NCBI GenBank assembly: GCA_018302815.1
Contig: JAGVZE010000007.1
Span: 62,001 to 126,000, forward strand
Source: Candidatus Woesearchaeota archaeon
GTDB taxonomy: Archaea; Nanobdellota; Nanobdellia; Woesearchaeales; ARS49
DNA length: 64,000 nucleotides
Reading direction: 5' to 3'
Below the pieces are notes generated by a model. That model worked only from the letters and a program-made list of their open reading frames with translations, did no database searches and had not been told where the DNA came from. The first letter of the stretch is position 1; the number at the start of each line of letters is the position of its first letter. Positions 1 through 64,000 of the stretch are shown piece by piece. A program made the position numbers and the translations under genes.

Positions 1-885
1 TCAGTAGGAAAGTCCACACTACTCAACACATTATGCGGAACACAAAGCAAAACCGCAGCCTACGAATTCACAACATTAACCTGCATTCCAGGAACGCTCT
101 GCCATCGCAACGCCAAAATCCAAATCCTCGACGTCCCCGGAATCCTAGAAGGCGCGGCATCAGGCAGAGGACGCGGAAAAGAAGTACTAGCCATGGCGCG
201 CAACTCAAACCTAGTCCTATTCATAATAGAAGCAATGCACCCAGAACATCTCCCACTGCTAAAAAAAGAAGTGCGCGATGTCGGCATTCGACTCGCAGAA
301 CAAAAACCGGACGTCAAACTCGTAAAGAAATCAAAAGACGGCCTATCAATCCACAGCACTGTGAAGCTGACCAAAGTCAGCAGAGAAACACTAGAAGCAA
401 TCCTCAAGGAATTTCGAATAATGAACGCCGACATCGTGATTAGGAACGACATAGACATCGACCAGTTCATCGACGCCATAGAAGGAAACAGAAGCTACGT
501 CAAACATCTAGTATGCATCAGCAAAGCAGACCTTCTAAACGTACACCAGAAAAAAGATTTACGCGAAAGATTCCCCGGCGCAGTATTCGTCAGCGCAGAG
601 AAAAAAACAGGAGTTGAAGACCTCAAAGACGCAATATTCGACCAGCTCAACTTCCTACGAGTATACCTAAAAGAAATCAACCACAAACCAGACATGGACG
701 AACCCATGATACTCACACGCCCAGCAACACTCAAAACAGTCTGCGAACACATCCACCGAGACTTCACAAAAAAATTCAAATACGCAAGAATCTGGGGCAA
801 ATCAGCCAAATTCGAAGGCCAAGTATTCAAAAACCTCGAAAAAGAATTATTGGATTCGGATGTCGTGGAAATACATTTACGGTAG
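1..885 (+). CDS. DRG/OBG-family GTPase with TGS domain, 5' end cut by the window
   Basis: The reading frame is open from base 1 and ends at TAG 883-885, giving 294 residues without the true N-terminus. It begins inside the P-loop (SVGKST). The switch II sequence DVPGILEGAASGRGRG is typical of DRG (Rbg) proteins, SKAD fits the G4 motif and VSAEK the G5 position. The last 70 or so residues match a TGS domain. DRG proteins are ribosome-associated GTPases conserved in archaea and eukaryotes. The missing part should be the N-terminal helical region just before the P-loop. The GTPase assignment is firm; the exact DRG subtype is by family resemblance. Confidence 0.9.
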   Translation, partial: SVGKSTLLNTLCGTQSKTAAYEFTTLTCIPGTLCHRNAKIQILDVPGILEGAASGRGRGKEVLAMARNSNLVLFIIEAMHPEHLPLLKKEVRDVGIRLAEQKPDVKLVKKSKDGLSIHSTVKLTKVSRETLEAILKEFRIMNADIVIRNDIDIDQFIDAIEGNRSYVKHLVCISKADLLNVHQKKDLRERFPGAVFVSAEKKTGVEDLKDAIFDQLNFLRVYLKEINHKPDMDEPMILTRPATLKTVCEHIHRDFTKKFKYARIWGKSAKFEGQVFKNLEKELLDSDVVEIHLR

Positions 886-965
886 GGCGGAAGACGGCTG
901 GACGGACGATGGCGGGACGGCTTGACGGCACGAAGGTAGGACGGATGACTGCGGGACGGCTGTTT
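886..965. repeat. G-rich degenerate GACGG repeat tract
   Basis: Between the DRG gene and the next promoter the + strand carries six copies of GACGG (893, 901, 916, 924, 940, 955). GCGGGACGGCT is repeated exactly at 912-922 and 951-961. The composition differs sharply from the AT-richer spacers elsewhere in the window. There is no hairpin with a T-run that would make it a simple terminator. Function unknown. Confidence 0.6.
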
Positions 966-1055
966 GAATGCCTGCAGCGAGTGTTTTGTCGCGGCTTTTT
1001 CTTTTGACAATACAAGATAGGAATCTTTATAATCCGTTTGAACTTTTTATTTTTC

Positions 1056-1583
1056 ATGGATAAAGACAGCATTGAAGCAGAATTGGCACAAATCGTTCAA
1101 AAACTCATAGAAGCATTCATTCTTTTCAAACCCAGAGAGAAAAAATCGTTTTTGGACCGCGATCCGCAAATGAACTATTTCGACAAGGAGTATCTAACCG
1201 AGCTCGTTAAGAAAAAAGTGCGTGTGGCGGAATACCTTAAAAAAAGAGTTCCTCCCGACAACGAAGAAACACAATTTCGTCAAGTGATGCGGGGAAGAAT
1301 AAACGTCATCGTACTGGATCTTAAGAGTTTATCAAAACAATTCTCTTCTGATGTGGCGCTTCGCGCCGCTGAATTGCTAAAGGACGCGGTCAACACAATG
1401 GAAGAATGCGAATTCGTCATCGACAACGAAGAATTGTTCGAACTTTGCGAAAAATACGAGTTCGCAGACATGCTCGATGGAAGCGCACCAATAGAATACC
1501 ACAATAGACGAAATGAAATCCTGCGCCTGCTTTTGGAAGCGCAAAAAAGCTTCAAACAACTCATGGCAATGACGAGCGCATAA
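1056..1583 (+). CDS. hypothetical helical protein, 175 aa
   Basis: Not recognised. The ATG at 1056 is preferred over the in-frame TTG at 1038 because a TATA-like TTTATAA (1027-1033) is centred about 26 bp upstream, the usual geometry of a leaderless archaeal mRNA. The product is charged and predicted mostly helical, with Lys/Glu-rich segments, no signal peptide and no membrane segment. It stands alone on the + strand after the DRG gene. Soluble and cytoplasmic by inference; no catalytic motif was seen. Confidence 0.7.
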   Translation: MDKDSIEAELAQIVQKLIEAFILFKPREKKSFLDRDPQMNYFDKEYLTELVKKKVRVAEYLKKRVPPDNEETQFRQVMRGRINVIVLDLKSLSKQFSSDVALRAAELLKDAVNTMEECEFVIDNEELFELCEKYEFADMLDGSAPIEYHNRRNEILRLLLEAQKSFKQLMAMTSA

Positions 1584-1643
1584 ATCTCACGTCAGTTAAT
1601 TCTCATCAAAAGATTTAAATAGCGCGTTTTCAACAGTTTTATC

Positions 1644-1676
1644 ATGCAATTACCGAGTGATTGTTTTTGGCGTTAA
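1644..1676 (+). CDS. possible leaderless 10-codon leader ORF
   Basis: TTTAAA at 1614-1619 lies 27 bp before ATG 1644, so transcription would start at this ATG. It encodes MQLPSDCFWR and then TAA. The next gene (1783) has a strong GGAGG site and no TATA box at the proper distance, so this mini-ORF would be the 5' end of its roughly 140-nt leader. It could be a translated leader or a chance ATG at the transcription start. Confidence 0.3.
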   Translation: MQLPSDCFWR

Positions 1677-1782
1677 TGGTCAGTTTCAATTAGATTTCAA
1701 TTTCTCAAAAAATGCATCCGGAATCTGGCGCAGCTGTATTTCTCAACTTTGATTCAACAGCACAACAAACTCGGAGGATATC

Positions 1783-2043
1783 ATGAGAACAGCATTAATC
1801 ATCAACGGAATAGTAATTGAACCAAGCGAAACATATTACGCGCAAGAGCGATACTTTGGCATAGAAGGAAAAGTAATCGGCGTTGAAGGGCAAAACCTAG
1901 TGATGGGGCCAGCTAGCGTCGTTGACTTACGCCAAATGCTTTCAGTCTGCATGCCATACGGATCGTCTGAATTCATAGAAGAAGTTGAAGTCGCGCGCTA
2001 CGAGATTTCACTGCAAAGACTAGAGTACTTCACTAAAAAATAA
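1783..2043 (+). CDS. hypothetical protein, 86 aa
   Basis: Not recognised. It starts at ATG 1783 behind a clear Shine-Dalgarno site (CGGAGGAT, about 5 nt away), in contrast to most neighbours, which are leaderless. The promoter is probably the TTTAAA at 1614-1619, leaving a long leader that contains a 10-codon ORF. The product is small, acidic and soluble, and looks beta-rich with alternating hydrophobic residues. No cysteine clusters or membrane segments were seen. Confidence 0.65.
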   Translation: MRTALIINGIVIEPSETYYAQERYFGIEGKVIGVEGQNLVMGPASVVDLRQMLSVCMPYGSSEFIEEVEVARYEISLQRLEYFTKK

Positions 2044-2106
2044 TATTGAATAGTGCTGCAGAGATGAGGTCAAATAGCGAAAGCTATCCATACTAGAGAC
2101 TTTATT

Positions 2107-2640
2107 TCATATCGTCAAGTATCCTTTCAAAACAAAGCCATTTGCCACATTGCTCAAAAGGTTTTTTCCGACAGTCTTCAAATCAAGTTCCACAATCTGG
2201 ATGCTGCGCTTGAGCAGCGCTTCAAATTTTGAAAGGTCAGGACGCGCCTTTCGCGAAGTCACCACAGCAACGTCAATATCGCTTTTAAGCGTGTCTTCTC
2301 CTCTGCCATAGCTTCCGAACAAAACAATCGCTTCAGGAGCCCCATACGCGTAATCTAGCACTTCAACTAAACCAGAGAGCATAACGCGTCTGACATTCTC
2401 CAACCGCTTCAGACGCGTAAACAACGCATTATCACGATTCGCAGTAACTTCCACCACTGCTTTAGTCCTTTTGACACAAAGAAGCCCCTCTTTTGCCAGC
2501 AGCTTCACATCACGAAGAACGGTATTTGGATGAAGACCTGCCCTGCGGGCAATCTCTCTTATGTGAAATCTTCCCTGCGGGTCGTCGAAAAACAAACCCA
2601 ACACTGAACTAGTGTATATTTTTTTATCCAAGTGTATCAT
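2107..2640 (-). CDS. wHTH-nucleotidyltransferase (MNT-like), orphan
   Basis: This 177-aa protein has a winged-helix DNA-binding N-terminus (about residues 10-65, with HIREIARRAGLHPNTVLRD as the recognition region). A minimal nucleotidyltransferase domain follows (GSYGRGEDTLKSDIDV, G109/S110, D121/D123). MNT domains usually act as antitoxins that AMPylate a HEPN partner, but no HEPN gene adjoins this one. ATG 2640 is chosen because a TATATAT box lies about 27 bp upstream; the frame extends further to 2718 without support. A perfect 18-bp palindrome lies between box and start, suggesting self-repression. It is similar to the gene at 55230 over its whole length, including the C-terminus. Confidence 0.85.
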   Translation of the reverse strand: MIHLDKKIYTSSVLGLFFDDPQGRFHIREIARRAGLHPNTVLRDVKLLAKEGLLCVKRTKAVVEVTANRDNALFTRLKRLENVRRVMLSGLVEVLDYAYGAPEAIVLFGSYGRGEDTLKSDIDVAVVTSRKARPDLSKFEALLKRSIQIVELDLKTVGKNLLSNVANGFVLKGYLTI

Positions 2641-2642
2641 TA

Positions 2643-2660
2643 TTTGTACAATTGTACAAA
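2643..2660. promoter_or_regulatory. 18-bp perfect palindrome, likely operator
   Basis: TTTGTACAATTGTACAAA is a perfect palindrome placed between the TATATAT box (about 2664-2670) and the start codon at 2640 of the wHTH-nucleotidyltransferase gene. A dimeric wHTH protein bound here would cover the transcription start. Self-regulation is inferred. Confidence 0.65.
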
Positions 2661-2763
2661 TTGATATATAAGCTTTTCTACAAAGTAACGGATGAATCTG
2701 CGGTGGAAATTCACTCAAGATGACGCGCTAATTCAAAAACACTTATTCTCTGCGAGCGATCGC

Positions 2764-3981
2764 TTAACGAACATATTCGCGCAAAATTTCCTTCGCGATC
2801 GCTGGAGCCGGCGCGAGCTGATTCCATCTGCTGCCAATAAACTTAGAACCTCTCTGCCGATAAGTTTCCCAATTCGCTCCGATCAGTTCTTGAGCGTGAG
2901 ACTGCAATTTATCGATGGATGCACCATATTGACCGATACATCGCGCAACGCTTAAATCCACATCAATATCAGAATCATTCTGCGCGTAAAATCCATAAAT
3001 CGGCATGATTATCCTTACAAGCCTAGATAAATCTTGAGGCGTAATATTGTAAGGCTGACTAAATAAATCCGTTCCAAAATTAATCGCTCCATCACTGCGC
3101 ACCTCTTTTGGTTCAACAAAACGCGCTCCAACTTCAAATATCTGCATTTGCTCGCCGTATGCAGATCCCATCCGTCCAATTCTCAGAATAAAATCATTAC
3201 TTATCTCTTCCAATGTGGCATCGGGCCGTTGAAGAACCTCTATCGCATATGTACGCAAAGTCCGCTCATTAAGCGCAAAAAGATCATCAACCGTATTCTC
3301 GCCAGAATTCATGATAAATCTCCAACAACGCGCATCAGGCCATTCGTTATGCTGAATCTTATGAATTGCTTCATGCGCTAATGTGCATGCTCGCGTCTCA
3401 CGCAAAGCAAGCAATCGGGCCAAATCCGACGCGGGAACAGCGGGAAAAACAATAACTCGATCAAGATTAGCAGAATATATGCCTGCGAAATGACCATGTC
3501 CATCAACCGCCTGCATATCTCCCTCTGTTTGTCGCAAGATTTTTGCGGCGATAGGCTGCGTCGCACTCAATTCCCGAAGCCCTTCAAATGTGATAAACTG
3601 GGCTTCTGAACGCTCAATGATGTGATTGTAGAGAAGACCAATTCTTGTTTCATCAAGAACTCTCTGTTCAATAGCGCTCAGAGCTTCTTTTTGTTGTTCT
3701 TGCGGCAGCCGTAAAAACCCGCCAAAAAGAGCGAGGTCCTCATTTGGAATCAACTGACGCAAGTAATTCCATTGATTGGGAAGTTGTACATCTTTTGTTC
3801 GGCTGCTTTGCAAGTACAATGAAACTGGTCCAATTCCAGTCGCTTCTGCCGCAGCATATGCCCCGCCCAAAGCCAGAATGCGAAGAAATCGCCTTCTATC
3901 AAAAGCAAATCTCTCTTCAGCCTGCACTTGCTGCCCCTGATTTTTCTGCTTAGTCTTCTTTTCGCGGCGTCGTCTGCTCAT
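2764..3981 (-). CDS. Tat-signal HExxH metallopeptidase-like protein, 405 aa
   Basis: The N-terminus is highly basic, then carries a twin-arginine-like sequence (DRRRFLRIL, residues 28-36) and a hydrophobic Ala/Gly stretch to about residue 48. That suggests Tat-dependent export or anchoring. HEAIHKIQH (residues 203-211) contains the HExxH zinc-binding and catalytic motif of gluzincin/zincin proteases. The family is otherwise not recognised, and the third zinc ligand could not be assigned. A TTTATAAA box at 4005-4012 lies 27 bp before ATG 3981, so the mRNA is probably leaderless. The gene stands alone on the minus strand. Confidence 0.6.
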   Translation of the reverse strand: MSRRRREKKTKQKNQGQQVQAEERFAFDRRRFLRILALGGAYAAAEATGIGPVSLYLQSSRTKDVQLPNQWNYLRQLIPNEDLALFGGFLRLPQEQQKEALSAIEQRVLDETRIGLLYNHIIERSEAQFITFEGLRELSATQPIAAKILRQTEGDMQAVDGHGHFAGIYSANLDRVIVFPAVPASDLARLLALRETRACTLAHEAIHKIQHNEWPDARCWRFIMNSGENTVDDLFALNERTLRTYAIEVLQRPDATLEEISNDFILRIGRMGSAYGEQMQIFEVGARFVEPKEVRSDGAINFGTDLFSQPYNITPQDLSRLVRIIMPIYGFYAQNDSDIDVDLSVARCIGQYGASIDKLQSHAQELIGANWETYRQRGSKFIGSRWNQLAPAPAIAKEILREYVR

Positions 3982-4164
3982 AAGTTTGATTTTGAGAAAT
4001 ATGGTTTATAAACCTTGCTGTTATGACTACTTTTGAGTGATTAATGTATTTACAAATTCTTCCTTATGAGACTTGATTTCTTGCTCGAAGGTCTGCGCGC
4101 CATTCCTTCGCCGTCTGAAGTTTTTGCGTTCGCGAGCTTTTGAACAGCGAAAGACTTATATATC

Positions 4165-4183
4165 AATAATGGATAATATTATT
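4165..4183. promoter_or_regulatory. inverted repeat at the transcription start, likely operator
   Basis: AATAAT-N7-ATTATT, which includes the perfect 10-bp palindrome ATAATATTAT at 4173-4182, lies between the TATATA box (about 4155-4163) and ATG 4189 of the wHTH-nucleotidyltransferase gene. The placement matches that of the palindromes at 2643 and 55211, but the sequence differs. AT-rich, so weaker evidence than those. Confidence 0.45.
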
Positions 4184-4188
4184 CAGTT

Positions 4189-4764
4189 ATGGATAATAAA
4201 CTGAAAGTCATCAATTATCTAGGAAAGAACACCGACCAAGCATTCACCATGCACGAGCTTAGCAAGCTCGCAAAAATTCCTTATGCGACATTCCACAGAA
4301 CAATCAAAAAACTGGCAGATCTCATAGTAAGAACAAAGGCAGGAAAAGCAACACTTATCCAAATCAACAAGCAAAATCAAATCGTAAAGCATTATTTAAT
4401 CATCTCCTCAAAAGAAGAGAAAGATGAATATCTCAAAAAACAATCCATTCTCAAGAAAATAACAGAAGAATTACCCGCCGGCGAATACTCGCTGATTTTA
4501 TTCGGAAGCTACTCTAAAAACACTCAAACCGCAAAAAGCGACATAGACCTGCTAATCATCAATAAGACCGGCGAGCGAGAACCCGATTTTTCCAGATATG
4601 AAACACTTTTTCGAATACGAATCAACCCTATCTACGTCACGCGCAAAGAATTCACCGCCATGCTCAAAGATAGTGAAGAAAACATTGGAACGCAAGCATT
4701 AAGAAACCACATACTTCTTCACGACCCTGAACTATTTTGGAACCTCGTCTATGGAATTCGATAA
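4189..4764 (+). CDS. wHTH-nucleotidyltransferase, antitoxin of an MNT/HEPN pair
   Basis: This 191-aa protein has an N-terminal wHTH (TMHELSKLAKIPYATFHRTI, about residues 20-39). A nucleotidyltransferase domain follows with GSYSKNTQTAKSDIDL (G106/S107, D118/D120). In known MNT/HEPN modules this enzyme AMPylates and silences a HEPN ribonuclease. A HEPN gene follows with a 14-nt overlap, which fits translational coupling. The TATA box about 29 bp upstream makes the mRNA leaderless. An inverted repeat at the start site suggests self-repression. Toxin-antitoxin function is inferred. Confidence 0.85.
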   Translation: MDNKLKVINYLGKNTDQAFTMHELSKLAKIPYATFHRTIKKLADLIVRTKAGKATLIQINKQNQIVKHYLIISSKEEKDEYLKKQSILKKITEELPAGEYSLILFGSYSKNTQTAKSDIDLLIINKTGEREPDFSRYETLFRIRINPIYVTRKEFTAMLKDSEENIGTQALRNHILLHDPELFWNLVYGIR

Positions 4765-5275
4765 GAAAACGTACAAGCAGGAATTTGAAAATGCACTCTT
4801 AGAAGGAAGCATCAGAACATCAGACCAGCAGTTCAAAATCAAACTTTTTCTCAGAAAAGCAGAAAACAGCCTGTTGATAGCCAATCACGTCAAAGACATC
4901 AAGCCAGCAAAAGGACAGCCAGAAAAACTTTATTGGAATTATTGGGCAATCACTATATCGTACTATGCAATGCTGTACGCCGCCAAAGCAGCCATACTCA
5001 CCAAAGGTTATGAAACAAAAAACCACACCGCTGCCCAAACCGCGCTTGGCCACCTACTTGTGCCCAATCAAATACAAAAAGAAGATTTGCTGCTGCTCCA
5101 GCAAGCCCACAAAATCTTCGAAGACGAATACGTCAAATATTTCGAAGACGCACGAAAAGAAGCCCACACCGCACGCTACACTGCAATCAAAACATACACC
5201 GAAAAACGACTCGAAGAAATCCATAACAACGCACAAAAATTCGTCGCAAAAATCGCACTCTTCATCCAAGAATAA
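4751..5275 (+). CDS. HEPN-domain protein, partner of the upstream nucleotidyltransferase
   Basis: This 174-aa helical protein overlaps the nucleotidyltransferase gene by 14 nt. The central SYYAMLYAAKAAILTKGYE (residues 70-88) is characteristic of UPF0332-like HEPN proteins. A possible R/H pair occurs at R135-KEA-H139, shorter than the classical RX4-6H ribonuclease motif. Tyrosines near it (Y143, Y149) could be modification sites. HEPN proteins of this kind are usually RNA-cleaving toxins. The family call is good; RNase activity is uncertain because the motif is not canonical. Confidence 0.75.
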   Translation: MEFDKKTYKQEFENALLEGSIRTSDQQFKIKLFLRKAENSLLIANHVKDIKPAKGQPEKLYWNYWAITISYYAMLYAAKAAILTKGYETKNHTAAQTALGHLLVPNQIQKEDLLLLQQAHKIFEDEYVKYFEDARKEAHTARYTAIKTYTEKRLEEIHNNAQKFVAKIALFIQE

Positions 5276-5356
5276 TCATAGATATGACTGCGAAGCCATA
5301 AACAGCACACGCAAAATCATCTCAAAGCATACGCTCTTTGCGGTTTTTCGTCACAG

Positions 5357-6220
5357 TTACCCGCAGAGCGACTTCACAAAATCGCCTTTACTCAAATTCG
5401 CCTTTTTAGCCAATTTCTCAAGCGCCTTGTCAAAACCAGAACCGTACTGCGCAGCCTGTTTTTTTCGCCAAGCAATCTCTTTAGGAACGCCGAGCGCCTC
5501 TGCAATTTTTCTGAACACAACCTTGCGCTCTCCATCAACAATCTTTTCCTCACCCGAAAGACCCATCGCGGTAACGATAACTTTCTCGTCTAAGAACGGA
5601 ACTTTAGCGCTCACCTGCAAGCCTGCCCCAAGCGAACAATCCCTTGCCAAATCAACCTTGGCAAGATTAAGCAAACCTTTCCAGCATTCGGCATTAACGT
5701 CCTTAGCGATAACGTGGCGCTGATAGCCAGCGTACACTTCCTCAGTACCCAAGCCGCCAAATATTACTGTAATACCATCTTCTTTCGCAAGCTCAACACC
5801 CGCGATAACAACCGCGCCAATACCAATCTGCACAGGGTCGTCCCAGCCAATCATTTTAGCGGACTTTTGCAGGAACTGCAAGACACCATCAACTTCAAAC
5901 TCGCGAAGCTTCCACTCGCACCCAAGCGATTTTGCCATTATGGTCGCAGCTTTCACATCAGGACTGCCCCTAAGCCCGACAGTATAGCAGACCATTTCCT
6001 TCGAGAATCTTTTCGCAAGAAGAGCGATAAGACTGCTATCAACACCACCGCTCAAAAGCACGCCGAACTTTCCCTTCGGAACGCGCTTACGCACCGCCTC
6101 AACAATAGCATCACTCGCCTGCTGAACTGTAGATTGCGTGATGTTCGCCTTAAGCGATTGGACATAGCTCTGCCAATCCTGCTCTGAAATTCTCTCGCCA
6201 GCTTCAAAACGCTCAATCAT
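5357..6220 (-). CDS. asparagine-synthase-like PP-loop ATPase, 287 aa
   Basis: LLSGGVDSSLIALLAKRF (PP-loop at residues 57-63) and the later GGLGTEEVYAGYQRH motif match the C-terminal synthetase domain of asparagine synthases. There is no N-terminal glutaminase domain. The enzyme would adenylate a substrate with ATP; which one is unknown for these stand-alone archaeal proteins. Its ATG lies exactly 54 bp from the start of the divergent DUF371 gene. A TTTTAAAA box midway probably serves both genes, so both mRNAs would be leaderless. Confidence 0.8.
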   Translation of the reverse strand: MIERFEAGERISEQDWQSYVQSLKANITQSTVQQASDAIVEAVRKRVPKGKFGVLLSGGVDSSLIALLAKRFSKEMVCYTVGLRGSPDVKAATIMAKSLGCEWKLREFEVDGVLQFLQKSAKMIGWDDPVQIGIGAVVIAGVELAKEDGITVIFGGLGTEEVYAGYQRHVIAKDVNAECWKGLLNLAKVDLARDCSLGAGLQVSAKVPFLDEKVIVTAMGLSGEEKIVDGERKVVFRKIAEALGVPKEIAWRKKQAAQYGSGFDKALEKLAKKANLSKGDFVKSLCG

Positions 6221-6242
6221 ATCCTCTTAAACCAAACGAGCG

Positions 6243-6250
6243 TTTTAAAA
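6243..6250. promoter_or_regulatory. shared bidirectional TATA box
   Basis: TTTTAAAA is self-complementary and sits midway between the ATGs at 6220 (minus) and 6274 (plus), 26.5 and 27.5 bp from its centre. No other TATA-like box fits either gene. Confidence 0.65.
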
Positions 6251-6273
6251 AGCTTACCACAAATCCAACTAAC

Positions 6274-6678
6274 ATGAGATTCAAAGCATACGGACATCAA
6301 AACATACTCGCCACACACAAGAATACACTCGAAATCACCAAAGCAGAACATTTGACCCTAAACGGCGACTGCATACTCGCAGTCAAAGCGGATTTCAATT
6401 TCGAAGAACTCAAGAAATTAGCGCAAAAAGGCGGACAGATGAAAATGACATTCACCTGCGAAGGCATCAGCGATACCGTCGAAGGAACATTAAATTCTGA
6501 GTTCAAAGACGAACACGAAATCGTATTGCGTCTAGGAGAATACGCATCCGAACGCACCCTTGCAACACGATGCGACAAAGCAGCAAAACATATAAAACGA
6601 GAACTAGTAGAACTACTCAAAAAAGGAAAACAATTAGAGGTACACCTTGAAATCTCTGAATTTCAAAGCAAACAATAA
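6274..6678 (+). CDS. DUF371 family protein, 134 aa
   Basis: The N-terminus (GHQNILATHKNTLEITK, residues 7-23) and LNGDCILAVKAD are the signature of the archaeal DUF371 family, whose function is unknown. The length is normal for the family. It is soluble with no membrane segment. ATG 6274 is supported by the shared TATA box at 6243-6250. It precedes an MCT-1-like PUA protein by 65 nt, so the two may share a transcript and a role in RNA or translation biology. That role is only inferred. Confidence 0.85.
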   Translation: MRFKAYGHQNILATHKNTLEITKAEHLTLNGDCILAVKADFNFEELKKLAQKGGQMKMTFTCEGISDTVEGTLNSEFKDEHEIVLRLGEYASERTLATRCDKAAKHIKRELVELLKKGKQLEVHLEISEFQSKQ

Positions 6679-6743
6679 GAAAGAGTTTGAAATTCCGAAT
6701 ACTTCAAGACGCACTTCAAATAATAAACCAACAGAGGTGTATC

Positions 6744-7211
6744 TTGAAGCAGCTCAGTAAAAATGATGTAGAAAAAATCAACACAGAAATAAAAAACGCA
6801 TACGGAAAAGAAGACTTCTTCGACAAAAAAGACCAACTCGTCATCAAAGACTTCGAACACGCACTATTCATCCTCAAAGACAAACAACCAATGTTCTTCT
6901 ACAAAGAAGGAAAACCAATACCAACACTAAAATCACTTCTTACAAACCAATTCCTCAAAACAGCAACTGTCGACATGGGCGCGGTGAAGTTCGTAAGCTC
7001 AGGAGCAGACGTGATGCGCCCCGGAATCAAAGAACTCGACCACACGATAAACAAAGGAGACATCATCGCAATCGTCGATGAAAAACACAAAAAACCACTG
7101 TGCGTAGCAGAAGCGCTCTTTAGCGGAGAAGAAATATTCCAAATGAAAACCGGCAGAGTCTTCAAGAATGTACACCACGTAGGCGATGTGATTTGGAAGA
7201 TAGACTCGTAA
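6744..7211 (+). CDS. MCT-1-like PUA-domain RNA-binding protein, 155 aa
   Basis: The C-terminal half contains TVDMGAVKFVSSGADVMRPG, close to the MCT-1 family PUA signature. The N-terminal half fits the DUF1947-type domain. Archaeal members are thought to bind ribosomes or tRNA-like RNA. The start is set at TTG 6744 because GAGGTG lies 4-5 nt upstream and the protein then begins MKQLSKNDVEKI, as expected for the family. The frame extends to a TTG at 6687 with no comparable ribosome site. It is probably cotranscribed with the DUF371 gene. Confidence 0.85.
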   Translation: MKQLSKNDVEKINTEIKNAYGKEDFFDKKDQLVIKDFEHALFILKDKQPMFFYKEGKPIPTLKSLLTNQFLKTATVDMGAVKFVSSGADVMRPGIKELDHTINKGDIIAIVDEKHKKPLCVAEALFSGEEIFQMKTGRVFKNVHHVGDVIWKIDS

Positions 7212-7258
7212 CTTCGCTACAATAATCTTTAAATGAGCGATATGACAAAGGCAAGAAC

Positions 7259-7717
7259 ATGACTCTTTCACCAGAAAGCCAAGCAAGCCAATTCGCCAGA
7301 TGGACTACATTTATCAGCCATTCTAACATCAAACTCGCAGATATAATAGATCTTGGCGCGCTAAAGCCAGAAACTGCAGAGTACATCAGCCGTCTTATTC
7401 CTTTATTGCGACTCATGCGTTTTTCAGTCGGAGATTCAAGCGTACCTCCCAAAGAAGCATACGCCCTTGCAGGGTCATACCAAACTGTCGATGATCTTGC
7501 CAGTATCGCCAGACAAGACGCTAAATTAACCGACCAACAAATATCGTCAAAATTACAATCATATGAGACAGCACTTGAAAACATTTGCCGCGATAGGCGA
7601 GCTACCGTTGGACAAAGAGTAACTACTCTGATGGAATTGAATGACTATCTACATAGAATCGTCTATGTTTTTGCAGACATTCGAAGACGATACCAGAATC
7701 AAATAGATGACGACTAG
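7259..7717 (+). CDS. hypothetical protein, 152 aa
   Basis: Not recognised. It is predicted to be a soluble all-alpha protein with no motif that could be assigned. A CTTTAAATG box around 7228-7235 is centred about 28 bp before ATG 7259, suggesting a leaderless mRNA. It converges on the Nip7-like gene: the two stop codons share the palindrome CTAG at 7714-7717. Confidence 0.65.
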   Translation: MTLSPESQASQFARWTTFISHSNIKLADIIDLGALKPETAEYISRLIPLLRLMRFSVGDSSVPPKEAYALAGSYQTVDDLASIARQDAKLTDQQISSKLQSYETALENICRDRRATVGQRVTTLMELNDYLHRIVYVFADIRRRYQNQIDDD

Positions 7718-8175
7718 TGCATATCCATAATCCTTCTAGCCTTCGGAACGAAATTGATGATATGGTCATCCTTGAACCTGCCTGAACCGATAAAATCAGA
7801 ATTGCACTTCATTATCACAAAACCATCAAATTTATCGCTGATGACAACATCATTGCCCTTGAACCACTCTCTCATCTGCTCTTGGTTAACTTCGCAGATA
7901 TTCTTCTTCGCGAACGGACCTATAAGCTGAGCTCCCTCGATGCTCAAGCGCAAAGTATCATTCTTCACTTCAGCGATGTAAAGCCCAAGGCTGTTAATGC
8001 GAATATTCTTCACAGAAATATTGTCGATATCGCGCGAAAGAAGACACACACGCTCTTTTCTTCGAACAAACACCGCGTGATCGAACCACTCCGGGTATCC
8101 GCCGAACTGGTCAACTATAAGTTTCAAGAAAACCTTCACTTCCCTAGTCATCATAACACTTTCAATTTCCTTCAT
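7714..8175 (-). CDS. Nip7-like PUA-domain protein, 153 aa
   Basis: The segment RINSLGLYIAEV ... LRLSIEGAQLIGPFAKKN matches the C-terminal PUA region of Nip7-type ribosome biogenesis proteins. The C-terminal NFVPKARRI also fits. ATG 8175 is preferred: it lies one base after the aIF5B stop codon, and GGGGAG inside the end of aIF5B can serve as its ribosome site. The longer frame to 8220 would overlap aIF5B without support. Coupling to aIF5B places it in translation or rRNA maturation. It might instead be the separated PUA part of an RNA methyltransferase. Confidence 0.75.
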   Translation of the reverse strand: MKEIESVMMTREVKVFLKLIVDQFGGYPEWFDHAVFVRRKERVCLLSRDIDNISVKNIRINSLGLYIAEVKNDTLRLSIEGAQLIGPFAKKNICEVNQEQMREWFKGNDVVISDKFDGFVIMKCNSDFIGSGRFKDDHIINFVPKARRIMDMH

Positions 8176-8176
8176 C

Positions 8177-9934
8177 TTAAACTCCCCACATCGGATTCTT
8201 CTGGCGCATAATCTCGGCAATCTCTTTTAGAACCAATTTCACATCGTCGGATAAATGCTCCTTATGATCTTTATACTGGCGGAAATCCTCTTCCGAAACC
8301 ATACTGTAAATAATATCGCCCTCGTTCAACTGCCTTCCAACAGTGACTCCGGGCAAACTAATCGCCACACGCTTGCCCTTTTGCGCCTCATCAACATTCT
8401 CCTGCTCGAGCTGAATGCCCTTGACAACTGTAAGCTCCCTGCCCTCCTTATTCATGAGCGGAGTGTTAGAACGCAAAGTTCCGTTCGCAATCTCAACACC
8501 AACAATAGCAGGATTATTCTGGCGGAAAACATAGCCCTTGAGCAATTCAAGCTTGCAGGGCTTCACCAGCCTATCGAGCTTGGAAAGCTCCAACGCTTTC
8601 TGCTGCTTTTGCTTCCACGCATCATAATCATCAATAAGACGATAAATAACATCGTGCACGAAAACCCCTGCTGACGACTGCAGTTCAGGCTTTTCCAAAT
8701 TGAACGCCAAAACAACACCGTGCAACGGGTCTGAAACCGCAATCGCTTCAGCGTCTGACAAATCCTTCTTTGAAATAGGACCAATGCCTGTCTTTCGAAC
8801 AGTAATTCCGCGCTGCCTTAGAAGAGTCACGAGCGCCTCCAAACTTCCAAGAGAATCAGCCTTTGCGATAATACCATCGCCATCGCTCTCCATAACGACC
8901 TCGCCGACTTCAGACATGACATCTGCCATAACTCTCGCATCATCACCCGTCGATACTATCAGCGGCATTCCTGCGACAGCATTCTCAACATCAAGCGCGA
9001 CAACTCTAACACCAGTCGCGGCGGTCACGCTCTTCACAGGGTCGAACTTCGCCTTCTTTTCACGCATCTCCTGATGCTCAGACGGCTCGAACAAAGCCTT
9101 AACCCTCGTCGAAATAGGCTTGCCAAGCGTGCCAATAATTATTTGGTCATTCACGCTCAACCTGCCATCATAAATTATAACATCAAGAACCTTGCCAAGA
9201 CCTTTCTGCTCTTTCACTTCAAGAATAGTCCCCTTACCCGGGCTATCCTTTGAAGTTTCAAGCTTTTTCTCGAGGAATCTTTGCGCAAGACCTGTCAACA
9301 TCATCAGCAATTCCGGAATCCCTTCTCCGGACTTCGCGCTAACAGGAACAAGCGCAATCTGCTTAGTATAGTCGGAAACCCTATCGAACCTGTCCGCGTT
9401 AAGACCCATCTCGAACAACTGGCCGACCAATTCATAGAGCTTGGTTTCGGCTTTCTGTATGGTCTGAGGCGATTGAGACGCTAGGCTCTGCACCATCGGC
9501 ATCTTCTGAGAACGCCACCCATCAACCAAGTCAATCTTGTTCGCAGCGACGATAAAAGGCGTCTTGTACTGCTTTAGAATCTCGATGCTCTCCTTTGTCT
9601 GAGGCATCAAACCCTCATTGATATCCACGACAAGAATCGCGATATCAGCAAGGTTTCCGCCCCTCTTTCGCAAATTGACAAAAGCCGCGTGGCCCGGAGT
9701 ATCTATGAATAAAAGCCCAGGCAAGGTAATCTTGAACTGAAGTTTCTCCAAAAGATTGCCGCATACAGTCTGAATAGTCGATAACGGGATGATGCTCGCG
9801 CCTATCGCCTGAGTGATGCCTCCTGCCTCTCTTGCAGCTATGGCGCTGCCTCTTATAGTATCAAGAAGGGTCGTCTTCCCATGGTCGACGTGGCCCATAA
9901 TCGTGACAATCGGCTGGCGGATCATATCCTGCAT
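8177..9934 (-). CDS. infB: translation initiation factor aIF5B (IF2-like)
   Basis: This 585-aa protein starts with the G domain: GHVDHGKTT near residue 14, DTPGHAAF, and NKID. It has the beta-barrel and C-terminal domains of archaeal/eukaryotic IF5B, and the length matches archaeal aIF5B. aIF5B is the GTPase that joins ribosomal subunits with initiator tRNA. ATG 9934 is chosen from three close ATGs because CATAAAAA (9958-9965) lies 27 bp upstream; the alternatives are 9943, 9925 and the longer frame to 9985. It is cotranscribed with the Nip7-like gene. Confidence 0.95.
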   Translation of the reverse strand: MQDMIRQPIVTIMGHVDHGKTTLLDTIRGSAIAAREAGGITQAIGASIIPLSTIQTVCGNLLEKLQFKITLPGLLFIDTPGHAAFVNLRKRGGNLADIAILVVDINEGLMPQTKESIEILKQYKTPFIVAANKIDLVDGWRSQKMPMVQSLASQSPQTIQKAETKLYELVGQLFEMGLNADRFDRVSDYTKQIALVPVSAKSGEGIPELLMMLTGLAQRFLEKKLETSKDSPGKGTILEVKEQKGLGKVLDVIIYDGRLSVNDQIIIGTLGKPISTRVKALFEPSEHQEMREKKAKFDPVKSVTAATGVRVVALDVENAVAGMPLIVSTGDDARVMADVMSEVGEVVMESDGDGIIAKADSLGSLEALVTLLRQRGITVRKTGIGPISKKDLSDAEAIAVSDPLHGVVLAFNLEKPELQSSAGVFVHDVIYRLIDDYDAWKQKQQKALELSKLDRLVKPCKLELLKGYVFRQNNPAIVGVEIANGTLRSNTPLMNKEGRELTVVKGIQLEQENVDEAQKGKRVAISLPGVTVGRQLNEGDIIYSMVSEEDFRQYKDHKEHLSDDVKLVLKEIAEIMRQKNPMWGV

Positions 9935-9997
9935 GGAACGCATACTGCATAAAAAGGTTTTTATGCCGAAAACTGCCACTTTCACGTTATTGCTCTT

Positions 9998-10068
9998 TTT
10001 TGTTACTCTCCAATGCTCAAAAGACGAAAGATTTAAATAGGGGTTATAATCTCAGAGTAGTAACAAAA
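9998..10068. promoter_or_regulatory. promoter region flanked by a 10-bp inverted repeat
   Basis: TTTTGTTACT (9998-10007) and its exact complement AGTAACAAAA (10059-10068) flank the TATA box ATTTAAATAG (10031-10040) of the surface-protein gene. The right arm would lie near the transcription start. The pair could be an operator bound by a looping repressor, or coincidence. Confidence 0.4.
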
Positions 10069-10104
10069 TCAATATCTCGATTAAATCGTCGGGGGGTTTA
10101 AAGA

Positions 10105-11064
10105 ATGAACAAATATATCGCAGCGTTGTTTTTCGTTATGCTCGCAGTCTTTGCGGGCACAGCAGCGGCACAAAACGTGCCAAGTTTCATAGTCGACTCA
10201 GAAGTTGACGGAACCGAGCTCATCGATTTCGCAGGAGCAGGCTCAATCAACAAGCTTAACATCGACCGAAACCAAGAATTCGAACTTCGATTGGAAGTCA
10301 CTTCCTTGGTCAACGCAGACAACCTTTTGGTTCGCGCAAGCATCGATGGCTACGAATTCAGCTCTGATGAAGACATCAGCGCAAAATACGGCCCATTCAA
10401 ACTCGGCGCAAACAACACCAAGATAATCAAGCTCACCATGCACCTCCCAGACGATGTTGAACTTGACCAATACCTCCTTAGAATCGACCTTAGCGACAGA
10501 AACAACGCAAAGGACACCTATGAATACCTCCTCGCAGTCGACGCACCGCGCCACGCGATGAAAATCATGGATGTAACATTCAACCCGGGAAGCACCGTCA
10601 CAGCAGGCCAAAGCCTGCTTGGCAGAGTACGCCTTGAAAACAAGGGACAAAAAGACGAACAAGACGTCAAAGTCGTCGTCAGCATCCCAGAACTCGGCCT
10701 CTCAGCAACCCAATACATCGAAGAAGTCGAAAACGGAGACGAACAGGAAGAAACTGAAGAGTTCTTCATGCGCCTCCCACGATGCGCGGAACCAGGCGTC
10801 TACGACGTCAAAGTCGCGGCAACGTACAACGACGGACACGACACAGTCGGCACAACCAGCAAGATAACCGTTCTTGAAAACGAAGACTGCAACGAAGCTC
10901 CAGTAGTTATCGTGCAGCCAGTCCAGAACGCGACCCCAGTCGAACCAGCAGTTCCAGCAGGCAACAGCCTTAGAACCGCACTCGAAGTGGTCCTCTTGGT
11001 TCTTGTGGCCCTCCTAGTCGTTGTCGGCCTCATAATCGGCTTCTCCCGCATGCGCGAAGAGTAA
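10105..11064 (+). CDS. secreted surface protein with C-terminal membrane anchor, 319 aa
   Basis: A Sec signal peptide occupies about residues 1-22 (ending GTAAAQ). The ectodomain is beta-rich and acidic and contains a CARDB-like segment (residues about 150-260: GQSLLGRVRLENKG). A linker rich in Pro/Val precedes a C-terminal transmembrane helix (about 292-313) and a short basic-acidic tail. It is therefore a cell-surface protein, possibly an S-layer or adhesion component. The start has a GGGGGGT ribosome site 7 nt upstream, with the TATA box at 10031-10040 giving a leader of about 45 nt. The specific function is unknown. Confidence 0.8.
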   Translation: MNKYIAALFFVMLAVFAGTAAAQNVPSFIVDSEVDGTELIDFAGAGSINKLNIDRNQEFELRLEVTSLVNADNLLVRASIDGYEFSSDEDISAKYGPFKLGANNTKIIKLTMHLPDDVELDQYLLRIDLSDRNNAKDTYEYLLAVDAPRHAMKIMDVTFNPGSTVTAGQSLLGRVRLENKGQKDEQDVKVVVSIPELGLSATQYIEEVENGDEQEETEEFFMRLPRCAEPGVYDVKVAATYNDGHDTVGTTSKITVLENEDCNEAPVVIVQPVQNATPVEPAVPAGNSLRTALEVVLLVLVALLVVVGLIIGFSRMREE

Positions 11065-11110
11065 GCACATTTTATTTTTTTAAATCTTATTTTTTCTTTG
11101 GTGATTTGAT

Positions 11111-11524
11111 ATGGCAAAGAGAACCAACCTGCTAAATTATGCGCTCACTGAACAGCAGCGTGAAGCGCTTCGTGTTTATCTAACAAACGCTGAAATCAGC
11201 CAAACGACTATTTCAAATAAAGTCGGTCGCAGTCAAAGGGGAATAAGCCGTATACTGCTTGGACAAGGAGGACTCAACCAAGAATTGGCGACAAAAATCT
11301 ATAAATTATTAAGAACGCCTCAAGAGCTTGAATTCCTTTGCAACCTCCAAGAACACGCTGTGAACTTCAAACAACGAGATACAGGCATACAGGACTCCTA
11401 CACCCATCTGCGCGACGCCTACCTCTCAACCATCAAAACAGCCTTCGATAACCAACCCAACGAGCGAAAGCTTGAAATATTGGCTGACTTGGAAAACCTA
11501 GTAAAAAAGTATGAGGCGAAGTGA
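11111..11524 (+). CDS. HTH-domain protein, 137 aa
   Basis: Residues about 30-57 (ISQTTISNKVGRSQRGISRIL) form a probable helix-turn-helix of the Cro/phage-repressor type. The rest is helical and acidic. It is the first gene of a compact four-gene cassette (HTH, membrane protein, two paralogues), reading in one direction with short gaps or overlaps up to 13402. GGTGA lies about 6 nt before ATG 11111. It probably regulates the cassette. Function otherwise unknown. Confidence 0.65.
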   Translation: MAKRTNLLNYALTEQQREALRVYLTNAEISQTTISNKVGRSQRGISRILLGQGGLNQELATKIYKLLRTPQELEFLCNLQEHAVNFKQRDTGIQDSYTHLRDAYLSTIKTAFDNQPNERKLEILADLENLVKKYEAK

Positions 11525-11528
11525 TTCA

Positions 11529-12344
11529 ATGCTCGATGAACAAGTGCGATTCCAACTTGAAAGGGAAAAACCTCGGACCAATTTTTATAAGTCATTAGAC
11601 ACCATCCTCTCCTTCGGAGGAGCCATAGGCGGGTGCATAGCAGGATACACCTTAGCTAAATACGAATTCGACCTTGAATTCTGGGGCAAACTCTTCGTAG
11701 GCATACCTGCAGGAATAATCGGACTTGGCATCGGCGGCATAGCAGGCATGTACCTTGGGCACAGCATAGAACTGCCATTCCTGCGACGCTTCCACGAAGA
11801 GCAAAACCGCCTCGATAGCCAGCATAAAAGCCAAGGCGCAGACACAGCACGCTTCACCTACCGCGGAAACCACGTCGACTGCGTCATCAGGCCAGAACAC
11901 CAGCAAACCGGCAACATATTCCTTATGAATATCAATGATGATGTAGTCATGCAACCAACCTTCTCTTATCAGCCCGAACGCAAACGAGCGCTCGCATTCA
12001 AATTCGACATCAAAAAAATACCTGCGCTATCACGCAAAATCGGCGAAACCAAAGAAGGCAAAACTGCCACCGGAGAAACCGTAAAGCTTTTCCTCGCAAC
12101 CAGCATAGCTGATCTTGCGAAAGCATGCCAACAGGATAAAACCTATTGCGAAACGCTCGCGGAACACGTCAAAAAGGAGAAAGACTTCGCGGTCAATTTC
12201 GAATTCGACCTTGCCCATGACGGGCTATCAACCACGCTCTTCTATGAAGGCGAGAACTACCGAACGCTCCTCACCAAATTCACCAGAATAGCATCAGAAC
12301 TAATGAATAAATCATACCATTTCCGCTCGCAATTCGACCAATGA
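11529..12344 (+). CDS. glycine-zipper membrane protein of unknown function, 271 aa
   Basis: Two closely spaced hydrophobic segments rich in small residues (FGGAIGGCIAGYTLA, then VGIPAGIIGLGIGGIAGMYLG) form a glycine-zipper-like hairpin. A soluble domain of about 180 residues follows. ATG 11529, four bases after the upstream stop, is the simplest start; an overlapping in-frame ATG at 11511 is possible. Its stop overlaps the next start as ATGA. Glycine-zipper hairpins occur in membrane-inserting or pore-forming proteins, but nothing here proves that. The soluble part is not recognised. Confidence 0.65.
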   Translation: MLDEQVRFQLEREKPRTNFYKSLDTILSFGGAIGGCIAGYTLAKYEFDLEFWGKLFVGIPAGIIGLGIGGIAGMYLGHSIELPFLRRFHEEQNRLDSQHKSQGADTARFTYRGNHVDCVIRPEHQQTGNIFLMNINDDVVMQPTFSYQPERKRALAFKFDIKKIPALSRKIGETKEGKTATGETVKLFLATSIADLAKACQQDKTYCETLAEHVKKEKDFAVNFEFDLAHDGLSTTLFYEGENYRTLLTKFTRIASELMNKSYHFRSQFDQ

Positions 12345-12862
12345 CAACACTACTTCACATCGTCCACCCGTACACCTACAAGCTTGAAAGAATGGGAGGG
12401 CCGCTAATACTTGACGAACGCGCAGAACAGTTCAAAGAGCGAGACAAACGCGTGCACGATTTCATCAAAGCGTCCAAGTACACAGGAATTCAAACCCTAA
12501 TCTACTGGGAAACCCCGATCGACCGCCCTTCATTCTCTCTAGCGGTCATTCTCGAAGATCCCTGTCTTTCAATAATGATGCCTCCAAACCACGCGGTCAG
12601 CACACCTTATTGCGGTCAGCCAAAAGAACAGCCAGGATATACCACTCCAAAAGAATACGCGAAAATCGTTCTTCCATTCAAGCGCCATTATTTCATCGGC
12701 GGAGCTTTAGAAGCGTGCGTCGCGGACGCCGTCTGCCACGTACGAAGCCTTACTGACAAACCAATAATTATCGTAGAAAACCTCTGCGTCACATTCGATT
12801 CTAAACACGCAGAACACCTTAAGAAAACACTATTTCCAGCTAAAGAGATAAAATTCGGGTAA
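12341..12862 (+). CDS. uncharacterised protein, first of a tandem pair, 173 aa
   Basis: The start overlaps the upstream stop by 4 nt (ATGA), a sign of translational coupling. It begins MTTLLHIVHPYTYKLERMGG, nearly the same as the next gene. Conserved between the two copies are HPYTYKLERMGGP, FKERD, STPYCG.PK, PGYT.PK, DA.C and LFPAKEI. The conserved His and Cys residues could be metal ligands or catalytic. No known family was recognised. The pair follows a glycine-zipper membrane protein and an HTH protein. Confidence 0.65.
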   Translation: MTTLLHIVHPYTYKLERMGGPLILDERAEQFKERDKRVHDFIKASKYTGIQTLIYWETPIDRPSFSLAVILEDPCLSIMMPPNHAVSTPYCGQPKEQPGYTTPKEYAKIVLPFKRHYFIGGALEACVADAVCHVRSLTDKPIIIVENLCVTFDSKHAEHLKKTLFPAKEIKFG

Positions 12863-12868
12863 AATACC

Positions 12869-13402
12869 ATGACGACACTGCTGCACATAATACACCCGTA
12901 CACGTATAAACTTGAAAGAATGGGCGGGCCGTTAATAATCGGCGAACTTGAACAATTCAAAGAACGCGACCAACGCGTGCACGAATTTGTAAAACGGGCG
13001 AAGGGAACAGGCATAGACACGCTTGTCTATTGGGAAGTGCCATCTGAACGAATATTTTTTTCTTTAGGCGCAATCATATTGGATGAGCGTTTAAAAATAA
13101 TGCTGCCATCCACTCACGCAATAAGCACGCCCTATTGCGGCAGGCCAAAAAACTTGCCAGGATACACAAGCCCCAAAGCATATGACGAAATCGTAACTCC
13201 ATATGATCGCCACTTGTTCATAGGCGGACTTTTAGACGCGTGCATACCTGACGCGGCCTGTTACACACGAGGACTTAGCAGCGCACCAATAACAATAATT
13301 GAAGACCTCTGCGTCTCTTTTGAACACGAATACGCCGAACATCTGAAACAAACCTTATTTCCAGCCAAAGAAATCGAGCTCGCCCAGTCGCTATCTTTTT
13401 AA
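12869..13402 (+). CDS. uncharacterised protein, second of a tandem pair, 177 aa
   Basis: This is a paralogue of the preceding gene, 6 nt downstream; by eye more than half of the residues match and the first 22 are almost identical. It keeps the STPYCG, LDAC and LFPAKEI blocks and has a slightly different C-terminus. The TTTTTAAA at its 3' end, including its TAA stop, forms the TATA box of alaS. The degree of divergence implies an old duplication with both copies under selection. Function unknown. Confidence 0.65.
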   Translation: MTTLLHIIHPYTYKLERMGGPLIIGELEQFKERDQRVHEFVKRAKGTGIDTLVYWEVPSERIFFSLGAIILDERLKIMLPSTHAISTPYCGRPKNLPGYTSPKAYDEIVTPYDRHLFIGGLLDACIPDAACYTRGLSSAPITIIEDLCVSFEHEYAEHLKQTLFPAKEIELAQSLSF

Positions 13403-13426
13403 ACCAACCCCTGCTCTTTGACCACT

Positions 13427-15949
13427 ATGGACGCGAAAGCAATCAAGAAAGAAGTCCTTGCCAACGCAAGCTCGCACCCAGAGAAGTTCTTCCCAGTCAA
13501 AACTCTCAAAAAACACGGATTCCACAGAGGAAAATGCAGCAATCCAGCCTGCGGAAGATACTTTTGGAGCCAGCACACAACACAAACAGTATGCGGAGAC
13601 CCTGCCTGCTCAGGAGGATTCAGATTCATCGGCAATTCGCCAGCTAAAAAGAAGCTCGATTACATCGAAGTTTGGAAAGCATTCTCAGAAATACACAAAA
13701 AACTAGGATACACTCCGATTAAACGATATCCGGTCGTCGCGCGCTGGAACCCAACAGTAGACTTCACAATAGCAGACATAGCAGCCTTCCAGCCATATGT
13801 CGTATCAGGCGAAATAGCGCCGCCAGCAAACCCTCTTGTAATCCCGCAATTCTGCTTAAGATTCGGAGACATCGACAACGTCGGAATCACAGGACACTAC
13901 GTCGGATTCGTAATGATGGGAGAAAAAACATTCGTTCCACCAAGCGAATACGACGTTGAAAAATACCTAAGCGACCATCTAACCTGGCTAACAGAAGGAA
14001 TGGGACTGCCACTAAACGAACTCACCGTACACGAAGACGTCTGGGAAGGAGGAGGAAACCTCGGACCCTGCATGGAATTCTTCAGCAGAGGACTTGAAGT
14101 CTCAAACCAAGTCTACATGCAATACGAAATCGGCCCAACAGGCCTACACGAACTCAAACTAAAAGTCCTCGACATGGGCCAAGGAATGGAAAGAGTCTCC
14201 TGGTTCACACAAGGCGCTGCTAGCATGTACGAAACCACATTCCCACCAATAATGAAAAAATTACGCGAGATAACCGGCGTACAATACGACGAAGCGTTCA
14301 TGAAAAAATTCACCCCTCTCGCGCCAAGACTAAACATCGGAGAAGTAGAAGACATCGACGGAGCGTGGAAATCGATTGCAGGCGAACTCAAAATGGATAT
14401 CAACGCCATAAAAGAAAAAATCCTGCCCCTCGTAGCGCTATACTCCGTCGCAGAACACACCCGCGCGTTACTGGTCGCAATCAACGACGGTGGACTTCCA
14501 AGCAACGTAGGCGGAATGTACAACCTACGAGTCATCCTTAGACGGGCGCTAGGATTCATCGACAAATACAAATGGAATCTATCCCTTCCTGAAATCGCGC
14601 GCTGGCACGCAGACTATCTGAAACCACTCTTCCCCGAACTGCAGGAGAATTTGGCGAATGTCACCGAGATATTGGACGTCGAAAAGAAAAAATACATCGC
14701 GTCCAAACAGAAAACGGCAAGCATGCTTCCAAAACTACTCGACAAAACTCTCACAACTGATGAATTGATAACGCTCTACGACAGCCAAGGAATCTCACCA
14801 GAGCTACTTCGCGACGAAGCCGCCAAAATAGGCAAAACAATCAACGTCCCAGGAAACTTCTACTCACTCGTATCCGAAAGACATTCACAAAAAGAACAAG
14901 AACACGCAACAGAACGAGAAGCAAAACTTCCAATCCCGGCGAGCCTGCCTCACACTAAAGCGTTATACTTCGATGACTATACGAAGGTCGCATTCCAAGG
15001 AACAGCCATTGAAATCATCGGCAACAACGTCATATTAGACCAAAGCGCATTCTACCCAGTATCAGGCGGACAGCTCGCAGACCACGGAACACTCAATGGA
15101 GAGAAAGTGACTGACGTATTCAAACAAGGACCATACATCATCCACGTTCTTGCTGAAACACCAAAATTTCACGCAAAAGATTTGGTACGCGGAGAAATAG
15201 ACTTCAACCGACGAATGCAACTAGCACAACACCACACCTCAACACACATAGTCAACGCCGCCGCAAAACACGTCCTAGGCGCGCACGTCAACCAAGCAGG
15301 CGCCAAAAAAGACGTCGACAAAGCGCACATAGACCTCACCCATTATGAAAGCCTAACTGACGAACAAATGCAAAAAATCGAAGACGAAGCCAACAGGATA
15401 GTGGGCAAATCAATACAGACAACGCTTTCGTTCCTTCCACGCGAAGAAGCAGAAAAACAATTCGGAATGGCAATCTACCAAGGAGGAGCAGTACCCGGCA
15501 AACTTTTACGCATAGTAAACATCCCGGGCATAGACGTTGAAGCCTGCGGAGGAACCCACCTCAAAAATACCTCAGAAGCCGGAAAAATAAAACTCATCAA
15601 GTCAAACAAAGTAAAAGACGGAATAGTACGAATCACATTCGCATCAGGAAGAGCAGCCGAAACTATCATCAAAGCGGAAAAAGAATTGCTCGATAAAGCA
15701 GCCGCGATACTGCAATGCGCCGCCCACGAAGTACCCGGACGAGCACAAGAGCTGTTCGAACTATGGAAAAAAGCGCGAAAAGCAGCACAAAAAGGACAAC
15801 CCATACCAGCGCTAAAACTCGAAACACACCAAAAAGCCAGCGCAGACATACTCGCACAAACAGCAGAAGTCCTACAGACACAACAAGAATCAATAATCAA
15901 AACATTAGAACGCTTCACAAACGATATTCTACAGTTACAAAAGGGTTAA
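13427..15949 (+). CDS. alaS: alanyl-tRNA synthetase, archaeal type
   Basis: The 840-aa product charges tRNA-Ala. Archaeal-type N-terminal zinc ligands are visible (KCSNPACGRYFW, VCGDPACSGG). The class II catalytic core follows, and the editing domain has HHTSTHIV and CGGTH. The length is in the normal archaeal range, though the C-terminal C-Ala part looks short. ATG 13427 is chosen over TTG 13418 because the TATA-like CTTTTTAAAC (13393-13402) is centred about 28 bp before it. That box lies inside the stop region of the preceding gene. Leaderless mRNA is inferred. Confidence 0.95.
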   Translation: MDAKAIKKEVLANASSHPEKFFPVKTLKKHGFHRGKCSNPACGRYFWSQHTTQTVCGDPACSGGFRFIGNSPAKKKLDYIEVWKAFSEIHKKLGYTPIKRYPVVARWNPTVDFTIADIAAFQPYVVSGEIAPPANPLVIPQFCLRFGDIDNVGITGHYVGFVMMGEKTFVPPSEYDVEKYLSDHLTWLTEGMGLPLNELTVHEDVWEGGGNLGPCMEFFSRGLEVSNQVYMQYEIGPTGLHELKLKVLDMGQGMERVSWFTQGAASMYETTFPPIMKKLREITGVQYDEAFMKKFTPLAPRLNIGEVEDIDGAWKSIAGELKMDINAIKEKILPLVALYSVAEHTRALLVAINDGGLPSNVGGMYNLRVILRRALGFIDKYKWNLSLPEIARWHADYLKPLFPELQENLANVTEILDVEKKKYIASKQKTASMLPKLLDKTLTTDELITLYDSQGISPELLRDEAAKIGKTINVPGNFYSLVSERHSQKEQEHATEREAKLPIPASLPHTKALYFDDYTKVAFQGTAIEIIGNNVILDQSAFYPVSGGQLADHGTLNGEKVTDVFKQGPYIIHVLAETPKFHAKDLVRGEIDFNRRMQLAQHHTSTHIVNAAAKHVLGAHVNQAGAKKDVDKAHIDLTHYESLTDEQMQKIEDEANRIVGKSIQTTLSFLPREEAEKQFGMAIYQGGAVPGKLLRIVNIPGIDVEACGGTHLKNTSEAGKIKLIKSNKVKDGIVRITFASGRAAETIIKAEKELLDKAAAILQCAAHEVPGRAQELFELWKKARKAAQKGQPIPALKLETHQKASADILAQTAEVLQTQQESIIKTLERFTNDILQLQKG

Positions 15950-15995
15950 ATAGCCCCCAACTCCACGCTCGACAATAAGACTCGGAGGGGTATAA

Positions 15996-16406
15996 ATGAA
16001 CTATCTATCAATATTTGTCGCAAGCATATTAGGAATGGCAGTCGGAATGGTCTGGTATTCACCAGCAATTTTCGGCAAAGCCTGGCTCAAAGCCCTTGGC
16101 TGGAGCGAAAAAGACCTAAAACAGAAAAAGAAAGGCGCAAAAAGCATGAACGTCCTAATGGGAACATCGTTCGTGTGCACCTTGCTCACAGCGTATGTAT
16201 TGTCAACAATACTAAACTACTGGCAAACGCCAAGCGTAATGCTAGGACTGCAAGTCGGATTTTGGCTTTGGCTCTCATTCACCGCAGCATTCGAACTTCC
16301 AACACATTTGTTCGAACAACGATCACTAAAGGTATTCGCAATAAACGCAAGCCACCAGCTCGTCGTTACGCTCGTGATGGCGGCAGTGCTAGCAATTTGG
16401 ATGTAA
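15996..16406 (+). CDS. DUF1761 family membrane protein, 136 aa
   Basis: Four hydrophobic segments can be seen. The N-terminal GMAVGMVWYSPAIFGKAW and GWSEKDL are typical of the DUF1761 family of small membrane proteins of unknown function. A strong ribosome site (CGGAGGGG) lies about 6 nt before ATG 15996. A TTAAATAG box that includes the alaS stop codon (15947-15954) gives a short leader. A T-rich stretch after the stop (16410-16434) may terminate transcription. Confidence 0.8.
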   Translation: MNYLSIFVASILGMAVGMVWYSPAIFGKAWLKALGWSEKDLKQKKKGAKSMNVLMGTSFVCTLLTAYVLSTILNYWQTPSVMLGLQVGFWLWLSFTAAFELPTHLFEQRSLKVFAINASHQLVVTLVMAAVLAIWM

Positions 16407-16424
16407 ATTATTCTTTTATTTTTA

Positions 16425-16700
16425 CTTCTTTTTAGCCGAAGTCTTTGTTTGCTTGTTTTAGTTAACAGTTCTATCTGGGGACAATTTGTCCCTGTGTAGC
16501 TTCCAAGCGATTCATCTATCTTTCGGAGTTTCTTTAGATATTCAGCAGGGTTTTGGCTTTTCTGCGTTGTTAAAAATCACCAGCCGGTAATTGATGGCTT
16601 GAAGTATTGGTGAGATTGCTCTATTGGTTTTTGACGCATTGGCAGTCCACGAGGACTGGTTTGACATCTACTGCAGCGGCAACTTCGGTTACTATTAACC
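16425..16700 (-). pseudogene. possible decayed transposase/integrase 3' fragment
   Basis: The 364-bp spacer 16407-16770 has no intact gene. On the minus strand one frame from 16576 downward reads QNPAEYLKKLRKIDESLG with natural-looking codons. Upstream, other frames give short protein-like pieces separated by stops. The NPAEYLKKL block resembles the C-terminal end of rve-type transposases, where a PxEYL motif is common. No terminal inverted repeats were seen. This is a weak call: a decayed gene is likely, its identity is a guess. Confidence 0.3.
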
Positions 16701-16770
16701 CGCTGTTGAGTGACGTTCGCACGCAAAAAGTTAAACGATGGACACAAACTAAGTACGAACGTTTTTCATT

Positions 16771-17433
16771 TCACTTAAACAACTTCTCAAGAATATCGAG
16801 CGTGTACAGAACAATCGCTTCAGACTGCATTCTTGACGGAGCGAAAGCCACCTGTTTTGTATGAACGCTAAACACGCGAACCTGATTTATAAGATGAATC
16901 TGATTGCCAAGCCCCGGGTCAATAATAACGCCTTTCTCAGCAAGCTTTGCTATAAGATTGCCAAGACCAATTCCAGGAGCTTTCTCCAACAAATCCTGAC
17001 CAGTAGACTCGAAATATTTACGATGCAAAGCAGTTTCCATCACGCGGCCGCACAAGATAATCGCGCTCCTATAACACCCTGCCTTCATACACGCCTTAAG
17101 CTCACTTAGGTCAGCATTGATGACCTCTTGAACATCCAACGGAAGACGAAAAGAAGGCATACTCTCATACTCAACCGTCTCATCCACTATCTTTCCCGCA
17201 AGCTGTTCAAGCAAAAACATCATATCCTTAGGTTCAGACCTTGCGATACGCTCAGAAAGAGCAGCCAAATCAGACCCTCTTGTGGCCTCGATTAGCCGTT
17301 TCAAAGCGCCAGCAAGCATCATCTTCGCCCCCTGCGCCTTTTGCCCCTTAAAATCAGTCAAAAGAGCAGAATCATCACTAGATATATTACGCAAAGAATC
17401 ACGAATATCATTCACGATACTTCTTAGAGACAT
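16771..17433 (-). CDS. HEPN-domain protein of DUF4145 type with RX4H motif, 220 aa
   Basis: The C-terminal 120 residues (ADLSELKACMKAGCYRSAII, GRVMETALHRKY) follow the DUF4145/HEPN pattern. R186-VFSV-H191 is a proper RX4H motif, the catalytic signature of HEPN ribonucleases. The N-terminal 95 residues are helical and not recognised. It could be a stress- or defence-related RNase, or a binding module. It diverges from a lipoprotein gene with exactly 54 bp between the two ATGs and a shared TTTAAA box, so it appears coregulated with it. Confidence 0.7.
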   Translation of the reverse strand: MSLRSIVNDIRDSLRNISSDDSALLTDFKGQKAQGAKMMLAGALKRLIEATRGSDLAALSERIARSEPKDMMFLLEQLAGKIVDETVEYESMPSFRLPLDVQEVINADLSELKACMKAGCYRSAIILCGRVMETALHRKYFESTGQDLLEKAPGIGLGNLIAKLAEKGVIIDPGLGNQIHLINQVRVFSVHTKQVAFAPSRMQSEAIVLYTLDILEKLFK

Positions 17434-17455
17434 ACACTCTTTTTCCCACCAAACG

Positions 17456-17461
17456 TTTAAA
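17456..17461. promoter_or_regulatory. shared bidirectional TATA box
   Basis: TTTAAA, centred at 17458.5, lies between ATG 17433 (minus) and ATG 17487 (plus), 25.5 and 28.5 bp away. It is the only TATA-like sequence in the 53-bp spacer. Confidence 0.6.
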
Positions 17462-17486
17462 TACTTATTGATGGCGAAAAATCACT

Positions 17487-18077
17487 ATGAGAAAGATACT
17501 ATTCGTACTCTTGGCGGTCCTCATAGCATGCAGCCCGCCCCAACCAGTAACAACGCCAGCGCCAGAACAACACGAAGCTGTAGTGGAAACGCAAGAAGTC
17601 GTCACACAGCCACCGCAACCAGCGCCGGAAATCGCACCCGCGCCTTCCCAAGAAACAGAACTTGAAATCAACCCATACACAGAACTTGGATGCGAACAAC
17701 TACTCACATCAGAACAGTTCGCAGCAGAATGCGGAAAAACAGCCGACGACTACATAGTAACGTACAAAGTCGGCACGCGAAACTGCTTTGTAAACATCAA
17801 AGACAAACAAAACGACAGACTCACCGCGGGCGTCACTTTGACAGGCTTTGCAAATGAAGAAGTTGCGACAAAAGAATTCGACAGACGACTCGTCGTCCTC
17901 AAAGTCGGAGCCGATAAAAGCGTAGGCGAAAGAGCATACACCATGACCAAAGTTGATCGTGAAACAGTCAACTTCCTACGAGAAGAATTCCTCGTCGAAG
18001 TCGGCGCGGACACAAGACTTTGCGACAAAGAAAGCATAACCAACCTCGCAAGAGCCGTCGATTCACACTTCGATTAA
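17487..18077 (+). CDS. lipoprotein, 196 aa
   Basis: A short signal peptide ends in a lipobox (VLIAC, Cys at residue 15). A Pro/Thr/Glu-rich linker follows to about residue 55. The globular C-terminal domain has conserved-looking cysteines (GCEQL, AAECG, RNCFV, RLCD) that could form disulfides outside the cell. It is thus a membrane-anchored extracellular protein. The fold is not recognised. It shares a bidirectional TATA box with the HEPN gene. Confidence 0.75.
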   Translation: MRKILFVLLAVLIACSPPQPVTTPAPEQHEAVVETQEVVTQPPQPAPEIAPAPSQETELEINPYTELGCEQLLTSEQFAAECGKTADDYIVTYKVGTRNCFVNIKDKQNDRLTAGVTLTGFANEEVATKEFDRRLVVLKVGADKSVGERAYTMTKVDRETVNFLREEFLVEVGADTRLCDKESITNLARAVDSHFD

Positions 18078-18107
18078 GAAGTTTTATTTTTTAATTCTCT
18101 TCTTTTT

Positions 18108-19274
18108 TTACCAGCCATCCAAAAACGTCTGCCTTTCTTTCAACAGATTACTTCTTTCTAACAACGGATTCAAATCAACACCAAACTTCTTCTTCGCCAA
18201 AGCCTTCGCGTATTTTAGCAGCAAATCTTTATCCGCAAATCCAATTGGCTTTGAACTTAGAGCTTTTCTCGTCGCTTCCCTAGTCACCCAAACACCAAGA
18301 GGAAGAACATACTCATCAGTTATGAACCGCAGAGCGAGAACACCAAACTGGCGCTTCTCTGCAACGCATTTCTCTGCAGCCGCCAAACGCACAGTATAGT
18401 AACCGCCGGCGCAAGCGCGCGAATACTCCTTTCGACCTTCAAACGGCTCATAATCAGTACTGTAATCAAGCCGGTCAGGGTTAACGTACATCTCGAACAA
18501 TTCATAACGCCATTCTTCAGGAAAACACAATATGAGATAATAGTTGCCCAAATATCCGCCAAAATACGCCCTGCAATCACCAACAGCAAGGTCACGCACC
18601 TGCTCTAAAACGTGCTTTCCAACAGTATCATCAACAGCAGTAATGCTCCAACGCGTCGGAACAAGCTTTCTTTGTTTGCCAAACACTCCAACAGAAAGCA
18701 TCCTTGACAAAGCATTCTCGTCCAAATCCCTGTCATAAAGCTCTGTTAGCGCCTCAACAGCCCTAACATCAGTATCGTCAAAATATTTTTGAACTCTTGT
18801 GGGAATATCAGGATTCGAAGAAAGCGCCAACCGTTTAAGCCTTGCCTGCGCGCCCATCGGAGCCACCCATTGGTCAGTTGTAATGTTGACTTTGGGCTTT
18901 TTCTCCAGCAGCACATCAATATCTATGGTAGATTTTGACATCGCAACATCCTGCGCAAGCTCCACCAACTTATCAGGCGATTTAACATCGCTCACAAAAC
19001 GACTGTTAATCATCTGCGAGCGAAAATCCACCACCTGCGCGATAGTAGCGTTATTTTGAGCCCACTCCCTTGGCGCGTCAAAACGCTTCGCCTGCTCATC
19101 GCGGATAGGAGGCGCCATTATCCCAACATCAACCTTCGGATAGCCAAACCTGCCAACAAACGGAGTCACCGAAGAACCCGAAAACTCCTGCGCACACTCA
19201 AGATGCCGAGCTTTCGCTAAAGCAGAAATCAAAATACGCTCCTTCTCCTTATACGAAACAGAACGGACAAACAT
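18108..19274 (-). CDS. NreA-like archaeal DNA repair protein, 388 aa
   Basis: The sequence matches the DUF650/DUF651 (Nre) family: FVGRFGYPKVDVGIMAPP near residues 39-56 and the conserved C-terminal half. Nre proteins act in DNA damage repair and bind PCNA through a C-terminal PIP box. Here the protein ends QTFLDGW, a PIP-like QxxLxx(aromatic). No N-terminal zinc finger is encoded; a separate 49-aa four-cysteine protein ends only 2 nt upstream. The two are evidently one transcript. No separate TATA box was found for this gene. Confidence 0.85.
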   Translation of the reverse strand: MFVRSVSYKEKERILISALAKARHLECAQEFSGSSVTPFVGRFGYPKVDVGIMAPPIRDEQAKRFDAPREWAQNNATIAQVVDFRSQMINSRFVSDVKSPDKLVELAQDVAMSKSTIDIDVLLEKKPKVNITTDQWVAPMGAQARLKRLALSSNPDIPTRVQKYFDDTDVRAVEALTELYDRDLDENALSRMLSVGVFGKQRKLVPTRWSITAVDDTVGKHVLEQVRDLAVGDCRAYFGGYLGNYYLILCFPEEWRYELFEMYVNPDRLDYSTDYEPFEGRKEYSRACAGGYYTVRLAAAEKCVAEKRQFGVLALRFITDEYVLPLGVWVTREATRKALSSKPIGFADKDLLLKYAKALAKKKFGVDLNPLLERSNLLKERQTFLDGW

Positions 19275-19276
19275 CG

Positions 19277-19426
19277 TTATTGAATTACAACCAACTCATC
19301 AGTCTCAAAATGAGACTCATCCTCAGGCGAACGCTTGAACTGAGAACACTCCTTCTTATTCTCCCAATAATACCAGCACTTAGCGCCGAACACCTTGAAA
19401 CTAAAGCACTTATCGCAAACAGCCAT
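19277..19426 (-). CDS. small four-cysteine zinc-binding protein, 49 aa
   Basis: The ATG at 19426 opens a 49-codon frame beginning MAVCDKCFSFKVFGAKCWYY. The cysteines are spaced C-x2-C-x9-C-x9-C, enough to bind one zinc ion. A TATAAAT box (about 19449-19456) lies some 27 bp upstream, so the mRNA is leaderless. The stop is two bases before the nreA start. Because many Nre proteins carry an N-terminal zinc finger, this may be that domain as a separate subunit. This link is inferred from position only. Confidence 0.65.
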   Translation of the reverse strand: MAVCDKCFSFKVFGAKCWYYWENKKECSQFKRSPEDESHFETDELVVIQ

Positions 19427-19499
19427 ACTCTCGGCGTGCCCAATCACTTATAAATACATTTCGGCAACCTTTTTAAAGGCCATCTGAAGCATAGAGGAT

Positions 19500-20534
19500 A
19501 TGCTCACACCAAACGAAGTCTCAAAACTCAAAGAAGAGCTACTAAGCGCCCAAAAACCGCTATTCTACTACCACGACGACCCAGACGGCCTTGCAAGCTT
19601 CCTGCTCTGTTACAGGTATATCAAAGAAGGAAAAGGCCTTCCAGTCAAAGCATACCCACGCATAACCATCGAATACGCAAGACACGTACAAGAATACGGC
19701 GCGGACAAAGTCTTCGTTCTTGATGTCGCAATGGTCGACCAAGAATTCATCGACGCAGTAAAAGTTCCAGTCATCTGGGTCGACCACCACACAGTTTTGC
19801 AACGCGACCGCGTCACATACATGAACCCGCAGACAAGAGGAGTCAACATCCCAACACCTGTGTTGATATGGCAAGTCACAGGCGAAGAAAGACCGCAAGA
19901 CTTATGGATTGCGACCACCGGCTCAATTGGCGATTGGTACTATCCACCATTCGCAGAAACACTAAAAGAAGCATATCCAGCACTACTACCCGCATCAACA
20001 GTCGAAGACGCGATGTACGGAACAGACTTAGGAATACTAGTCAAAGTGTTCTCATTTAGCCTCAAAGGAAAAATGGGCGATGTATTGACTTGCGTCAAGA
20101 TACTCACGCGAATAGACGATCCGTACGAGATTTTACACCAAACATCACCTCGCGGCAAAAAAGTCTGGCAACACCACCTCGACATAGACAAACACTACGT
20201 ATCACTCAAAGAAGACGCGCTCAAACACGAAACAACAGACAGGATTTACGTCTACATATACCACGATGACAAATTAAGCCTGACAAAAGATTTGGCCAAC
20301 GAGCTTCTTGCGCGATACAAAGACAAAGTCATAATCCTCGGCCGAGAAAAATCAGGCGAATATAGGTGCAGTCTGCGCGCGCCAAAAGGAATCAAATTAT
20401 CAGCCGCACTTGAAAAAGCGCTGGTCGGACTGCAAGGCTACGGCGGCGGACACGAACAAGCCTGCGGAGCCGCAATAAAGAAAGAAGAATGGAAAGAATT
20501 CTTGGAAAGGCTCAGAAAAGAATTACAACTTTGA
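19500..20534 (+). CDS. DHH-family phosphoesterase (RecJ/GAN-like), 344 aa
   Basis: DHH motifs are present: YHDDPDGLAS (motif I), LDVAMVD, WVDHH (motif III), and the DHHA1 motif GGGHEQACGAAI near the C-terminus. Such archaeal proteins are single-strand nucleases or nano-RNases; the GINS-associated nuclease is one type, but short ones may act on oligonucleotides or cyclic dinucleotides. ATG 19500 is 26 bp from a CTTTTTAAAG box. Soluble. Location next to the NreA operon, divergently, is compatible with a DNA repair role, but this is inferred. Confidence 0.85.
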   Translation: MLTPNEVSKLKEELLSAQKPLFYYHDDPDGLASFLLCYRYIKEGKGLPVKAYPRITIEYARHVQEYGADKVFVLDVAMVDQEFIDAVKVPVIWVDHHTVLQRDRVTYMNPQTRGVNIPTPVLIWQVTGEERPQDLWIATTGSIGDWYYPPFAETLKEAYPALLPASTVEDAMYGTDLGILVKVFSFSLKGKMGDVLTCVKILTRIDDPYEILHQTSPRGKKVWQHHLDIDKHYVSLKEDALKHETTDRIYVYIYHDDKLSLTKDLANELLARYKDKVIILGREKSGEYRCSLRAPKGIKLSAALEKALVGLQGYGGGHEQACGAAIKKEEWKEFLERLRKELQL

Positions 20535-20611
20535 GTTTATCCGGTTAGTGTTGGAAATCTTACGATAATTCAGAGCAAAGGCATTTAAACAGTGCCCACC
20601 AAAATAATAGC

Positions 20612-20917
20612 ATGCACGATATCCATTCAATCTGCCCATTGCTCAAAAACTGCTCGATCAGTAAGATAATAATAACGCCATCATTCATACAAAAAGCAGC
20701 AGCAAGAAAATACCACGAAGGATTCATCAAGCAGGTATTTCAAGAGAAAAAATTGGTCGGAATCATCGACCAAGACGACGCGACATTCAAGATTACATAC
20801 GAACATACCGACTCAAGAGACCTTGTGCTCGCCTGCAGAATAGAACAAGACCACATACGGCCCATAACTGTATATCCTACTGAGCGAACAAAAAGAATCA
20901 GGAGAGAAGAACAATGA
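20612..20917 (+). CDS. small protein of a DUF2283-linked pair, 101 aa
   Basis: Residues about 30-95 (KYHEGFIKQVFQEKKLVG ... VLACRIEQDHIRPITVYP) have the layout of DUF4258-like toxins, which often precede DUF2283 proteins. The stop codon overlaps the DUF2283 start by 4 nt. TATA box TTTAAA (20585-20590) lies 25 bp before ATG 20612, so the mRNA is leaderless. A toxin-antitoxin role is plausible but unproven; the N-terminal 25 residues are not part of the usual domain. Confidence 0.55.
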   Translation: MHDIHSICPLLKNCSISKIIITPSFIQKAAARKYHEGFIKQVFQEKKLVGIIDQDDATFKITYEHTDSRDLVLACRIEQDHIRPITVYPTERTKRIRREEQ

Positions 20918-21294
20918 AAGCAATTCGCGCCAAAAGCACGTACAACCCAATCGATGACATTTTGTACGTAAAACTCAACAAAAATCATTATCATTCATCG
21001 CTGGAGAGAGATGGACTGATAATAGATTTCAACTCAAAAAAAGAAATTATCGGATTAGAAATTCTCAACGCCAGCGCAGTTTTGCGCAAGAAGCGAGATT
21101 TCCTGTCTAATGTCAAGAAAGGCATCATAGAAATAAAGGTGACATCAACATCAATACTGCTCAAGCTTTTCCTTATCGCTAAAATCAACGAAAAAACATT
21201 CCACCGACAAGCCAGCCAGAACATATCCAATCAGCGAGAGCTTCAACCACAAAGAATAACCTGCGAACTTCTTAGCTTGCCAATAATAGCTTAG
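20914..21294 (+). CDS. DUF2283 family protein, 126 aa
   Basis: YNPIDDILYVKLNK and IIGLEILNASAVL match the DUF2283 signature (a small beta-rich domain, often about 65 residues). This copy has a C-terminal extension of about 55 residues with a hydrophobic stretch (STSILLKLFLIAKI). DUF2283 proteins are often encoded next to DUF4258-like genes, as here, and are treated as possible antitoxins. Translational coupling to the upstream gene is indicated by the ATGA overlap. Confidence 0.8.
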   Translation: MKAIRAKSTYNPIDDILYVKLNKNHYHSSLERDGLIIDFNSKKEIIGLEILNASAVLRKKRDFLSNVKKGIIEIKVTSTSILLKLFLIAKINEKTFHRQASQNISNQRELQPQRITCELLSLPIIA

Positions 21295-21296
21295 AT

Positions 21297-21542
21297 TCAC
21301 TCTCTTTCAGGCCTGCTATAATCAACACTTTGAACAGGCGCCACTGATTCAATTGGCGAAACCTGAGGCGGATTCAAATAAGCATTTGTCAAGTACAAAG
21401 CACCGCCTAACAATCCAGAAAACATCAAAGAACAGCAACAACAGCTAAATTTCGGCTTATTATCAAGCGCGGCCGAAATACCTTCAGACACAACATCCAG
21501 CACGTGCTCAAGACCCTCTGAACGCACTATTTCCTCAGTCAT
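21297..21542 (-). CDS. small membrane protein with Cys cluster, 81 aa
   Basis: Not recognised. Residues about 33-55 form one transmembrane helix, preceded by four successive cysteines (FSCCCCS). The C-terminal tail is Pro-rich. The N-terminal 28 residues are acidic and probably cytosolic. The TATA-like CTTTTAAAC (about 21564-21573) is about 27 bp from ATG 21542. It is convergent with the DUF2283 gene, only 2 nt away. Confidence 0.55.
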   Translation of the reverse strand: MTEEIVRSEGLEHVLDVVSEGISAALDNKPKFSCCCCSLMFSGLLGGALYLTNAYLNPPQVSPIESVAPVQSVDYSRPERE

Positions 21543-21660
21543 AGAATATCTTTCTCACTTGAGGTTTAAAAGGTTTATCCTGATTGATGGGCGATTTATC
21601 CAAAATCACACTGGACAGTCAGCCGTAACACTTTTTATCCTCAGAAACCTTGCAACTTGA

Positions 21661-22515
21661 ATGGAATACCTTGTTCTTAAACCCGGAGAATTGCGCGGTT
21701 TTCTTCAAAATTCAAAGAAAAAGTTAACGTTCACATGGGACGAGTTCGCCAGATTTCTTGGCGTGAATCGAAGCATGATTTTCTTCTATTTACAGGAAAA
21801 GTCAAAGTTTCCTCTCAGTCATTATGAGTTTATATGCAAGAAGCTCAACGTTTCACCTATTAAGTTCAATACGGTTAACATAACAAATAAGTTAAAAAAA
21901 GTTCAGTTTCCCGAACAATCCGAACAGCTTGCAGAATTCCTTGGCATCATGGCAGGAGATGGACATCTTGGACGTCCAGCATACGAAATCTCGATTGCTC
22001 TTGACAAAAACTCGGATAAAGACTACGTCTATCATGTTTCTGCGCTTCTTGAAGATATTTTCAAAACAAAGCCCTCAATCTATCATCAGAATAACATAAC
22101 TCGTGTAAAAATCTATTCAAAGGAATTATTCAATTTTCTTCATCTGAGTCTTGGAATGATTTCAGGCAATAAAATGAACAAGTTGCGAATCCCCTCTTTC
22201 ATTTTGAGCAATAGATTATTCTTGGCAGCATTTTTGCGCGGTGTTTTTGATACTGATGGAAGTTTTCATCGACACCGCCCAACAGACGCAGCAGCAGAAA
22301 TAACCAGCGCAGACGCTCGATTTTTACAAGAAGTAACCGCGGCCCTTCTTTTCCTTGGAATCAGAGCAACTTCATCAGGAAGAAATGTGTACATTTACTC
22401 TAAAGAACACATTCATCGCTTTTTTATGAAAATCCGACCGTCAAATCCCAAACACCAAGCAAAATACGCGTACTATTGTACACATGGCAAAGTACCACTT
22501 AAAAATGCAATTTAA
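21661..22515 (+). CDS. free-standing HTH-LAGLIDADG endonuclease-like protein, 284 aa
   Basis: The N-terminal 70 residues contain an HTH-like segment (FTWDEFARFLGVNRSMIFFY). Two LAGLIDADG motifs follow: LGIMAGDGHLG (about 94-104, D100) and LRGVFDTDGSF (about 192-202, D199), both with their acidic residues. Such proteins are homing endonucleases or RNA-splicing maturases. It is free-standing, not in an intron or intein, and ends 41 bp before tRNA-Gly on the same strand. TATA-like TTTTTAT (about 21630-21637) sits about 27 bp before ATG 21661. The other two LAGLIDADG genes here are also next to tRNAs. Confidence 0.85.
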   Translation: MEYLVLKPGELRGFLQNSKKKLTFTWDEFARFLGVNRSMIFFYLQEKSKFPLSHYEFICKKLNVSPIKFNTVNITNKLKKVQFPEQSEQLAEFLGIMAGDGHLGRPAYEISIALDKNSDKDYVYHVSALLEDIFKTKPSIYHQNNITRVKIYSKELFNFLHLSLGMISGNKMNKLRIPSFILSNRLFLAAFLRGVFDTDGSFHRHRPTDAAAEITSADARFLQEVTAALLFLGIRATSSGRNVYIYSKEHIHRFFMKIRPSNPKHQAKYAYYCTHGKVPLKNAI

Positions 22516-22556
22516 ACGCTAAATTTAAATACCCTATCTGGAGGTTTTTACCTTAC

Positions 22557-22627
22557 GCGCCGATAATATAGTGGTAGTATCTCACCCTTCCAAGGTGATC
22601 GCCTGGGTTCGAATCCCAGTCGGCGCA
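22557..22627 (+). tRNA. tRNA-Gly (anticodon TCC)
   Basis: Acceptor arms GCGCCGA/TCGGCGC (22557-22563, 22620-22626) pair fully and A22627 is the discriminator. The anticodon arm is TCACC-CTTCCAA-GGTGA and the T arm is CTGGG-TTCGAAT-CCCAG. No intron and no encoded CCA. A TTTAAAT box near 22525 gives the promoter. Confidence 0.97.
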
Positions 22628-22649
22628 TATATTTTAAGTTGCTTCTCTA

Positions 22650-25600
22650 TCAAACCGTCAAATGCTGATACAGTTTCGGCAGAACTTCAGGAAGAAGTTT
22701 AGCGTCCTGAATCTCCCTATACACTGCGACATTTTGTATCTCTCTTAGAGACTCTTCGGGTTTTCCGTAAACTATAACGACCGGCAGGCAGCCGTATTGA
22801 CGCGCCTCAAGACACGCACGCTTGGTATCTTCAATTGCGCGTGCTCCTTCATAACCGAAATCTTGAGGGACTCCCTCCATCAGATAGAACAACAGTTTCA
22901 AACGCTCAGGACAGCTCCTCAACTTAGCCGTCGCGTGGCGAATGCCAGCTCCATCCCTACTCTGCTTCATAGGCATCAAACTGCCGATGCTTGAACGAAT
23001 CGATGCATCGTATGGCGCGTTAAAATCTTTTATCGTATAGAACTCGACACGCTTCTCAGTCTCGCCAGAGACACCGCACAATGCGAACGAATCACCTAAC
23101 GTATCAAGCGCCTCAGAAACGTAAAGCATTGTGTCTCGCACAAGATCTATCAACCTCTTGTCAGGCTTTCTCAAATCGACAAAATTACGCAACGAACCAC
23201 TGAGCTCAGCCGCAACCATCGCGGCAACACTTCGATTATCCTTATATCGTCTAGTGAATAATTTCTCCGAAGGAGTTATGCCAAGCCGCATCTCTGCTTT
23301 AGCTTCAATCCAGCGGTCCATATCAATCTCGCCCGAAAGTTGGCGCTTTCGCACACGATTCTCTTGCGGCCTAAACATCTCAAAGTTGCGCTTCAAACGC
23401 TCCACAACCTCACAATTCTTCGCAAGGAACGCTTCAGCATACGTATTCTTACGCGCAGGAAGAGCAAGTTCGAAAACCTGAACGTGCTGTCTCACATAAT
23501 TCTGCCCATCCCATTCGTCATACAAGAACCTTGAAAGCGCAGCTTGCTGTTTATCCGGCTCTGCCACAAGAAAGTCGACACCGCCATCGCCCACAGCGCT
23601 GATTGCAGGATTAATTGAAAGCACGCTGTCTTGCGCAAACTCCTCTTGCACTTCATCTTTCCAAGTAAGAGCTATCAAATCATACGCCTTGCGGGCAAGC
23701 TTAAAAGAAGATTCTACATCAATGCCGGCGCGCGCTTCATCTATAATTTCGGCAAGAGTATCATCACACGAGCCCCCATAAACCTTTGAACGCATACCCT
23801 GAACCAGTCTCTTAGCCTGAGTGCTACCTTCACATACGCGCTCAAGCAACACCTTATCACAAAACGCCAAATCCTTTCTCAAACCCGCATACTTATTCCT
23901 CAATTGAGCGCCAATACGCGCAAGCTCAACAGTCTCCAAAATACGCAAGGCAAGCTCGCGATTCTCAAATCCATCCAAGAAACCAGACAAATCACCATCA
24001 TATGTTCCGAATTCAACCGCTCCTGCCTGATATGACGCAAGAGCGCGATAAATCTTATAATTCTCATCATTATCTGAAGCCACGCGCACTCTCGATGGAA
24101 GATAAAACGTCTTTCCTTCCAACCTGCACGCGAGCGAATCATCTTCGCTTGCCTGAATCTCTATCTCGCTTCCGGTCAACGCCTGAACGTAAGTCAAAAG
24201 CCTATTCGAGACCTCGCTTAAACGCAAACCGTCAACGAGCGACTCCATTCTTGAAGTGAAATAATCGTCCTTGTCCTGAAGAAAATGCAAAGCATCCTTT
24301 CTATTACCCGCGTGGGCAATTCCTTGCGCTACCCATTCATCAAACTTGTCCGCGTACAACGCAAGAGAACGCTTAGCAGCTTTGACAAACTCTCCTGCAA
24401 GCTCAAGACGCTCCAGATTTTCAGCATCTTTAACTGTTGAAATAATTTTTTGCATACCCGCCAGAATACGCGGTCGGTCAGCCTGACTTACCCCGCATAA
24501 ACCTTCCGCAATATGTTTGAAGGCAGGGAATAACTCATGATAACCGCCCTCTGAAGTTTTCAGCAAATTATTGAGTTCACTAAGCGCAGACCATCCAAGA
24601 GATCTCTCGTACTCGATGCATCCAGCAGCTATAACTGCATACCTGCCCACGTTATCTGTTGATTTTGACGGAAGCTCGCCTAACAATTCATCAAGGTGAG
24701 AAGTAGACTCGAGCGCCGTGCACAAGTTTCTAACAAACGCAAACTTATCACTGCTCTTTTTAGGATCAATAACTGTTTTCGTGCCCTTTTTCTCATCACG
24801 CATACACTGAATAGATTTCCACGCCCTGCTCCACTGCGTTTTAGTCAGCTTATTAGCCAAAACAGGAATCGCGGTCAGAATATCCGCAGAATACTTACCT
24901 TTCGCGTATCCTGCAACGTCAGCAGTCATTATTTTAGACATTTTGTTTCCACCTGACGTGCAAGCCACGCTTCCAACAAGCCGCTCAAGAGATGCGCCTT
25001 CAGACAACTCTTTTCTAGTTAGGTCCGAAACTCCCTCAACCGCAGAATCCATATCTGTTCCGCCAAGACTTCGAATCCTTTCAAGAATCCGCTCATCAAG
25101 AGCCTCATAATGATCACAGTCAACGCTCTTCGCGCGCGCCGCTCTGCGCTCACGATAAATCCCATCAAACGCGGTAACCCACGCCGATCTTTGGTCATCA
25201 CTCAAATTCATGGCTGAAAGTTTCGATAAAAGAAGTATTCTCTGCTTGAAGTCAGGATGAGTCCTATATCTTTTTGCAAGCTTAAGACCATCTGCAGTCG
25301 CTCGTTTAGTCAAAGAAAGCTCTAATACCAAATCGACAAACTCGGGCGATTTGTAGTTCAAGTCTCCAACCACCTCATCGACTGCTGCGGGACCCACTTC
25401 GCACTCGCCATTTGCCTTTGCTTTAGCAATTGTATACAGCTTAGCGCCCAAAGCCTCATCTTTCTTCTTTCTATTGCCGTTTACCTCGAACATGCGTTCC
25501 CATGATCTTAGATCAGAGTTATCAAGCTTGTCCGCAATGGCAAGAAATTCAGCAGACATATCGCCACCAATGTAACTTGCAGCAACCATCGGCGAGAGGA

Positions 25601-26384
25601 GAAGGCGAGGACGCTCTTTTAAAGTCTTCAATACTTTCAAAGCCCGCTTCTTATCCCTATCCAAAGCGAGCTGGTATCCTAACTTGATATACGTTGCAAA
25701 ATCAGCACGACCTTTAAGTTTTTTATCCAGCAATTCAACCCACAAAGGCAAACTTTCACCCATTCCAACAATGTTGCTCCAATGATACATCATATTCAGA
25801 AGAGGATGGTCTGTAAACGAGTGTTCGGGTTTGTGGGGAATCTTCATCAATGAATCCATAGCCTCGTGAAGCAAAACCCTCTGCTTTGGGCTGCTTGAAG
25901 TATAAGCGCTGGTATAATGCCGAATGAACGTGTGATGCAGATATCTCTCTTCACCTAGAAGCTCTCGAACGTATCTATCCGCATATTCTCTTAACGATTT
26001 GAGACCGTCATCAGGACAAGATTTAGCCGCGCGGATAATATGCTCTACGCTCTCGGTTGTATTAACCTCGAATACTTCAACTTTTCGATCCGCCTTTTTT
26101 TCAGACTCTGATTCAGCATCTGCTTCGTTCTCCTCTGATCTAATCTTAGCACATATTTGTATCTTCTTTAGTTTGTGGAAACTCAGAACATACAACGCGA
26201 ATGCGTCCTCAAGCAGTTCAAACGGAACACCCCTTACAAGATCCTCAATATTTTTGTCATCATCAAGAGTTCGGATGTTTGAGTATTGCTCACTAACTTT
26301 TTTGAACGCGTCAAGAACAAAATCCTTCTTATAACTATCATCCTTTGAAAAACATTTAGCGATTCTTTTCTCGAGACTTGTCAT
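22650..26384 (-). CDS. giant CbbO/NorD-like VWA protein, 1244 aa
   Basis: The C-terminal quarter follows NorD/CbbO: YRALASYQAGAVEFGTY, a VWA region with LGDSFALCGVSGE, RDGAGIRHATAKL and EARQYGCLPVVIVYG. The VWA metal site looks altered (ELSGS where DxSxS is usual; MEGVPQD where TDGxPxD is usual), so metal binding may be weakened. The N-terminal 700 residues are helical and not recognised. With its partner MoxR ATPase, one base upstream, it probably forms a remodelling complex like the CbbQ/CbbO Rubisco activase. The target is unknown; no Rubisco is in the window. Confidence 0.75.
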   Translation of the reverse strand: MTSLEKRIAKCFSKDDSYKKDFVLDAFKKVSEQYSNIRTLDDDKNIEDLVRGVPFELLEDAFALYVLSFHKLKKIQICAKIRSEENEADAESESEKKADRKVEVFEVNTTESVEHIIRAAKSCPDDGLKSLREYADRYVRELLGEERYLHHTFIRHYTSAYTSSSPKQRVLLHEAMDSLMKIPHKPEHSFTDHPLLNMMYHWSNIVGMGESLPLWVELLDKKLKGRADFATYIKLGYQLALDRDKKRALKVLKTLKERPRLLLSPMVAASYIGGDMSAEFLAIADKLDNSDLRSWERMFEVNGNRKKKDEALGAKLYTIAKAKANGECEVGPAAVDEVVGDLNYKSPEFVDLVLELSLTKRATADGLKLAKRYRTHPDFKQRILLLSKLSAMNLSDDQRSAWVTAFDGIYRERRAARAKSVDCDHYEALDERILERIRSLGGTDMDSAVEGVSDLTRKELSEGASLERLVGSVACTSGGNKMSKIMTADVAGYAKGKYSADILTAIPVLANKLTKTQWSRAWKSIQCMRDEKKGTKTVIDPKKSSDKFAFVRNLCTALESTSHLDELLGELPSKSTDNVGRYAVIAAGCIEYERSLGWSALSELNNLLKTSEGGYHELFPAFKHIAEGLCGVSQADRPRILAGMQKIISTVKDAENLERLELAGEFVKAAKRSLALYADKFDEWVAQGIAHAGNRKDALHFLQDKDDYFTSRMESLVDGLRLSEVSNRLLTYVQALTGSEIEIQASEDDSLACRLEGKTFYLPSRVRVASDNDENYKIYRALASYQAGAVEFGTYDGDLSGFLDGFENRELALRILETVELARIGAQLRNKYAGLRKDLAFCDKVLLERVCEGSTQAKRLVQGMRSKVYGGSCDDTLAEIIDEARAGIDVESSFKLARKAYDLIALTWKDEVQEEFAQDSVLSINPAISAVGDGGVDFLVAEPDKQQAALSRFLYDEWDGQNYVRQHVQVFELALPARKNTYAEAFLAKNCEVVERLKRNFEMFRPQENRVRKRQLSGEIDMDRWIEAKAEMRLGITPSEKLFTRRYKDNRSVAAMVAAELSGSLRNFVDLRKPDKRLIDLVRDTMLYVSEALDTLGDSFALCGVSGETEKRVEFYTIKDFNAPYDASIRSSIGSLMPMKQSRDGAGIRHATAKLRSCPERLKLLFYLMEGVPQDFGYEGARAIEDTKRACLEARQYGCLPVVIVYGKPEESLREIQNVAVYREIQDAKLLPEVLPKLYQHLTV

Positions 26385-26385
26385 C

Positions 26386-27228
26386 TCACTCAGGGAAGAA
26401 GCTTCTCACCACGTCCGCAAGCCCATCATGGACGGAACGGTACGCCTCAACATCATCGGTTATGGGATTCAAGATAGCGGCCTCACAAGCGACAAGCGGA
26501 GATATTCCTTTGCGGATGAATTTTCCAGCATTGATCAGAAGCCTTGTGCTCGCGCCTTCCTCAAGCCCTTTGCCTTTCGCGTTGCGAATCTTGGCTCCAA
26601 TCTGCGTCAGAGCCTGCGCAGTAGACTGCTCAATACCTGCCTCTTTCATGATAATCTGAGTCTCTATATCCTTAGACGGATAAGAAAAATTGATGGCAAC
26701 AAAACGCTGTTTAGTGCTTTGCTTGAGGTCTTTAGTTTTCTTCTGATATCCGGGGTTGTATGAAACCCAAAGACTGAACGTGTCGGGCGCTTCGAACACT
26801 TTTCCAAGCCGTTCGACAGTCATAATCCTGCGGTCATCGCCAAGAGGGTGAATCACGACAATAGTATCCTGGCGCGCCTCAACAACCTCGTCCAGATAAA
26901 GAAGGCCGCCTTTTTTCACTGCGACAAGCGCCGGACCATCTTCGAACTTGCCGCTAAGCAAATAACGGCCTTTGAGGTCATCAGCAGTCAAATCCTCATG
27001 GCAGTTCACGGTCACAAGAGGAGTCCTCCTGCCATTTTTTTGATTGAACCTGTACGCCATATATTGCACGAAACGAGATTTTCCGCAGCCAGTTGGACCT
27101 TTAAGCATGACAGGAATCTTCTCAGCATACGCTTCCTCTGCAAGCCTAATCTCCCCATTCACTTCCATATAGAACGGCTCGCTATCAGGAGAGTACTCGC
27201 TAATCTTCCACTCAAGCTGCTTTTTCAT
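26386..27228 (-). CDS. MoxR-family AAA+ ATPase, CbbQ/NorQ type, 280 aa
   Basis: Walker A GPTGCGKS (residues about 44-51) and Walker B LLYLDEV are clear. The order of motifs and C-terminal part match the CbbQ/NirQ/NorQ group. These hexameric ATPases work with VWA proteins to remodel or insert cofactors into target enzymes. The VWA partner starts one base after this stop. AAGGGGT lies about 5 nt upstream of ATG 27228. It is the middle gene of a three-gene operon with the promoter near 27850. Confidence 0.9.
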   Translation of the reverse strand: MKKQLEWKISEYSPDSEPFYMEVNGEIRLAEEAYAEKIPVMLKGPTGCGKSRFVQYMAYRFNQKNGRRTPLVTVNCHEDLTADDLKGRYLLSGKFEDGPALVAVKKGGLLYLDEVVEARQDTIVVIHPLGDDRRIMTVERLGKVFEAPDTFSLWVSYNPGYQKKTKDLKQSTKQRFVAINFSYPSKDIETQIIMKEAGIEQSTAQALTQIGAKIRNAKGKGLEEGASTRLLINAGKFIRKGISPLVACEAAILNPITDDVEAYRSVHDGLADVVRSFFPE

Positions 27229-27239
27229 AAAACCCCTTA

Positions 27240-27803
27240 CTAGTAATGTATAGGACCGTACCTTGCGTTCCTTGGAAGCATAGGCAATCCTTCTTGGATG
27301 TTACGCTCCATCAACTGCAAGATGACGTGGTTATTGTTGTTGTCCATCTCAATTTCCCGGCTAAGCTGTTCAAGAGTGCTTTCAAATCTCGAAGAACCCT
27401 CTGTAGCTGAAAGCCAATAGAGAGTCTCGTTAATATCAAGTGAAAGAACCTGATTCGTGATAGAAAAGACTCTTCGAAGGCAGGTAGGCTCAATATTGAT
27501 TCGTCCATCATTAAACTTGTTTGTGCGATAGTCCCATCTGTACAAAGTGCCATCAAGACCTTCGATTTCGATGGTTTGAGTCACAACGTAAGGCGGCAAA
27601 GCAGGGCTTGGCTCGCTCTGAGGAACACCGAGCGCTGAATGCGCAGCTCTGCTTGGCTCTTCTCCGAAATAAACACGCTTTCGTACCGCAGACTGTCTGA
27701 ACGCTTTGTCCATCGGCGTATCCATATTATCTGTTGGAAAAAAATGGCTAATAGGCTCTCCTTCTTCTAATCTCTCATGTAATGGTTTGTCTCCCTTGTT
27801 CAT
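27240..27803 (-). CDS. uncharacterised first gene of the MoxR/VWA operon, 187 aa
   Basis: Not recognised. It has a charged N-terminus, a beta-rich middle (TQTIEIEGLDGTLYRWDYR) and a helical C-terminus. It may be a substrate or adaptor for the MoxR/VWA pair. ATG 27803 is preferred because GGGGTGA lies about 5 nt upstream; the frame also opens at GTG 27833. TATA-like CTTTATAAAG (27849-27858) gives a short leader. The next gene starts 11 nt after its stop. Confidence 0.6.
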   Translation of the reverse strand: MNKGDKPLHERLEEGEPISHFFPTDNMDTPMDKAFRQSAVRKRVYFGEEPSRAAHSALGVPQSEPSPALPPYVVTQTIEIEGLDGTLYRWDYRTNKFNDGRINIEPTCLRRVFSITNQVLSLDINETLYWLSATEGSSRFESTLEQLSREIEMDNNNNHVILQLMERNIQEGLPMLPRNARYGPIHY

Positions 27804-27945
27804 TGTCTTCACCCCGAAGTGGTTATTAATCACTATTTTTGGTGATTTTCTTTATAAAGCTTTCGCTCAGATACGAATAAAATCGACACTGCGGCAAACC
27901 TTCTGCTGGCAATACTTATCTCGTCTACAACACCTTTTCAAACAT

Positions 27946-28087
27946 CGGAATTCCACCATTCTGATGAATGGTGGTTTGCTCGATCGCAAACCACAATAGG
28001 GTGAAATTCCGAGTGTGCTCAAAAACCACCAGTCACTCGTCATGCCACCGGTGTTGAGCGCCACAGCGCGATCACCGGTGGTTTTTG
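27946..28087. repeat. chained-hairpin intergenic element with alternative pairings
   Basis: The first block is closed by CGGAATT/AATTCCG (27946-27952, 28005-28011). It holds CCACCATTC-TGAT-GAATGGTGG, followed by GTGGTTTGC-N6-GCAAACCAC; both hairpins need the same GTGG. The second block has CAAAAACCACC/GGTGGTTTTTG as outer arms (28020-28030, 28077-28087). Inside are CCACCGGTG/CACCGGTGG and a GCGC-CACA-GCGC tip, again sharing GGTGG. It ends 7 bp before the next start codon. It could be a structured leader, a terminator or a repeat element. Confidence 0.65.
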
Positions 28088-28094
28088 ACACAAT

Positions 28095-28544
28095 ATGACA
28101 CACGAACAAACATTCGAGGAACTGATGTCAAAACCCGCAACGCTATGCCTTTGCGTAATGCGCGAAGGCACGACGCACCTCTCAAACGTTGAATACTGGA
28201 AAGGAAACTCGTTTAGCATCGCAGCGCCAAGCGCCTCAATATCAAAATTCGCCCACAAAAACGGAAAATCAGCCTATGAAAGAATAATCCACTGCGAAGA
28301 CATAATGATAGACGCGCGCGAAATAACAAAACAAGAAAACATCTACCTAATCAAAGGCTCAGCGCAACACCATGAACTTGCGTTAGGCTCAGGCTACAAA
28401 ATTCTTGAGGGAGAATACTTTCTCAAAGTCGAGCAGACACGCGGGAAAAACGGACCACAACAAAGCAACCTTACGCTAATACTGCTCGCGGATGGCGGAC
28501 CAGTATTATCACAGCCAAGCTATGATGATCGCCTGCAAGGTTAA
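28095..28544 (+). CDS. hypothetical protein, 149 aa
   Basis: Not recognised. It is predicted soluble and mostly beta-stranded, with no clear motif. The start at ATG 28095 is the first in frame, but neither a ribosome site nor a TATA box at 27 bp is visible. Instead a strong stem-loop region ends 7 bp upstream, which may control expression. Its stop lies in GTTAAATAG, which has the form of a TATA box, but no convincing gene follows on this strand. Confidence 0.55.
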   Translation: MTHEQTFEELMSKPATLCLCVMREGTTHLSNVEYWKGNSFSIAAPSASISKFAHKNGKSAYERIIHCEDIMIDAREITKQENIYLIKGSAQHHELALGSGYKILEGEYFLKVEQTRGKNGPQQSNLTLILLADGGPVLSQPSYDDRLQG

Positions 28545-28616
28545 ATAGCGCAACGTATCTACTCGTGAAGACAATGAGTTCTGGCACTTAACCAGTTAAT
28601 GTTAAGCGCATAGTAT

Positions 28617-28967
28617 TCATACTACGTTCACTTTTGTTCTGAAATATTCTTCTGTGGTCCTTTTGCATCCAGTAACATTAGTCTTGAACTCATGCGGATT
28701 TGGAACCATGCCGATATTACCCTGTTCTATAAGCTGCCCATCAAGCCCATATAATTCAATGTTACAGCTATCAATCCCACAAGATGAAACGCTATATACT
28801 CTCATTTCAGTCAAAACATCTTCACATACTGAATATACAATATCACCGAATCCAGGTCTTGGCAGCTCATCATTAATTGGAAAATCATATTGTTTTTCCT
28901 GCGAAACACAACCTAGCAATATCATCATTCCTGCTAACGCCACAATAATACTAACTTTTGCTCTCAT
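28617..28967 (-). CDS. small lipoprotein, 116 aa
   Basis: The signal peptide ends in the lipobox LLGC (Cys at residue 20). The mature part is about 97 residues with several cysteines (SVCED, SCGIDSC, TGCKR), probably disulfide-bonded outside the cell. The fold is not recognised. A TTTAA box near 28995 is about 27 bp upstream of ATG 28967, giving a leaderless mRNA. The gene stands alone between two + strand genes. Confidence 0.65.
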   Translation of the reverse strand: MRAKVSIIVALAGMMILLGCVSQEKQYDFPINDELPRPGFGDIVYSVCEDVLTEMRVYSVSSCGIDSCNIELYGLDGQLIEQGNIGMVPNPHEFKTNVTGCKRTTEEYFRTKVNVV

Positions 28968-29092
28968 CTAAGTCATTGAAATGGTCGTAGTATTAAATGC
29001 AGCGAAATTGTTAGGCTTTCACCTAATCAACAGATAATAGATTCTGATACGATTTGTACGGCAATATCATTTTATACCATTTGGCCGACCTC

Positions 29093-29473
29093 GTGAATGT
29101 CAAACGCTTTCCTCGCATCTCGGACTATGAAAACAAAACAGTAAACGGCACACTAATCTGTAGAAACTGCGACAACGCCGTAAGCAAAGGCAGACGGCAC
29201 TATTGCTCGGCTTCGTGCATGAACACTTTCGTTCGCGACCATCTTTGGCGTTTTGTACGCGAAGACATCCTGCGCAGAGACAATTACCATTGTTCAATAT
29301 GCGAAAAGTGCTACCGCAAAAGCAAACTAGACGTAGACCACATAATACCTGTAAGAACAGGAATAGACCCGTTCAATAAAAACAACCTGCGCAGCCTTTG
29401 CAAAGAATGCCATCTAGCAAAAACAAATCTAGACAACGAAGCGCAAATCTTTAAAAAGCCAAAGAGCGCATAG
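29093..29473 (+). CDS. HNH endonuclease, about 126 aa
   Basis: A zinc-binding N-terminal part (CRNCDN, YCSASC) precedes a classical HNH fold: YHCSICEK, DVDHIIPV, NNLRSLCKECH. The second half is 5-methylcytosine-restriction (McrA)-like. GTG 29093 is taken as start, with TATA-like TTTATA (29071-29076) about 19 bp upstream, less than usual; a TTG at 29054 is also possible. It is followed after 6 nt by a PIG-L protein. It could be a repair or restriction nuclease or a free-standing homing enzyme. Confidence 0.8.
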   Translation: MNVKRFPRISDYENKTVNGTLICRNCDNAVSKGRRHYCSASCMNTFVRDHLWRFVREDILRRDNYHCSICEKCYRKSKLDVDHIIPVRTGIDPFNKNNLRSLCKECHLAKTNLDNEAQIFKKPKSA

Positions 29474-29479
29474 CACACT

Positions 29480-30112
29480 ATGACAATCCTTGCAATCGCG
29501 GCGCACAACGACGACCACATCATCGGCTGCGGAGGAACGCTCGCACACTACGCCAAACAAGGGGAAAGAATAGTCACGATCATCTGCTCGCACGCAGAGA
29601 ACAGCCATTTACATCTCAAAAAAAGAACCACGCTCAAAAAACGCATCGCAGAAGCGCTCAAAGCAAACAAACTATTCGGCGGACAAGAAGTCATATTCCT
29701 TGGAATACGCGACGGACATTTCCAACACGACCTCAAAGCAAGAACAATATTGATAAAAAACATCATCACAAAAGAAAAACCCGAAAAAATATTCACTCAT
29801 TCAGACAAAGACTGGAACAAAGACCACAAAGAACTCAGCAAATACCTCCTCTCGCTCGCAGACAAAGGCAGCATCACCTGCCCGATCTTTAGTTTCTCAA
29901 TATGGAGCGCACTAAACATAGTAAAACAAAGCTATCCTGTGCTTGTAGTGGACACGGCCGCGACATTCCAAACAAAACTCAAAGCATTCCTCGTCCACGA
30001 AAGCCAAACACTCATCAGCTGGGCAATAATATGGAAACTCATGATAAAAGACAGAATATGCGGAATCTCAAACAAACACCGCTACGCGGAAGCATTCTAC
30101 AAACTACGCTAG
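29480..30112 (+). CDS. PIG-L/LmbE-family deacetylase, 210 aa
   Basis: The N-terminal AHNDDHIIGCGGTL corresponds to the zinc-binding AHPDDE motif of LmbE-like N-acetylglucosamine deacetylases. Here Asn replaces Pro and His replaces Glu at the last position. FTHSDKDWNKDHKEL supplies the downstream HxDxxxDH-type ligands. The enzyme should remove acetyl groups from a GlcNAc-containing lipid or cofactor. CTTTAAAAAG (about 29449-29458) lies about 27 bp before ATG 29480. It is directly adjacent to the convergent smc stop. Confidence 0.85.
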   Translation: MTILAIAAHNDDHIIGCGGTLAHYAKQGERIVTIICSHAENSHLHLKKRTTLKKRIAEALKANKLFGGQEVIFLGIRDGHFQHDLKARTILIKNIITKEKPEKIFTHSDKDWNKDHKELSKYLLSLADKGSITCPIFSFSIWSALNIVKQSYPVLVVDTAATFQTKLKAFLVHESQTLISWAIIWKLMIKDRICGISNKHRYAEAFYKLR

Positions 30113-33100
30113 CTACATCCTTAAGCTGACAACAGAACTCAAACCGGCATCAGGATTCATACTGACACCATACAAAACATCCCCCTCTGAAATCACAGCA
30201 TCATTATGCGAAATGACAAGATACTGCGCCTTCGAACAATAACTTCTGATAAGCTTTGCCAATTTTTCGCTATTGTGCTTATCAAGCGCGGCATCAACTT
30301 CATCCAACACATAGAAGCTCGCAGGCTCGTGCTCCTGCAAAGCGAACAGGAACGCAAGCGCAGTCATAGTCTTCTCACCGCCGCTCAATCCACGAATGTC
30401 CAAGAATTTGTTCCCTACAAGTTTGACATTGATAGACAAACCACCCGCGAACGGATCCTGCAGGTTCTCCAAATCAAGATACGCTTCGCCCTTAGTCATC
30501 AACTGCTTGAAAATACGCACAAACTCCTCATTGATAATATTGAGAGTCTTCACGAACAAATCCTTCTTGCTAGTCTCAATCTCATTCATCATCTTCACAA
30601 CATCATCGCGCTCGCCCAACAAAACTTTCTTTTTCTCAGTAAGACCAGAGTATTCCTTTTCAACAGCATCATAAATGTCGAGCGCGCGCAGGTTCACACT
30701 GCCGATATTTGCCATCATACGCTCGAAATCATTAATCTCCTTCTTGAGCTGCTCTTCGGCTTTTTCCATATCAAGCTCGATGCCAGCGTAATGCTCGAAC
30801 TCCGCCTGCAATCCGGCGAACTCAGCCTTGATTCGAGCCTCTTCAATAGAGAATCCATTGAGCGTGAGTTCCTCCTTGCGCGACTGCTCCTCAACGTGAA
30901 GAACTTTAGACTCATGAGCATTCACTTCATCAGAAAGCTTATTGCGCCCTGCGAACAACTCCTTGAACTTACTGAAAAACACTTCCTGCTCGGTTTCTTT
31001 TTTCTTCAGCTCAACATCCTGGCCCGCCACAATAGCTTCCAAACTCTCAATCTCGCCACCGAAAGCTTCGGCTTCCTTCTCCATATCCTTAAGCAATTTT
31101 TGCGAATTCTCCTTATCCCTTCCAAGAATATCAGAAACTTGCATGTCAATGCTCTTATGCTCTGATTCGATTCGAACAGCGTCCTGCTCAAGCTCGCGCT
31201 TTTTCTGCTCAAAAGCATTAAGCTCGGCAAGCACACGAGGATTCCTTAGTTCAGACATCTTCGCGCGCAATTGCTCTTTGCGTATTTTCACATCAGTTAA
31301 CGCCTTAGTCTGTTCGCCAATAGTATCCTCGAGCTCAAGAAGACCCCTTGCGATATCCTTCGCCGTCTTGTGCAACTCTTCCTTGTAACTTCGCGTCGCC
31401 TCAAGATCGCCAGTATCAATATGCAAACTCTTCTCCTGCTTGATAATCTCTCCTTCAAGATTCGCTTTAAGCTCACGAATATTCGAAATCCTCTCCTCAT
31501 TACGCTTTCTAGCAGATTCTATAGTCGAGAATGAACCTTCCAATTCAGCTATCTTGCTCCTAACTTCCTCAAGCTTCAAGCCAACTTCCTTCTCCTTGAA
31601 CGCTCCAGCCTTCTTCTGCCTAAATCCACCCGTCATCGCGCCTGAACTCTCGCAAAGGTCTCCATCAAGCGTGACCATCCTCGCATTCCCAACACCAAGA
31701 CGCCTTGCGGTCTCAATATCATCAACCACAAGAGTGCTTCCGAAAACGTGAGCGAAAACATTCTTAAACTGAAGATCGAACTCGATAAGGTCGATAGCAA
31801 GACCATGCACGCCCTTCTCTTTCAGAAGCGGCTTCAAATCATCCTTAACAGAAGCAGGCTTCATCTTATTGATAGGAAGGAAAGTCGCAGAACCAAGCCT
31901 CTCCTGTTTAAGATATCTAATGGCAGCGGCTGCGGTTTTATCGGAATCAACAACAACACTATGAATCTTCTGCGCGGCAGTGACTTCAAGCGCAAGCGCA
32001 TACTTGCTATCAGAACTTCCAAGCTCAGCCACAGTCCCATAAATCTCACCAAGCTTTTGACGGTTTTCAAGAACTTTTTTCACAGCGATGTTTGCCGAGA
32101 TGTGGTCTTGAACAGACGCCTGCTTGATGCTAAGCTTACTCTCCTCTTCTCTAAACGTGTGAAGGTCAAGACGGGCCTTAGCCAAACTATTCGCATCCCT
32201 GCTATCCTGATTCAGAAGATCGTTAAGCTCAAGCACAAGCTTCTTGAATTGGTCCTTCTTCTTTTTAAGCAGTTCAAGCTCGTCCTTATGCGCATCCTCA
32301 AGCTCCTTAACTTTAGCAATCTTCTCATCAATAGTGGCTATCTGGAACTTCGCTTTATCCTCTTCACGAACGAGAGACTGCTGTTTTTCTCTTAGAAGCT
32401 GAAGTTCACGCTGTTTTTCTTCCGCAGACTTATCAAGGTCTGAAAACTGCTTATCTATCTCACCCTCATCAGCAAGATTATGCTTTTGCTTGAACGCCCT
32501 GATTTTAGAATCAAGCTCGCCAATAGTTTTTCGAAGCGCATCCAACTGAGCCCCACCCTGCTTTTTCTGCTCACTCAACTCGGCAATCTTCAGTTCTACT
32601 TTCTCCAAACTAGCCGTCAACTGCTCTTTTCGCTGACCTATGCGCTCAATCTCGGTTTTACACGCGCTAATCCTAGTCTTATGCGTCGCCACCTGCACGC
32701 GAAGCTCCTCAACCTGCTTTTGCAGCTTCACCTGCTCAACTTCGCCCCTTTGCTCAATCTCCTGATTAATCTGCTGAATCTTAGCCTTGCGCTCCTGCAT
32801 CTCCTCGCGCAACTTCTTAACCTGATCATTGAGCTTTCCTAACTTCTCACGCTGAGCATCACTTCGCTCAACAAATTTCTCACGCTCGCCATCCTTACGG
32901 TCAATTTGCCGCTTAAGATAACTCGCCTTATTCTGCTTAATCTTATCGCTGAGCTCCTTGTACTTCAACGCCTGATCACGGTCCTTCTTTAAATCCTTAA
33001 GATAACCCTCGCGCTCCTTGAGAATAATCTCCGCTTCGTTAAGCCTCTCGCCAACCTTTTGAAGCTCGCCCAAAGCCTGCTTCTTCTTATCCTCATACAT

Positions 33101-33658
33101 CCCGATCCCGGCAATCTCCTCAATAATCTGCCTGCGCTCAATCGGGCTCATCTCAACTAAACGCACGATGTCACCCTGCAAAATAATGTTGTACCCATCA
33201 GGGTCAATCTTCGCCGAGCCCAAAAGCTCAATCAATTCCTGCCTAGTCTTAGTCTGGCCGTTAATCTTGTATTTCGACACGCCATCCTGACGAACTATTC
33301 GGGTGATTTTGATTTCATTCTCAGGCAAAGGGAACACTTTGCTCGCATTGTCAAACACCAAACTAACTTCAGCAGCCTTACCCGGCTGCTTGGTCTTTCC
33401 GCCATTGTAAATAAGATTCGAGCTTTTTTCCGCGCGCAACTGCTTGCTAGACGATTTACCAAGAACAAAACACAAAGCGTCCATAACATTAGACTTGCCA
33501 GAACCATTAGGACCCAAGATGACATTGAAATCATCACCCATCACAAGCTCAGTGTATTTACCAAAACTCTTGAACCCATCAAGAATAAGCCTAGAAATAC
33601 GCGTACCCTTCTTCTCCACCTTTTTCGCTTCCTCTTTTGGAGCGGCAGCTGCTTCCAT
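30113..33658 (-). CDS. smc: chromosome segregation protein SMC
   Basis: This 1181-aa protein has the complete SMC layout. The N-terminal Walker A is GPNGSGKSN (near residue 50), followed by a long coiled coil. A hinge lies around residues 530-680 (GTVAELGSSDSKYALALE). A second coiled coil leads to the C-terminal ABC signature LSGGEKTM and Walker B/D-loop (FYVLDEVDAALD). It compacts and segregates the chromosome. No ScpA/ScpB genes are in the window. TATA-like TTTATAAA (33682-33689) is about 27 bp before ATG 33658, so the mRNA is leaderless. Confidence 0.97.
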   Translation of the reverse strand: MEAAAAPKEEAKKVEKKGTRISRLILDGFKSFGKYTELVMGDDFNVILGPNGSGKSNVMDALCFVLGKSSSKQLRAEKSSNLIYNGGKTKQPGKAAEVSLVFDNASKVFPLPENEIKITRIVRQDGVSKYKINGQTKTRQELIELLGSAKIDPDGYNIILQGDIVRLVEMSPIERRQIIEEIAGIGMYEDKKKQALGELQKVGERLNEAEIILKEREGYLKDLKKDRDQALKYKELSDKIKQNKASYLKRQIDRKDGEREKFVERSDAQREKLGKLNDQVKKLREEMQERKAKIQQINQEIEQRGEVEQVKLQKQVEELRVQVATHKTRISACKTEIERIGQRKEQLTASLEKVELKIAELSEQKKQGGAQLDALRKTIGELDSKIRAFKQKHNLADEGEIDKQFSDLDKSAEEKQRELQLLREKQQSLVREEDKAKFQIATIDEKIAKVKELEDAHKDELELLKKKKDQFKKLVLELNDLLNQDSRDANSLAKARLDLHTFREEESKLSIKQASVQDHISANIAVKKVLENRQKLGEIYGTVAELGSSDSKYALALEVTAAQKIHSVVVDSDKTAAAAIRYLKQERLGSATFLPINKMKPASVKDDLKPLLKEKGVHGLAIDLIEFDLQFKNVFAHVFGSTLVVDDIETARRLGVGNARMVTLDGDLCESSGAMTGGFRQKKAGAFKEKEVGLKLEEVRSKIAELEGSFSTIESARKRNEERISNIRELKANLEGEIIKQEKSLHIDTGDLEATRSYKEELHKTAKDIARGLLELEDTIGEQTKALTDVKIRKEQLRAKMSELRNPRVLAELNAFEQKKRELEQDAVRIESEHKSIDMQVSDILGRDKENSQKLLKDMEKEAEAFGGEIESLEAIVAGQDVELKKKETEQEVFFSKFKELFAGRNKLSDEVNAHESKVLHVEEQSRKEELTLNGFSIEEARIKAEFAGLQAEFEHYAGIELDMEKAEEQLKKEINDFERMMANIGSVNLRALDIYDAVEKEYSGLTEKKKVLLGERDDVVKMMNEIETSKKDLFVKTLNIINEEFVRIFKQLMTKGEAYLDLENLQDPFAGGLSINVKLVGNKFLDIRGLSGGEKTMTALAFLFALQEHEPASFYVLDEVDAALDKHNSEKLAKLIRSYCSKAQYLVISHNDAVISEGDVLYGVSMNPDAGLSSVVSLRM

Positions 33659-33832
33659 ACACTAAACCCTGCTTCGCGCCTTTATAAATATTATCGCGCT
33701 TCAGGTTCAGGAGAACTTCTTGCTTGTGACACTTAGCATGATAACCGTATCCGCGCTCATCGAGCTTTTGAGGCACAAGCGGCAAATACGCAATCTAAAA
33801 ATAGAACGCTGATTTGATGCATATCTTGTCAT

Positions 33833-36790
33833 TTAACGGCTTTTGCAATTGGAAACACCGCCTTTTTTGTGCGGTTGTGAAACTATCTTTGTAACAATAT
33901 GCGGTATTGCCGGTTTTTGCCTGTGAACCCGATAGATGAAGTACAATATTAACGCGAGCGCAGCCATCGCCAGCGAAACAAAAAGAATCAAAAGATCGTT
34001 CTTACCCGCAATTTCTGTATTTGCATTGCTTGGGCGTTGCAGCGCGGGTGAAGGATATGTTATTGGTGCTTGTTTTTGAATTACTTGGAGCGAGGGATAG
34101 GCTATTGCGGTGTTTTGATGCGGTGGTTGTTGAACATTAGTATTGATCGGAGGGGTTTTTTCAATAGGACGTTCGGTGATCGTTGTATTTTTCGGCCTCA
34201 CAACGCTGCTAACTCCACTGCTGCCTCCTCCTCCACTTCCAGTTGCCGCTGAACTTGCAGTCTCTTTTGCGCCTGAATTGGACAGGTTGGAAATGTTGTA
34301 AACCGTCCCGTTGAATGACACAGTTATTCCATTCTTAGTCAAGTTCGCCTGCGCTTCAGTAAACGTCCAAGTGATAACGTTTTCGCATGTCGGTGTTGTT
34401 TGCGCAACGCTTGTAGCATTAGGACACACAGTCACTCCGTTGCTTAGCGTGTTTGGGAGGAGAAGATTTTTCTTTCCGATGTTTGTTGATCCTATGTGGT
34501 TTACTGCGATGCTTGTTGAGGTTTGCGTTATGGTGAAATTGGTCAAGTTAACATCGCCAACTTCGAAGAACGCTTCAAGCTCGATACGCAAGTCACCAGA
34601 TGAATCGAAAAAACTCAAGGTCTGATTAACTAATGCCACCGAATTATTCGAGAGATTGCCATTAACACTCCCAACAATTGTAAAACTAGCGCTAGCTGGA
34701 TCCGTCGGGGTTAGGAGAATTTGACCCGAGGAGTACGAAGTGAAACTTGACACGTTGTAGACAAGAGTTTCGTTAATGAAGCTGATGACTGTACATTGAG
34801 GCTCTGTGCAAATAACAAACAAACCAGTATCGTTGAAATCAACTATCGGTCTTGTAGTTGACACAGTTAAATCACGAAGCGTGATTCGTGCAGACGTGTT
34901 GAGCGCCGAGATGTTCGTGCTATTGAGGAAAGCGTTGTTGAATGAGACGTTAAGGTGAGTTTTGTTCACATCAAGCATCCCATTAATACTGAAGTTTGCC
35001 GGAATGTTAATGCTGCCATCTGAATTGTCAAACGTAGTGTTGGCGAAATTATTGAGCGTATTTGTGCTGGTGATTATCCATTGTACTGGATTGTTAAGGA
35101 ACGTGCCATTGAAAGTTGAATCGCTCGAACTCACAATACTAATCGCATAGCTTGTCGTCCCAAGAGTCGTGATGTTGTTCGAGTAAAAACTATTATTATG
35201 GGCAGAAGTTTCAAGTCTGATGCCGTGATTGTTGTTTGTCCCGTTAGTCTGAACGTAGTTATTGCTGATAGTGTTGTTTGAAACCGTGCTGAAAAGATAG
35301 ATACCGTAATTGTCGGTTGAGCTTCCTTGAGCGTGGATAGTGTTATTTAGGATGGAGTTATCATTTACCGTGCTTGATAGGCTGATACCTTGATTAGTGG
35401 CTGTTCCGTTTGTTCGTATGGTATTTCCCCTAACAACGTTTCCGGATGCAGTGCTGATAAGGTCTATTCCTACATTGCTTGTTCCCGTGCCTTGTGTTTG
35501 AATAGTATTGTCGGTTATGGTGTTGTTATTCGAAGAGCTTTGTACTCTTATGCCTCTGTTACCGCTTGTTCCGTTTGTGTTTATGTTATTTTGATCGATC
35601 GTGTTTTCAGAAGAACCAGCAAGCGCAATTCCATGGTTAAGGGTTGTTACTCCTTGTGTTTGGATGGTGTTGTTAGTGATAGTATTATTGGCCGATAAGC
35701 TCAGTAAACCGATGCCTTGGTTGCCATTAGCTCCGTTTGTGCGTATGTTATTTTGGTTAATTGTGTTCGTAGAAGAAGCGGAAAGAAGGATTCCCGCATT
35801 GCTTGTTCCCGTGCCTTGTGTTTGAATAGTATTGTTGGTTATGGTGTTGTTATTCGATGATACTGATAAACTAATTCCGTGGTTGGTGCTTGTTCCATTG
35901 GTCTGAATAGTGTTGTTTATGATAGTATTATTTGAGGATGTGTCGAGGCGGATGCCGAAGTTGCTGCTTGTTCCGTTGGTTCGGATGGTGTTGTCAGTCA
36001 CTATGTTTCCAGAGGCAGTATCGAGACGGATGCCGATATTGCTGGCTGCTGTTCCTCGTGTTTGGATGGTGTTGTTTAGGACCGTATTGTTATTTGCGGA
36101 TGTAATGAGACGAATGCCGTAGTTGTCACTGGTTCCATTGGTCGAAATGGTGTTTTGAGCGATCTCATTTCCAGAGACGGCACTGAAGAGCATGATGCCA
36201 ACGCTAAATCCTGTGCTTCCTTGCGTTCTGACAGTGTTGTTAGTTACTGTGTTATTATTCGCAGAAGACTCTAAGCGGATTCCGTGATTGTTGCTTGTTC
36301 CATTGGTCTGAACAGTATTGTTAAAAATTGAGCTGTTAGTAGTGCCGCGCAGTAAAATAGCATAGCCATTGGCTCCCAATGCGTTGCTGTCCTGAATGTT
36401 ACAGTTATTCACAGTGACGTTATTCCTGCCCGTAATATTTATTCCCACATTAGGCGTCCCGCTTGTAGAAGTTCCAGAGGTGTCATATGTGACAGTTGAT
36501 CCTGCGCAGTCTAAGTCTACATCATTTGATTCAACACGAATGCAGGTTGTTGTTGAAGAGATATTGTTTGCAAGGGCGTACGCTCCAGAACTTGTTATTT
36601 CGCAGCAGGCAGTGATGCTAGTTGGGCAGGCGGCAAGAATGGTATAAGGAAGTGTGCTGCGGGATGATTGGGACTGCGCTGATTCGGCTGTCTGAAGACC
36701 TGTCGGGCTTTCCAATCGAATGCTAAGAAACAAGAACGTCAAACCCGCAATTCCTAGAATGATAAATAATGGAAACGCCTCTTTTTTCAT
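33833..36790 (-). CDS. large surface protein with right-handed beta-helix repeats, 985 aa
   Basis: A hydrophobic signal or anchor segment occupies about residues 8-27. A beta-helix region follows with about 15 repeats of roughly 34 residues. Each contains N-N-T-[I/V] turns and alternates TNGT- and TQG-type corners before a hydrophobic GI strand, typical of PbH1/NosD folds. Many N-x-S/T sites suggest heavy glycosylation. Near the C-terminus are a Gly/Ser and Pro linker, one transmembrane helix (DLLILFVSLAMAALALILYF) and a basic tail. ATG 36790 is about 29 bp from TTTAAAA. It is an adhesin- or sheath-like protein by inference. Confidence 0.85.
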   Translation of the reverse strand: MKKEAFPLFIILGIAGLTFLFLSIRLESPTGLQTAESAQSQSSRSTLPYTILAACPTSITACCEITSSGAYALANNISSTTTCIRVESNDVDLDCAGSTVTYDTSGTSTSGTPNVGINITGRNNVTVNNCNIQDSNALGANGYAILLRGTTNSSIFNNTVQTNGTSNNHGIRLESSANNNTVTNNTVRTQGSTGFSVGIMLFSAVSGNEIAQNTISTNGTSDNYGIRLITSANNNTVLNNTIQTRGTAASNIGIRLDTASGNIVTDNTIRTNGTSSNFGIRLDTSSNNTIINNTIQTNGTSTNHGISLSVSSNNNTITNNTIQTQGTGTSNAGILLSASSTNTINQNNIRTNGANGNQGIGLLSLSANNTITNNTIQTQGVTTLNHGIALAGSSENTIDQNNINTNGTSGNRGIRVQSSSNNNTITDNTIQTQGTGTSNVGIDLISTASGNVVRGNTIRTNGTATNQGISLSSTVNDNSILNNTIHAQGSSTDNYGIYLFSTVSNNTISNNYVQTNGTNNNHGIRLETSAHNNSFYSNNITTLGTTSYAISIVSSSDSTFNGTFLNNPVQWIITSTNTLNNFANTTFDNSDGSINIPANFSINGMLDVNKTHLNVSFNNAFLNSTNISALNTSARITLRDLTVSTTRPIVDFNDTGLFVICTEPQCTVISFINETLVYNVSSFTSYSSGQILLTPTDPASASFTIVGSVNGNLSNNSVALVNQTLSFFDSSGDLRIELEAFFEVGDVNLTNFTITQTSTSIAVNHIGSTNIGKKNLLLPNTLSNGVTVCPNATSVAQTTPTCENVITWTFTEAQANLTKNGITVSFNGTVYNISNLSNSGAKETASSAATGSGGGGSSGVSSVVRPKNTTITERPIEKTPPINTNVQQPPHQNTAIAYPSLQVIQKQAPITYPSPALQRPSNANTEIAGKNDLLILFVSLAMAALALILYFIYRVHRQKPAIPHIVTKIVSQPHKKGGVSNCKSR

Positions 36791-36850
36791 ATCTTTTCGT
36801 ACATGCACTTATACGTTTTTAAACATTTGTCTTTCACTAGAACCCGCGCT

Positions 36851-37336
36851 TCAAGACATTATTTGGCGCATAGTACGATACCCTTCAAGAAGACCCCTCA
36901 TAGTACGCTCAGGAGTCCTATCGCGCCTAAAGCTCGTATCCATTCGTCCCATAATCATCTGAGGCTGAATAATAGAATGAACGCACGAATACACAGATTC
37001 ATACCTTTCTACTGAAATGACCTCGTCCTCTCTGGGAGCATAGCCCAAAACTTCCTTAGCTATCTCAAAAATCAAGTCCTCAGCCATCAAATGATCATAC
37101 TTCTTGAACTCACGATCCCACACATCCTGCAACACGCGAGGAATCTCAGGACAAGACTCCTCAATGAACGTTCCAGTAATCGTCCAATAACTGCCAACAA
37201 CCGCAAGCGCCCTTAGGCCCTTACCTTCAAGCGCTCTTGCCGCAATAAGACGATCCTGATCAGGATGAGCAAACTGAAGAGGGCTCTCTTTCGTGTCTAA
37301 AAGAATACCTTCCAATGACTTGATTATTTCATTCAC
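36851..37336 (-). CDS. hypothetical protein, 161 aa
   Basis: Not recognised. It is a soluble, mostly helical protein with a basic C-terminus rich in Arg and Met. The ATG at 37336 lies exactly 54 bp from the parvulin ATG on the other strand. A TTTATATT box midway (37360-37367) probably drives both genes. No signal peptide or membrane segment. The shared promoter suggests coregulation with the peptidyl-prolyl isomerase. Confidence 0.65.
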
Positions 37337-37359
37337 AAATCAAGCAATCATTCAAAAGA

Positions 37360-37367
37360 AATATAAA
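37360..37367. promoter_or_regulatory. shared bidirectional TATA box
   Basis: AATATAAA on the + strand (TTTATATT on the minus strand) is centred near 37364, 28 bp from ATG 37336 (minus) and 26 bp from ATG 37390 (plus). It fits both leaderless genes. Confidence 0.6.
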
Positions 37368-37389
37368 GCTTATGACAAAATCCACGCGC

Positions 37390-37671
37390 ATGACGACCAA
37401 AGTACACGCGGCTCATATATTGGTTAAAACAGAACAAGAAGCACTAGGCATACTTTTCGATGTCAAACACGGAAAAGACTTCGGCGTTGTTGCGAAAGAA
37501 AAAAGCATGTGCCCATCCGCCAAATCAGGAGGAGACCTTGGCTGGTTTAGCAGAGGACAAATGGTCAAAGAATTCGAAACCGCAGCATTCGCGCTAAAAA
37601 CGGGCGAATTATCAAAGCCAGTAAAGACACAGTTCGGATGGCACGTGATAAAAGTCATAGAAGCGAAGTGA
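37390..37671 (+). CDS. parvulin-type peptidyl-prolyl isomerase, 93 aa
   Basis: The whole protein is one rotamase domain: [50 protein letters not shown]. It has the same length as PpiC-type single-domain parvulins. It catalyses cis-trans isomerisation of X-Pro bonds in folding proteins in the cytoplasm (no signal peptide). ATG 37390 is chosen over 37372 because the TATA box at 37360-37367 is then at the leaderless distance, and the 93-aa length matches the family. Confidence 0.93.
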
Positions 37672-37678
37672 GTTTTTT

Positions 37679-38416
37679 ATGAATCAACACCCCTCATTAG
37701 ACGAACCTGAGAGAACACTATTTGAGGGCTTAACAACCCGCGCAAACGCCTTCATCGAAGGAATACTCACCAATGAAATAGACTTCGCATTCCTTGACTA
37801 CGCCCGCAACTGCAATGCAACTCCCCTTATTGCTGAATTTCGCTACGTCACGCGCGCCAAAAAACACGATGCGTACTTCTGCGAAGGACACCACCACGGG
37901 CGAAACTGGAGCCCTCACGCGAAAACACGCATCAACCATCTCACAAAAACAATCGAGCAGACACTCATCGAACAAGGACACACCCTCCTTGAAGGCAGCT
38001 ACTACCTTGACGATGAAACAGGCCTTGCCAGCAACATAACCTTTTGCACATCTGAAAACTACACCTGCAACCAACCCGAACGGACAAAAACCTGCTTCGA
38101 ACACTGGATGAACCGCGTCAAACATTCACCAACAGGAAACCTGCGCATAAGCTTAGAACTCCTTAACTACGTAGACCCTCCCGGAACCGACCGCGGCGAC
38201 GCCAAACCATTCCAAGGACTCTACAGCATCAGGTACGAAAACCCCGCGCAGCAAACCCTGAAATTCTTTAGCACAACTCTTCCAACCGCCATCTGGCTCC
38301 TCAACAAATCTGTGCGGCTGCCACTCAATTCCTATGACGAAGCGGAGCTGCGCTGCGAGATTTTAAGACTCGTGCAACCGCTTGTAACAGACGGCCACAG
38401 TCTAATTGAAGATTAA
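37679..38416 (+). CDS. hypothetical protein, 245 aa
   Basis: Not recognised. It starts 7 nt after the parvulin stop and is probably cotranscribed with it. The product is soluble. It contains His/Cys-rich stretches (YFCEGHHHGRNW near residue 67, FCTSENYTCNQ near 125) that could bind metal. The C-terminal 60 residues look helical. No domain family was recognised. Confidence 0.6.
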   Translation: MNQHPSLDEPERTLFEGLTTRANAFIEGILTNEIDFAFLDYARNCNATPLIAEFRYVTRAKKHDAYFCEGHHHGRNWSPHAKTRINHLTKTIEQTLIEQGHTLLEGSYYLDDETGLASNITFCTSENYTCNQPERTKTCFEHWMNRVKHSPTGNLRISLELLNYVDPPGTDRGDAKPFQGLYSIRYENPAQQTLKFFSTTLPTAIWLLNKSVRLPLNSYDEAELRCEILRLVQPLVTDGHSLIED

Positions 38417-38493
38417 AACTCGCCCAAACTCTTCTGTTTCTTCAATCTATCAAAATCACAGCAGGAGTTGATACTTAGCACATAAAGCAATCA

Positions 38494-38775
38494 TTATCGT
38501 TTTGCTTGCTGTAAAAGCTCCATAACTCGCAGAATCGCTTGCCGCACGGCATGCTCTGCACCCAAAGGTGCGGAAATCGCATTCACATTAGCCAACTCGG
38601 CATAAGCATCAGTCCACTGCTCAGCCACCATGTCTTTCAAAACCTTTTTCAAGCCATTCGAAAGCCCTGATTGCAAATCATAGTCGCCCTTAGCTTCATC
38701 ATGCGCCCAATTTTCTCCATTAATTTCGTTAAGGCACCATTCCACAAGCGTCTTCGCATCTTCTCTTGAACCCAT
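38494..38775 (-). CDS. hypothetical small protein, 93 aa
   Basis: Not recognised. It is an acidic, alpha-helical, soluble protein. GAGGTGA lies about 5 nt before ATG 38775. TATATA-like TTTATATAC (about 38816-38825) places the start of transcription some 20 nt upstream, so the mRNA has a short leader with a ribosome site. It stands alone between a + strand gene and rnhB. Confidence 0.6.
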   Translation of the reverse strand: MGSREDAKTLVEWCLNEINGENWAHDEAKGDYDLQSGLSNGLKKVLKDMVAEQWTDAYAELANVNAISAPLGAEHAVRQAILRVMELLQQAKR

Positions 38776-38872
38776 TCAATTCACCTCTTTCATGCACATC
38801 TCAGTCATTGCTTGAGTATATAAAAATTATGGTTATCAAAAATAAAGATAAACAAAGATGGCTTCTTGTTTA

Positions 38873-39526
38873 TCAAAATTCACCCAAACTCTTCTGCTTT
38901 TTCTTGCCTGAAATCACTTGATAAGGCGTCCAAGACTTCCTGAATATTTCAGCGTGCTTGCTCCAATTCTTTTTCAGAAACTCAATAGTTCGCGGGTCAG
39001 CCATATAGCCAGAACCAAAATCCTCACCAACATGCTGTTTAATCTTCTCAATCTCTGCATCCCTTGTGACTTTCGCAATAATACTTGCCGCGCCAACGAT
39101 AAGATATTTGAAATCAGCCTTATGCTCGCACTTGAGCTCGACCTTCTTGTGAAGCAAACGCTCCTGAATATACTCGCTGTACGCCTTTATGTTAGGACTT
39201 GGACAATCTATGATTGCTTTTTGCGGACTCATCATGTTCACCAATTCAACAGCCTTGTCAGCCTCAAGCCAGTTAAGATTCTTTCCAGCCGCGTCAAGAA
39301 CATACTCATCAATTTGAGAAGGAGGAACTAGGATTATCTGAAACGTCACATACTTCGGAAGTTCCTTGAAAATACGCTCCCTTGCCTGAGGAGAAAGAAG
39401 CTTGCTGTCTTTTACGCCAAGCGCTCTTAACTCTTCCTCTTTTTCAGAATCAATCATCGCAGCGCACAGAACCATTGGACCTACAATACAGCCACGTCCC
39501 GCTTCATCAATACCGCATAGCTCCAT
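38873..39526 (-). CDS. rnhB: ribonuclease HII with C-terminal PIP box
   Basis: GIDEAGRGCIVGPMV contains the first catalytic Asp and Glu; VKDSKLL and the later AASIIAKVTRD supply further active-site residues. The length of 217 aa is normal. The enzyme removes ribonucleotides and RNA primers from DNA. The C-terminal QKSLGEF is a PIP box for PCNA binding. ATG 39526 is chosen over TTG 39541 because TTTTTTATA (about 39549-39557) is about 27 bp upstream. Confidence 0.96.
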   Translation of the reverse strand: MELCGIDEAGRGCIVGPMVLCAAMIDSEKEEELRALGVKDSKLLSPQARERIFKELPKYVTFQIILVPPSQIDEYVLDAAGKNLNWLEADKAVELVNMMSPQKAIIDCPSPNIKAYSEYIQERLLHKKVELKCEHKADFKYLIVGAASIIAKVTRDAEIEKIKQHVGEDFGSGYMADPRTIEFLKKNWSKHAEIFRKSWTPYQVISGKKKQKSLGEF

Positions 39527-39602
39527 AAGATGAACCAACAACCTCCTCTATAAAAAATGTACTCCAGAAATCTTTAAATACCCCGCCACTTCAGCAAAGG
39601 AC

Positions 39603-39956
39603 ATGTCCGGCGGAACACCAAAAACAAAACCAGAACACATCCAGTTCGTAGGCGTATCAGAGCTCTCACCAGAAGACCAAGAATCCGTCTCGAAAATAAC
39701 AACAGAGCACTACGACAAGATAAAACGATCAGTGCACAATCTAACCAACCTCACAGTACACGTCAAAACATACCAACAAGACGGCAATCGAAAGAAATAC
39801 TCAATGCATGTACGCGTAGACACGCCAACAAAGCAGCAATTCGTGTCGACAAACTCAGATGACTGGGAACTGCCAAAAGCGCTGCACAAAGCATTCGAAG
39901 ACATCATGAACCAGATACATCATAAGCTACACACCGATGTCTCTCGACCGAGCTAA
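39603..39956 (+). CDS. HPF/S30EA-like ribosome hibernation factor candidate, 117 aa
   Basis: The pattern KIKRSVHNLTNLTVHVKTY ... YSMHVRVDTPT ... WELPKALHKAFEDIMNQIHH resembles the beta-alpha-beta3-alpha layout of hibernation-promoting factors. There is no long C-terminal dimerisation domain. If correct it would bind idle ribosomes. ATG 39603 is about 27 bp from TTTAAAT (39573-39579). The call is from the pattern only; a dsRBD-like protein is an alternative. Confidence 0.5.
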   Translation: MSGGTPKTKPEHIQFVGVSELSPEDQESVSKITTEHYDKIKRSVHNLTNLTVHVKTYQQDGNRKKYSMHVRVDTPTKQQFVSTNSDDWELPKALHKAFEDIMNQIHHKLHTDVSRPS

Positions 39957-39968
39957 TCTCTATATTAC

Positions 39969-41258
39969 TTACTCGTTTTGAAGAACACGAATCCTTTCTC
40001 TAAGAGAATCACGCATATTCGTGTACGCGCGTTCATTCAAACGACCCGCGCTGTGCTGCGATTCTGTGTATTCCAACCGCCTATTCAAATCAGCAAGCTC
40101 ACGCTGAACTCTAGGAGAATACGTACGCTGCAAAGCAGGCTCTTCATGCCGTTCAACAACAGGAGTTGGCACAGGATCAACCGCAGGAGGAACTTGAACT
40201 GCTGGAACTTGCTGAGTGAAAACAACGACATCACCAAGTCCATCATACGATTGGACACGCTCGAGCAACGAATTGAGGCGCGTTTCAATTTGAACATTAA
40301 ACTCCTCACTTTCACCATACTCATCCGCGATCGTCTGAACCTCTCGAGCGATATCAGCGCGTAACTGTCGATATGCCTGAACATCATTTTGACCATACAG
40401 TTCAAGCTGCGTTTCTTGAGGCAGTTGACCTGCCGCCGTTCTATTGGCAGTCGCTCTCTCTTCAAGCCGTGATTCTAAATCAGTTTTAACACGCATCAAA
40501 TGGCCAACGCTTTCCCTGCACAATCTTTGAATGCTATCAACCGACGCATACGCTTCCTCAACTTGTTGCTCGCGCTCGCCAACTCGTTGTACGCGCTCGT
40601 TGAAATCGGCAGGGAGAACTTCTCTTTCAATAGGCACAAGCTCAAGCGCACCCAAACCAGAATACGCTTCGATGAGTGATTGGAATTTCGCTTTTATCTC
40701 CTCAATAAGATTGTGCGCATAAACAGGATCATCCATTGCCTGCGGTAAAACTGTTCTCAACTCGTGAAACATATCATCACGCAATCGGAAATACTCTTTT
40801 GGGTCATTAAGCTCAACTGCCGTCTTCTTATCCTCTGCACTTAACCACTCGAGATTCTTCCTGTTATAGGATACCATATTATCGAGATGCGTTTCAAGCA
40901 CGCGATATGTCCTGAAACAATCCAGAAAAACCTGCTCGTGCCCCTGCCATGTCTCTTGCTCGACCTCTCTTGCCAAATCAGTTATCACTGCAGGAGGGAA
41001 TTCATCCTCAAGAGGGGCAGATACGGTAGGCGCTATTGAAGGGACACTCACACTAACTGGCGCAGGAGCAGCAGCTACAGGAGTTGATGCGCTCAGAAGT
41101 TCATCGTCATCCTTTTTGTAATCAGTAACATCTCCGAACGCCAACCCGCCCATTGTAAGCAATAGAGCGCTGTATCTCATCCTCCGGGATTTCCTTTTCC
41201 TGGCACGTTCGGACACCACAGCAGTGTATTCAGGAGGTATAAGGTTGATCTCAATCAT
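39969..41258 (-). CDS. membrane-anchored coiled-coil protein, 429 aa
   Basis: Not recognised as a whole. The N-terminus MIEINLIPPEY followed by a basic stretch and one hydrophobic segment (MRYSALLLTMGGLAFG) recalls PilN-type pilus proteins. An Ala/Pro/Val linker (about 55-85) leads to long helical, coiled-coil-prone segments, with a second Pro/Val linker near residue 340. ATG 41258 is about 28 bp from CTTTAAAAAG. An inner-membrane protein with a large helical domain is likely. The PilN resemblance is limited to a few residues. Confidence 0.5.
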   Translation of the reverse strand: MIEINLIPPEYTAVVSERARKRKSRRMRYSALLLTMGGLAFGDVTDYKKDDDELLSASTPVAAAPAPVSVSVPSIAPTVSAPLEDEFPPAVITDLAREVEQETWQGHEQVFLDCFRTYRVLETHLDNMVSYNRKNLEWLSAEDKKTAVELNDPKEYFRLRDDMFHELRTVLPQAMDDPVYAHNLIEEIKAKFQSLIEAYSGLGALELVPIEREVLPADFNERVQRVGEREQQVEEAYASVDSIQRLCRESVGHLMRVKTDLESRLEERATANRTAAGQLPQETQLELYGQNDVQAYRQLRADIAREVQTIADEYGESEEFNVQIETRLNSLLERVQSYDGLGDVVVFTQQVPAVQVPPAVDPVPTPVVERHEEPALQRTYSPRVQRELADLNRRLEYTESQHSAGRLNERAYTNMRDSLRERIRVLQNE

Positions 41259-41307
41259 ATACTCAACGCCCAAGAAGCCCCTTTTTAAAGGTTTCGACGG
41301 AAAAGAC

Positions 41308-41850
41308 CTATCGGGCGCTGAACGCTTTCACAACGCCCCACAAGCCTTCTTTCTTTTTTGAGAGCGCGAATGAATCCACATCGAAACACACCCCGTCAAG
41401 CTCGCTTGTTTTTGGCGTTTCGCACTTTCCGTGGCCGATTGTCATATGCGGATTGTAAAACTGAGCAACATAACCCGAGCCATAGACTCGAGCGACGTCT
41501 TGTCTTTTTTCATCAGCGCCTTCATACTTTTTCATAACAGACCAGTCGATGAAATATTTCAAATTTTCAATTGCCAAATAGTGCAAATCAACCAGTCCCT
41601 GTTCTTTGTTCAGACGAACAACAAGAGAGTCCTCATCAAACTTATCAAAGGCTTTGAGCCGAGCGGTGAACGCTTCGAACCTTATCGATTCAAGAACGCG
41701 TACGATAACGTCCTCGTTTTCTTCCTTTGCCCGAAGTGCGTACAGAGTCACGTGCGGAGCGTTAGATTCAATCAAACCAAGCTCTGCGCGCAAATCAACA
41801 ATTCTACTAGAAACATCTATCGGCGGAATAAGGTGGACGAGGTATTTCAT
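41308..41850 (-). CDS. 2H phosphoesterase (2'-5' RNA ligase-like), 180 aa
   Basis: Two HxT motifs, HVTLY (about residue 33) and HMTIGHG (about 135), define the 2H phosphoesterase family, which includes 2'-5' RNA ligases and cyclic phosphodiesterases. The length is typical. It could act on 2',3'-cyclic phosphate RNA ends, such as those left by tRNA splicing; that link is inferred. TATAAAAA (about 41871-41878) is about 25 bp before ATG 41850. Its neighbour on the other strand is a LAGLIDADG gene by an intron-bearing tRNA. Confidence 0.85.
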   Translation of the reverse strand: MKYLVHLIPPIDVSSRIVDLRAELGLIESNAPHVTLYALRAKEENEDVIVRVLESIRFEAFTARLKAFDKFDEDSLVVRLNKEQGLVDLHYLAIENLKYFIDWSVMKKYEGADEKRQDVARVYGSGYVAQFYNPHMTIGHGKCETPKTSELDGVCFDVDSFALSKKKEGLWGVVKAFSAR

Positions 41851-41942
41851 ACCTTTTCGCTTTAGAAACCCTTATAAAAACCCTTCGCCACTGGACAGAT
41901 TCGGACGTGAGGCATTTAAACCGATTTATTTCTTAATTAGTT

Positions 41943-42755
41943 ATGTCTTCTTTTCAGCCAATTCCTATCAGCAAACGAGCGCGATTGAAACAATTGCGTT
42001 TTCCTACCGAACCATCGGAAGATCTCGCTTATTTCTGCGGGTTGATGGCGGGAGATGGTCATATCGCGATGAGAGAAAGCAAAGCGGATTATTACTTGAC
42101 AATCGAAGGCAATCCTGCTGATGAACGAGAGCTCTATTCTCAAATTGTTTGTCCTCTTGTGAAGCGTCTTTTCAATATCGACATTCAACCTCAAATGTTC
42201 CAGCACACATATGGGATAAGAATACGATCAAAGGCATTGATGGAATATTTAACTACGCAGCTTAAACTGCCAAAGAATCGAAAATACTCGCAGCTCACAA
42301 TTCCGCATTGGATAAACTATGATAACCGCTTTCTTATCAACTATGTTCGCGGACTTGCAGATACAGACTTCTGTTTATGCTTCAAAAAACGACATAAATC
42401 AGTCCCTTATTATCCGGTTATAATCGGAGTGTCTGAAAGCAAATCGTATTTAGAAGAAATCGCGAAAACTCTTGAGACTTTTGGTTTCACTGTTTCACGG
42501 CATTACGACTATCGCTATCCTGATTCGAGATTAAAAGCGGGATATTACATTCATCATAGAATTTATCTTTACGGCTACGCTCAACTCAAAAAGTGGATGG
42601 GTACAATAGGGTTTCAAAGCCCTAAACACCTTAACAAGTATGAACATTGGCGAGATGTAACACTCACGACCCTGCCTGCTTTAAAGCCAAATGCTAAAAG
42701 AAAAGAGGCCCGGGGAGTTCCGACCCGGCCTCAAAATAGCGGGGGGTGGATTTGA
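41943..42755 (+). CDS. free-standing LAGLIDADG endonuclease-like protein, 270 aa
   Basis: The first motif is CGLMAGDGH (about 32-40, D38). The second is VRGLADTDFC, where the usual Gly after the last Asp is Phe. The acidic residues of both motifs are kept, so catalysis is possible. The last 19 bases, including the TGA stop, overlap the 3' end of the initiator tRNA gene on the other strand. The C-terminal tail is thus encoded by a hairpin-forming spacer and the tRNA. TTTAAA (41913-41918) is about 27 bp before ATG 41943. Confidence 0.85.
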   Translation: MSSFQPIPISKRARLKQLRFPTEPSEDLAYFCGLMAGDGHIAMRESKADYYLTIEGNPADERELYSQIVCPLVKRLFNIDIQPQMFQHTYGIRIRSKALMEYLTTQLKLPKNRKYSQLTIPHWINYDNRFLINYVRGLADTDFCLCFKKRHKSVPYYPVIIGVSESKSYLEEIAKTLETFGFTVSRHYDYRYPDSRLKAGYYIHHRIYLYGYAQLKKWMGTIGFQSPKHLNKYEHWRDVTLTTLPALKPNAKRKEARGVPTRPQNSGGWI

Positions 42756-42844
42756 ATTCGGCGCCAAAGAGGGTTGTCCTCCTTGAACTCCACCGAGCTA
42801 TGGGTTATGAGCCCATCGGGAACTCCAGACTTCCCTACCCCGCT
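42737..42844 (-). tRNA. initiator tRNA-Met (CAT) with 33-nt intron in the T arm
   Basis: On the minus strand the acceptor AGCGGGG pairs with CCCCGCT, followed by A73. The D arm is GGGA/TCCC. The anticodon arm ATGGG-CTCATAA-CCCAT has the three G-C pairs of initiator tRNAs. The T stem GGTGG is followed by 33 extra bases before TTCAAAT-CCACC. Removing them leaves a normal 75-nt tRNA, so an intron at position 53/54 is inferred. The intron can form AAGGAG/CTCTTT. No encoded CCA. The TTTATAAA box near 42873 is the promoter. Confidence 0.85.
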
Positions 42845-42929
42845 GTAGTTTAAAGGCGCTTTTTGATGATTTATAAATGTTTGCCCGCGAAACATTTAAA
42901 TAACATCCGCCGAGGGATTTCTCTATCAT

Positions 42930-43015
42930 GCTACCGTGGCACAACCTGGTACTGCGCGGGATTGCTAATCCCGTTTCCCGCAAGGGATTTCCCGGTTCAA
43001 ATCCGGGCGGTAGCG
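42930..43015 (+). tRNA. tRNA-Ser (anticodon GCT)
   Basis: Acceptor GCTACCG/CGGTAGC with G73. Anticodon arm CGGGA-TTGCTAA-TCCCG. A long variable arm (TCCC-GCAA-GGGA) and T arm CCCGG-TTCAAAT-CCGGG identify a class II serine tRNA. No intron and no encoded CCA. It lies 85 bp from the divergent initiator tRNA; the TTTAAATAA box near 42895 is its likely promoter. Confidence 0.97.
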
Positions 43016-43114
43016 CTTATTTTTCGTCAATTGCGCCAGAGTTATCTTCTGCTCTACGTACAACCGTACTTCCTCTACCAAACCGCTAAATAAACTTCTG
43101 CGCACATAAATAAT

Positions 43115-43498
43115 ATGGACGCATTCAAGCTAATAACGCTCATCACGGCGGTGCTGATACTTCTAAAAATAGCATTCGGCGTTAGCATGCCAAAACTTCG
43201 AAAGGAACTTGGCGCAAAAGTAATCCGATACCCTCGCGTACTAAAAGCAATATATCTTGCGCTAGCTGCGTTATTAGGCTGGATAATCCTTCCAGCAATA
43301 CCAATGGTGATAATAACTCCAATATTGCTTTTCACATCAATACTGACCGGGTTAGTATTCATTGAATACCCAAAGAGTCTGAGCAGCCTTATCAAGGAAA
43401 TTCCATCAACTCCAATAGGCGTAATAAAGAAACACTGGCTCAACCTAATAATCTGGGCTAGCCTATCAGTTTGGATGCTCGCATCGCTTCCCTACTGA
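43115..43498 (+). CDS. small membrane protein, 127 aa
   Basis: Not recognised. Hydrophobic segments at about residues 5-23, 46-84 (two helices) and 108-125 make it an integral membrane protein with three or four helices and short basic loops. TAAATAA (about 43085-43091) lies 27 bp before ATG 43115, so the mRNA is leaderless. Its 3' end overlaps the convergent CobW-type gene by 7 bp. Confidence 0.6.
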   Translation: MDAFKLITLITAVLILLKIAFGVSMPKLRKELGAKVIRYPRVLKAIYLALAALLGWIILPAIPMVIITPILLFTSILTGLVFIEYPKSLSSLIKEIPSTPIGVIKKHWLNLIIWASLSVWMLASLPY

Positions 43499-44421
43499 CA
43501 TTTACGCAACTCTGATTCCAACTTGTTCTTATCAAAATCATTACCAATAAACACAATCTTAGTTTTGCGCTCCTCTTTTGGCTCAAACGGACGGCTAAAC
43601 TCCATCTCCCAACGCTTACCGACCTTCTGGAAAACCATACGAAGCTCATCTCCTGCATTAGGCGCGCTTTCCTTCACGCACACAATACCCTTCGCCCTGA
43701 AGATGCCCCGCGGAATAGTTTCAAAAAACTCCTGAATCTTATCAGAATCAACCGGACCCACCTTAATGCTTGCAGATTCAATGGAAGAATCATGAGCGTG
43801 CTTATGTTCAGAACGCTTCCACTCCCTGAACTTTTTAGTATGGCTTAAATCAAGCAATAGGCTAACTTCAACTTTTCCCTTAACAGCTTCAATAACGCCC
43901 GCTTTTGAAAGCTTGGAAATATTACTTTTGATAGTTTCAAGTTTTTTCTTATCAACAATATCGACTTTGCTCAAAACCAGCAAATCAGACGCCTGAATTT
44001 GCTCAAGAGCAGTCTTGTTTCGCGCCAAATTCTCATCAAAATTAATCGTGTCTACAACACACACTATGCCATCAAGCACAAGCTTTTCTGAAAGCTGAGG
44101 GAGTTCAAGAGTGACAGCAGCAGGAACAACCTCAGCAAGACCTGAAGTCTCAATTAGAATAGCATCAACATCCTTCTTCGAAATTTCCCCCAACGCGCCA
44201 ATCAAATCCTCACGAACCTCACAACAAATGCACCCATTCGGAAGCTCGATAAGCTTCTCCTTGCTAGCAAGTATAAGGTCCCCATCGATTCCAAGCTCTC
44301 CAAACTCGTTCACAACAACACCTATCCTTGACCCGTGCTCGGAAGTAAGAATGTGATTCACAAGCGTAGTCTTCCCAGAACCAAGCGCCCCTGTAATAAT
44401 TGTAACCGGTATTTTTTTCAT
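43492..44421 (-). CDS. CobW/G3E-family GTPase (COG0523), 309 aa
   Basis: P-loop GALGSGKTT, the metal-binding GCICCEVR (CxCC motif) and SKVD (G4) identify a G3E metallochaperone GTPase. Such proteins deliver Zn, Co or Ni to client enzymes. A His-rich stretch near residue 200 (HKHAHDSS region) may bind metal. ATG 44421 fits the family, where the P-loop is near the N-terminus. ATG 44454 is an alternative because TATAAAAA (44474-44481) lies about 24 bp from it. The client is unknown. Confidence 0.88.
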   Translation of the reverse strand: MKKIPVTIITGALGSGKTTLVNHILTSEHGSRIGVVVNEFGELGIDGDLILASKEKLIELPNGCICCEVREDLIGALGEISKKDVDAILIETSGLAEVVPAAVTLELPQLSEKLVLDGIVCVVDTINFDENLARNKTALEQIQASDLLVLSKVDIVDKKKLETIKSNISKLSKAGVIEAVKGKVEVSLLLDLSHTKKFREWKRSEHKHAHDSSIESASIKVGPVDSDKIQEFFETIPRGIFRAKGIVCVKESAPNAGDELRMVFQKVGKRWEMEFSRPFEPKEERKTKIVFIGNDFDKNKLESELRKCQ

Positions 44422-44572
44422 ATCAATGCGTGGAAGAACTATCGACTGCCACATTCTCTTGTTCATTACACCCTATAAAAACGTTATGCCAAACACTAAC
44501 GTTCATTACCAGTATGTTTCGTCGCGCACTTGGCTAATAACATTTATAAATCATCCAAGCTCAATCATTATG

Positions 44573-45223
44573 ATGTCAAAAACAGTGGTGATATCGGTCG
44601 GCGGAAGCATCATCAATCCCGGCACAATCAACACTCCATTTCTTGAACGACTAAAAACATTCGTAACAAACTCTCCATTGCGATTCATACTCATCTGCGG
44701 AGGCGGAATCAACGCGCGCACATACATGGCTGCAGCGAAAACATTCGGAGTCAAAGGAGACTCGCTCGATTATATCGGCATACAAGCGACACTTCTCAAC
44801 GCAGAACTTCTTCGGCACATATTCAACGCTCCGCAAGTGCAACAACAACCCAAAACAAGTTCGTTCAAAAAAGTCCTTGTCGCAGGCGGATGGGAACCAG
44901 GATGCAGCACTGATTACGACGCAGTACTATTCGCGCTCAAATACAAAAGCGACACGATAATCAATTTGACAAACGTAGATTACGTTTACACAAAAGACCC
45001 AAAAGAACCAGGAGCAGAACCACTCAAATGCATATCCTGGGCTGATTACCGCTCGATGATATCCTCAAAATGGAGTTCAGGCCTTCACGCACCGTTCGAT
45101 CCAATCGCGTCCAAATCAGCGCAAAAACACAACCTCAGGGTACTTTGCATCAACGGAGAACGCCTGTCAGAGATAGAAAAAGCATTGGCCGGAAAACCAT
45201 TCATCGGAACGGTGATAGGATGA
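44573..45223 (+). CDS. pyrH: uridylate kinase, archaeal type
   Basis: The 216-aa amino-acid-kinase fold protein starts SKTVVISVGGSIINPG and has CGGGINART and the GWEPGCSTDYDAVLFA region typical of archaeal UMP kinases. It phosphorylates UMP to UDP. The second of two adjacent ATGs (44573) is about 27 bp from TTTATAAA (44543-44550). The frame extends upstream to 44426 without support. The stop overlaps the start of the transglutaminase-like gene by 4 nt. Confidence 0.93.
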   Translation: MSKTVVISVGGSIINPGTINTPFLERLKTFVTNSPLRFILICGGGINARTYMAAAKTFGVKGDSLDYIGIQATLLNAELLRHIFNAPQVQQQPKTSSFKKVLVAGGWEPGCSTDYDAVLFALKYKSDTIINLTNVDYVYTKDPKEPGAEPLKCISWADYRSMISSKWSSGLHAPFDPIASKSAQKHNLRVLCINGERLSEIEKALAGKPFIGTVIG

Positions 45224-47163
45224 GAACATTACTTCTATTGCTGATTATTTCAACAGCCGTTTTTGCGCAGCCAACAGAATGGTTCAAAGCGCAGACCGTG
45301 CAAACACAGCTCAATGTCAGCAGCACAATAACAATAGTGCCAAAAGGCGCAGATCCTTACGTTGAAAGCCTAAGCGCGGAAGTCGTATTCATACCAATCA
45401 ACACAGAATACAGCGCGCTACGCAAATTCGAAGCAGAACCTCTTGCAGTCGTCACAACCGACAGGGCGACATACACCTGGCGTACACCAACGCAGCCAGA
45501 AATACCATTCAAATACGAAGCTCTTGTAGAAACAGCCAACAGCGCGCCAAGAGTTCGAGCGAAAATACCCTTCCCAACAAAAGCGCCACTCGAACTTACA
45601 AAGTACACAGAACCCACACAACACATAGACAGCAATGACCCTAGCATAATCGGCCAAGCATACGCACTAGCACAAGGAGAAGACGACTATTTCCTCGTCG
45701 TCACCAAACTTGCCACGTGGGTCAAGAGAAACATAGACTACAATCTAAGCACGCTAACCGCCGACGTCAGCCAAGACGCCAGCTGGGTGCTCGAACACAA
45801 AACAGGAGTTTGCGACGAACTCACAAGCCTATTTATCGCGATGCTGCGTTCAATAGGCATACCTGCAAAATTCGTATCAGGCATAGCATTCACAAACAGC
45901 CCCCAATTCCCAACCGGATGGGGAGCGCACGGCTGGGCAGAAGTATACTTTCCCGGCGTAGGCTGGGTTCCGTTCGATCCCACATTCGGCGAATACGGCT
46001 GGGTCGATCCAGGACACATCAAGCTCAAAGAAAGTTTCGATCCGCGCGAACCAACAACAGTCTACCAATGGAAAGCGCGCGATGTCAACATAGAAGTCGA
46101 AGATTTGCACATCAGCGCGGAACAAGTCAGTTCAAAAGGAACAACACCACTTGAACTAAGCCTTAAAGCAAGCCCGCTTCGCCCACGAGTAGGATTTGGG
46201 AGCCATAACGGCATAATGCTTGAAGCTGCCAACAGGGCAGACCATTACGTCGCGATGGACGTCACGCTATCACGCGTCACAGATATGGAAATCACCTCCG
46301 ATGAAACACAGACAATAATTGTTCCTCCCAGAGCCAAAGGATACGCATTCTGGACAGTCAAAGTGCGCGATAGCCTAAATCCAAAATTCCAATACGAAAT
46401 ACCCCTGCACATAGCGACAATACGAAACGACACAGTCGAAAGCTCATTCTTTATCGGACAATGGGACATAGTATTCGCCCAAACAGACATCCAAACATCA
46501 ATCTCGCAATATCAAAAGCCAGAACCATTCGAACTTGCCTGCAGGCTCGAACAAGACAGCATCTGGAACGATGAAGGACAAGTAAGCTGTCTGCTACAAA
46601 ACAGGCAAGCAAAGCCAACAAGTGCGACTGTTTGCTACAAAACCTGCTCAACATATGAACTTCCCGCGGCAACAAGCCAAACCGTGAACTTTCCAGTAAT
46701 CGCGCAAGAACCAGGGTTCCACCCAGTTATCATCAATGTAAGCACGCCAACAATTTACAAAACAGCCACGCTAACCCTTGTCAAGAACGACCAGCCGCGA
46801 GTCACGATAAAAGACATCCAAGCTCCAGAAACTGTACAGTATGAAGACACGTTCGAAATCGGATTCACCATCAACCGCGAAAGCATATCCGTGCCAAAAA
46901 ACCTGATAGTAAACATCAAAGGCGCAGGAATAGTATCAACAATACCGCTCGGAGACCTACTATCAGAACAGCACGTAAGCTTCACAATAAACTCAAAAGA
47001 CCTTTATCAAGCCAAGCCGACATTCGACATATCATTAAATTACGAATCAACCAAAGGAGATGCGCACACCGTGGACGCCACAGCAAGCACAACAGTGAAC
47101 GGCCTTCCATTTTACAAACGCCCGCTAGGATGGATTCTTCGCCTGCTCGCGTCAGTTTTATAA
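45220..47163 (+). CDS. secreted transglutaminase-like protein with C-terminal anchor, 647 aa
   Basis: A signal peptide (MRTLLLLLIISTAVFAQP) is followed by a beta domain and a transglutaminase core. The catalytic Cys is in GVCDELTSLF, the His in GAHGWAEVYF and the Asp in WVPFDPTF. Several Ig-like beta domains follow, and a short hydrophobic C-terminus (LGWILRLLASVL). It may act as a peptidase or crosslinking enzyme at the cell surface. The start overlaps the pyrH stop (ATGA), so it is translationally coupled to an unrelated nucleotide enzyme. Its 3' end provides the serS TATA box. Confidence 0.85.
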   Translation: MRTLLLLLIISTAVFAQPTEWFKAQTVQTQLNVSSTITIVPKGADPYVESLSAEVVFIPINTEYSALRKFEAEPLAVVTTDRATYTWRTPTQPEIPFKYEALVETANSAPRVRAKIPFPTKAPLELTKYTEPTQHIDSNDPSIIGQAYALAQGEDDYFLVVTKLATWVKRNIDYNLSTLTADVSQDASWVLEHKTGVCDELTSLFIAMLRSIGIPAKFVSGIAFTNSPQFPTGWGAHGWAEVYFPGVGWVPFDPTFGEYGWVDPGHIKLKESFDPREPTTVYQWKARDVNIEVEDLHISAEQVSSKGTTPLELSLKASPLRPRVGFGSHNGIMLEAANRADHYVAMDVTLSRVTDMEITSDETQTIIVPPRAKGYAFWTVKVRDSLNPKFQYEIPLHIATIRNDTVESSFFIGQWDIVFAQTDIQTSISQYQKPEPFELACRLEQDSIWNDEGQVSCLLQNRQAKPTSATVCYKTCSTYELPAATSQTVNFPVIAQEPGFHPVIINVSTPTIYKTATLTLVKNDQPRVTIKDIQAPETVQYEDTFEIGFTINRESISVPKNLIVNIKGAGIVSTIPLGDLLSEQHVSFTINSKDLYQAKPTFDISLNYESTKGDAHTVDATASTTVNGLPFYKRPLGWILRLLASVL

Positions 47164-47187
47164 ACCAACACGTTTCAAACACCCAAT

Positions 47188-48468
47188 ATGCTTGATATTA
47201 ACTTCATAAGAGAAAATCAGGACGCGGTCAGAAAAGACCTACAGCGCAGACGGATACCGCAGTACACAGAACTACTTGATACAGTGCTAAAACTTGACGA
47301 CCAATGGCGCGCGCTCAAAGGCAAAATAGACAACGCAAGGGCCCGAAGAAATAAAGTCTCTGCCGAAATAAACGCAGCAAAAAAAGCAGGCAAAGACGCG
47401 GCAACGCTAATAAAGGAAGCTGCAGAAATACCAAAACTAATCACAGAAGCGGAACTTGAACTTGCTAAACTCGCAGAAGACATCAAACAACGACTCTATA
47501 AGATACCAAACATAATGCACGAAACCGTGCCATACGGCAAAGACGACTCGGAAAACGTGACGGTGAAGAGTGTCGGCAAGAAGCCAACTTTCGATTTCAC
47601 GCCTTTATCTCACATCGATTTGATGCAAAAACACGGCTGGGCAGACCTTGAACGAGCGGCCAAGATATCAGGCGCACGATGGTATTTCCTGAAAGGAGAT
47701 TTAGCCGTGCTTGAAATGGCTCTTTCACAATACGCCCTTGAACTGATGAGAGGAAAAGGATACACGCAAGTTATTCCTCCACACATGATATCACGCGAAG
47801 CATACGAGGGCGTGACCTCACTTGGCGATTTCGAAGACTCGCTTTACAAAATAGACGGCGAGGAACTATTCCCAATCGCGACATCAGAAGCTCCGCTCAC
47901 GGCAATTTATCGCGACGAAGTCCTCGATGAGAAAGACCTGCCAATCAAAATGGTCGGATACTCGCCCTGCTATCGCAAAGAAGCAGGAGCGCACGGCAAA
48001 GACCAAAAAGGAATATTCAGAGTACACCAGTTCAACAAAGTCGAACAGATAGTCTTTTGCACGCCAGAAGAAAGCTGGAAATTCCACGAAGAACTCATAG
48101 GCAACGCTATCGAGTTTTTTGAATCACTCGGGCTGCATTTTCGGGTTGTCAATATCTGCACGGGAGACCTTGGAATAGTCGCGGCTAAAAAGTACGATAT
48201 CGAAGCTTGGTATCCAGTTCAAAACGCATACAGAGAAGTAGTCTCAGGCTCAAACTGCACAAGCTACCAATCGGTTCGTTCAAATATACGATACCAGAAA
48301 GGCAAAGATCGAGAGTTTGTCCACACTTTGAACAGCACATGCGTTGCCACAACACGCGCAGTCGTCGCAATCCTTGAAAACTTCCAAGACAAAAACGGAG
48401 CAGTACACATTCCCAAAGTTTTGCAAAAATACACCGGATTCAAGACGATGGGCGCGAAAAGCAAGTAG
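47188..48468 (+). CDS. serS: seryl-tRNA synthetase, common (bacterial/eukaryotic-like) type
   Basis: The 426-aa enzyme has the N-terminal tRNA-binding coiled coil (residues about 25-105) and a class II core. Motif 2 is CYRKEAGAHGKDQKGIFRVHQF; motif 3 lies in SGSNCTSYQSVRSNIRY. It charges tRNA-Ser, one of which lies at 42930. TTTTATAA (47156-47163) contains the stop of the previous gene and lies about 28 bp before ATG 47188, so the mRNA is leaderless. Confidence 0.96.
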   Translation: MLDINFIRENQDAVRKDLQRRRIPQYTELLDTVLKLDDQWRALKGKIDNARARRNKVSAEINAAKKAGKDAATLIKEAAEIPKLITEAELELAKLAEDIKQRLYKIPNIMHETVPYGKDDSENVTVKSVGKKPTFDFTPLSHIDLMQKHGWADLERAAKISGARWYFLKGDLAVLEMALSQYALELMRGKGYTQVIPPHMISREAYEGVTSLGDFEDSLYKIDGEELFPIATSEAPLTAIYRDEVLDEKDLPIKMVGYSPCYRKEAGAHGKDQKGIFRVHQFNKVEQIVFCTPEESWKFHEELIGNAIEFFESLGLHFRVVNICTGDLGIVAAKKYDIEAWYPVQNAYREVVSGSNCTSYQSVRSNIRYQKGKDREFVHTLNSTCVATTRAVVAILENFQDKNGAVHIPKVLQKYTGFKTMGAKSK

Positions 48469-48491
48469 TTTCAATAAAAAAGAGGAAAATA

Positions 48492-48776
48492 ATGGCGGCA
48501 ATTCCCTGGTGGGCATACCTATGCATCGGACTCTTTGTAGCGATAGCTTCCGCACAGATAGGCGGAAGCATAAGCCTCTTTGCATGGGTTGGACTTTTGT
48601 TCGTTCTTGTAGGCATAGCAAAACTCGTAGTCCTGTTCATATTAAGCCCGCGAGAAAAGAAAAAGCCAGTGCAGCAAGCGCACTATCAACCACGAGCCTC
48701 ACTTTGCCCACGATGCAGAATGCAAGTCTCGCACTATGATAACTACTGCAGATTATGCGGTATGCGGTTACGCTGA
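48492..48776 (+). CDS. membrane protein with C-terminal zinc ribbon, 94 aa
   Basis: Two hydrophobic helices (about 5-25 and 29-51) are followed by a basic linker and a zinc-ribbon tail with CPRC (residue 72 on) and CRLCG. Such proteins are common in archaea and have no assigned role. The gene starts 23 bp after serS and may share its transcript; GAGG lies about 10 nt before ATG 48492. Its 3' end overlaps the convergent next gene by 9 bp. Confidence 0.65.
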   Translation: MAAIPWWAYLCIGLFVAIASAQIGGSISLFAWVGLLFVLVGIAKLVVLFILSPREKKKPVQQAHYQPRASLCPRCRMQVSHYDNYCRLCGMRLR

Positions 48777-49448
48777 CCTGTCGATGTAGGGAAGGGAGTA
48801 TCTGCTGTGCTGGAACAGAATTTTAAAAGTCTCATCTAACTGATGTTCCATTGATTGCGGTAACACCACAATTTTCTCTATTTTCAACGGAGACTTGAAT
48901 CGTATCAGCTTGAGCTTCTGTCCGGATGTGACGGCGTATGCTTTCCCATACGTTCCCCACTTCACCTGAGTCACCGGGTCTGATAATGCCACTTGCTTAT
49001 TCACGCGCATTGCGGCACCTAAAATAAAAACAGAATTGGCGTATTCGTTATCGCCTACGCCAGTTCCCACGAGCATATTCTCAGTGAAGTGACTTCTTGA
49101 ATCATTTTTTCCAAAATCAGCAGCATTAACCCGTCCAGGAAAATTTCCCAATGCCTGAATAAACAAGGGCACATCTCTTCTCCAAACAACAAACGGCCCG
49201 AGCTCTTTTCTTCCATATCCTCGACACAATAAATATTCCTTTGCTTTTCCCGACTCTCCTTGAAGAACCTCCAAACACTGGGGCAAGATATCAAAATAGC
49301 TTCCTTGGGAGTGCGCGGCGCGAATAGTTCCATAACGAATCTCTTCTTGGTTTGCAGCCCTTAGAGCGGCATTCGCGTACATATTCCATAATTCTGCAGT
49401 ATCCACCTCTGTCGCTTTTCGCTCCAAACCGCGCAATTTTTCGTCCAT
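48768..49448 (-). CDS. hypothetical protein, 226 aa
   Basis: Not recognised. It is a soluble protein with a helical N-terminus and a more beta-rich C-terminal half (VTQVKWGTYGKAYAVTSG). There is no catalytic motif that could be named. ATG 49448 is preferred because ATAAAAA (49473-49479) is 28 bp upstream; the frame also includes ATGs at 49457 and 49496. It diverges from cdc6 and is convergent with the zinc-ribbon gene. Confidence 0.6.
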   Translation of the reverse strand: MDEKLRGLERKATEVDTAELWNMYANAALRAANQEEIRYGTIRAAHSQGSYFDILPQCLEVLQGESGKAKEYLLCRGYGRKELGPFVVWRRDVPLFIQALGNFPGRVNAADFGKNDSRSHFTENMLVGTGVGDNEYANSVFILGAAMRVNKQVALSDPVTQVKWGTYGKAYAVTSGQKLKLIRFKSPLKIEKIVVLPQSMEHQLDETFKILFQHSRYSLPYIDRSA

Positions 49449-49606
49449 AAAAGCCATCCGACTGAGGTCAGAATAAAAACGTTTCTGCCACCACAAACTT
49501 ATTAAACAAAACCTTTAGCAAAATCTCCATGCTCAAAAAAGGTGGAAAGCTTCAAAAATCGACAGCAAGCATACTTTTCACGATTAGCGGGAGGCAGTAT
49601 TAGTAT

Positions 49607-50683
49607 ATGTCAGACTTCACAACCCGCGACCTGCACGGCTCCTCTTTGTTCAAGAATGAAGACGCTCTTGACACAGAATGGCTGCCAAAGAATCTGACTT
49701 ACCGCGAAGCGCAGCACCACGGCATCGCCAACTGCATAAAGCCGCTTTTGCAGGGAAGAAACGGCCGCAATTGCATAATCTCAGGCGCTCCAGGCATCGG
49801 AAAAACCGCAGCTGTACGCTTAGTTTTAAAAGAGCTTGAAGAAAACCCAGATGTCAACGCGCCAGACGTTCAAGTCCTATACGTCAACTGCTGGCAGAAA
49901 AACACAACGTACAAAATATTCATAGAACTATGCGACCAGCTGGGCTATAAGTTCACACAAAACAAAAACACAGAAGACCTGTTCAAAATAATACAAAACA
50001 TCGTAAACAAAAAATCAGCAGTATTCGCATTCGACGAAATAGACAAAGTAGAAGACGTCGATTTTCTCTACTCAATATTTTCAGACATCTTCAAAAAAAC
50101 AATATTGATGATAACGAACCACCCACAATGGTACCTCACCGTCGATGAACGCATACGTTCAAGGCTTCTGCCGGAAAGAATAGATTTCAAGCCGTACACC
50201 TCTGAAGAAATAGAAGGAATCCTTCGCCAAAGAGCAGAATACGCGTTCCATTCAGGAACATTCGAAGACGACGCGTTCGCACTATTGCTTGAAAAAGCAT
50301 CCTCAAAAGCAGACATCAGAACAGGACTTTACCTGCTTCGCGAAGCGGGCCTATGCGCAGACGAACAAGTAAGCAAGAAAATCACTCTAGCGCACGCAGA
50401 ACGCGCCTTAACTAAACTGGGTGAATTCAGCATCAAACCAGAAGAACTACTTAGTCCGGACGCCAAATCAATACTTGAAATCGTAAAAGTGCAAGGCGGA
50501 AAAATCGGAGATTTGTTCAAACAATACCAAGAAGGAGGCGGCGGAGGAACATACAAAACATTCCAACGTAGAGTAGAAGAACTATCCGCAGGCGGATTCG
50601 TCGAAACCAAAAAAGTAATAGGCGGCAAAGACGGAACGACAACAATCGTTACGGGAAAGCACAAGAGTTTGGATGAATACTGA
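49607..50683 (+). CDS. cdc6: Orc1/Cdc6 replication initiator-like AAA+ protein
   Basis: The 358-aa protein has Walker A GAPGIGKTA, Walker B VFAFDEID, sensor 1 (LMITNHPQW), and an arginine-rich segment RIRSRLLPERIDF. A C-terminal winged-helix domain follows (SPDAKSILEIVKVQGG). It should bind origin DNA and load the MCM helicase. The 158-bp spacer upstream contains no convincing ORB repeat, so an origin here is not established. GGGAGG lies 13 nt before the ATG, rather far. It could be a paralogue without initiator function. Confidence 0.9.
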   Translation: MSDFTTRDLHGSSLFKNEDALDTEWLPKNLTYREAQHHGIANCIKPLLQGRNGRNCIISGAPGIGKTAAVRLVLKELEENPDVNAPDVQVLYVNCWQKNTTYKIFIELCDQLGYKFTQNKNTEDLFKIIQNIVNKKSAVFAFDEIDKVEDVDFLYSIFSDIFKKTILMITNHPQWYLTVDERIRSRLLPERIDFKPYTSEEIEGILRQRAEYAFHSGTFEDDAFALLLEKASSKADIRTGLYLLREAGLCADEQVSKKITLAHAERALTKLGEFSIKPEELLSPDAKSILEIVKVQGGKIGDLFKQYQEGGGGGTYKTFQRRVEELSAGGFVETKKVIGGKDGTTTIVTGKHKSLDEY

Positions 50684-50712
50684 TTAGTTCTAATCAGAAT
50701 TCTTTTTGTACG

Positions 50713-51237
50713 TCACAAAATCCTAAGAAGGTCTGCCTTGGTCACAACGCCAACAACGTCAGAACCCTTAGAGATAAGGATGAGCGGGTATTGGCGAAGC
50801 AGAGCTACAAGCACGCTCTTTCTTGTCGATTCGTGAACAATCGGAGGAGGAAGAGTCATAACGTCACTTGCTGTTTTCCCTTCCTTCTCAAGCAGACAGC
50901 CCTCTGAAATAAGACCTATAACCCTGCCGTCCTCAATGACCGGCAATTGAGACACCTGATGCTTTTGAAGCAACTCAATGATAGATTTCACAGACGCGCT
51001 TGCAGAAACGCTGAGCACTTTCTTCGTCATTATTTCCTTTGCCGTAAGCTCATTAGAAGCTGAAAGACGATTAACAGTCTCCTCAAGCTTTTTCACAACG
51101 CTGTAGCTAGGATCAAGCCTGCCTGACTCTATCTTCGCGATAAGGCTCTGGCTAACCCCTGCCTGCTTTGCGAACTTGTTCTGAGTCAAGCCCAACTGTT
51201 TTCTCAACGATTTCACGAGCGATAGGTCGAATAACAT
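50713..51237 (-). CDS. HTH-CBS transcription regulator, 174 aa
   Basis: An N-terminal Cro-type HTH (LGLTQNKFAKQAGVSQSLIAKIES, first part near residues 16-35) is joined to two CBS domains (KEIMTKKVLSVSA ...; ASDVMTLPPPIVHES ...). This architecture is widespread in archaea. The CBS pair senses adenine nucleotides or similar ligands. TTATATACT (about 51258-51266) is about 26 bp before ATG 51237. GGAATTAT-like repeats between this gene and the divergent oxygenase operon may be its operators. Confidence 0.9.
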   Translation of the reverse strand: MLFDLSLVKSLRKQLGLTQNKFAKQAGVSQSLIAKIESGRLDPSYSVVKKLEETVNRLSASNELTAKEIMTKKVLSVSASASVKSIIELLQKHQVSQLPVIEDGRVIGLISEGCLLEKEGKTASDVMTLPPPIVHESTRKSVLVALLRQYPLILISKGSDVVGVVTKADLLRIL

Positions 51238-51245
51238 ATCATATG

Positions 51246-51320
51246 GGAATAATAACTAGTATATAATAATTCCTCCTAGAATATTCTTAAAGGAATTAAA
51301 AAGACAAGGAATTATTTAAT
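51246..51320. promoter_or_regulatory. GGAATTAT-type repeats in a divergent promoter region
   Basis: GGAATAAT (from 51247), ATAATTCC (about 51268, opposite orientation), GGAATTAA (about 51293) and GGAATTAT (about 51309) lie in the spacer between the HTH-CBS gene and the oxygenase-folB-folK operon. They overlap both TATA boxes. Coregulation by the HTH-CBS protein is inferred. Confidence 0.4.
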
Positions 51321-51342
51321 CCTGCGCGGATAGAGTCGTAGT

Positions 51343-51954
51343 ATGGTGTTCAAAAAAGAGGCGGACGTAGAATCCATCGCGAGCGAGCTATACGACTTTG
51401 AGCGCATCGGAGCAGTATCAATAACTGATTTTCTTGATGAAGATTTCCGGCTCGCGCTCCTCGAACAACTCAAGACAGGTCCGTTTGTAAAAGCAGAACC
51501 ATTCTACAACAGCACTGTGCAGGACTTCTCACGTTTTAGCAGCGAAAAATTACCGCTTGAACAATTACCTTCATCTTTAAGCCTAATAAAAGAACTTGCG
51601 AACGCACACCAGAGTCTTTACTACGCGCTATCTGAACCAGCGTTATTTAACAGCGCGTCCACTCTCGAATACAGCGCGCATTATTATCCGCAAGAGAGCG
51701 CAGGGCTCGGAAGCCACCTTGATGAAAGCAAGTATAGAAACTTAATTGCAGTATATGTACTCAGCGGCGAACGCAATTTCATTGTCGGCAAACAACGCGA
51801 CCTTGCAAACGGAACTTCAATAGAAAATCCTCCAGGCAGCATCATACTAATGCGCGCGCCGCGCGACAATTTCGAAAAAACTTTCAGGCCCTACCACGCG
51901 CGCTTAGGTCCAAACAACGAATGCTACACGGTGAGTTTCAGGCACACAAAATGA
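51343..51954 (+). CDS. 2OG-Fe(II) oxygenase-like protein, 203 aa
   Basis: The C-terminal half follows a double-stranded beta-helix: a HxD-type SHLDES near residue 125, PPGSIILMRAPR, and RPYHARLG with the distal His. VSFRHTK supplies a possible 2-oxoglutarate-binding Arg. The N-terminal half (ITDFLDEDFRLALLEQL) looks like the usual helical start of such dioxygenases. The substrate is unknown. It overlaps folB by 4 nt, so it may act in pterin or folate chemistry, by context only. TTATTTAA (about 51313-51320) is about 27 bp upstream. Confidence 0.6.
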   Translation: MVFKKEADVESIASELYDFERIGAVSITDFLDEDFRLALLEQLKTGPFVKAEPFYNSTVQDFSRFSSEKLPLEQLPSSLSLIKELANAHQSLYYALSEPALFNSASTLEYSAHYYPQESAGLGSHLDESKYRNLIAVYVLSGERNFIVGKQRDLANGTSIENPPGSIILMRAPRDNFEKTFRPYHARLGPNNECYTVSFRHTK

Positions 51955-52298
51955 CAGACAAAATAATAATCCACGAATTAGTCCTTTACACTCATCTTGG
52001 CGTGACTGAAGACGAACGCAAAGAACCACAAGCGCTCTTCGTAGATATCGAACTCATCGCAGACCTGCACAAAAGCGGAGAAAGCGACAGGATAGAAGAC
52101 ACTATAGACTACCGCAATGTTTGCAGAGATGTACGTACAATCGGCTCGCGAACTTTCAACACAGTAGAATCGCTCGCCCACAAAATCGCGACACACCTTC
52201 GCGAAAATTATCCTACACAGAAAGCAAGCGTGCTCATCAAGAAAAGAGGAGCGCTCGCGCGGGCAGCACAGCACGCGGCGGTATACGTCGAACGATGA
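51951..52298 (+). CDS. folB: dihydroneopterin aldolase
   Basis: The 115-aa protein has the FolB layout: HELVLYTHLGVTEDERKEPQ at the start, DTIDYRNVCRDV, VESLAHKIATHL, and a basic C-terminal strand (ASVLIKKRGAL). It converts dihydroneopterin to hydroxymethyl-dihydropterin. The start overlaps the oxygenase stop (ATGA) and its stop overlaps folK the same way. A bacterial-type FolB is unusual in archaea, suggesting transfer. Confidence 0.9.
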   Translation: MTDKIIIHELVLYTHLGVTEDERKEPQALFVDIELIADLHKSGESDRIEDTIDYRNVCRDVRTIGSRTFNTVESLAHKIATHLRENYPTQKASVLIKKRGALARAAQHAAVYVER

Positions 52299-52774
52299 CG
52301 CTAATTTATCTCGGATTAGGATCAAACCTTGGTGATAGAGCGCGCACGCTGGAGAACGTGGTCACACTCCTTGGAACACACCTCTCAAATGCGCGCCTCT
52401 CGTCAATCTACGAAACAGAACCTGTCGGGTATTTAGAGCAAGGAAAATTTCTAAACGCCGCGCTTGAAGGAATAACAGAACTTGAGCCGCGCGAACTCTT
52501 GAACGCCTGCCAAGAACTAGAGAAACAGCTAGGACGCGAACGGATAATAAGGAACGGTCCTAGAACGATAGATATTGACATTTTGTTTTACGGCAATACC
52601 GTACTTAATGAGCCAGACCTTGCAATACCTCATCCAAGACTGCACGATCGAGAATTCGTGCTAAAACCACTTCTTGATTTATGCCCTGAATTAACGCATC
52701 CGATACTCAAAAAGACAGTGAAAGAGCTGTATGAGGGACTTGAAACGCACTTTTCACTGTGCCTGCTTCTTTGA
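52295..52774 (+). CDS. folK: 6-hydroxymethyl-dihydropterin pyrophosphokinase
   Basis: GLGSNLGDRARTLE, FLNAAL, GPRTIDIDILFYGN and IPHPRLHDREFVLKPL are the HPPK signature blocks. The 159-aa length is normal. It transfers pyrophosphate from ATP to hydroxymethyl-dihydropterin, the step after FolB. Overlap with folB implies coupled translation. No folP or folE was found in the window, so the rest of the pathway must be elsewhere, or the pterin has another use. Confidence 0.93.
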   Translation: MTLIYLGLGSNLGDRARTLENVVTLLGTHLSNARLSSIYETEPVGYLEQGKFLNAALEGITELEPRELLNACQELEKQLGRERIIRNGPRTIDIDILFYGNTVLNEPDLAIPHPRLHDREFVLKPLLDLCPELTHPILKKTVKELYEGLETHFSLCLLL

Positions 52775-52879
52775 ATTGGTTATCGACGATAAACGCCCAC
52801 TGGACACTGGACATTCTCCTTAATGGAGTATAAAAAGGAAACAGCGAATAAGAGTATCAGACGAAAAAGAGGTGACCCA

Positions 52880-52981
52880 ATGGAAACAAAAACCATCCAA
52901 GCATTATTTTTCGAGCAAATCAGGCTCGTGACCCGAGAAACACTCATGAAACCAACAGGACTCAACCTGAGGAGGCACTAA
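52880..52981 (+). CDS. small protein, 33 aa, first gene of a tiny operon
   Basis: GAGGTGA lies about 4 nt before ATG 52880 and the frame runs 33 codons to TAA 52979-52981 (METKTIQALFFEQIRLVTRE ...). TATAAAAAGG (about 52828-52837) gives a leader of about 20-25 nt. The end of this ORF contains the GAGGAGG ribosome site of the next small gene. The product is amphipathic and basic at its C-terminus. Not recognised. Confidence 0.6.
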   Translation: METKTIQALFFEQIRLVTRETLMKPTGLNLRRH

Positions 52982-52982
52982 A

Positions 52983-53093
52983 ATGGACTACTACGACGAA
53001 GCGGAAAGACCAGGAGCCATAGATTACTTCGAAGAAGAAGAAGACCTTGACGGAGCAGAAGCCGGCTTTTGGAAAGGATACGTCAGCGCCTAA
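52983..53093 (+). CDS. acidic small protein, 36 aa
   Basis: ATG 52983 follows a strong GGAGG site at 7 nt and encodes MDYYDEAERPGAIDYFEEEE, then DLDGAEAGFWKGYVSA. The C-terminal acidic stretch followed by EAGFxxGY recalls small acidic proteins common in archaeal genomes. A GC-rich hairpin and T-run (53131-53159) closes the operon. Its function is unknown. The strong signals suggest high expression. Confidence 0.65.
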   Translation: MDYYDEAERPGAIDYFEEEEDLDGAEAGFWKGYVSA

Positions 53094-53130
53094 CACTCCT
53101 TCTAGAATCGACTAACCTCTACCACACCAA

Positions 53131-53159
53131 CCGGCCGGCAAAACCCGGCCGGACTTTTT
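53131..53159 (+). terminator. GC-rich hairpin with T-run
   Basis: CCGGCCGG (53131-53138) and CCGGCCGG (53145-53152) form an 8-bp stem with a 6-nt loop, followed by AC and TTTTT (53155-53159). It lies 38 bp after the stop codon of the second small gene. Confidence 0.75.
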
Positions 53160-53166
53160 CTAATAT

Positions 53167-53395
53167 GTTGCTAAGTAATCACTGAATGAGACTAACAAAG
53201 AAAGCAGTTCTAGATTTTGCACGTGTGCGCCGATCATTGCTCGAATGATGCTTTAATCAGTCATAGCAACGATTTGGCGTTGGCTGGTTATTTTTGCGCG
53301 TAAAACATGGAATGAACCCCTGTTTTAGGATTGTGCAAGAAGTTCTGACTTCTTAATCAGTTCGAAAAGGTCAAGTAGAAAGTTTCTCGACTGGA
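53167..53395. repeat. chained-hairpin intergenic region, no gene seen
   Basis: The 360-bp spacer between the small-protein operon and the DUF2683 gene has no supported ORF. GTTGCTA/TAGCAAC (53167-53173, 53264-53270) and ACTGA/TCAGT nest around AAAGC/GCTTT (53201-53205, 53250-53254) and ATCATT-N5-AATGAT (53233-53249). A further AGAAGT-TCTG-ACTTCT hairpin lies near 53339. This resembles the multi-hairpin elements at 27946, 54945 and 58517 in layout, not in sequence. A structured RNA or mobile repeat is possible. Confidence 0.5.
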
Positions 53396-53453
53396 GTTCT
53401 AAAAGCGAAAGATTTATATAATGCCTTATATTACCTTGTTATATGGTGATATA

Positions 53454-53651
53454 ATGGTAAAAATTCAAATTGATTTATCGGAAATGGAAGATAAGATTGT
53501 TGAGGTTTACAAGGTAGTGAATGGTCTCAAGACAAAAGAAGAGGCCATCAAAGGCATGATTAGATTTTTCAAAGTCAAGATTGTTCCTCAAAGAATGGAC
53601 AAAGATGAGGAATTTTACAAACAAGCGTTAAAGTTCAACGGAGGCGAATAA
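53454..53651 (+). CDS. DUF2683 family protein, 65 aa
   Basis: MVKIQIDLSEMEDKIVEVYK and LKTKEEAIKGMIRFF fit the archaeal DUF2683 family, ribbon-helix-helix-like small proteins of unknown role that may bind DNA. ATG 53454 follows GGTGAT at about 4 nt; TTTATATAA (53411-53419) is the TATA box. It is the first gene of a three-gene operon with LemA and a nuclease-like protein, ending 2 nt before lemA. It may regulate that operon. Confidence 0.75.
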   Translation: MVKIQIDLSEMEDKIVEVYKVVNGLKTKEEAIKGMIRFFKVKIVPQRMDKDEEFYKQALKFNGGE

Positions 53652-53653
53652 AA

Positions 53654-54184
53654 ATGAATTTGATTTTAGGCATCGGAATTTCTGTAGTAATTGTTATTTT
53701 TGTTTTGTGGTACATCTACCGGACATATAATGAGCTTACTTGGTTTGATACCAAGGTTGATAAGATCGCATCTAATTTGGATGCAGTTCTTCAAAGGAAA
53801 TATGACTCTATTCCGGCGTTGTTGAGTGTGGTCAAGGGGTATGCTGCACATGAGAGTGGCACCTTCAAGGCAGTTACTGAGTTGAGATCTCGGTGGGCAA
53901 CAAGTGCAAATGAACGTGAGAAGATTAAGACCGCGAATCAACTGGAATCAGCGCTTTCAAAGATTATCGCACTTCAGGAGAACTATCCCAAATTGAAAGC
54001 TGATAAGAATTTCAGGGATATTCAAAAGAGCATTGGAAAAACGGAGTCTGCCGTGATGAACGAACGCAAATATTACAATGAGATTGTGCGAAGGTACAAT
54101 GTTCGTGTGCGTTTGTTCCCTCGCAATCTTGTCGCTAGGCTCTTTGGATTCAGTGAACGATCATTCTTTTCAAGAGAAGATTAA
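53654..54184 (+). CDS. LemA family membrane protein, 176 aa
   Basis: One N-terminal transmembrane helix (residues 3-23) is followed by the LemA domain: YNELTWFDTKVDKIASNLDA, RKYDSIPALLSVVKGYAAHE, ESALSKIIALQENYPKLKAD, ERKYYNEIVRRYNVRV. LemA proteins are exported four-helix bundles of uncertain role. It lies between a DUF2683 and a PD-(D/E)XK-like gene. Codon use is less biased toward the window's usual choices, compatible with transfer. Confidence 0.92.
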   Translation: MNLILGIGISVVIVIFVLWYIYRTYNELTWFDTKVDKIASNLDAVLQRKYDSIPALLSVVKGYAAHESGTFKAVTELRSRWATSANEREKIKTANQLESALSKIIALQENYPKLKADKNFRDIQKSIGKTESAVMNERKYYNEIVRRYNVRVRLFPRNLVARLFGFSERSFFSRED

Positions 54185-54193
54185 TCAGAGGAA

Positions 54194-54523
54194 ATGAAAA
54201 TGAATAACGGATTATTTGGAATCGGTGCAAAAACCGATATGTGGGGAAGACGAAGATCAACAAAGGAAATCAAGCGTGAAGTACTAGCCCAAAATCGAAG
54301 ACGCGGTAGAGAAGGTGAAGAAGTTGCTAAAATGCAACTCGCTTTACAAGGTTATGAGACTGAAAGAACAGGCAGAGGTAGCGATTTAAGAGCCAGACGA
54401 AGAGATTTTACCGGTCGTGTTATAGAAAGTAAGCTCATAGAAGTAAAGACAGGTAACGCTAAACTCTCAGCTTTGCAAAAGAAAACAAAACCACGAGTGA
54501 TGCGAGTACGAACATTGTTCTGA
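54194..54523 (+). CDS. PD-(D/E)XK nuclease-like protein, 109 aa
   Basis: The pattern RRGREGEEVAKMQLALQGYE, GRGSDLRA, then LIEVKTG gives the E, D and ExK residues of a restriction-endonuclease-like core. The N-terminus is basic. GAGG lies upstream of two ATGs (54194, 54200); either could be used. It is 9 nt from lemA. It could be a Holliday-junction or repair nuclease, or part of an uncharacterised membrane-linked defence system with LemA. The fold call rests on motif spacing only. Confidence 0.55.
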   Translation: MKMNNGLFGIGAKTDMWGRRRSTKEIKREVLAQNRRRGREGEEVAKMQLALQGYETERTGRGSDLRARRRDFTGRVIESKLIEVKTGNAKLSALQKKTKPRVMRVRTLF

Positions 54524-54605
54524 ACTTACAATCCTCTGAAAATAGGTTCTTTTCGAATAGTCCCAAAAATTAGGGTTTTTCAAAGGTTTGGATTGACAAT
54601 CAAAA

Positions 54606-54863
54606 TTATCCGATAATTTCTCCACCTGGACTAATCAGCGGTCCAGAAAGAATTTTGAAGTCCAGTAATTTAATCAGCGTTATGAACACTATTATGGCCA
54701 GAAGTATGAGTGTTGCTGCGAGTAACGGGCGCAACCATCTGAGCCTGCTATACCTTTCAATAATAGTCTTGAATAAAAATTTCCAAATCGCCAGCGTAAA
54801 AATAATGGTTCCTGCCAGTATAAATAGGAAACGAAAGGGGACTAGTTGAGTTACGGCGATGTT
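54606..54863 (-). pseudogene. two-helix membrane protein without a start codon
   Basis: A minus-strand frame from 54863 to TAA 54606-54608 encodes 85 residues with two strong transmembrane helices (FLFILAGTIIFTLAIWKFLF and RPLLAATLILLAIIVFITLI) and an end LISPGGEIIG. There is no ATG, GTG or TTG before the first helix, and a TAG stands just upstream. A TTTTAAAA box lies at 54870-54877. A chained-hairpin element begins about 80 bp upstream. A 5'-truncated gene is the best reading; use of an unusual start codon is the alternative. Confidence 0.45.
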
Positions 54864-54944
54864 CTATTGTTTTAAAAGAGAAACTGGTTAAAAAACTTCG
54901 CCTTTTCGATGGGTCTTGGGTTTGCTCTTTTGAATTGTGTTTTG

Positions 54945-55146
54945 ATTTCATCTTTGGGTTCAATACACTGAAGCTCTGCTTCGAAAGCTCAACCCAAAGT
55001 GAAAGACAGAAATTGCCGATCCCACAGGAGAAAACTCGCGTAATACCCCGGAGCTCTACTCCGAGGGATAGCGAGTCCAAGAAAACGCATAGCGTTTTCT
55101 GGGCCCAGAAACTGCAAAGGCAGTTTCTTGGTTTCAGGCAATTTCT
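54945..55146 (-). repeat. multi-hairpin repeat, copy A (inverted relative to copy B)
   Basis: The core 55008-55146 (139 bp) is the reverse complement of 58517-58655 with three differences. It is closed by AGAAATTGCC/GGCAATTTCT. Read on the minus strand, it holds GAAACTGC/GCAGTTTC, AGAAAACGC/GCGTTTTCT, ACTCGC/GCGAGT and CGGAG/CTCCG hairpins. A flanking module (54945-55007) has CTTTGGGTT/AACCCAAAG around GAAGC-AGA-GCTTC. No protein-coding frame fits. It lies just before the wHTH-nucleotidyltransferase promoter. Confidence 0.85.
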
Positions 55147-55210
55147 TTATTATTTATTGGACAGGTGATTTCTGGGTTTATCGTCGAGACCGCTACATTT
55201 ATATATCAGA

Positions 55211-55228
55211 TGAGATACTTATATCTCA
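55211..55228. promoter_or_regulatory. inverted repeat at the transcription start, likely operator
   Basis: TGAGATA-CTTA-TATCTCA (7-bp arms) lies between TTTATATA (55198-55205) and ATG 55230 of the wHTH-nucleotidyltransferase gene. The placement equals that of the palindromes before the two related genes. Self-repression is inferred. Confidence 0.6.
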
Positions 55229-55229
55229 A

Positions 55230-55754
55230 ATGATACAAAAATATTCCAAATACCGGGTTTTGCAACAGTTCTTTGATTCTCCACGTAAAGCCTTCTTGAT
55301 CCGCGAGCTTTCGAGAAACATGAAGCTCTCGGTGCCTTCCGTTCGCCTCCATATTAAGGCTTTGCTCGCGGAAGGACTTCTCATCAAAGACAAGACCGGC
55401 TTGTATCCTTCTTTTCGGGCTGCGAAGGAGAGCCCGCTCTTCAAGCTCCTTAAAGCTCAGAACATGGTTTTAAGGCTCTATCAGACCGGCGTTCTAAGCA
55501 CAATCGAGAAAGCGACCTACCCATCTTGTATTGTGCTCTTTGGAAGCGCTTCCAGGGGAGAAGACACCGAGGAAAGCGATATTGATTTGTTCGTGCAAGC
55601 AAAGCGAATAAAGCTTGATTTGAACAAGTTCGAAAAGACTTTGATCCGAAAGATTAATCTCTTATTTGAGCCAGACCTGACGACAATCAGTCCAGAGCTG
55701 CTTAACAATCTCGCAAACGGAACTGTGGTATACGGGTATTTGAAGGTGGTATGA
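55230..55754 (+). CDS. wHTH-nucleotidyltransferase, antitoxin of an MNT/HEPN pair
   Basis: The 174-aa protein has a wHTH (FLIRELSRNMKLSVPSVRLH, residues about 22-41) and an MNT domain with GSASRGEDTEESDIDL (G105/S106, D117/D119). It is similar throughout to the orphan at 2107. ATG 55230 is set by the TATA box 28 bp upstream; the longer frame to 55128 reads through the promoter. A HEPN gene starts two bases after its stop (TTG 55756). The module lies directly inside copy A of the inverted repeat. Confidence 0.85.
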   Translation: MIQKYSKYRVLQQFFDSPRKAFLIRELSRNMKLSVPSVRLHIKALLAEGLLIKDKTGLYPSFRAAKESPLFKLLKAQNMVLRLYQTGVLSTIEKATYPSCIVLFGSASRGEDTEESDIDLFVQAKRIKLDLNKFEKTLIRKINLLFEPDLTTISPELLNNLANGTVVYGYLKVV

Positions 55755-55755
55755 A

Positions 55756-56187
55756 TTGGAACCATGGAATGAACATTCGGAAAAAGTTAGCAAACAACGA
55801 TCTGACACTGAAAAAGCCAAAGCGCTCCTTAAAATGATCGCTCTTCGAGAACAACGCATTCCATTAATGCCATTGCCCGTATTTACGACCCTTGTAGCAG
55901 AAGAGCTCTACGAAATCGTCAAAGAACTCATCACGGGAATCATGAGCGTTGATGGATGGAAAACCACCAGCCATGAACTACTCATAGGATACCTTGCCAA
56001 ATTCTATCCTGAATTTAACACCGCAGAAGTCATGCTCTTGGATCAACTTCGAGAGATGAGAAACGACATCGCATACCGAGGCGTCATGATTAATCCAGAA
56101 TACCTTGACCGAAACAAACAAGCTATTCACGAAGCAATCCACAAACTCAAAGACACTCTCAACAAAAGGATCACCAAACAACGCTAA
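55756..56187 (+). CDS. HEPN-like partner protein, 143 aa
   Basis: A helical protein encoded 2 bases after the nucleotidyltransferase stop. TTG 55756 is the start, with GGTGG about 7 nt upstream. The HEPN signature position reads RNDIAYRG (R102 to Y107): Tyr replaces the usual His of RX4-6H, a variant seen in some archaeal HEPN proteins. Ribonuclease activity may therefore be absent or changed. Partnered with the wHTH-nucleotidyltransferase it would form a toxin-antitoxin-like module; this is inferred from gene order. Confidence 0.7.
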   Translation: MEPWNEHSEKVSKQRSDTEKAKALLKMIALREQRIPLMPLPVFTTLVAEELYEIVKELITGIMSVDGWKTTSHELLIGYLAKFYPEFNTAEVMLLDQLREMRNDIAYRGVMINPEYLDRNKQAIHEAIHKLKDTLNKRITKQR

Positions 56188-56247
56188 AGCTCACAAATAC
56201 AGAAAACTTCAAGCAAGCATTTAACCACCAACACATTCCAGCTTACC

Positions 56248-56367
56248 ATGCAAAGCTCAATACCACAGAAATTGGTGTTGAGCCAACCGGTTTTCAACAC
56301 AACTGTGCGCAATCTTTTACTTTCTTCACCACTTTCTTCGGATTCAAGTGATTTTTGCACTGTTTAG
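56248..56367 (+). CDS. possible leaderless small protein, 39 aa
   Basis: TTTAA at 56220-56224 is centred 26 bp before ATG 56248, the same geometry as known genes here. The frame runs 39 codons (MQSSIPQKLVLSQPVFNTTV ...) to TAG 56365-56367. It is Ser/Leu-rich with no recognised motif. GTGTTGA/TCAACAC within it forms a stem. It could be a small protein, or the transcript may be a noncoding RNA. Confidence 0.3.
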   Translation: MQSSIPQKLVLSQPVFNTTVRNLLLSSPLSSDSSDFCTV

Positions 56368-56369
56368 TG

Positions 56370-56570
56370 TCAGACGTTAAAATATAACCTGCTCTTGCGA
56401 TACGCATCTTTTACCTGCTCATAATTGCCATTAATTTCGACACCTCTGAACGCCAACTGCGCCATCAGTTTTCCATCAAGCACGTACAAATCCTGCACTG
56501 CAATCCTTTTGCCATCAACTTCTTTCACAATCTCGGACAAACATGCAAACATCTTAACATTCTTGTACAT
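56370..56570 (-). CDS. hypothetical small protein, 66 aa
   Basis: Not recognised. The frame starts at the second of two consecutive ATGs (56570), which gives the better spacing to GAGGTGA; 56573 is the alternative. The product looks beta-rich (GKRIAVQDLYVLDGKLMAQL) and slightly basic, soluble, without cysteine clusters. No TATA box at the leaderless distance is apparent. It is convergent with the possible 39-aa gene. Confidence 0.55.
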   Translation of the reverse strand: MYKNVKMFACLSEIVKEVDGKRIAVQDLYVLDGKLMAQLAFRGVEINGNYEQVKDAYRKSRLYFNV

Positions 56571-56737
56571 CATTTCACCTCGCCCAATCGGGCAGAGAAA
56601 ACGCTCGCGCGACCCTTAAAGGACTCTTCGCAGAAAACAACAGAACTCTTACCAACCAGTTCAGAAACATTCCTAAAATGAAACATTATTCTGAAAACCC
56701 CAAAACCTTTTTAAACCAACTCCAATAGGTCAAACCA

Positions 56738-58219
56738 ATGGCAACATACGAAGAAGTAGTCAATCTAGCAGTACGAAGGTCACTATTCTACCCTGCAAGC
56801 GAAATATACGCAAACGCGCCAGCAGGAATGTACGATTATGGACCATACGGCTCTGCCATCAGACGCAAGATTGTAGAGACTTGGCGAAAACACCTAGTCC
56901 AAAAAGAAGACTTCCTTGAAATAGACGGCGCGCTAATCATGCCAGAAGACGTGTTCAAAGCAAGCGGACACTTGACTAATTTCAACGATCCAGTAACACA
57001 ATGCAAAAAGTGCAATGTGATACACAGAGCCGACAAATTATTAGAAGAAAAAACAAAAGAACAATACCGCGAAGCGATGCCTGCAGCTGAACTCACTGCT
57101 GCCTTACGCAAACACAAACTAACTTGCCCTAACTGCAAAGGCGAACTTTCAGACGTTCGACAATTCAACATGATGGTAAAAGCCGACGTTGGAGTATCAG
57201 CCAAAGCCTCCTGCTATCTTAGACCTGAAACCTGCCAGAGCATATTCGCAGACTGGGCGCGAATGGTCAAAACAATGAGAGTCAAACTGCCAAAAGGAGT
57301 CTCACAGTACGGAAAAGTATTCAGAAACGAAATATCGCCGCGTCAAACACTCCTTCGACAGGTCGAATTCAGCCAAATAGAATCAGAAGTATTCTTCGAC
57401 CCCAGCAAAATAGATGAAATAGCCAGATGGGCTGAAGTCAAAAACTACAAAATACACGTACAGCTGGCGAATAAAACAACAGTTGAACCAATGACTGCTG
57501 AAAAACTAGCAAGCGCAAAAATAGTCTCAGGCAAACTAATCGCATATTACCTAGCACGCACGCAACAATTGTTCGAGCGCTTCGGAATCCCCGTCTCAAA
57601 AATGCGATTCAGACAACTCGATGACACTGAAAGAGCATTCTACGCAAAAGAAGGATGGGACTTTGAAATACAAACATCACTTGGCTGGGTAGAACTCGCA
57701 GCAAACAACTATAGAACAGACTACGATTTGAAAGGACACCAAGAAGGAAGCAAGAAAGACCTATCTTTTGTAATGGAAGACGGCAGACGATTCATCCCGC
57801 ACATATGGGAAATATCAATAGGACTAGATAGAACATTTTATGCCGCACTCGAACTTGCGTATCACGATGATAAGGATAAAGAACGAACCTGGCTCTCGCT
57901 TGCGCCAGCGCTTGCGCCATTGCACGCAGGAGTATTCCCGCTTCTCTCAAACAAGCCAGAGCTTGTTAAAAAAGCAGAAGAAGTGTATGAATCACTACGG
58001 GAATCATTTGAAGTAACATACGATCAGAGCGGAAGCATCGGAAAACGATACGCGCGACTTGATGAAATAGGAGTTCCGTTCTGCATCACAATAGACTTCG
58101 ACTCGCTAACAAACAACGATGTGACATTACGTGAACGCGATACCGGAGCTCAGAAACGCGTAAAAATAAGCGAGCTTAACAATGTACTCGCACAATCACT
58201 GTACGGGAAAAAAGCCTGA
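56738..58219 (+). CDS. glyS: glycyl-tRNA synthetase, dimeric class II type
   Basis: The 493-aa enzyme has the alpha2 layout: YPASEIYANAPAGMYDYGPY near the start, a zinc site (CKKC ... CPNC), RPETCQSIF (where Ala and Gly are usual at the Cys and Ser), FRNEISPRQTLLRQVEFSQ (motif 2), and PHIWEISIGLDRTFYAA (motif 3). A C-terminal anticodon-binding domain follows. It is shorter than many archaeal GlyRS. CTTTTTAAAC (about 56705-56714) is about 28 bp before ATG 56738. Its tRNA lies at 22557. Confidence 0.96.
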   Translation: MATYEEVVNLAVRRSLFYPASEIYANAPAGMYDYGPYGSAIRRKIVETWRKHLVQKEDFLEIDGALIMPEDVFKASGHLTNFNDPVTQCKKCNVIHRADKLLEEKTKEQYREAMPAAELTAALRKHKLTCPNCKGELSDVRQFNMMVKADVGVSAKASCYLRPETCQSIFADWARMVKTMRVKLPKGVSQYGKVFRNEISPRQTLLRQVEFSQIESEVFFDPSKIDEIARWAEVKNYKIHVQLANKTTVEPMTAEKLASAKIVSGKLIAYYLARTQQLFERFGIPVSKMRFRQLDDTERAFYAKEGWDFEIQTSLGWVELAANNYRTDYDLKGHQEGSKKDLSFVMEDGRRFIPHIWEISIGLDRTFYAALELAYHDDKDKERTWLSLAPALAPLHAGVFPLLSNKPELVKKAEEVYESLRESFEVTYDQSGSIGKRYARLDEIGVPFCITIDFDSLTNNDVTLRERDTGAQKRVKISELNNVLAQSLYGKKA

Positions 58220-58228
58220 GGTGGAAAA

Positions 58229-58516
58229 ATGGAAATAAAAGATTTGCAAGCAGGACAAGGAAAAATAGATATCATCGTAGAAATAGCAGAATTGCAAGAG
58301 CCGCGCACTTTCGATAAGTTCGGCAAATCAGGAAAAGTCGCGAACGCCAAAGCCAAAGACGCCAGCGGTGAAATAACGCTAAGCCTTTGGAACGAGCAGT
58401 GCGACCTTGTAAAACAAGGCGATAAAGTCCACATCATCAACGGCTGGGTCTCAGAATTCAAAGGAGAAAAACAACTCAGCACCGGAAAGTTCGGACAGCT
58501 CGAAGTGGTCAAATAA
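58229..58516 (+). CDS. OB-fold single-stranded-DNA-binding-like protein, 95 aa
   Basis: The sequence follows the short RPA/SOSS-B-type OB fold: IIVEIAELQEPRTFDKFGKS, KDASGEITLSLWNEQ, GDKVHIINGWVSEFKGEKQL. It is a single OB domain without a C-terminal tail. It probably binds single-stranded DNA or RNA. GAGGTGG lies about 4 nt before ATG 58229, 9 nt after glyS, so it is cotranscribed with glyS. The multi-hairpin repeat begins at its stop codon and may end the transcript. Confidence 0.85.
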   Translation: MEIKDLQAGQGKIDIIVEIAELQEPRTFDKFGKSGKVANAKAKDASGEITLSLWNEQCDLVKQGDKVHIINGWVSEFKGEKQLSTGKFGQLEVVK

Positions 58517-58715
58517 AGAAATTGCCTGAAACCAAGAAACTGCCTTTGCAGTTTCTGGGCCCAGAAAACGCAAAGCGTTTTCTTGGACTCGCTATCCCTC
58601 GGAGTAGAGCTCCGGGGTATTACGCGAGTTTTCTCCTGCGGGATCGGCAATTTCTGTCTTTCATTTTGGGAACGTCCAACCGCAGCAAGCTGCGGGGTAT
58701 TGGACTCAAAATGAA
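58517..58715 (+). repeat. multi-hairpin repeat, copy B
   Basis: The core 58517-58655 is closed by AGAAATTGCC/GGCAATTTCT and contains successive hairpins GAAACTGC-CTTT-GCAGTTTC, AGAAAACGC-AAA-GCGTTTTCT, and ACTCGC/GCGAGT around CGGAG-TAGAG-CTCCG. It is 136/139 identical to inverted copy A. The side module (58656-58715) has ATTTTG/CAAAAT, GTCCAA/TTGGAC and CCGCAGC/GCTGCGG. Its right end provides the stop codon of the convergent HAD gene (58706-58708). Confidence 0.85.
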
Positions 58716-59293
58716 ATAAGGACGTTTAACTCTTTTAGTTCTTTTTCAACCTGTTCTTTCTCTTTGCAGAGTATCGTGTACATTCCAAGCTCTCTTGCGG
58801 TCTTCAGATTGACGTCCATATCATCGATGAATAAGCAACGCTCAGCAGGTCTTTTGACCAAACCAAGAGTGTATTCGAAAATCTCCCTGTCAGGCTTTTT
58901 CATACGAACTTCCTCGCTTATGACAATAGGCTCGAATAATTTGTCCAATCCTAATGCTGCAAGCGCAGGCCTTGCCCAAATAGCCACGTGGTCGCTAATG
59001 ATGGCAAGATCATATCCTGCGGCTTTAACTTTAAATGCAGTCTCGTAAGCCGGACCCTTATTTGGATTTTGAAAAAGCGTTCTTGTTTCCAACATCATCC
59101 GCTCAGCTTGGTCTTCGCAACCAGTGCCTTGAACGACCTTTTGCCAGTATTCGAATTCTGAACACCTGCCGACCTTGAATTCCTTCCAAGCAAGACGCTC
59201 ATTCTCCCTAAACGCAGGATCTTTTTTTATCTTATCACGATGCCCTGCGCCAAGCAAAACTCCACCAATGTCAAAGATTATTGTTTCAATCAT
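58706..59293 (-). CDS. HAD-family hydrolase, second of a tandem pair, 195 aa
   Basis: FDIGGVLLGAG (motif I; the usual second Asp is replaced by Gly-Gly-Val as in DxGGV HAD proteins), ISDHVA, KKPDREIFEY and LFIDDMDVN (motif IV) mark a HAD hydrolase of the IA (epoxide-hydrolase-like) type. GGAGG lies about 6 nt before ATG 59293, just after the first copy. The stop codon lies inside the edge of multi-hairpin copy B. Substrate unknown. Confidence 0.85.
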   Translation of the reverse strand: MIETIIFDIGGVLLGAGHRDKIKKDPAFRENERLAWKEFKVGRCSEFEYWQKVVQGTGCEDQAERMMLETRTLFQNPNKGPAYETAFKVKAAGYDLAIISDHVAIWARPALAALGLDKLFEPIVISEEVRMKKPDREIFEYTLGLVKRPAERCLFIDDMDVNLKTARELGMYTILCKEKEQVEKELKELNVLISF

Positions 59294-59294
59294 T

Positions 59295-59882
59295 TTAAAC
59301 CTCCAAGCCAAGCGCTCGTAACTCTTTGTAAACCGTCTCTTTATCTTTGCAAAGAACCGCTTTCATCCCGACTTCTCTTGCAGAATCGACGTTTCGCTGC
59401 TTATCATCGATGAAGACACAGTTTTCTGCTGGTTTTTTGAGGCGCTCAAGAGCAAGCTCGTAGATCCTCCTGTCAGGCTTTGCAAGGCCCACCTCATCAG
59501 AAATGAGGATTGGGAACCCTTCGAACACTTTGTCCACGCCTACCGCTTTAAGAGAACCGTACGCCCAAGGCGCCACGTGATTGCTGATTATACCGCGGTG
59601 CATTCCACGCTCTTGAACTTTACACGCGAGCTCGTAAGCAGGACCTTTAGCCGCGCTCTGAATATATTTTCGCAAATCATTCTTTGCAGTTTCCACCAAC
59701 GACTCATCTTTGAGCAGAGCCCTGAAAAATTCATCTTCAGTTATCTCGCCTACCTTCACCTGAAGCCAATATCTGCGCTCGTTCTCTCCATACTGTATGC
59801 CTGCCCCATTAAGCATACTTCCTATCGATGCCCCCGTCACAAGGACACCGCCGATGTCAAAAACCACTGTGTCAATGCTCAT
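59295..59882 (-). CDS. HAD-family hydrolase, first of a tandem pair, 195 aa
   Basis: VVFDIGGVLVTGAS, ISNHVAPWAYGSLKAVG, AKPDRRIYELALERLKKPAE and CVFIDDKQRNVDSAREVGM show the HAD IA motifs. It is a paralogue of the next gene and ends one base before that start. ATG 59882 is preferred, with GAGGTGA about 6 nt upstream. TATA-like GAATATACC (about 59916-59924) precedes it. It probably dephosphorylates a small metabolite; the divergent PhoU-type gene hints at phosphate metabolism. Confidence 0.85.
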   Translation of the reverse strand: MSIDTVVFDIGGVLVTGASIGSMLNGAGIQYGENERRYWLQVKVGEITEDEFFRALLKDESLVETAKNDLRKYIQSAAKGPAYELACKVQERGMHRGIISNHVAPWAYGSLKAVGVDKVFEGFPILISDEVGLAKPDRRIYELALERLKKPAENCVFIDDKQRNVDSAREVGMKAVLCKDKETVYKELRALGLEV

Positions 59883-59984
59883 ATCACTCACCTCAAGAAG
59901 CGCTAAATTGAAGATAGGTATATTCTTTTTCCCAATAGAATATATTCAGGAATATTTTTATACTCAGAACGTGTTCTTTGTCGT

Positions 59985-60884
59985 ATGGCTCGAAGAAAAA
60001 TAATCAAACAGGGAAAAGGAACGCTCACGATGAGTTTGCCATCGTCTTGGGTCAAGCAGGCAAAACTTGCCGCAGGCGATGAGATAGAAGTCGAACAGAA
60101 CGGCTACACTCTTCTTGTATCGCCTCCACTTCGAATGAGCAAACAAGAGCCGCTGCGCTTCGACCTTGACTGCTACAGCAGAGGAATGACTTTTGGCATA
60201 CTAAATAACCTTTATACTCGAGGAGAACAAGAGATTATATTCACATACCACACTACTGAACAACTACAAGCGCTTCTAACCGGAACACGCGACCTCATAG
60301 GATTCCACGTCATCGAACAGACCAAGAACACCTGCACGGTCAAGGAACTCGCGCAGGGAACATCCGAAGATTTCGACGCGCTCCTTCGCAGGATATTATT
60401 GCTTTTACTCAGCGTCGCAGAAGAAGGCGCGCAAGCTTACAAAGAAAAAAACGAAGAGCAACTCAAGATTCTTCGCACGCGAGACATCACAATCAACACA
60501 CTTTGCGCGTACTGCATGCGCCAGCTCAACAAAAGAGCAGGAACAAGCATACAACACGCGCTACACTTACACACACTACTAACTCTATTAGAAGAACTGG
60601 GCGATGCGTATTCACGCTTCTATTATGATGTGATAAGACTGGGGGCAAAAACAACCGAACTATGCGAGAAAACCGCGCGCTTCCTTCGAGACTACTACGA
60701 ACTCTTCTACTCATTTTCACCTAAAAAAGCGAACGACCTTCGAACCAAAAGAGACGCGCTTAGAAGCAAAACAGAATCACTTAACGTCACGAGCAAACAA
60801 GACATAGTCGCCTTGCAGCACCTTAGAAGAATACTTGATCTAACAATGGATATAGCAAAGTTCAATCTAGCGATGCAGATTTAA
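59985..60884 (+). CDS. PhoU-like phosphate-uptake regulator with AbrB-type N-terminus, 299 aa
   Basis: The N-terminal 45 residues (KQGKGTLTMSLPSSWVKQAK, GDEIEVEQNG) are an AbrB/SpoVT-like DNA-binding domain. The rest is helical with PhoU-type repeats. This fusion is the standard archaeal phosphate uptake regulator. It would control phosphate transport genes, none of which are in the window. TTTTTATAC (59955-59963) is about 26 bp before ATG 59985. GAATATATTC (about 59936-59945) is a 10-bp palindrome upstream and may be an operator. It converges with the TauE gene, overlapping 4 bp. Confidence 0.88.
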   Translation: MARRKIIKQGKGTLTMSLPSSWVKQAKLAAGDEIEVEQNGYTLLVSPPLRMSKQEPLRFDLDCYSRGMTFGILNNLYTRGEQEIIFTYHTTEQLQALLTGTRDLIGFHVIEQTKNTCTVKELAQGTSEDFDALLRRILLLLLSVAEEGAQAYKEKNEEQLKILRTRDITINTLCAYCMRQLNKRAGTSIQHALHLHTLLTLLEELGDAYSRFYYDVIRLGAKTTELCEKTARFLRDYYELFYSFSPKKANDLRTKRDALRSKTESLNVTSKQDIVALQHLRRILDLTMDIAKFNLAMQI

Positions 60885-61615
60885 TTCATTGAAAGGAATA
60901 AAACTCCATCGTATATGAACTTCAAAGCGACCAAGCCGATCGCAGCAAGAACCACCCGCCTAAACGAATCCTGCGGCAGTTTATCAACAAGCAATTTTCC
61001 AACATACGAACCTATTATTGCTATGATAAAAAGCAAAGGCAAAGACCAATAAAGCCCTGAATTGAGAAAACCGCTTCCAACATAAATCGGAATCCGTGTC
61101 AAATCCACTGCAAACGCTATTCCCGCAGCAGTCGCGATATACACATCTTTTTTCAATTTAAAAGAGGTTAGAAACGCTCCTCTTAACGCGCCACCTGTAC
61201 CTATAAGCCCTGCCAGAAAACCAGACAGACCGCCCCCTAAAAGAGAATTTTCCACTGACTGCTTAATTGAGAGACTTGGCATTAACAGCGAGATAAAAGA
61301 AAATGACAGCAAAAAGAGACCTAAAATCAATTTCAAAACTTCCTGCGGCGTGTAATTCACCAACAATGCGCCAATAACAGCCAGCGCAACGCTCGGCAAG
61401 CCAAAAACCAACAGCAGTCTCTTATCCAACCAGTGACTGAAAAAAATTATTCTGCCAATATTTCCAAACAGGTGAAAAACAGCGACAAGAACCAACGCAG
61501 ACTTAAAATCAAAGAAAAACAACGCCAGAGGCATCAAAAGAGTAGAAGAACCAAAACCCACAACAGTCCCTATAACTTCCGCCAAGAATGCCAGGATGAA
61601 GAAAAGCACGTCCAT
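60881..61615 (-). CDS. TauE/SafE-family membrane permease, 244 aa
   Basis: Seven or eight hydrophobic helices in two similar halves, with GTVVGFGSSTLLMPLAL near the start and GGGLSGFLAGLIGTGGALRG in the second half, match TauE/SafE (TSUP) anion exporters. They move sulfite, sulfonates or similar. ATG 61615 is chosen because CTTTTTTAAAC (about 61638-61648) is about 27 bp upstream and the protein then starts at the first helix; the frame stays open to 61732, overlapping the neighbouring gene. Confidence 0.85.
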   Translation of the reverse strand: MDVLFFILAFLAEVIGTVVGFGSSTLLMPLALFFFDFKSALVLVAVFHLFGNIGRIIFFSHWLDKRLLLVFGLPSVALAVIGALLVNYTPQEVLKLILGLFLLSFSFISLLMPSLSIKQSVENSLLGGGLSGFLAGLIGTGGALRGAFLTSFKLKKDVYIATAAGIAFAVDLTRIPIYVGSGFLNSGLYWSLPLLFIIAIIGSYVGKLLVDKLPQDSFRRVVLAAIGLVALKFIYDGVLFLSMN

Positions 61616-61664
61616 AACAAGACGCAACGCAACCATGTTTAAAAAAGTTTGCCAGAATAGAATA

Positions 61665-62306
61665 TCAAGAAATCTTTCGAGCATCAAGAATGGAATTGGC
61701 TTTTTTCTTTTTTGAGGGATTCGAGAATCCAATCTCGCTCATCCATTTCTCGACATTTTTGTATCCGTTCAATGGAACTTTGTAGCAGGGCAATGTGCTC
61801 AGTTTTCCCGGAGGGTCGCACCAAACATTCGCAACGTGAAATCCATTGTTCTCAAGAATCAATTTCAACTGTCTTGCCAGTTTAATGCTACACGTAGTAA
61901 TTTCAATCGAGGGATATTGCGGACTCCCTCTTTTGTTTGCCGTAAATATCGAACCATCAGTATCAACAATCCCTCGAACAGTATGACGCGCAAAATTCCA
62001 GTCATCAAAAATAATCAGGGGAATGACAACTTTCCCGCACTTTCCTTCACCCACAGGAAGACCATACTTTTGAGACAATTCCAAAAATATCGGTTTTGAA
62101 TTCACCACTATCCGAATCCCTCGACCTCCAACGAATATCCTTGACTATTTATTCCAAACTTTCCTGATTAACAGTTGTATATGTTCAAAATACTCCTTGT
62201 CTTTCTTTGGATCGCCAACAAAACCTATCCGATAGTGATTCTGAGTATTGCTCAGATTACCATCACCGATGATGATTCCAATTAATTCAGCAAGATATTC
62301 GTCCAT
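61665..62306 (-). pseudogene. LAGLIDADG endonuclease-like gene interrupted by an in-frame TAG
   Basis: From ATG 62306 (TATA-like TATTTAAG centred 27 bp upstream) the frame encodes LAELIGIIIGDGNL (motif 1). It meets TAG at 62145-62147 and continues in the same frame to 61665 with VRGIVDTDGSIF (motif 2), matching the gene at 41943 in layout. TAG is used as a normal stop by other genes here (885, 7717, 30112), so a nonsense mutation is more likely than recoding. It is divergent from the intron-bearing tRNA-Phe, 107 bp away. Confidence 0.8.
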
Positions 62307-62413
62307 ACAGTTGAATAAAAATAATCGTCTTAAATACTCCACGTCCATGGCTGTCCAGTGGTTCAAAAACCGAAAGCATTTTAAATCGACTCCTTGAAAG
62401 TGACCTTGTCAAC

Positions 62414-62511
62414 GGGGGTATAGTTCAGCCCGGGAGAACACATGCGCCTAATAAGCGCAGTTTAGACCGCTGAAGCCGGTGACGTCGCCGGTTCAAATCC
62501 GGCTACCCCCA
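62414..62511 (+). tRNA. tRNA-Phe (GAA) with a 24-nt intron at about position 27/28
   Basis: Acceptor GGGGGTA/TACCCCC with A73, D arm GTTC/GAAC and T arm GCCGG-TTCAAAT-CCGGC are clear. After A26-C27 come 24 extra bases (62440-62463) that form the hairpin TGCGC-CTAATAA-GCGCA. Then ACCG-CTGAAGC-CGGTG completes a perfect anticodon arm CACCG/CGGTG with anticodon GAA and a 5-nt variable loop. Removal leaves exactly 74 nt. Reading the intron hairpin as the anticodon arm would give a false tRNA-Ile(AAT) with an impossible variable region. No encoded CCA. Confidence 0.88.
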
Positions 62512-62628
62512 TTCATTTTCATAAATACTACGGTTTAGCTGGTTACGGATTTGAAAATCCAGAAGTCTGAGGACTTCTGTCCATCCTCGCACGCTGATGC
62601 GAGCTTCGGATGTCCGGCTACCCCCATT
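62498..62628. repeat. 16-bp duplication of the tRNA-Phe 3' end around a hairpin insert
   Basis: TCCGGCTACCCCCATT occurs at 62498-62513 (end of tRNA-Phe) and again at 62613-62628. The 99 bp between hold GGATT-TGAA-AATCC, CAGAAGTC-TGAG-GACTTCTG and CATCC-TCGCA-N6-TGCGA-N5-GGATG. Duplicated tRNA ends usually mark integration (att) sites. The insert codes for nothing recognisable and looks like another chained-hairpin element. Confidence 0.7.
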
Positions 62629-62650
62629 TTATTTTTATGAGGTAATCATT

Positions 62651-63187
62651 ATGAACTGGGTTTATGTTAAATTTCGTGAATTGGGTTACAGTAGGTTGGC
62701 AGCATTTGGAAGGACGATCGAGTCCTATTTCACCGCAAATGTGGCAGCTTTATTTGACTTTTATCATGAAGTTCCTGAATTTGAAATAGAAAAAGACTTA
62801 CAAACACTTGAGAAAATTTTCGATCCCGAATATACTCCGACCTTTTCGTCCAATCTAAAAAGGCCCACTCGCTTGTATGAACAAAAGCTGATGATAGCGC
62901 ATCCATTAGAATCGTTATTGGGCTCAATCCATCTTGCTTATTGCCGTAACCGTGAAGATTTCGCGCCAAAACAAATAGAACGCTATCAGGCTGCACTTCA
63001 ACAGGCTGAACATGTGGACTTAAAACCCTGCGAGTGGTTTGACAAGGCAGAATTCCTAGACTTTATGAAAAAAATGGAACTTCTCGACTCGAAAGACGAC
63101 GGCGCATTCACAAAATGTCTTGAAGAAAGATACGAACAACGAAGAGCGCGATGGCAACTCCATTTGGAAAAAGAAAGGCTGGTTTGA
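62651..63187 (+). CDS. hypothetical protein, 178 aa
   Basis: Not recognised. It is a soluble, mostly helical protein with many charged residues and no named motif. ATG 62651 has GAGGTA about 6 nt upstream; the frame is open from 62597, which would lie in the duplicated tRNA segment. It lies directly downstream of the repeated tRNA-Phe end, so it may have arrived with that insertion. Codon use looks somewhat less AGA/ATA-rich than in neighbours. Confidence 0.6.
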   Translation: MNWVYVKFRELGYSRLAAFGRTIESYFTANVAALFDFYHEVPEFEIEKDLQTLEKIFDPEYTPTFSSNLKRPTRLYEQKLMIAHPLESLLGSIHLAYCRNREDFAPKQIERYQAALQQAEHVDLKPCEWFDKAEFLDFMKKMELLDSKDDGAFTKCLEERYEQRRARWQLHLEKERLV

Positions 63188-63206
63188 CAATTTCGGCAGT
63201 ATTCGT

Positions 63207-63740
63207 TTATTTTTTCTCTAAATCTATCATATAAACAAACGCAGGCGGGGCGTTCCGCAAAACATATTCTCGTTCGAACGAACCGAAGCGTTCGAGCAAA
63301 TATTTCTCGCCCAACGAAGAATAGTGGAATTGGATGTAGCGGTGCCTTGTGATTTTGGCTATCTCGTTCAATACTTCACGATGCGCCTCTTCGTCGAATG
63401 CGACCAGCGGAAGGCCTGAAACGACATAATCTGCATGTTTCACCAACGATGAAAGCCTTCTTGCATCCTCGTTCAAAATCAGCATTCTCTTGTCCTCGAA
63501 TCGCCTCAAATCGTAACAAAACTCGGCATTTATCTCAAAAGCGACAAGCTTCGATTCAGCAGACATCCTAGCGAGCAGCTCTCTTGTTATAGCGCCTGTA
63601 CCGGCACCAAGCTCCACAATAGTTTGAGCTTTTGAGAAGTCAATGTATGAACACATCCTTTTCGCAAGCGATTTGCTACTAGGAAGAACCGCTCCTGTCT
63701 TACCCGGAGACTCCAAGAATTGCTGAACAAACTTCCACAT
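63207..63740 (-). CDS. SAM-dependent methyltransferase, KsgA/PmtA-like, 177 aa
   Basis: The N-terminal LESPGKTGAVLPSSKSLAKRM and the SAM-binding VELGAGTGAITRELLARM (motif I) with VVSGLPL (motif IV) match the phospholipid N-methyltransferase / rRNA adenine dimethylase-like group (COG3963 type). It has no C-terminal rRNA-binding domain, so a lipid or small-molecule substrate is more likely than rRNA. CTTTTTAAATG (about 63762-63771) is about 26 bp before ATG 63740. Confidence 0.85.
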   Translation of the reverse strand: MWKFVQQFLESPGKTGAVLPSSKSLAKRMCSYIDFSKAQTIVELGAGTGAITRELLARMSAESKLVAFEINAEFCYDLRRFEDKRMLILNEDARRLSSLVKHADYVVSGLPLVAFDEEAHREVLNEIAKITRHRYIQFHYSSLGEKYLLERFGSFEREYVLRNAPPAFVYMIDLEKK

Positions 63741-63819
63741 ACCATTGTGACGATAATGCCCATTTAAAAAGGATGCGTTTGCAACAGCGCGTTCAATGTG
63801 TCATATCTGCGGAATAAAT

Positions 63820-64000
63820 TCAGTCCAGCTCAAATTTTGCGCCATAATTGTCTCGGGTATATTCGTTCAACCAAGGTTCATCTAAAAAAGAAAACGCGAA
63901 CTTTTCAGCAGAATTCCATTCAAGAATGCCGATGCAGTTCTTGTTCAATTCACGGCGTCGCCTGAAATTTACTTCGTTCAAAATGTATCCTCTTGTTTGA
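63820..64000 (-). CDS. C-terminal fragment of an unrecognised protein, cut by the window
   Basis: A minus-strand frame is open from the window edge to TGA at 63820-63822, giving about 59 residues (GYILNEVNFRRRRELNKNCI, then GILEWNSAEKF, DEPWLNEYTRDNYG). The composition and codons look like real protein. The start lies beyond base 64000. No family was recognised from this piece. Confidence 0.5.
   Translation of the reverse strand, partial: QTRGYILNEVNFRRRRELNKNCIGILEWNSAEKFAFSFLDEPWLNEYTRDNYGAKFELD

Follow-up and report, generated by a model that had tools for sequence, protein, structure and literature searches.

The window analysed here, a stretch of 64,000 nucleotides from a Candidatus Woesearchaeota archaeon, carries on its minus strand a three-gene operon that runs from position 27803 to position 22650. 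In this direction, a gene for a 187-aa protein is followed by an AAA+ ATPase gene and then by a gene for a VWA protein of 1244 aa. The intergenic gaps are 11 nt (first gene to AAA+ gene) and 1 nt (AAA+ gene to VWA gene), and a Shine-Dalgarno-like GGGGTG lies just 5′ of the ATG of the first gene at 27803. An earlier examination of the DNA from its letters alone (the sequence-only reading) had described a three-gene CbbQ/CbbO-like operon at this place, and its open reading frames agree exactly with ours in coordinates and lengths. The genome that carries the operon measures 1.55 Mb, is 100% complete and encodes archaeal Nre proteins; its lineage is probably of the DPANN type. The features of the locus are as follows.

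22557 to 22627, plus strand: tRNA-Gly(TCC), which borders the inserted interval on the left (ARAGORN; the same tRNA is present at the empty site)
22628 to 29053, no strand: inserted interval of ~6.4 kb holding the operon, from tRNA-Gly to the HNH gene (empty-site comparison with G013)
27240 to 27803, minus strand: first gene, 187 aa, RVF accessory protein (ORF; homologs upstream of the CbbQ gene in relatives)
26386 to 27228, minus strand: CbbQ/NorQ-type MoxR AAA+ ATPase, 280 aa (Pfam AAA_5 and CbbQ_C)
22650 to 26384, minus strand: VWA partner, 1244 aa, with an N-terminal ~600 aa of no recognised fold, a middle region and a C-terminal NorD-type VWA domain (ORF and NorD profile match)
24573 to 26384, minus strand: N-terminal ~604 residues of this protein, predicted all-helical at low confidence (shuffle z and low-pLDDT model)
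22653 to 23582, minus strand: VWA domain, including the stretch that aligns with the NorD finger and the conserved C-terminus, LYxxLTV (alignment of relatives and PDB alignment to NorD)
23193 to 23207, minus strand: MIDAS strand 1, E1060-L-S-G-S1064, replacing DxSxS (alignment of relatives)
22953 to 22961, minus strand: MIDAS loop 2, S1142-R-D1144, replacing T; most relatives have N.D (alignment and NorD)
22872 to 22880, minus strand: MIDAS loop 3, M1169-E1170-G1171, replacing (T/S)DG (alignment of relatives)

The AAA+ motor and the insertion locus

Judged by its sequence, the AAA+ protein is a canonical MoxR AAA+ ATPase of the CbbQ/NorQ (CGN) branch. It combines a Walker A motif (GPTGCGKS) and a Walker B motif (LLYLDE) with a CbbQ_C domain, and two Pfam models match it well above their cut-offs, AAA_5 (1.7e-26, 93.3 bits against 22) and CbbQ_C (2.2e-26, 92.3 bits against 20.6). 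Comparison of the family profile with the PDB returned the CbbQ structures 5c3c and 6l1q as the closest, with E-values of 5e-114 for 5c3c and 1e-101 for NorQ, in line with the normal MoxR ATPase recognized in the sequence-only reading. The Walker A, Walker B and further invariant columns are retained in the alignment of the motor's relatives. The gene is single-copy in the genome. The GvpN model reached only 36 bits against a cut-off of 266.8; a search of the genome for GvpA (PF00741) gave no match, but its positive control was likewise silent.

The operon was acquired horizontally and is inserted at a tRNA-Gly locus. In the sister genome G013 the order is DHH, tRNA-Gly, HNH, PIG-L and SMC, with nothing separating tRNA-Gly from HNH, and other cargo (an HD protein, a PtuB-like HNH protein) occupies the same site in G005 and G023. 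Three of the 26 genomes of the family contain the operon, and five families of the order are represented. G003 harbors two CbbQ-VWA systems ~3.5 kb apart, and its operon adjoins the same PIG-L gene with the relative strand reversed; PIG-L marks the insertion locus there and is not evidently a partner. A tRNA attachment-site scar was rejected, the end of tRNA-Gly having no repeat of at least 12 bases in the window and the interval no recognised integrase. A viral origin was also discarded: neither the VWA nor the CbbQ profile matched IMG/VR, and the VWA profile found nothing in phage records.

The VWA domain and its metal site

MoxR-VWA machines are thought to grip their clients via the MIDAS metal. 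A profile of the C-terminal VWA domain, built from eight relatives, matched NorD (9qhd) over the whole domain with an E-value of 2e-70, and both solved NorD proteins were matched with the finger region and the C-terminus included. The Pfam VWA model did not recognize the domain in the 1244-aa protein. According to the NorD alignment, this protein stops at the VWA C-terminus and carries no C-terminally fused effector domain. The structure predicted for residues 45-1244 from a three-sequence alignment had a pLDDT of 40, too low for a comparison of folds.

In a MIDAS alignment anchored on NorD and comprising 17 relatives, the segments DVSRS, TRLG and TDG of NorD are replaced in the window by ELSGS, SRDG and MEG. 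The ligand positions are thus occupied by E1060, S1062, S1064, S1142 (Thr in NorD) and E1170 (Asp in NorD). Misalignment is ruled out by this anchored alignment together with the whole-domain NorD match, and on the aligned sequences the alteration is genuine. The sequence-only reading had both Asp-to-Glu changes right and overlooked a third one, Thr to Ser at position 1142.

Three MIDAS groups were found among the VWA relatives. Nine keep D, S, S and D, namely Methanococcoides, an Aenigmatarchaeote, G121 and six shorter VWA proteins; most of them have N.D where NorD has Thr, and 19 of their 259 columns are invariant. The second group, with E, S and S, consists of the window, G006, G003 and G404. 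Its third loop reads MEG in three members and TDG in G003, and E-x-S-x-S and the +2 Asp (D1144 in the window) are invariant in all four. Since these residues are invariant while only 20% of all columns are, the site of this group looks maintained in an altered form. In a further clade, made up of G062, G104, G392 and G432 and, at a distance, G391, the second acid is gone and the first is usually missing too; the MIDAS of this clade reads N/D-Q-S-K. The sequence-only reading had considered that orthologs might keep a full MIDAS; none does so inside the clade of the window, the full site being present only in more distant relatives.

The four E-type VWA domains group together (93/88) in a tree computed with the MIDAS columns removed, so the first Asp-to-Glu change is consistent with a single origin. 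The second would have arisen either twice, or once with a reversion in G003. Because the CbbQ tree pairs the window with G003 instead of G006, exchange between operons is possible.

Nearly all the MIDAS-damaged mutants reported for NorD, CbbO and ChlD fail, whereas the natural lineages described here rebuild or erase the site. The NorD mutants T534V and D562N lost function and retained NorQ binding (PMC9976466), and alanine mutants of the CbbO MIDAS lost Rubisco activation while mostly keeping ATPase activity (PMC4660213). In ChlD, the artificial D487E substitution, which is the same first-position change from Asp to Glu, was predicted to clash with Mg2+; activity was abolished, and Mg2+ had less effect on the binding of ChlH (PMC6604950). 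For NorQD, the finger is required for remodelling and the NorD C-terminus for docking (PMC13036017). As the finger and the C-terminus, which link NorD to NorQ, are conserved here, we infer that coupling to the motor is kept and the metal grip altered; the site may bind no metal.

The first gene and the N-terminal region

The first-gene protein, which the sequence-only reading had called new, matched no Pfam family up to E=1 and nothing in NCBIfam, PADLOC, PHROG or the PDB; PDB matches to CsgG or cystatin, with E-values of 0.25-0.97, were dismissed as noise. Its C-terminal ~110 aa contain the core motif RVF...LD..TL..L..E..N. The G006 counterpart is homologous to it (35%, 9e-15), the same-position genes of G062, G104, G392 and G432 form a mutually homologous set, and the RVF core is common to both sets. 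Only R, L and E are invariant in the alignment, and the structure predicted from the single sequence had a pLDDT of 38, likewise too low for a comparison of folds. Between the two clades the pairwise profile match is weak (hhalign P 0.016), and homology at this distance is drawn mainly from synteny and from the leave-out ranking given below.

RVF homologs lie upstream of the CbbQ gene in G006, G003, G062, G104 (two copies), G392, G404 (~520 nt upstream of the motor gene) and G432, and eight of the nine long-VWA operons examined have an RVF-type gene in this position. The search for the first gene across genomes, proposed in the sequence-only reading, found RVF profile matches in 9 of the 353 genomes of the order, eight of them long-VWA genomes. 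This co-occurrence (8/9 long-VWA genomes against 1/344 others, Fisher 1.5e-14) is partly so by construction, and its weight lies in the absence elsewhere because the search profile contained operon-linked RVF genes. When a model made without G003 was run over 936 ORFs, operon-first genes took ranks 1, 2, 3, 5 and 6 (hypergeometric 1e-10). Shorter-VWA operons contributed some of these top-ranked genes; a related first gene may thus be a general feature of such archaeal operons. G162 has an RVF gene alone, adjoining a UvrD-HRDC helicase gene, with no motor or VWA protein detectable, and in Methanococcoides and G121 comparable long VWA proteins apparently operate with no RVF gene. By its distribution, RVF is a conserved third component of the system, as had been suspected: it lies upstream of the motor and is almost never found without long-VWA operons.

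The N-terminal region of the VWA protein, which had been described as 700 residues of unknown sequence, gave zero matches in Pfam, NCBIfam, PHROG and PADLOC, and its first ~600 residues are not recognisably common even to the nearest relatives. Between the window and G006, the shuffle z was 0.1 for the N-terminus (604/608 residues) against 48 for the middle region and 141 for the VWA domain. The N-terminal regions of G003 and G404 likewise show no detectable similarity, with similar lengths, and in the clade without the second acid they are still related to one another. Such divergence could come from the swapping of domains or from very rapid sequence change.

Candidate clients and competing readings

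The absence of Rubisco and NO reductase near the operon, pointed out in the sequence-only reading, holds genome-wide: neither PF00016 (Rubisco) nor PF00115 (NorB-type/COX1) is present in the whole genome (G000). Both are thereby excluded as distantly encoded clients. PF00115 was found in 0 of 11 genomes examined, with the positive control matching in 8 of 14, and Rubisco in 1 of 8 RVF genomes, compared with 70 of the 353 genomes as a whole. Conserved neighbour genes that could be client candidates were not found. Because the cassette spans several families and no other conserved companion was found, we expect the client to be encoded in the cassette itself, to be universal among these cells or to be of foreign origin.

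The analysis shows the gene content and homology, the conserved altered site, the linkage of RVF to the motor, the N-terminal divergence, the tRNA-Gly insertion and the lack of Rubisco and NorB-type genes. The reading that we place first, with confidence about evenly divided, is a mobile three-component remodeller of the NorQD/CbbQO-like kind, in which the N-terminal domain and RVF would have taken over client contact from the Mg2+ grip. The three proteins would form a MoxR-VWA machine that remodels proteins as NorQD or CbbQO do. Its rebuilt MIDAS (E/S/S/S-D/E) probably no longer grips a client carboxylate via canonical Mg2+, with metal binding presumably weak or altered. Clients would instead be recognised by the large, lineage-specific N-terminal domain together with RVF, which may be an adaptor or a substrate-presenting subunit specific to this motor. 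Against this reading, Glu still can ligate Mg2+, and S-x-S and D1144 remain, so that a metal may sit there in an altered geometry; moreover, Methanococcoides and G121 seemingly manage a long VWA protein without RVF.

Next in order, and rather unlikely, is an ordinary MoxR-VWA chaperone whose MIDAS, with Glu simply standing in for Asp, would continue to bind Mg2+ and hold a host metalloenzyme, the first gene being a minor helper. In its favor, a carboxylate is preserved at both substituted positions, all four E-type proteins have S-x-S and the +2 Asp, and G003 retains Asp at the last position. Neutral drift from Asp to Glu is nevertheless unlikely given that nine deeply diverged relatives keep D, S, S and D, and ChlD D487E is inactive (PMC6604950). 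In the sister clade the second acid is absent and the first usually so, yet a partner gene of the same type is kept, and the patchy, inserted distribution is ill-suited to a housekeeping client. That distribution (8 of 353 genomes over five families) would fit a conflict system directed against viruses or other elements, in which the N-terminus would serve as a variable sensor and RVF would be the adaptor or effector. An insertion locus with differing cargo elsewhere (the HD and PtuB-like HNH proteins), close orthologs that do not share the N-terminal region and the paired systems of G003 point the same way, as do the known MoxR-vWA ternary conflict systems whose vWA lacks one or both Asp (PMC7159879). 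However, no recognisable effector (nuclease, protease or pore) was seen among the three proteins, PADLOC had no match for the VWA protein or RVF, and Pfam revealed neither VMAP nor iSTAND nor any further known third component. We consider a conflict role unlikely, and more doubtful in its specific form, a mobile archaeal MoxR-VWA conflict system whose metal-independent VWA protein, swappable N-terminal sensor and RVF adaptor or effector replace the Mg2+ grip.

MoxR operons often include their client, as in the nor and cbb clusters, and the sequence-only reading had suggested that the first gene's product is itself remodelled. RVF would then be an apo-enzyme or assembly subunit matured by the motor; it is the sole partner conserved with it, and no further conserved gene travels with the cassette. 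Against this role, RVF is small and fast evolving, has no invariant catalytic or metal-ligand pattern and is present without a detectable motor in G162, which leaves this last of the four readings improbable; RVF might just as well be an adaptor or an effector. The four readings partly overlap.

In the lineages described here, a rebuilt or erased MIDAS coexists with a retained motor, finger region and C-terminal contact and with a new partner gene. With them one can test whether the gripping function of the MIDAS can be outsourced. RVF offers a defined third protein as an experimental handle, and the limits set on the client (cassette, universal or foreign) narrow the search.

Comparison with known systems

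The operon is a real variant of the NorQD/CbbQO kind. No description of it was found in the open-access literature on DPANN MoxR systems and CbbQ-type archaeal systems. Like magnesium chelatase ChlI/ChlD, it pairs an AAA+ motor with a VWA domain and shows the same Asp-to-Glu change, there engineered and inactivating (PMC6604950); ChlD, however, is an AAA-VWA fusion, and no ChlH-like client was identified here. With the MoxR-vWA ternary conflict systems (VMAP, iSTAND) it shares a three-gene set of MoxR, vWA and a dedicated third protein, and some of their vWA domains lack MIDAS Asp residues (PMC7159879). It differs from them in having another third protein and no VWA-fused effector; neither the first gene nor the VWA protein matched any Pfam family up to E=1, VMAP and inactive STAND components included. 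CbbQ is the closest AAA+ protein with a structure, and CbbO also has a long, poorly conserved stretch preceding its VWA domain, but the CbbO MIDAS is perfect (PMC4660213), whereas here the site is altered in a genome without Rubisco. Compared with NorQ/NorD, the MIDAS is E/S/S/S/E instead of D/S/S/T/D, the VWA protein is twice as long, an RVF gene is added and the genome has no NorB-type (COX1) gene. The likeness to NorQ/NorD lies in a CbbQ_C-type AAA+ gene followed by a VWA gene, and in a VWA match that covers both the finger and the C-terminal contact.

Content of the tRNA-Gly(TCC)-HNH interval

The interval between tRNA-Gly(TCC) and the HNH gene (window 22557-29053) is an insertion hotspot in the source organism's family, as its content in the window and in relatives' genomes (G handles) illustrates.

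Content of the tRNA-Gly(TCC)-HNH interval
Window: CbbQ-VWA operon
G005: HD-domain protein
G023: PtuB-like HNH
G013: empty

Two short ORFs, for which no homologs were found at the other loci examined, also lie inside the inserted interval:
28095-28544: 149 aa
28617-28967: 116 aa, lipoprotein-like

Immediately upstream of tRNA-Gly, positions 21661-22515 encode an HTH and LAGLIDADG homing-endonuclease-like protein. Elsewhere in the window, a 98-nt tRNA-Ile call (62414-62511) carries the anticodon AAT, unusual for an archaeon, and is possibly intron-bearing or misread.

CbbQ-VWA operons in other archaeal genomes

Shorter archaeal CbbQ-VWA operons (loci L045, L047, L041 9204-10028, L080, L078 and L079) also harbor a first gene, of 240-300 aa, belonging to families other than RVF. 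Their Asp residues are intact, and the Thr of the VWA metal site (MIDAS) is replaced by N.DG in most of them. Genome G003 carries two distinct three-gene CbbQ-VWA systems (L041 = G003:C8, 5870-14796) separated by about 3.5 kb, an island-like arrangement. The VWA protein of G121 (L043 5181-8973), with a canonical MIDAS, is divided between a 722-aa and a 546-aa ORF that overlap, reflecting either a natural split or a frameshift.

An RVF gene on its own

In G162, the RVF gene (L097 8518-9039) stands alone, with no detectable motor or VWA gene; it adjoins a 114-aa gene and a UvrD-HRDC helicase that resembles GajB.
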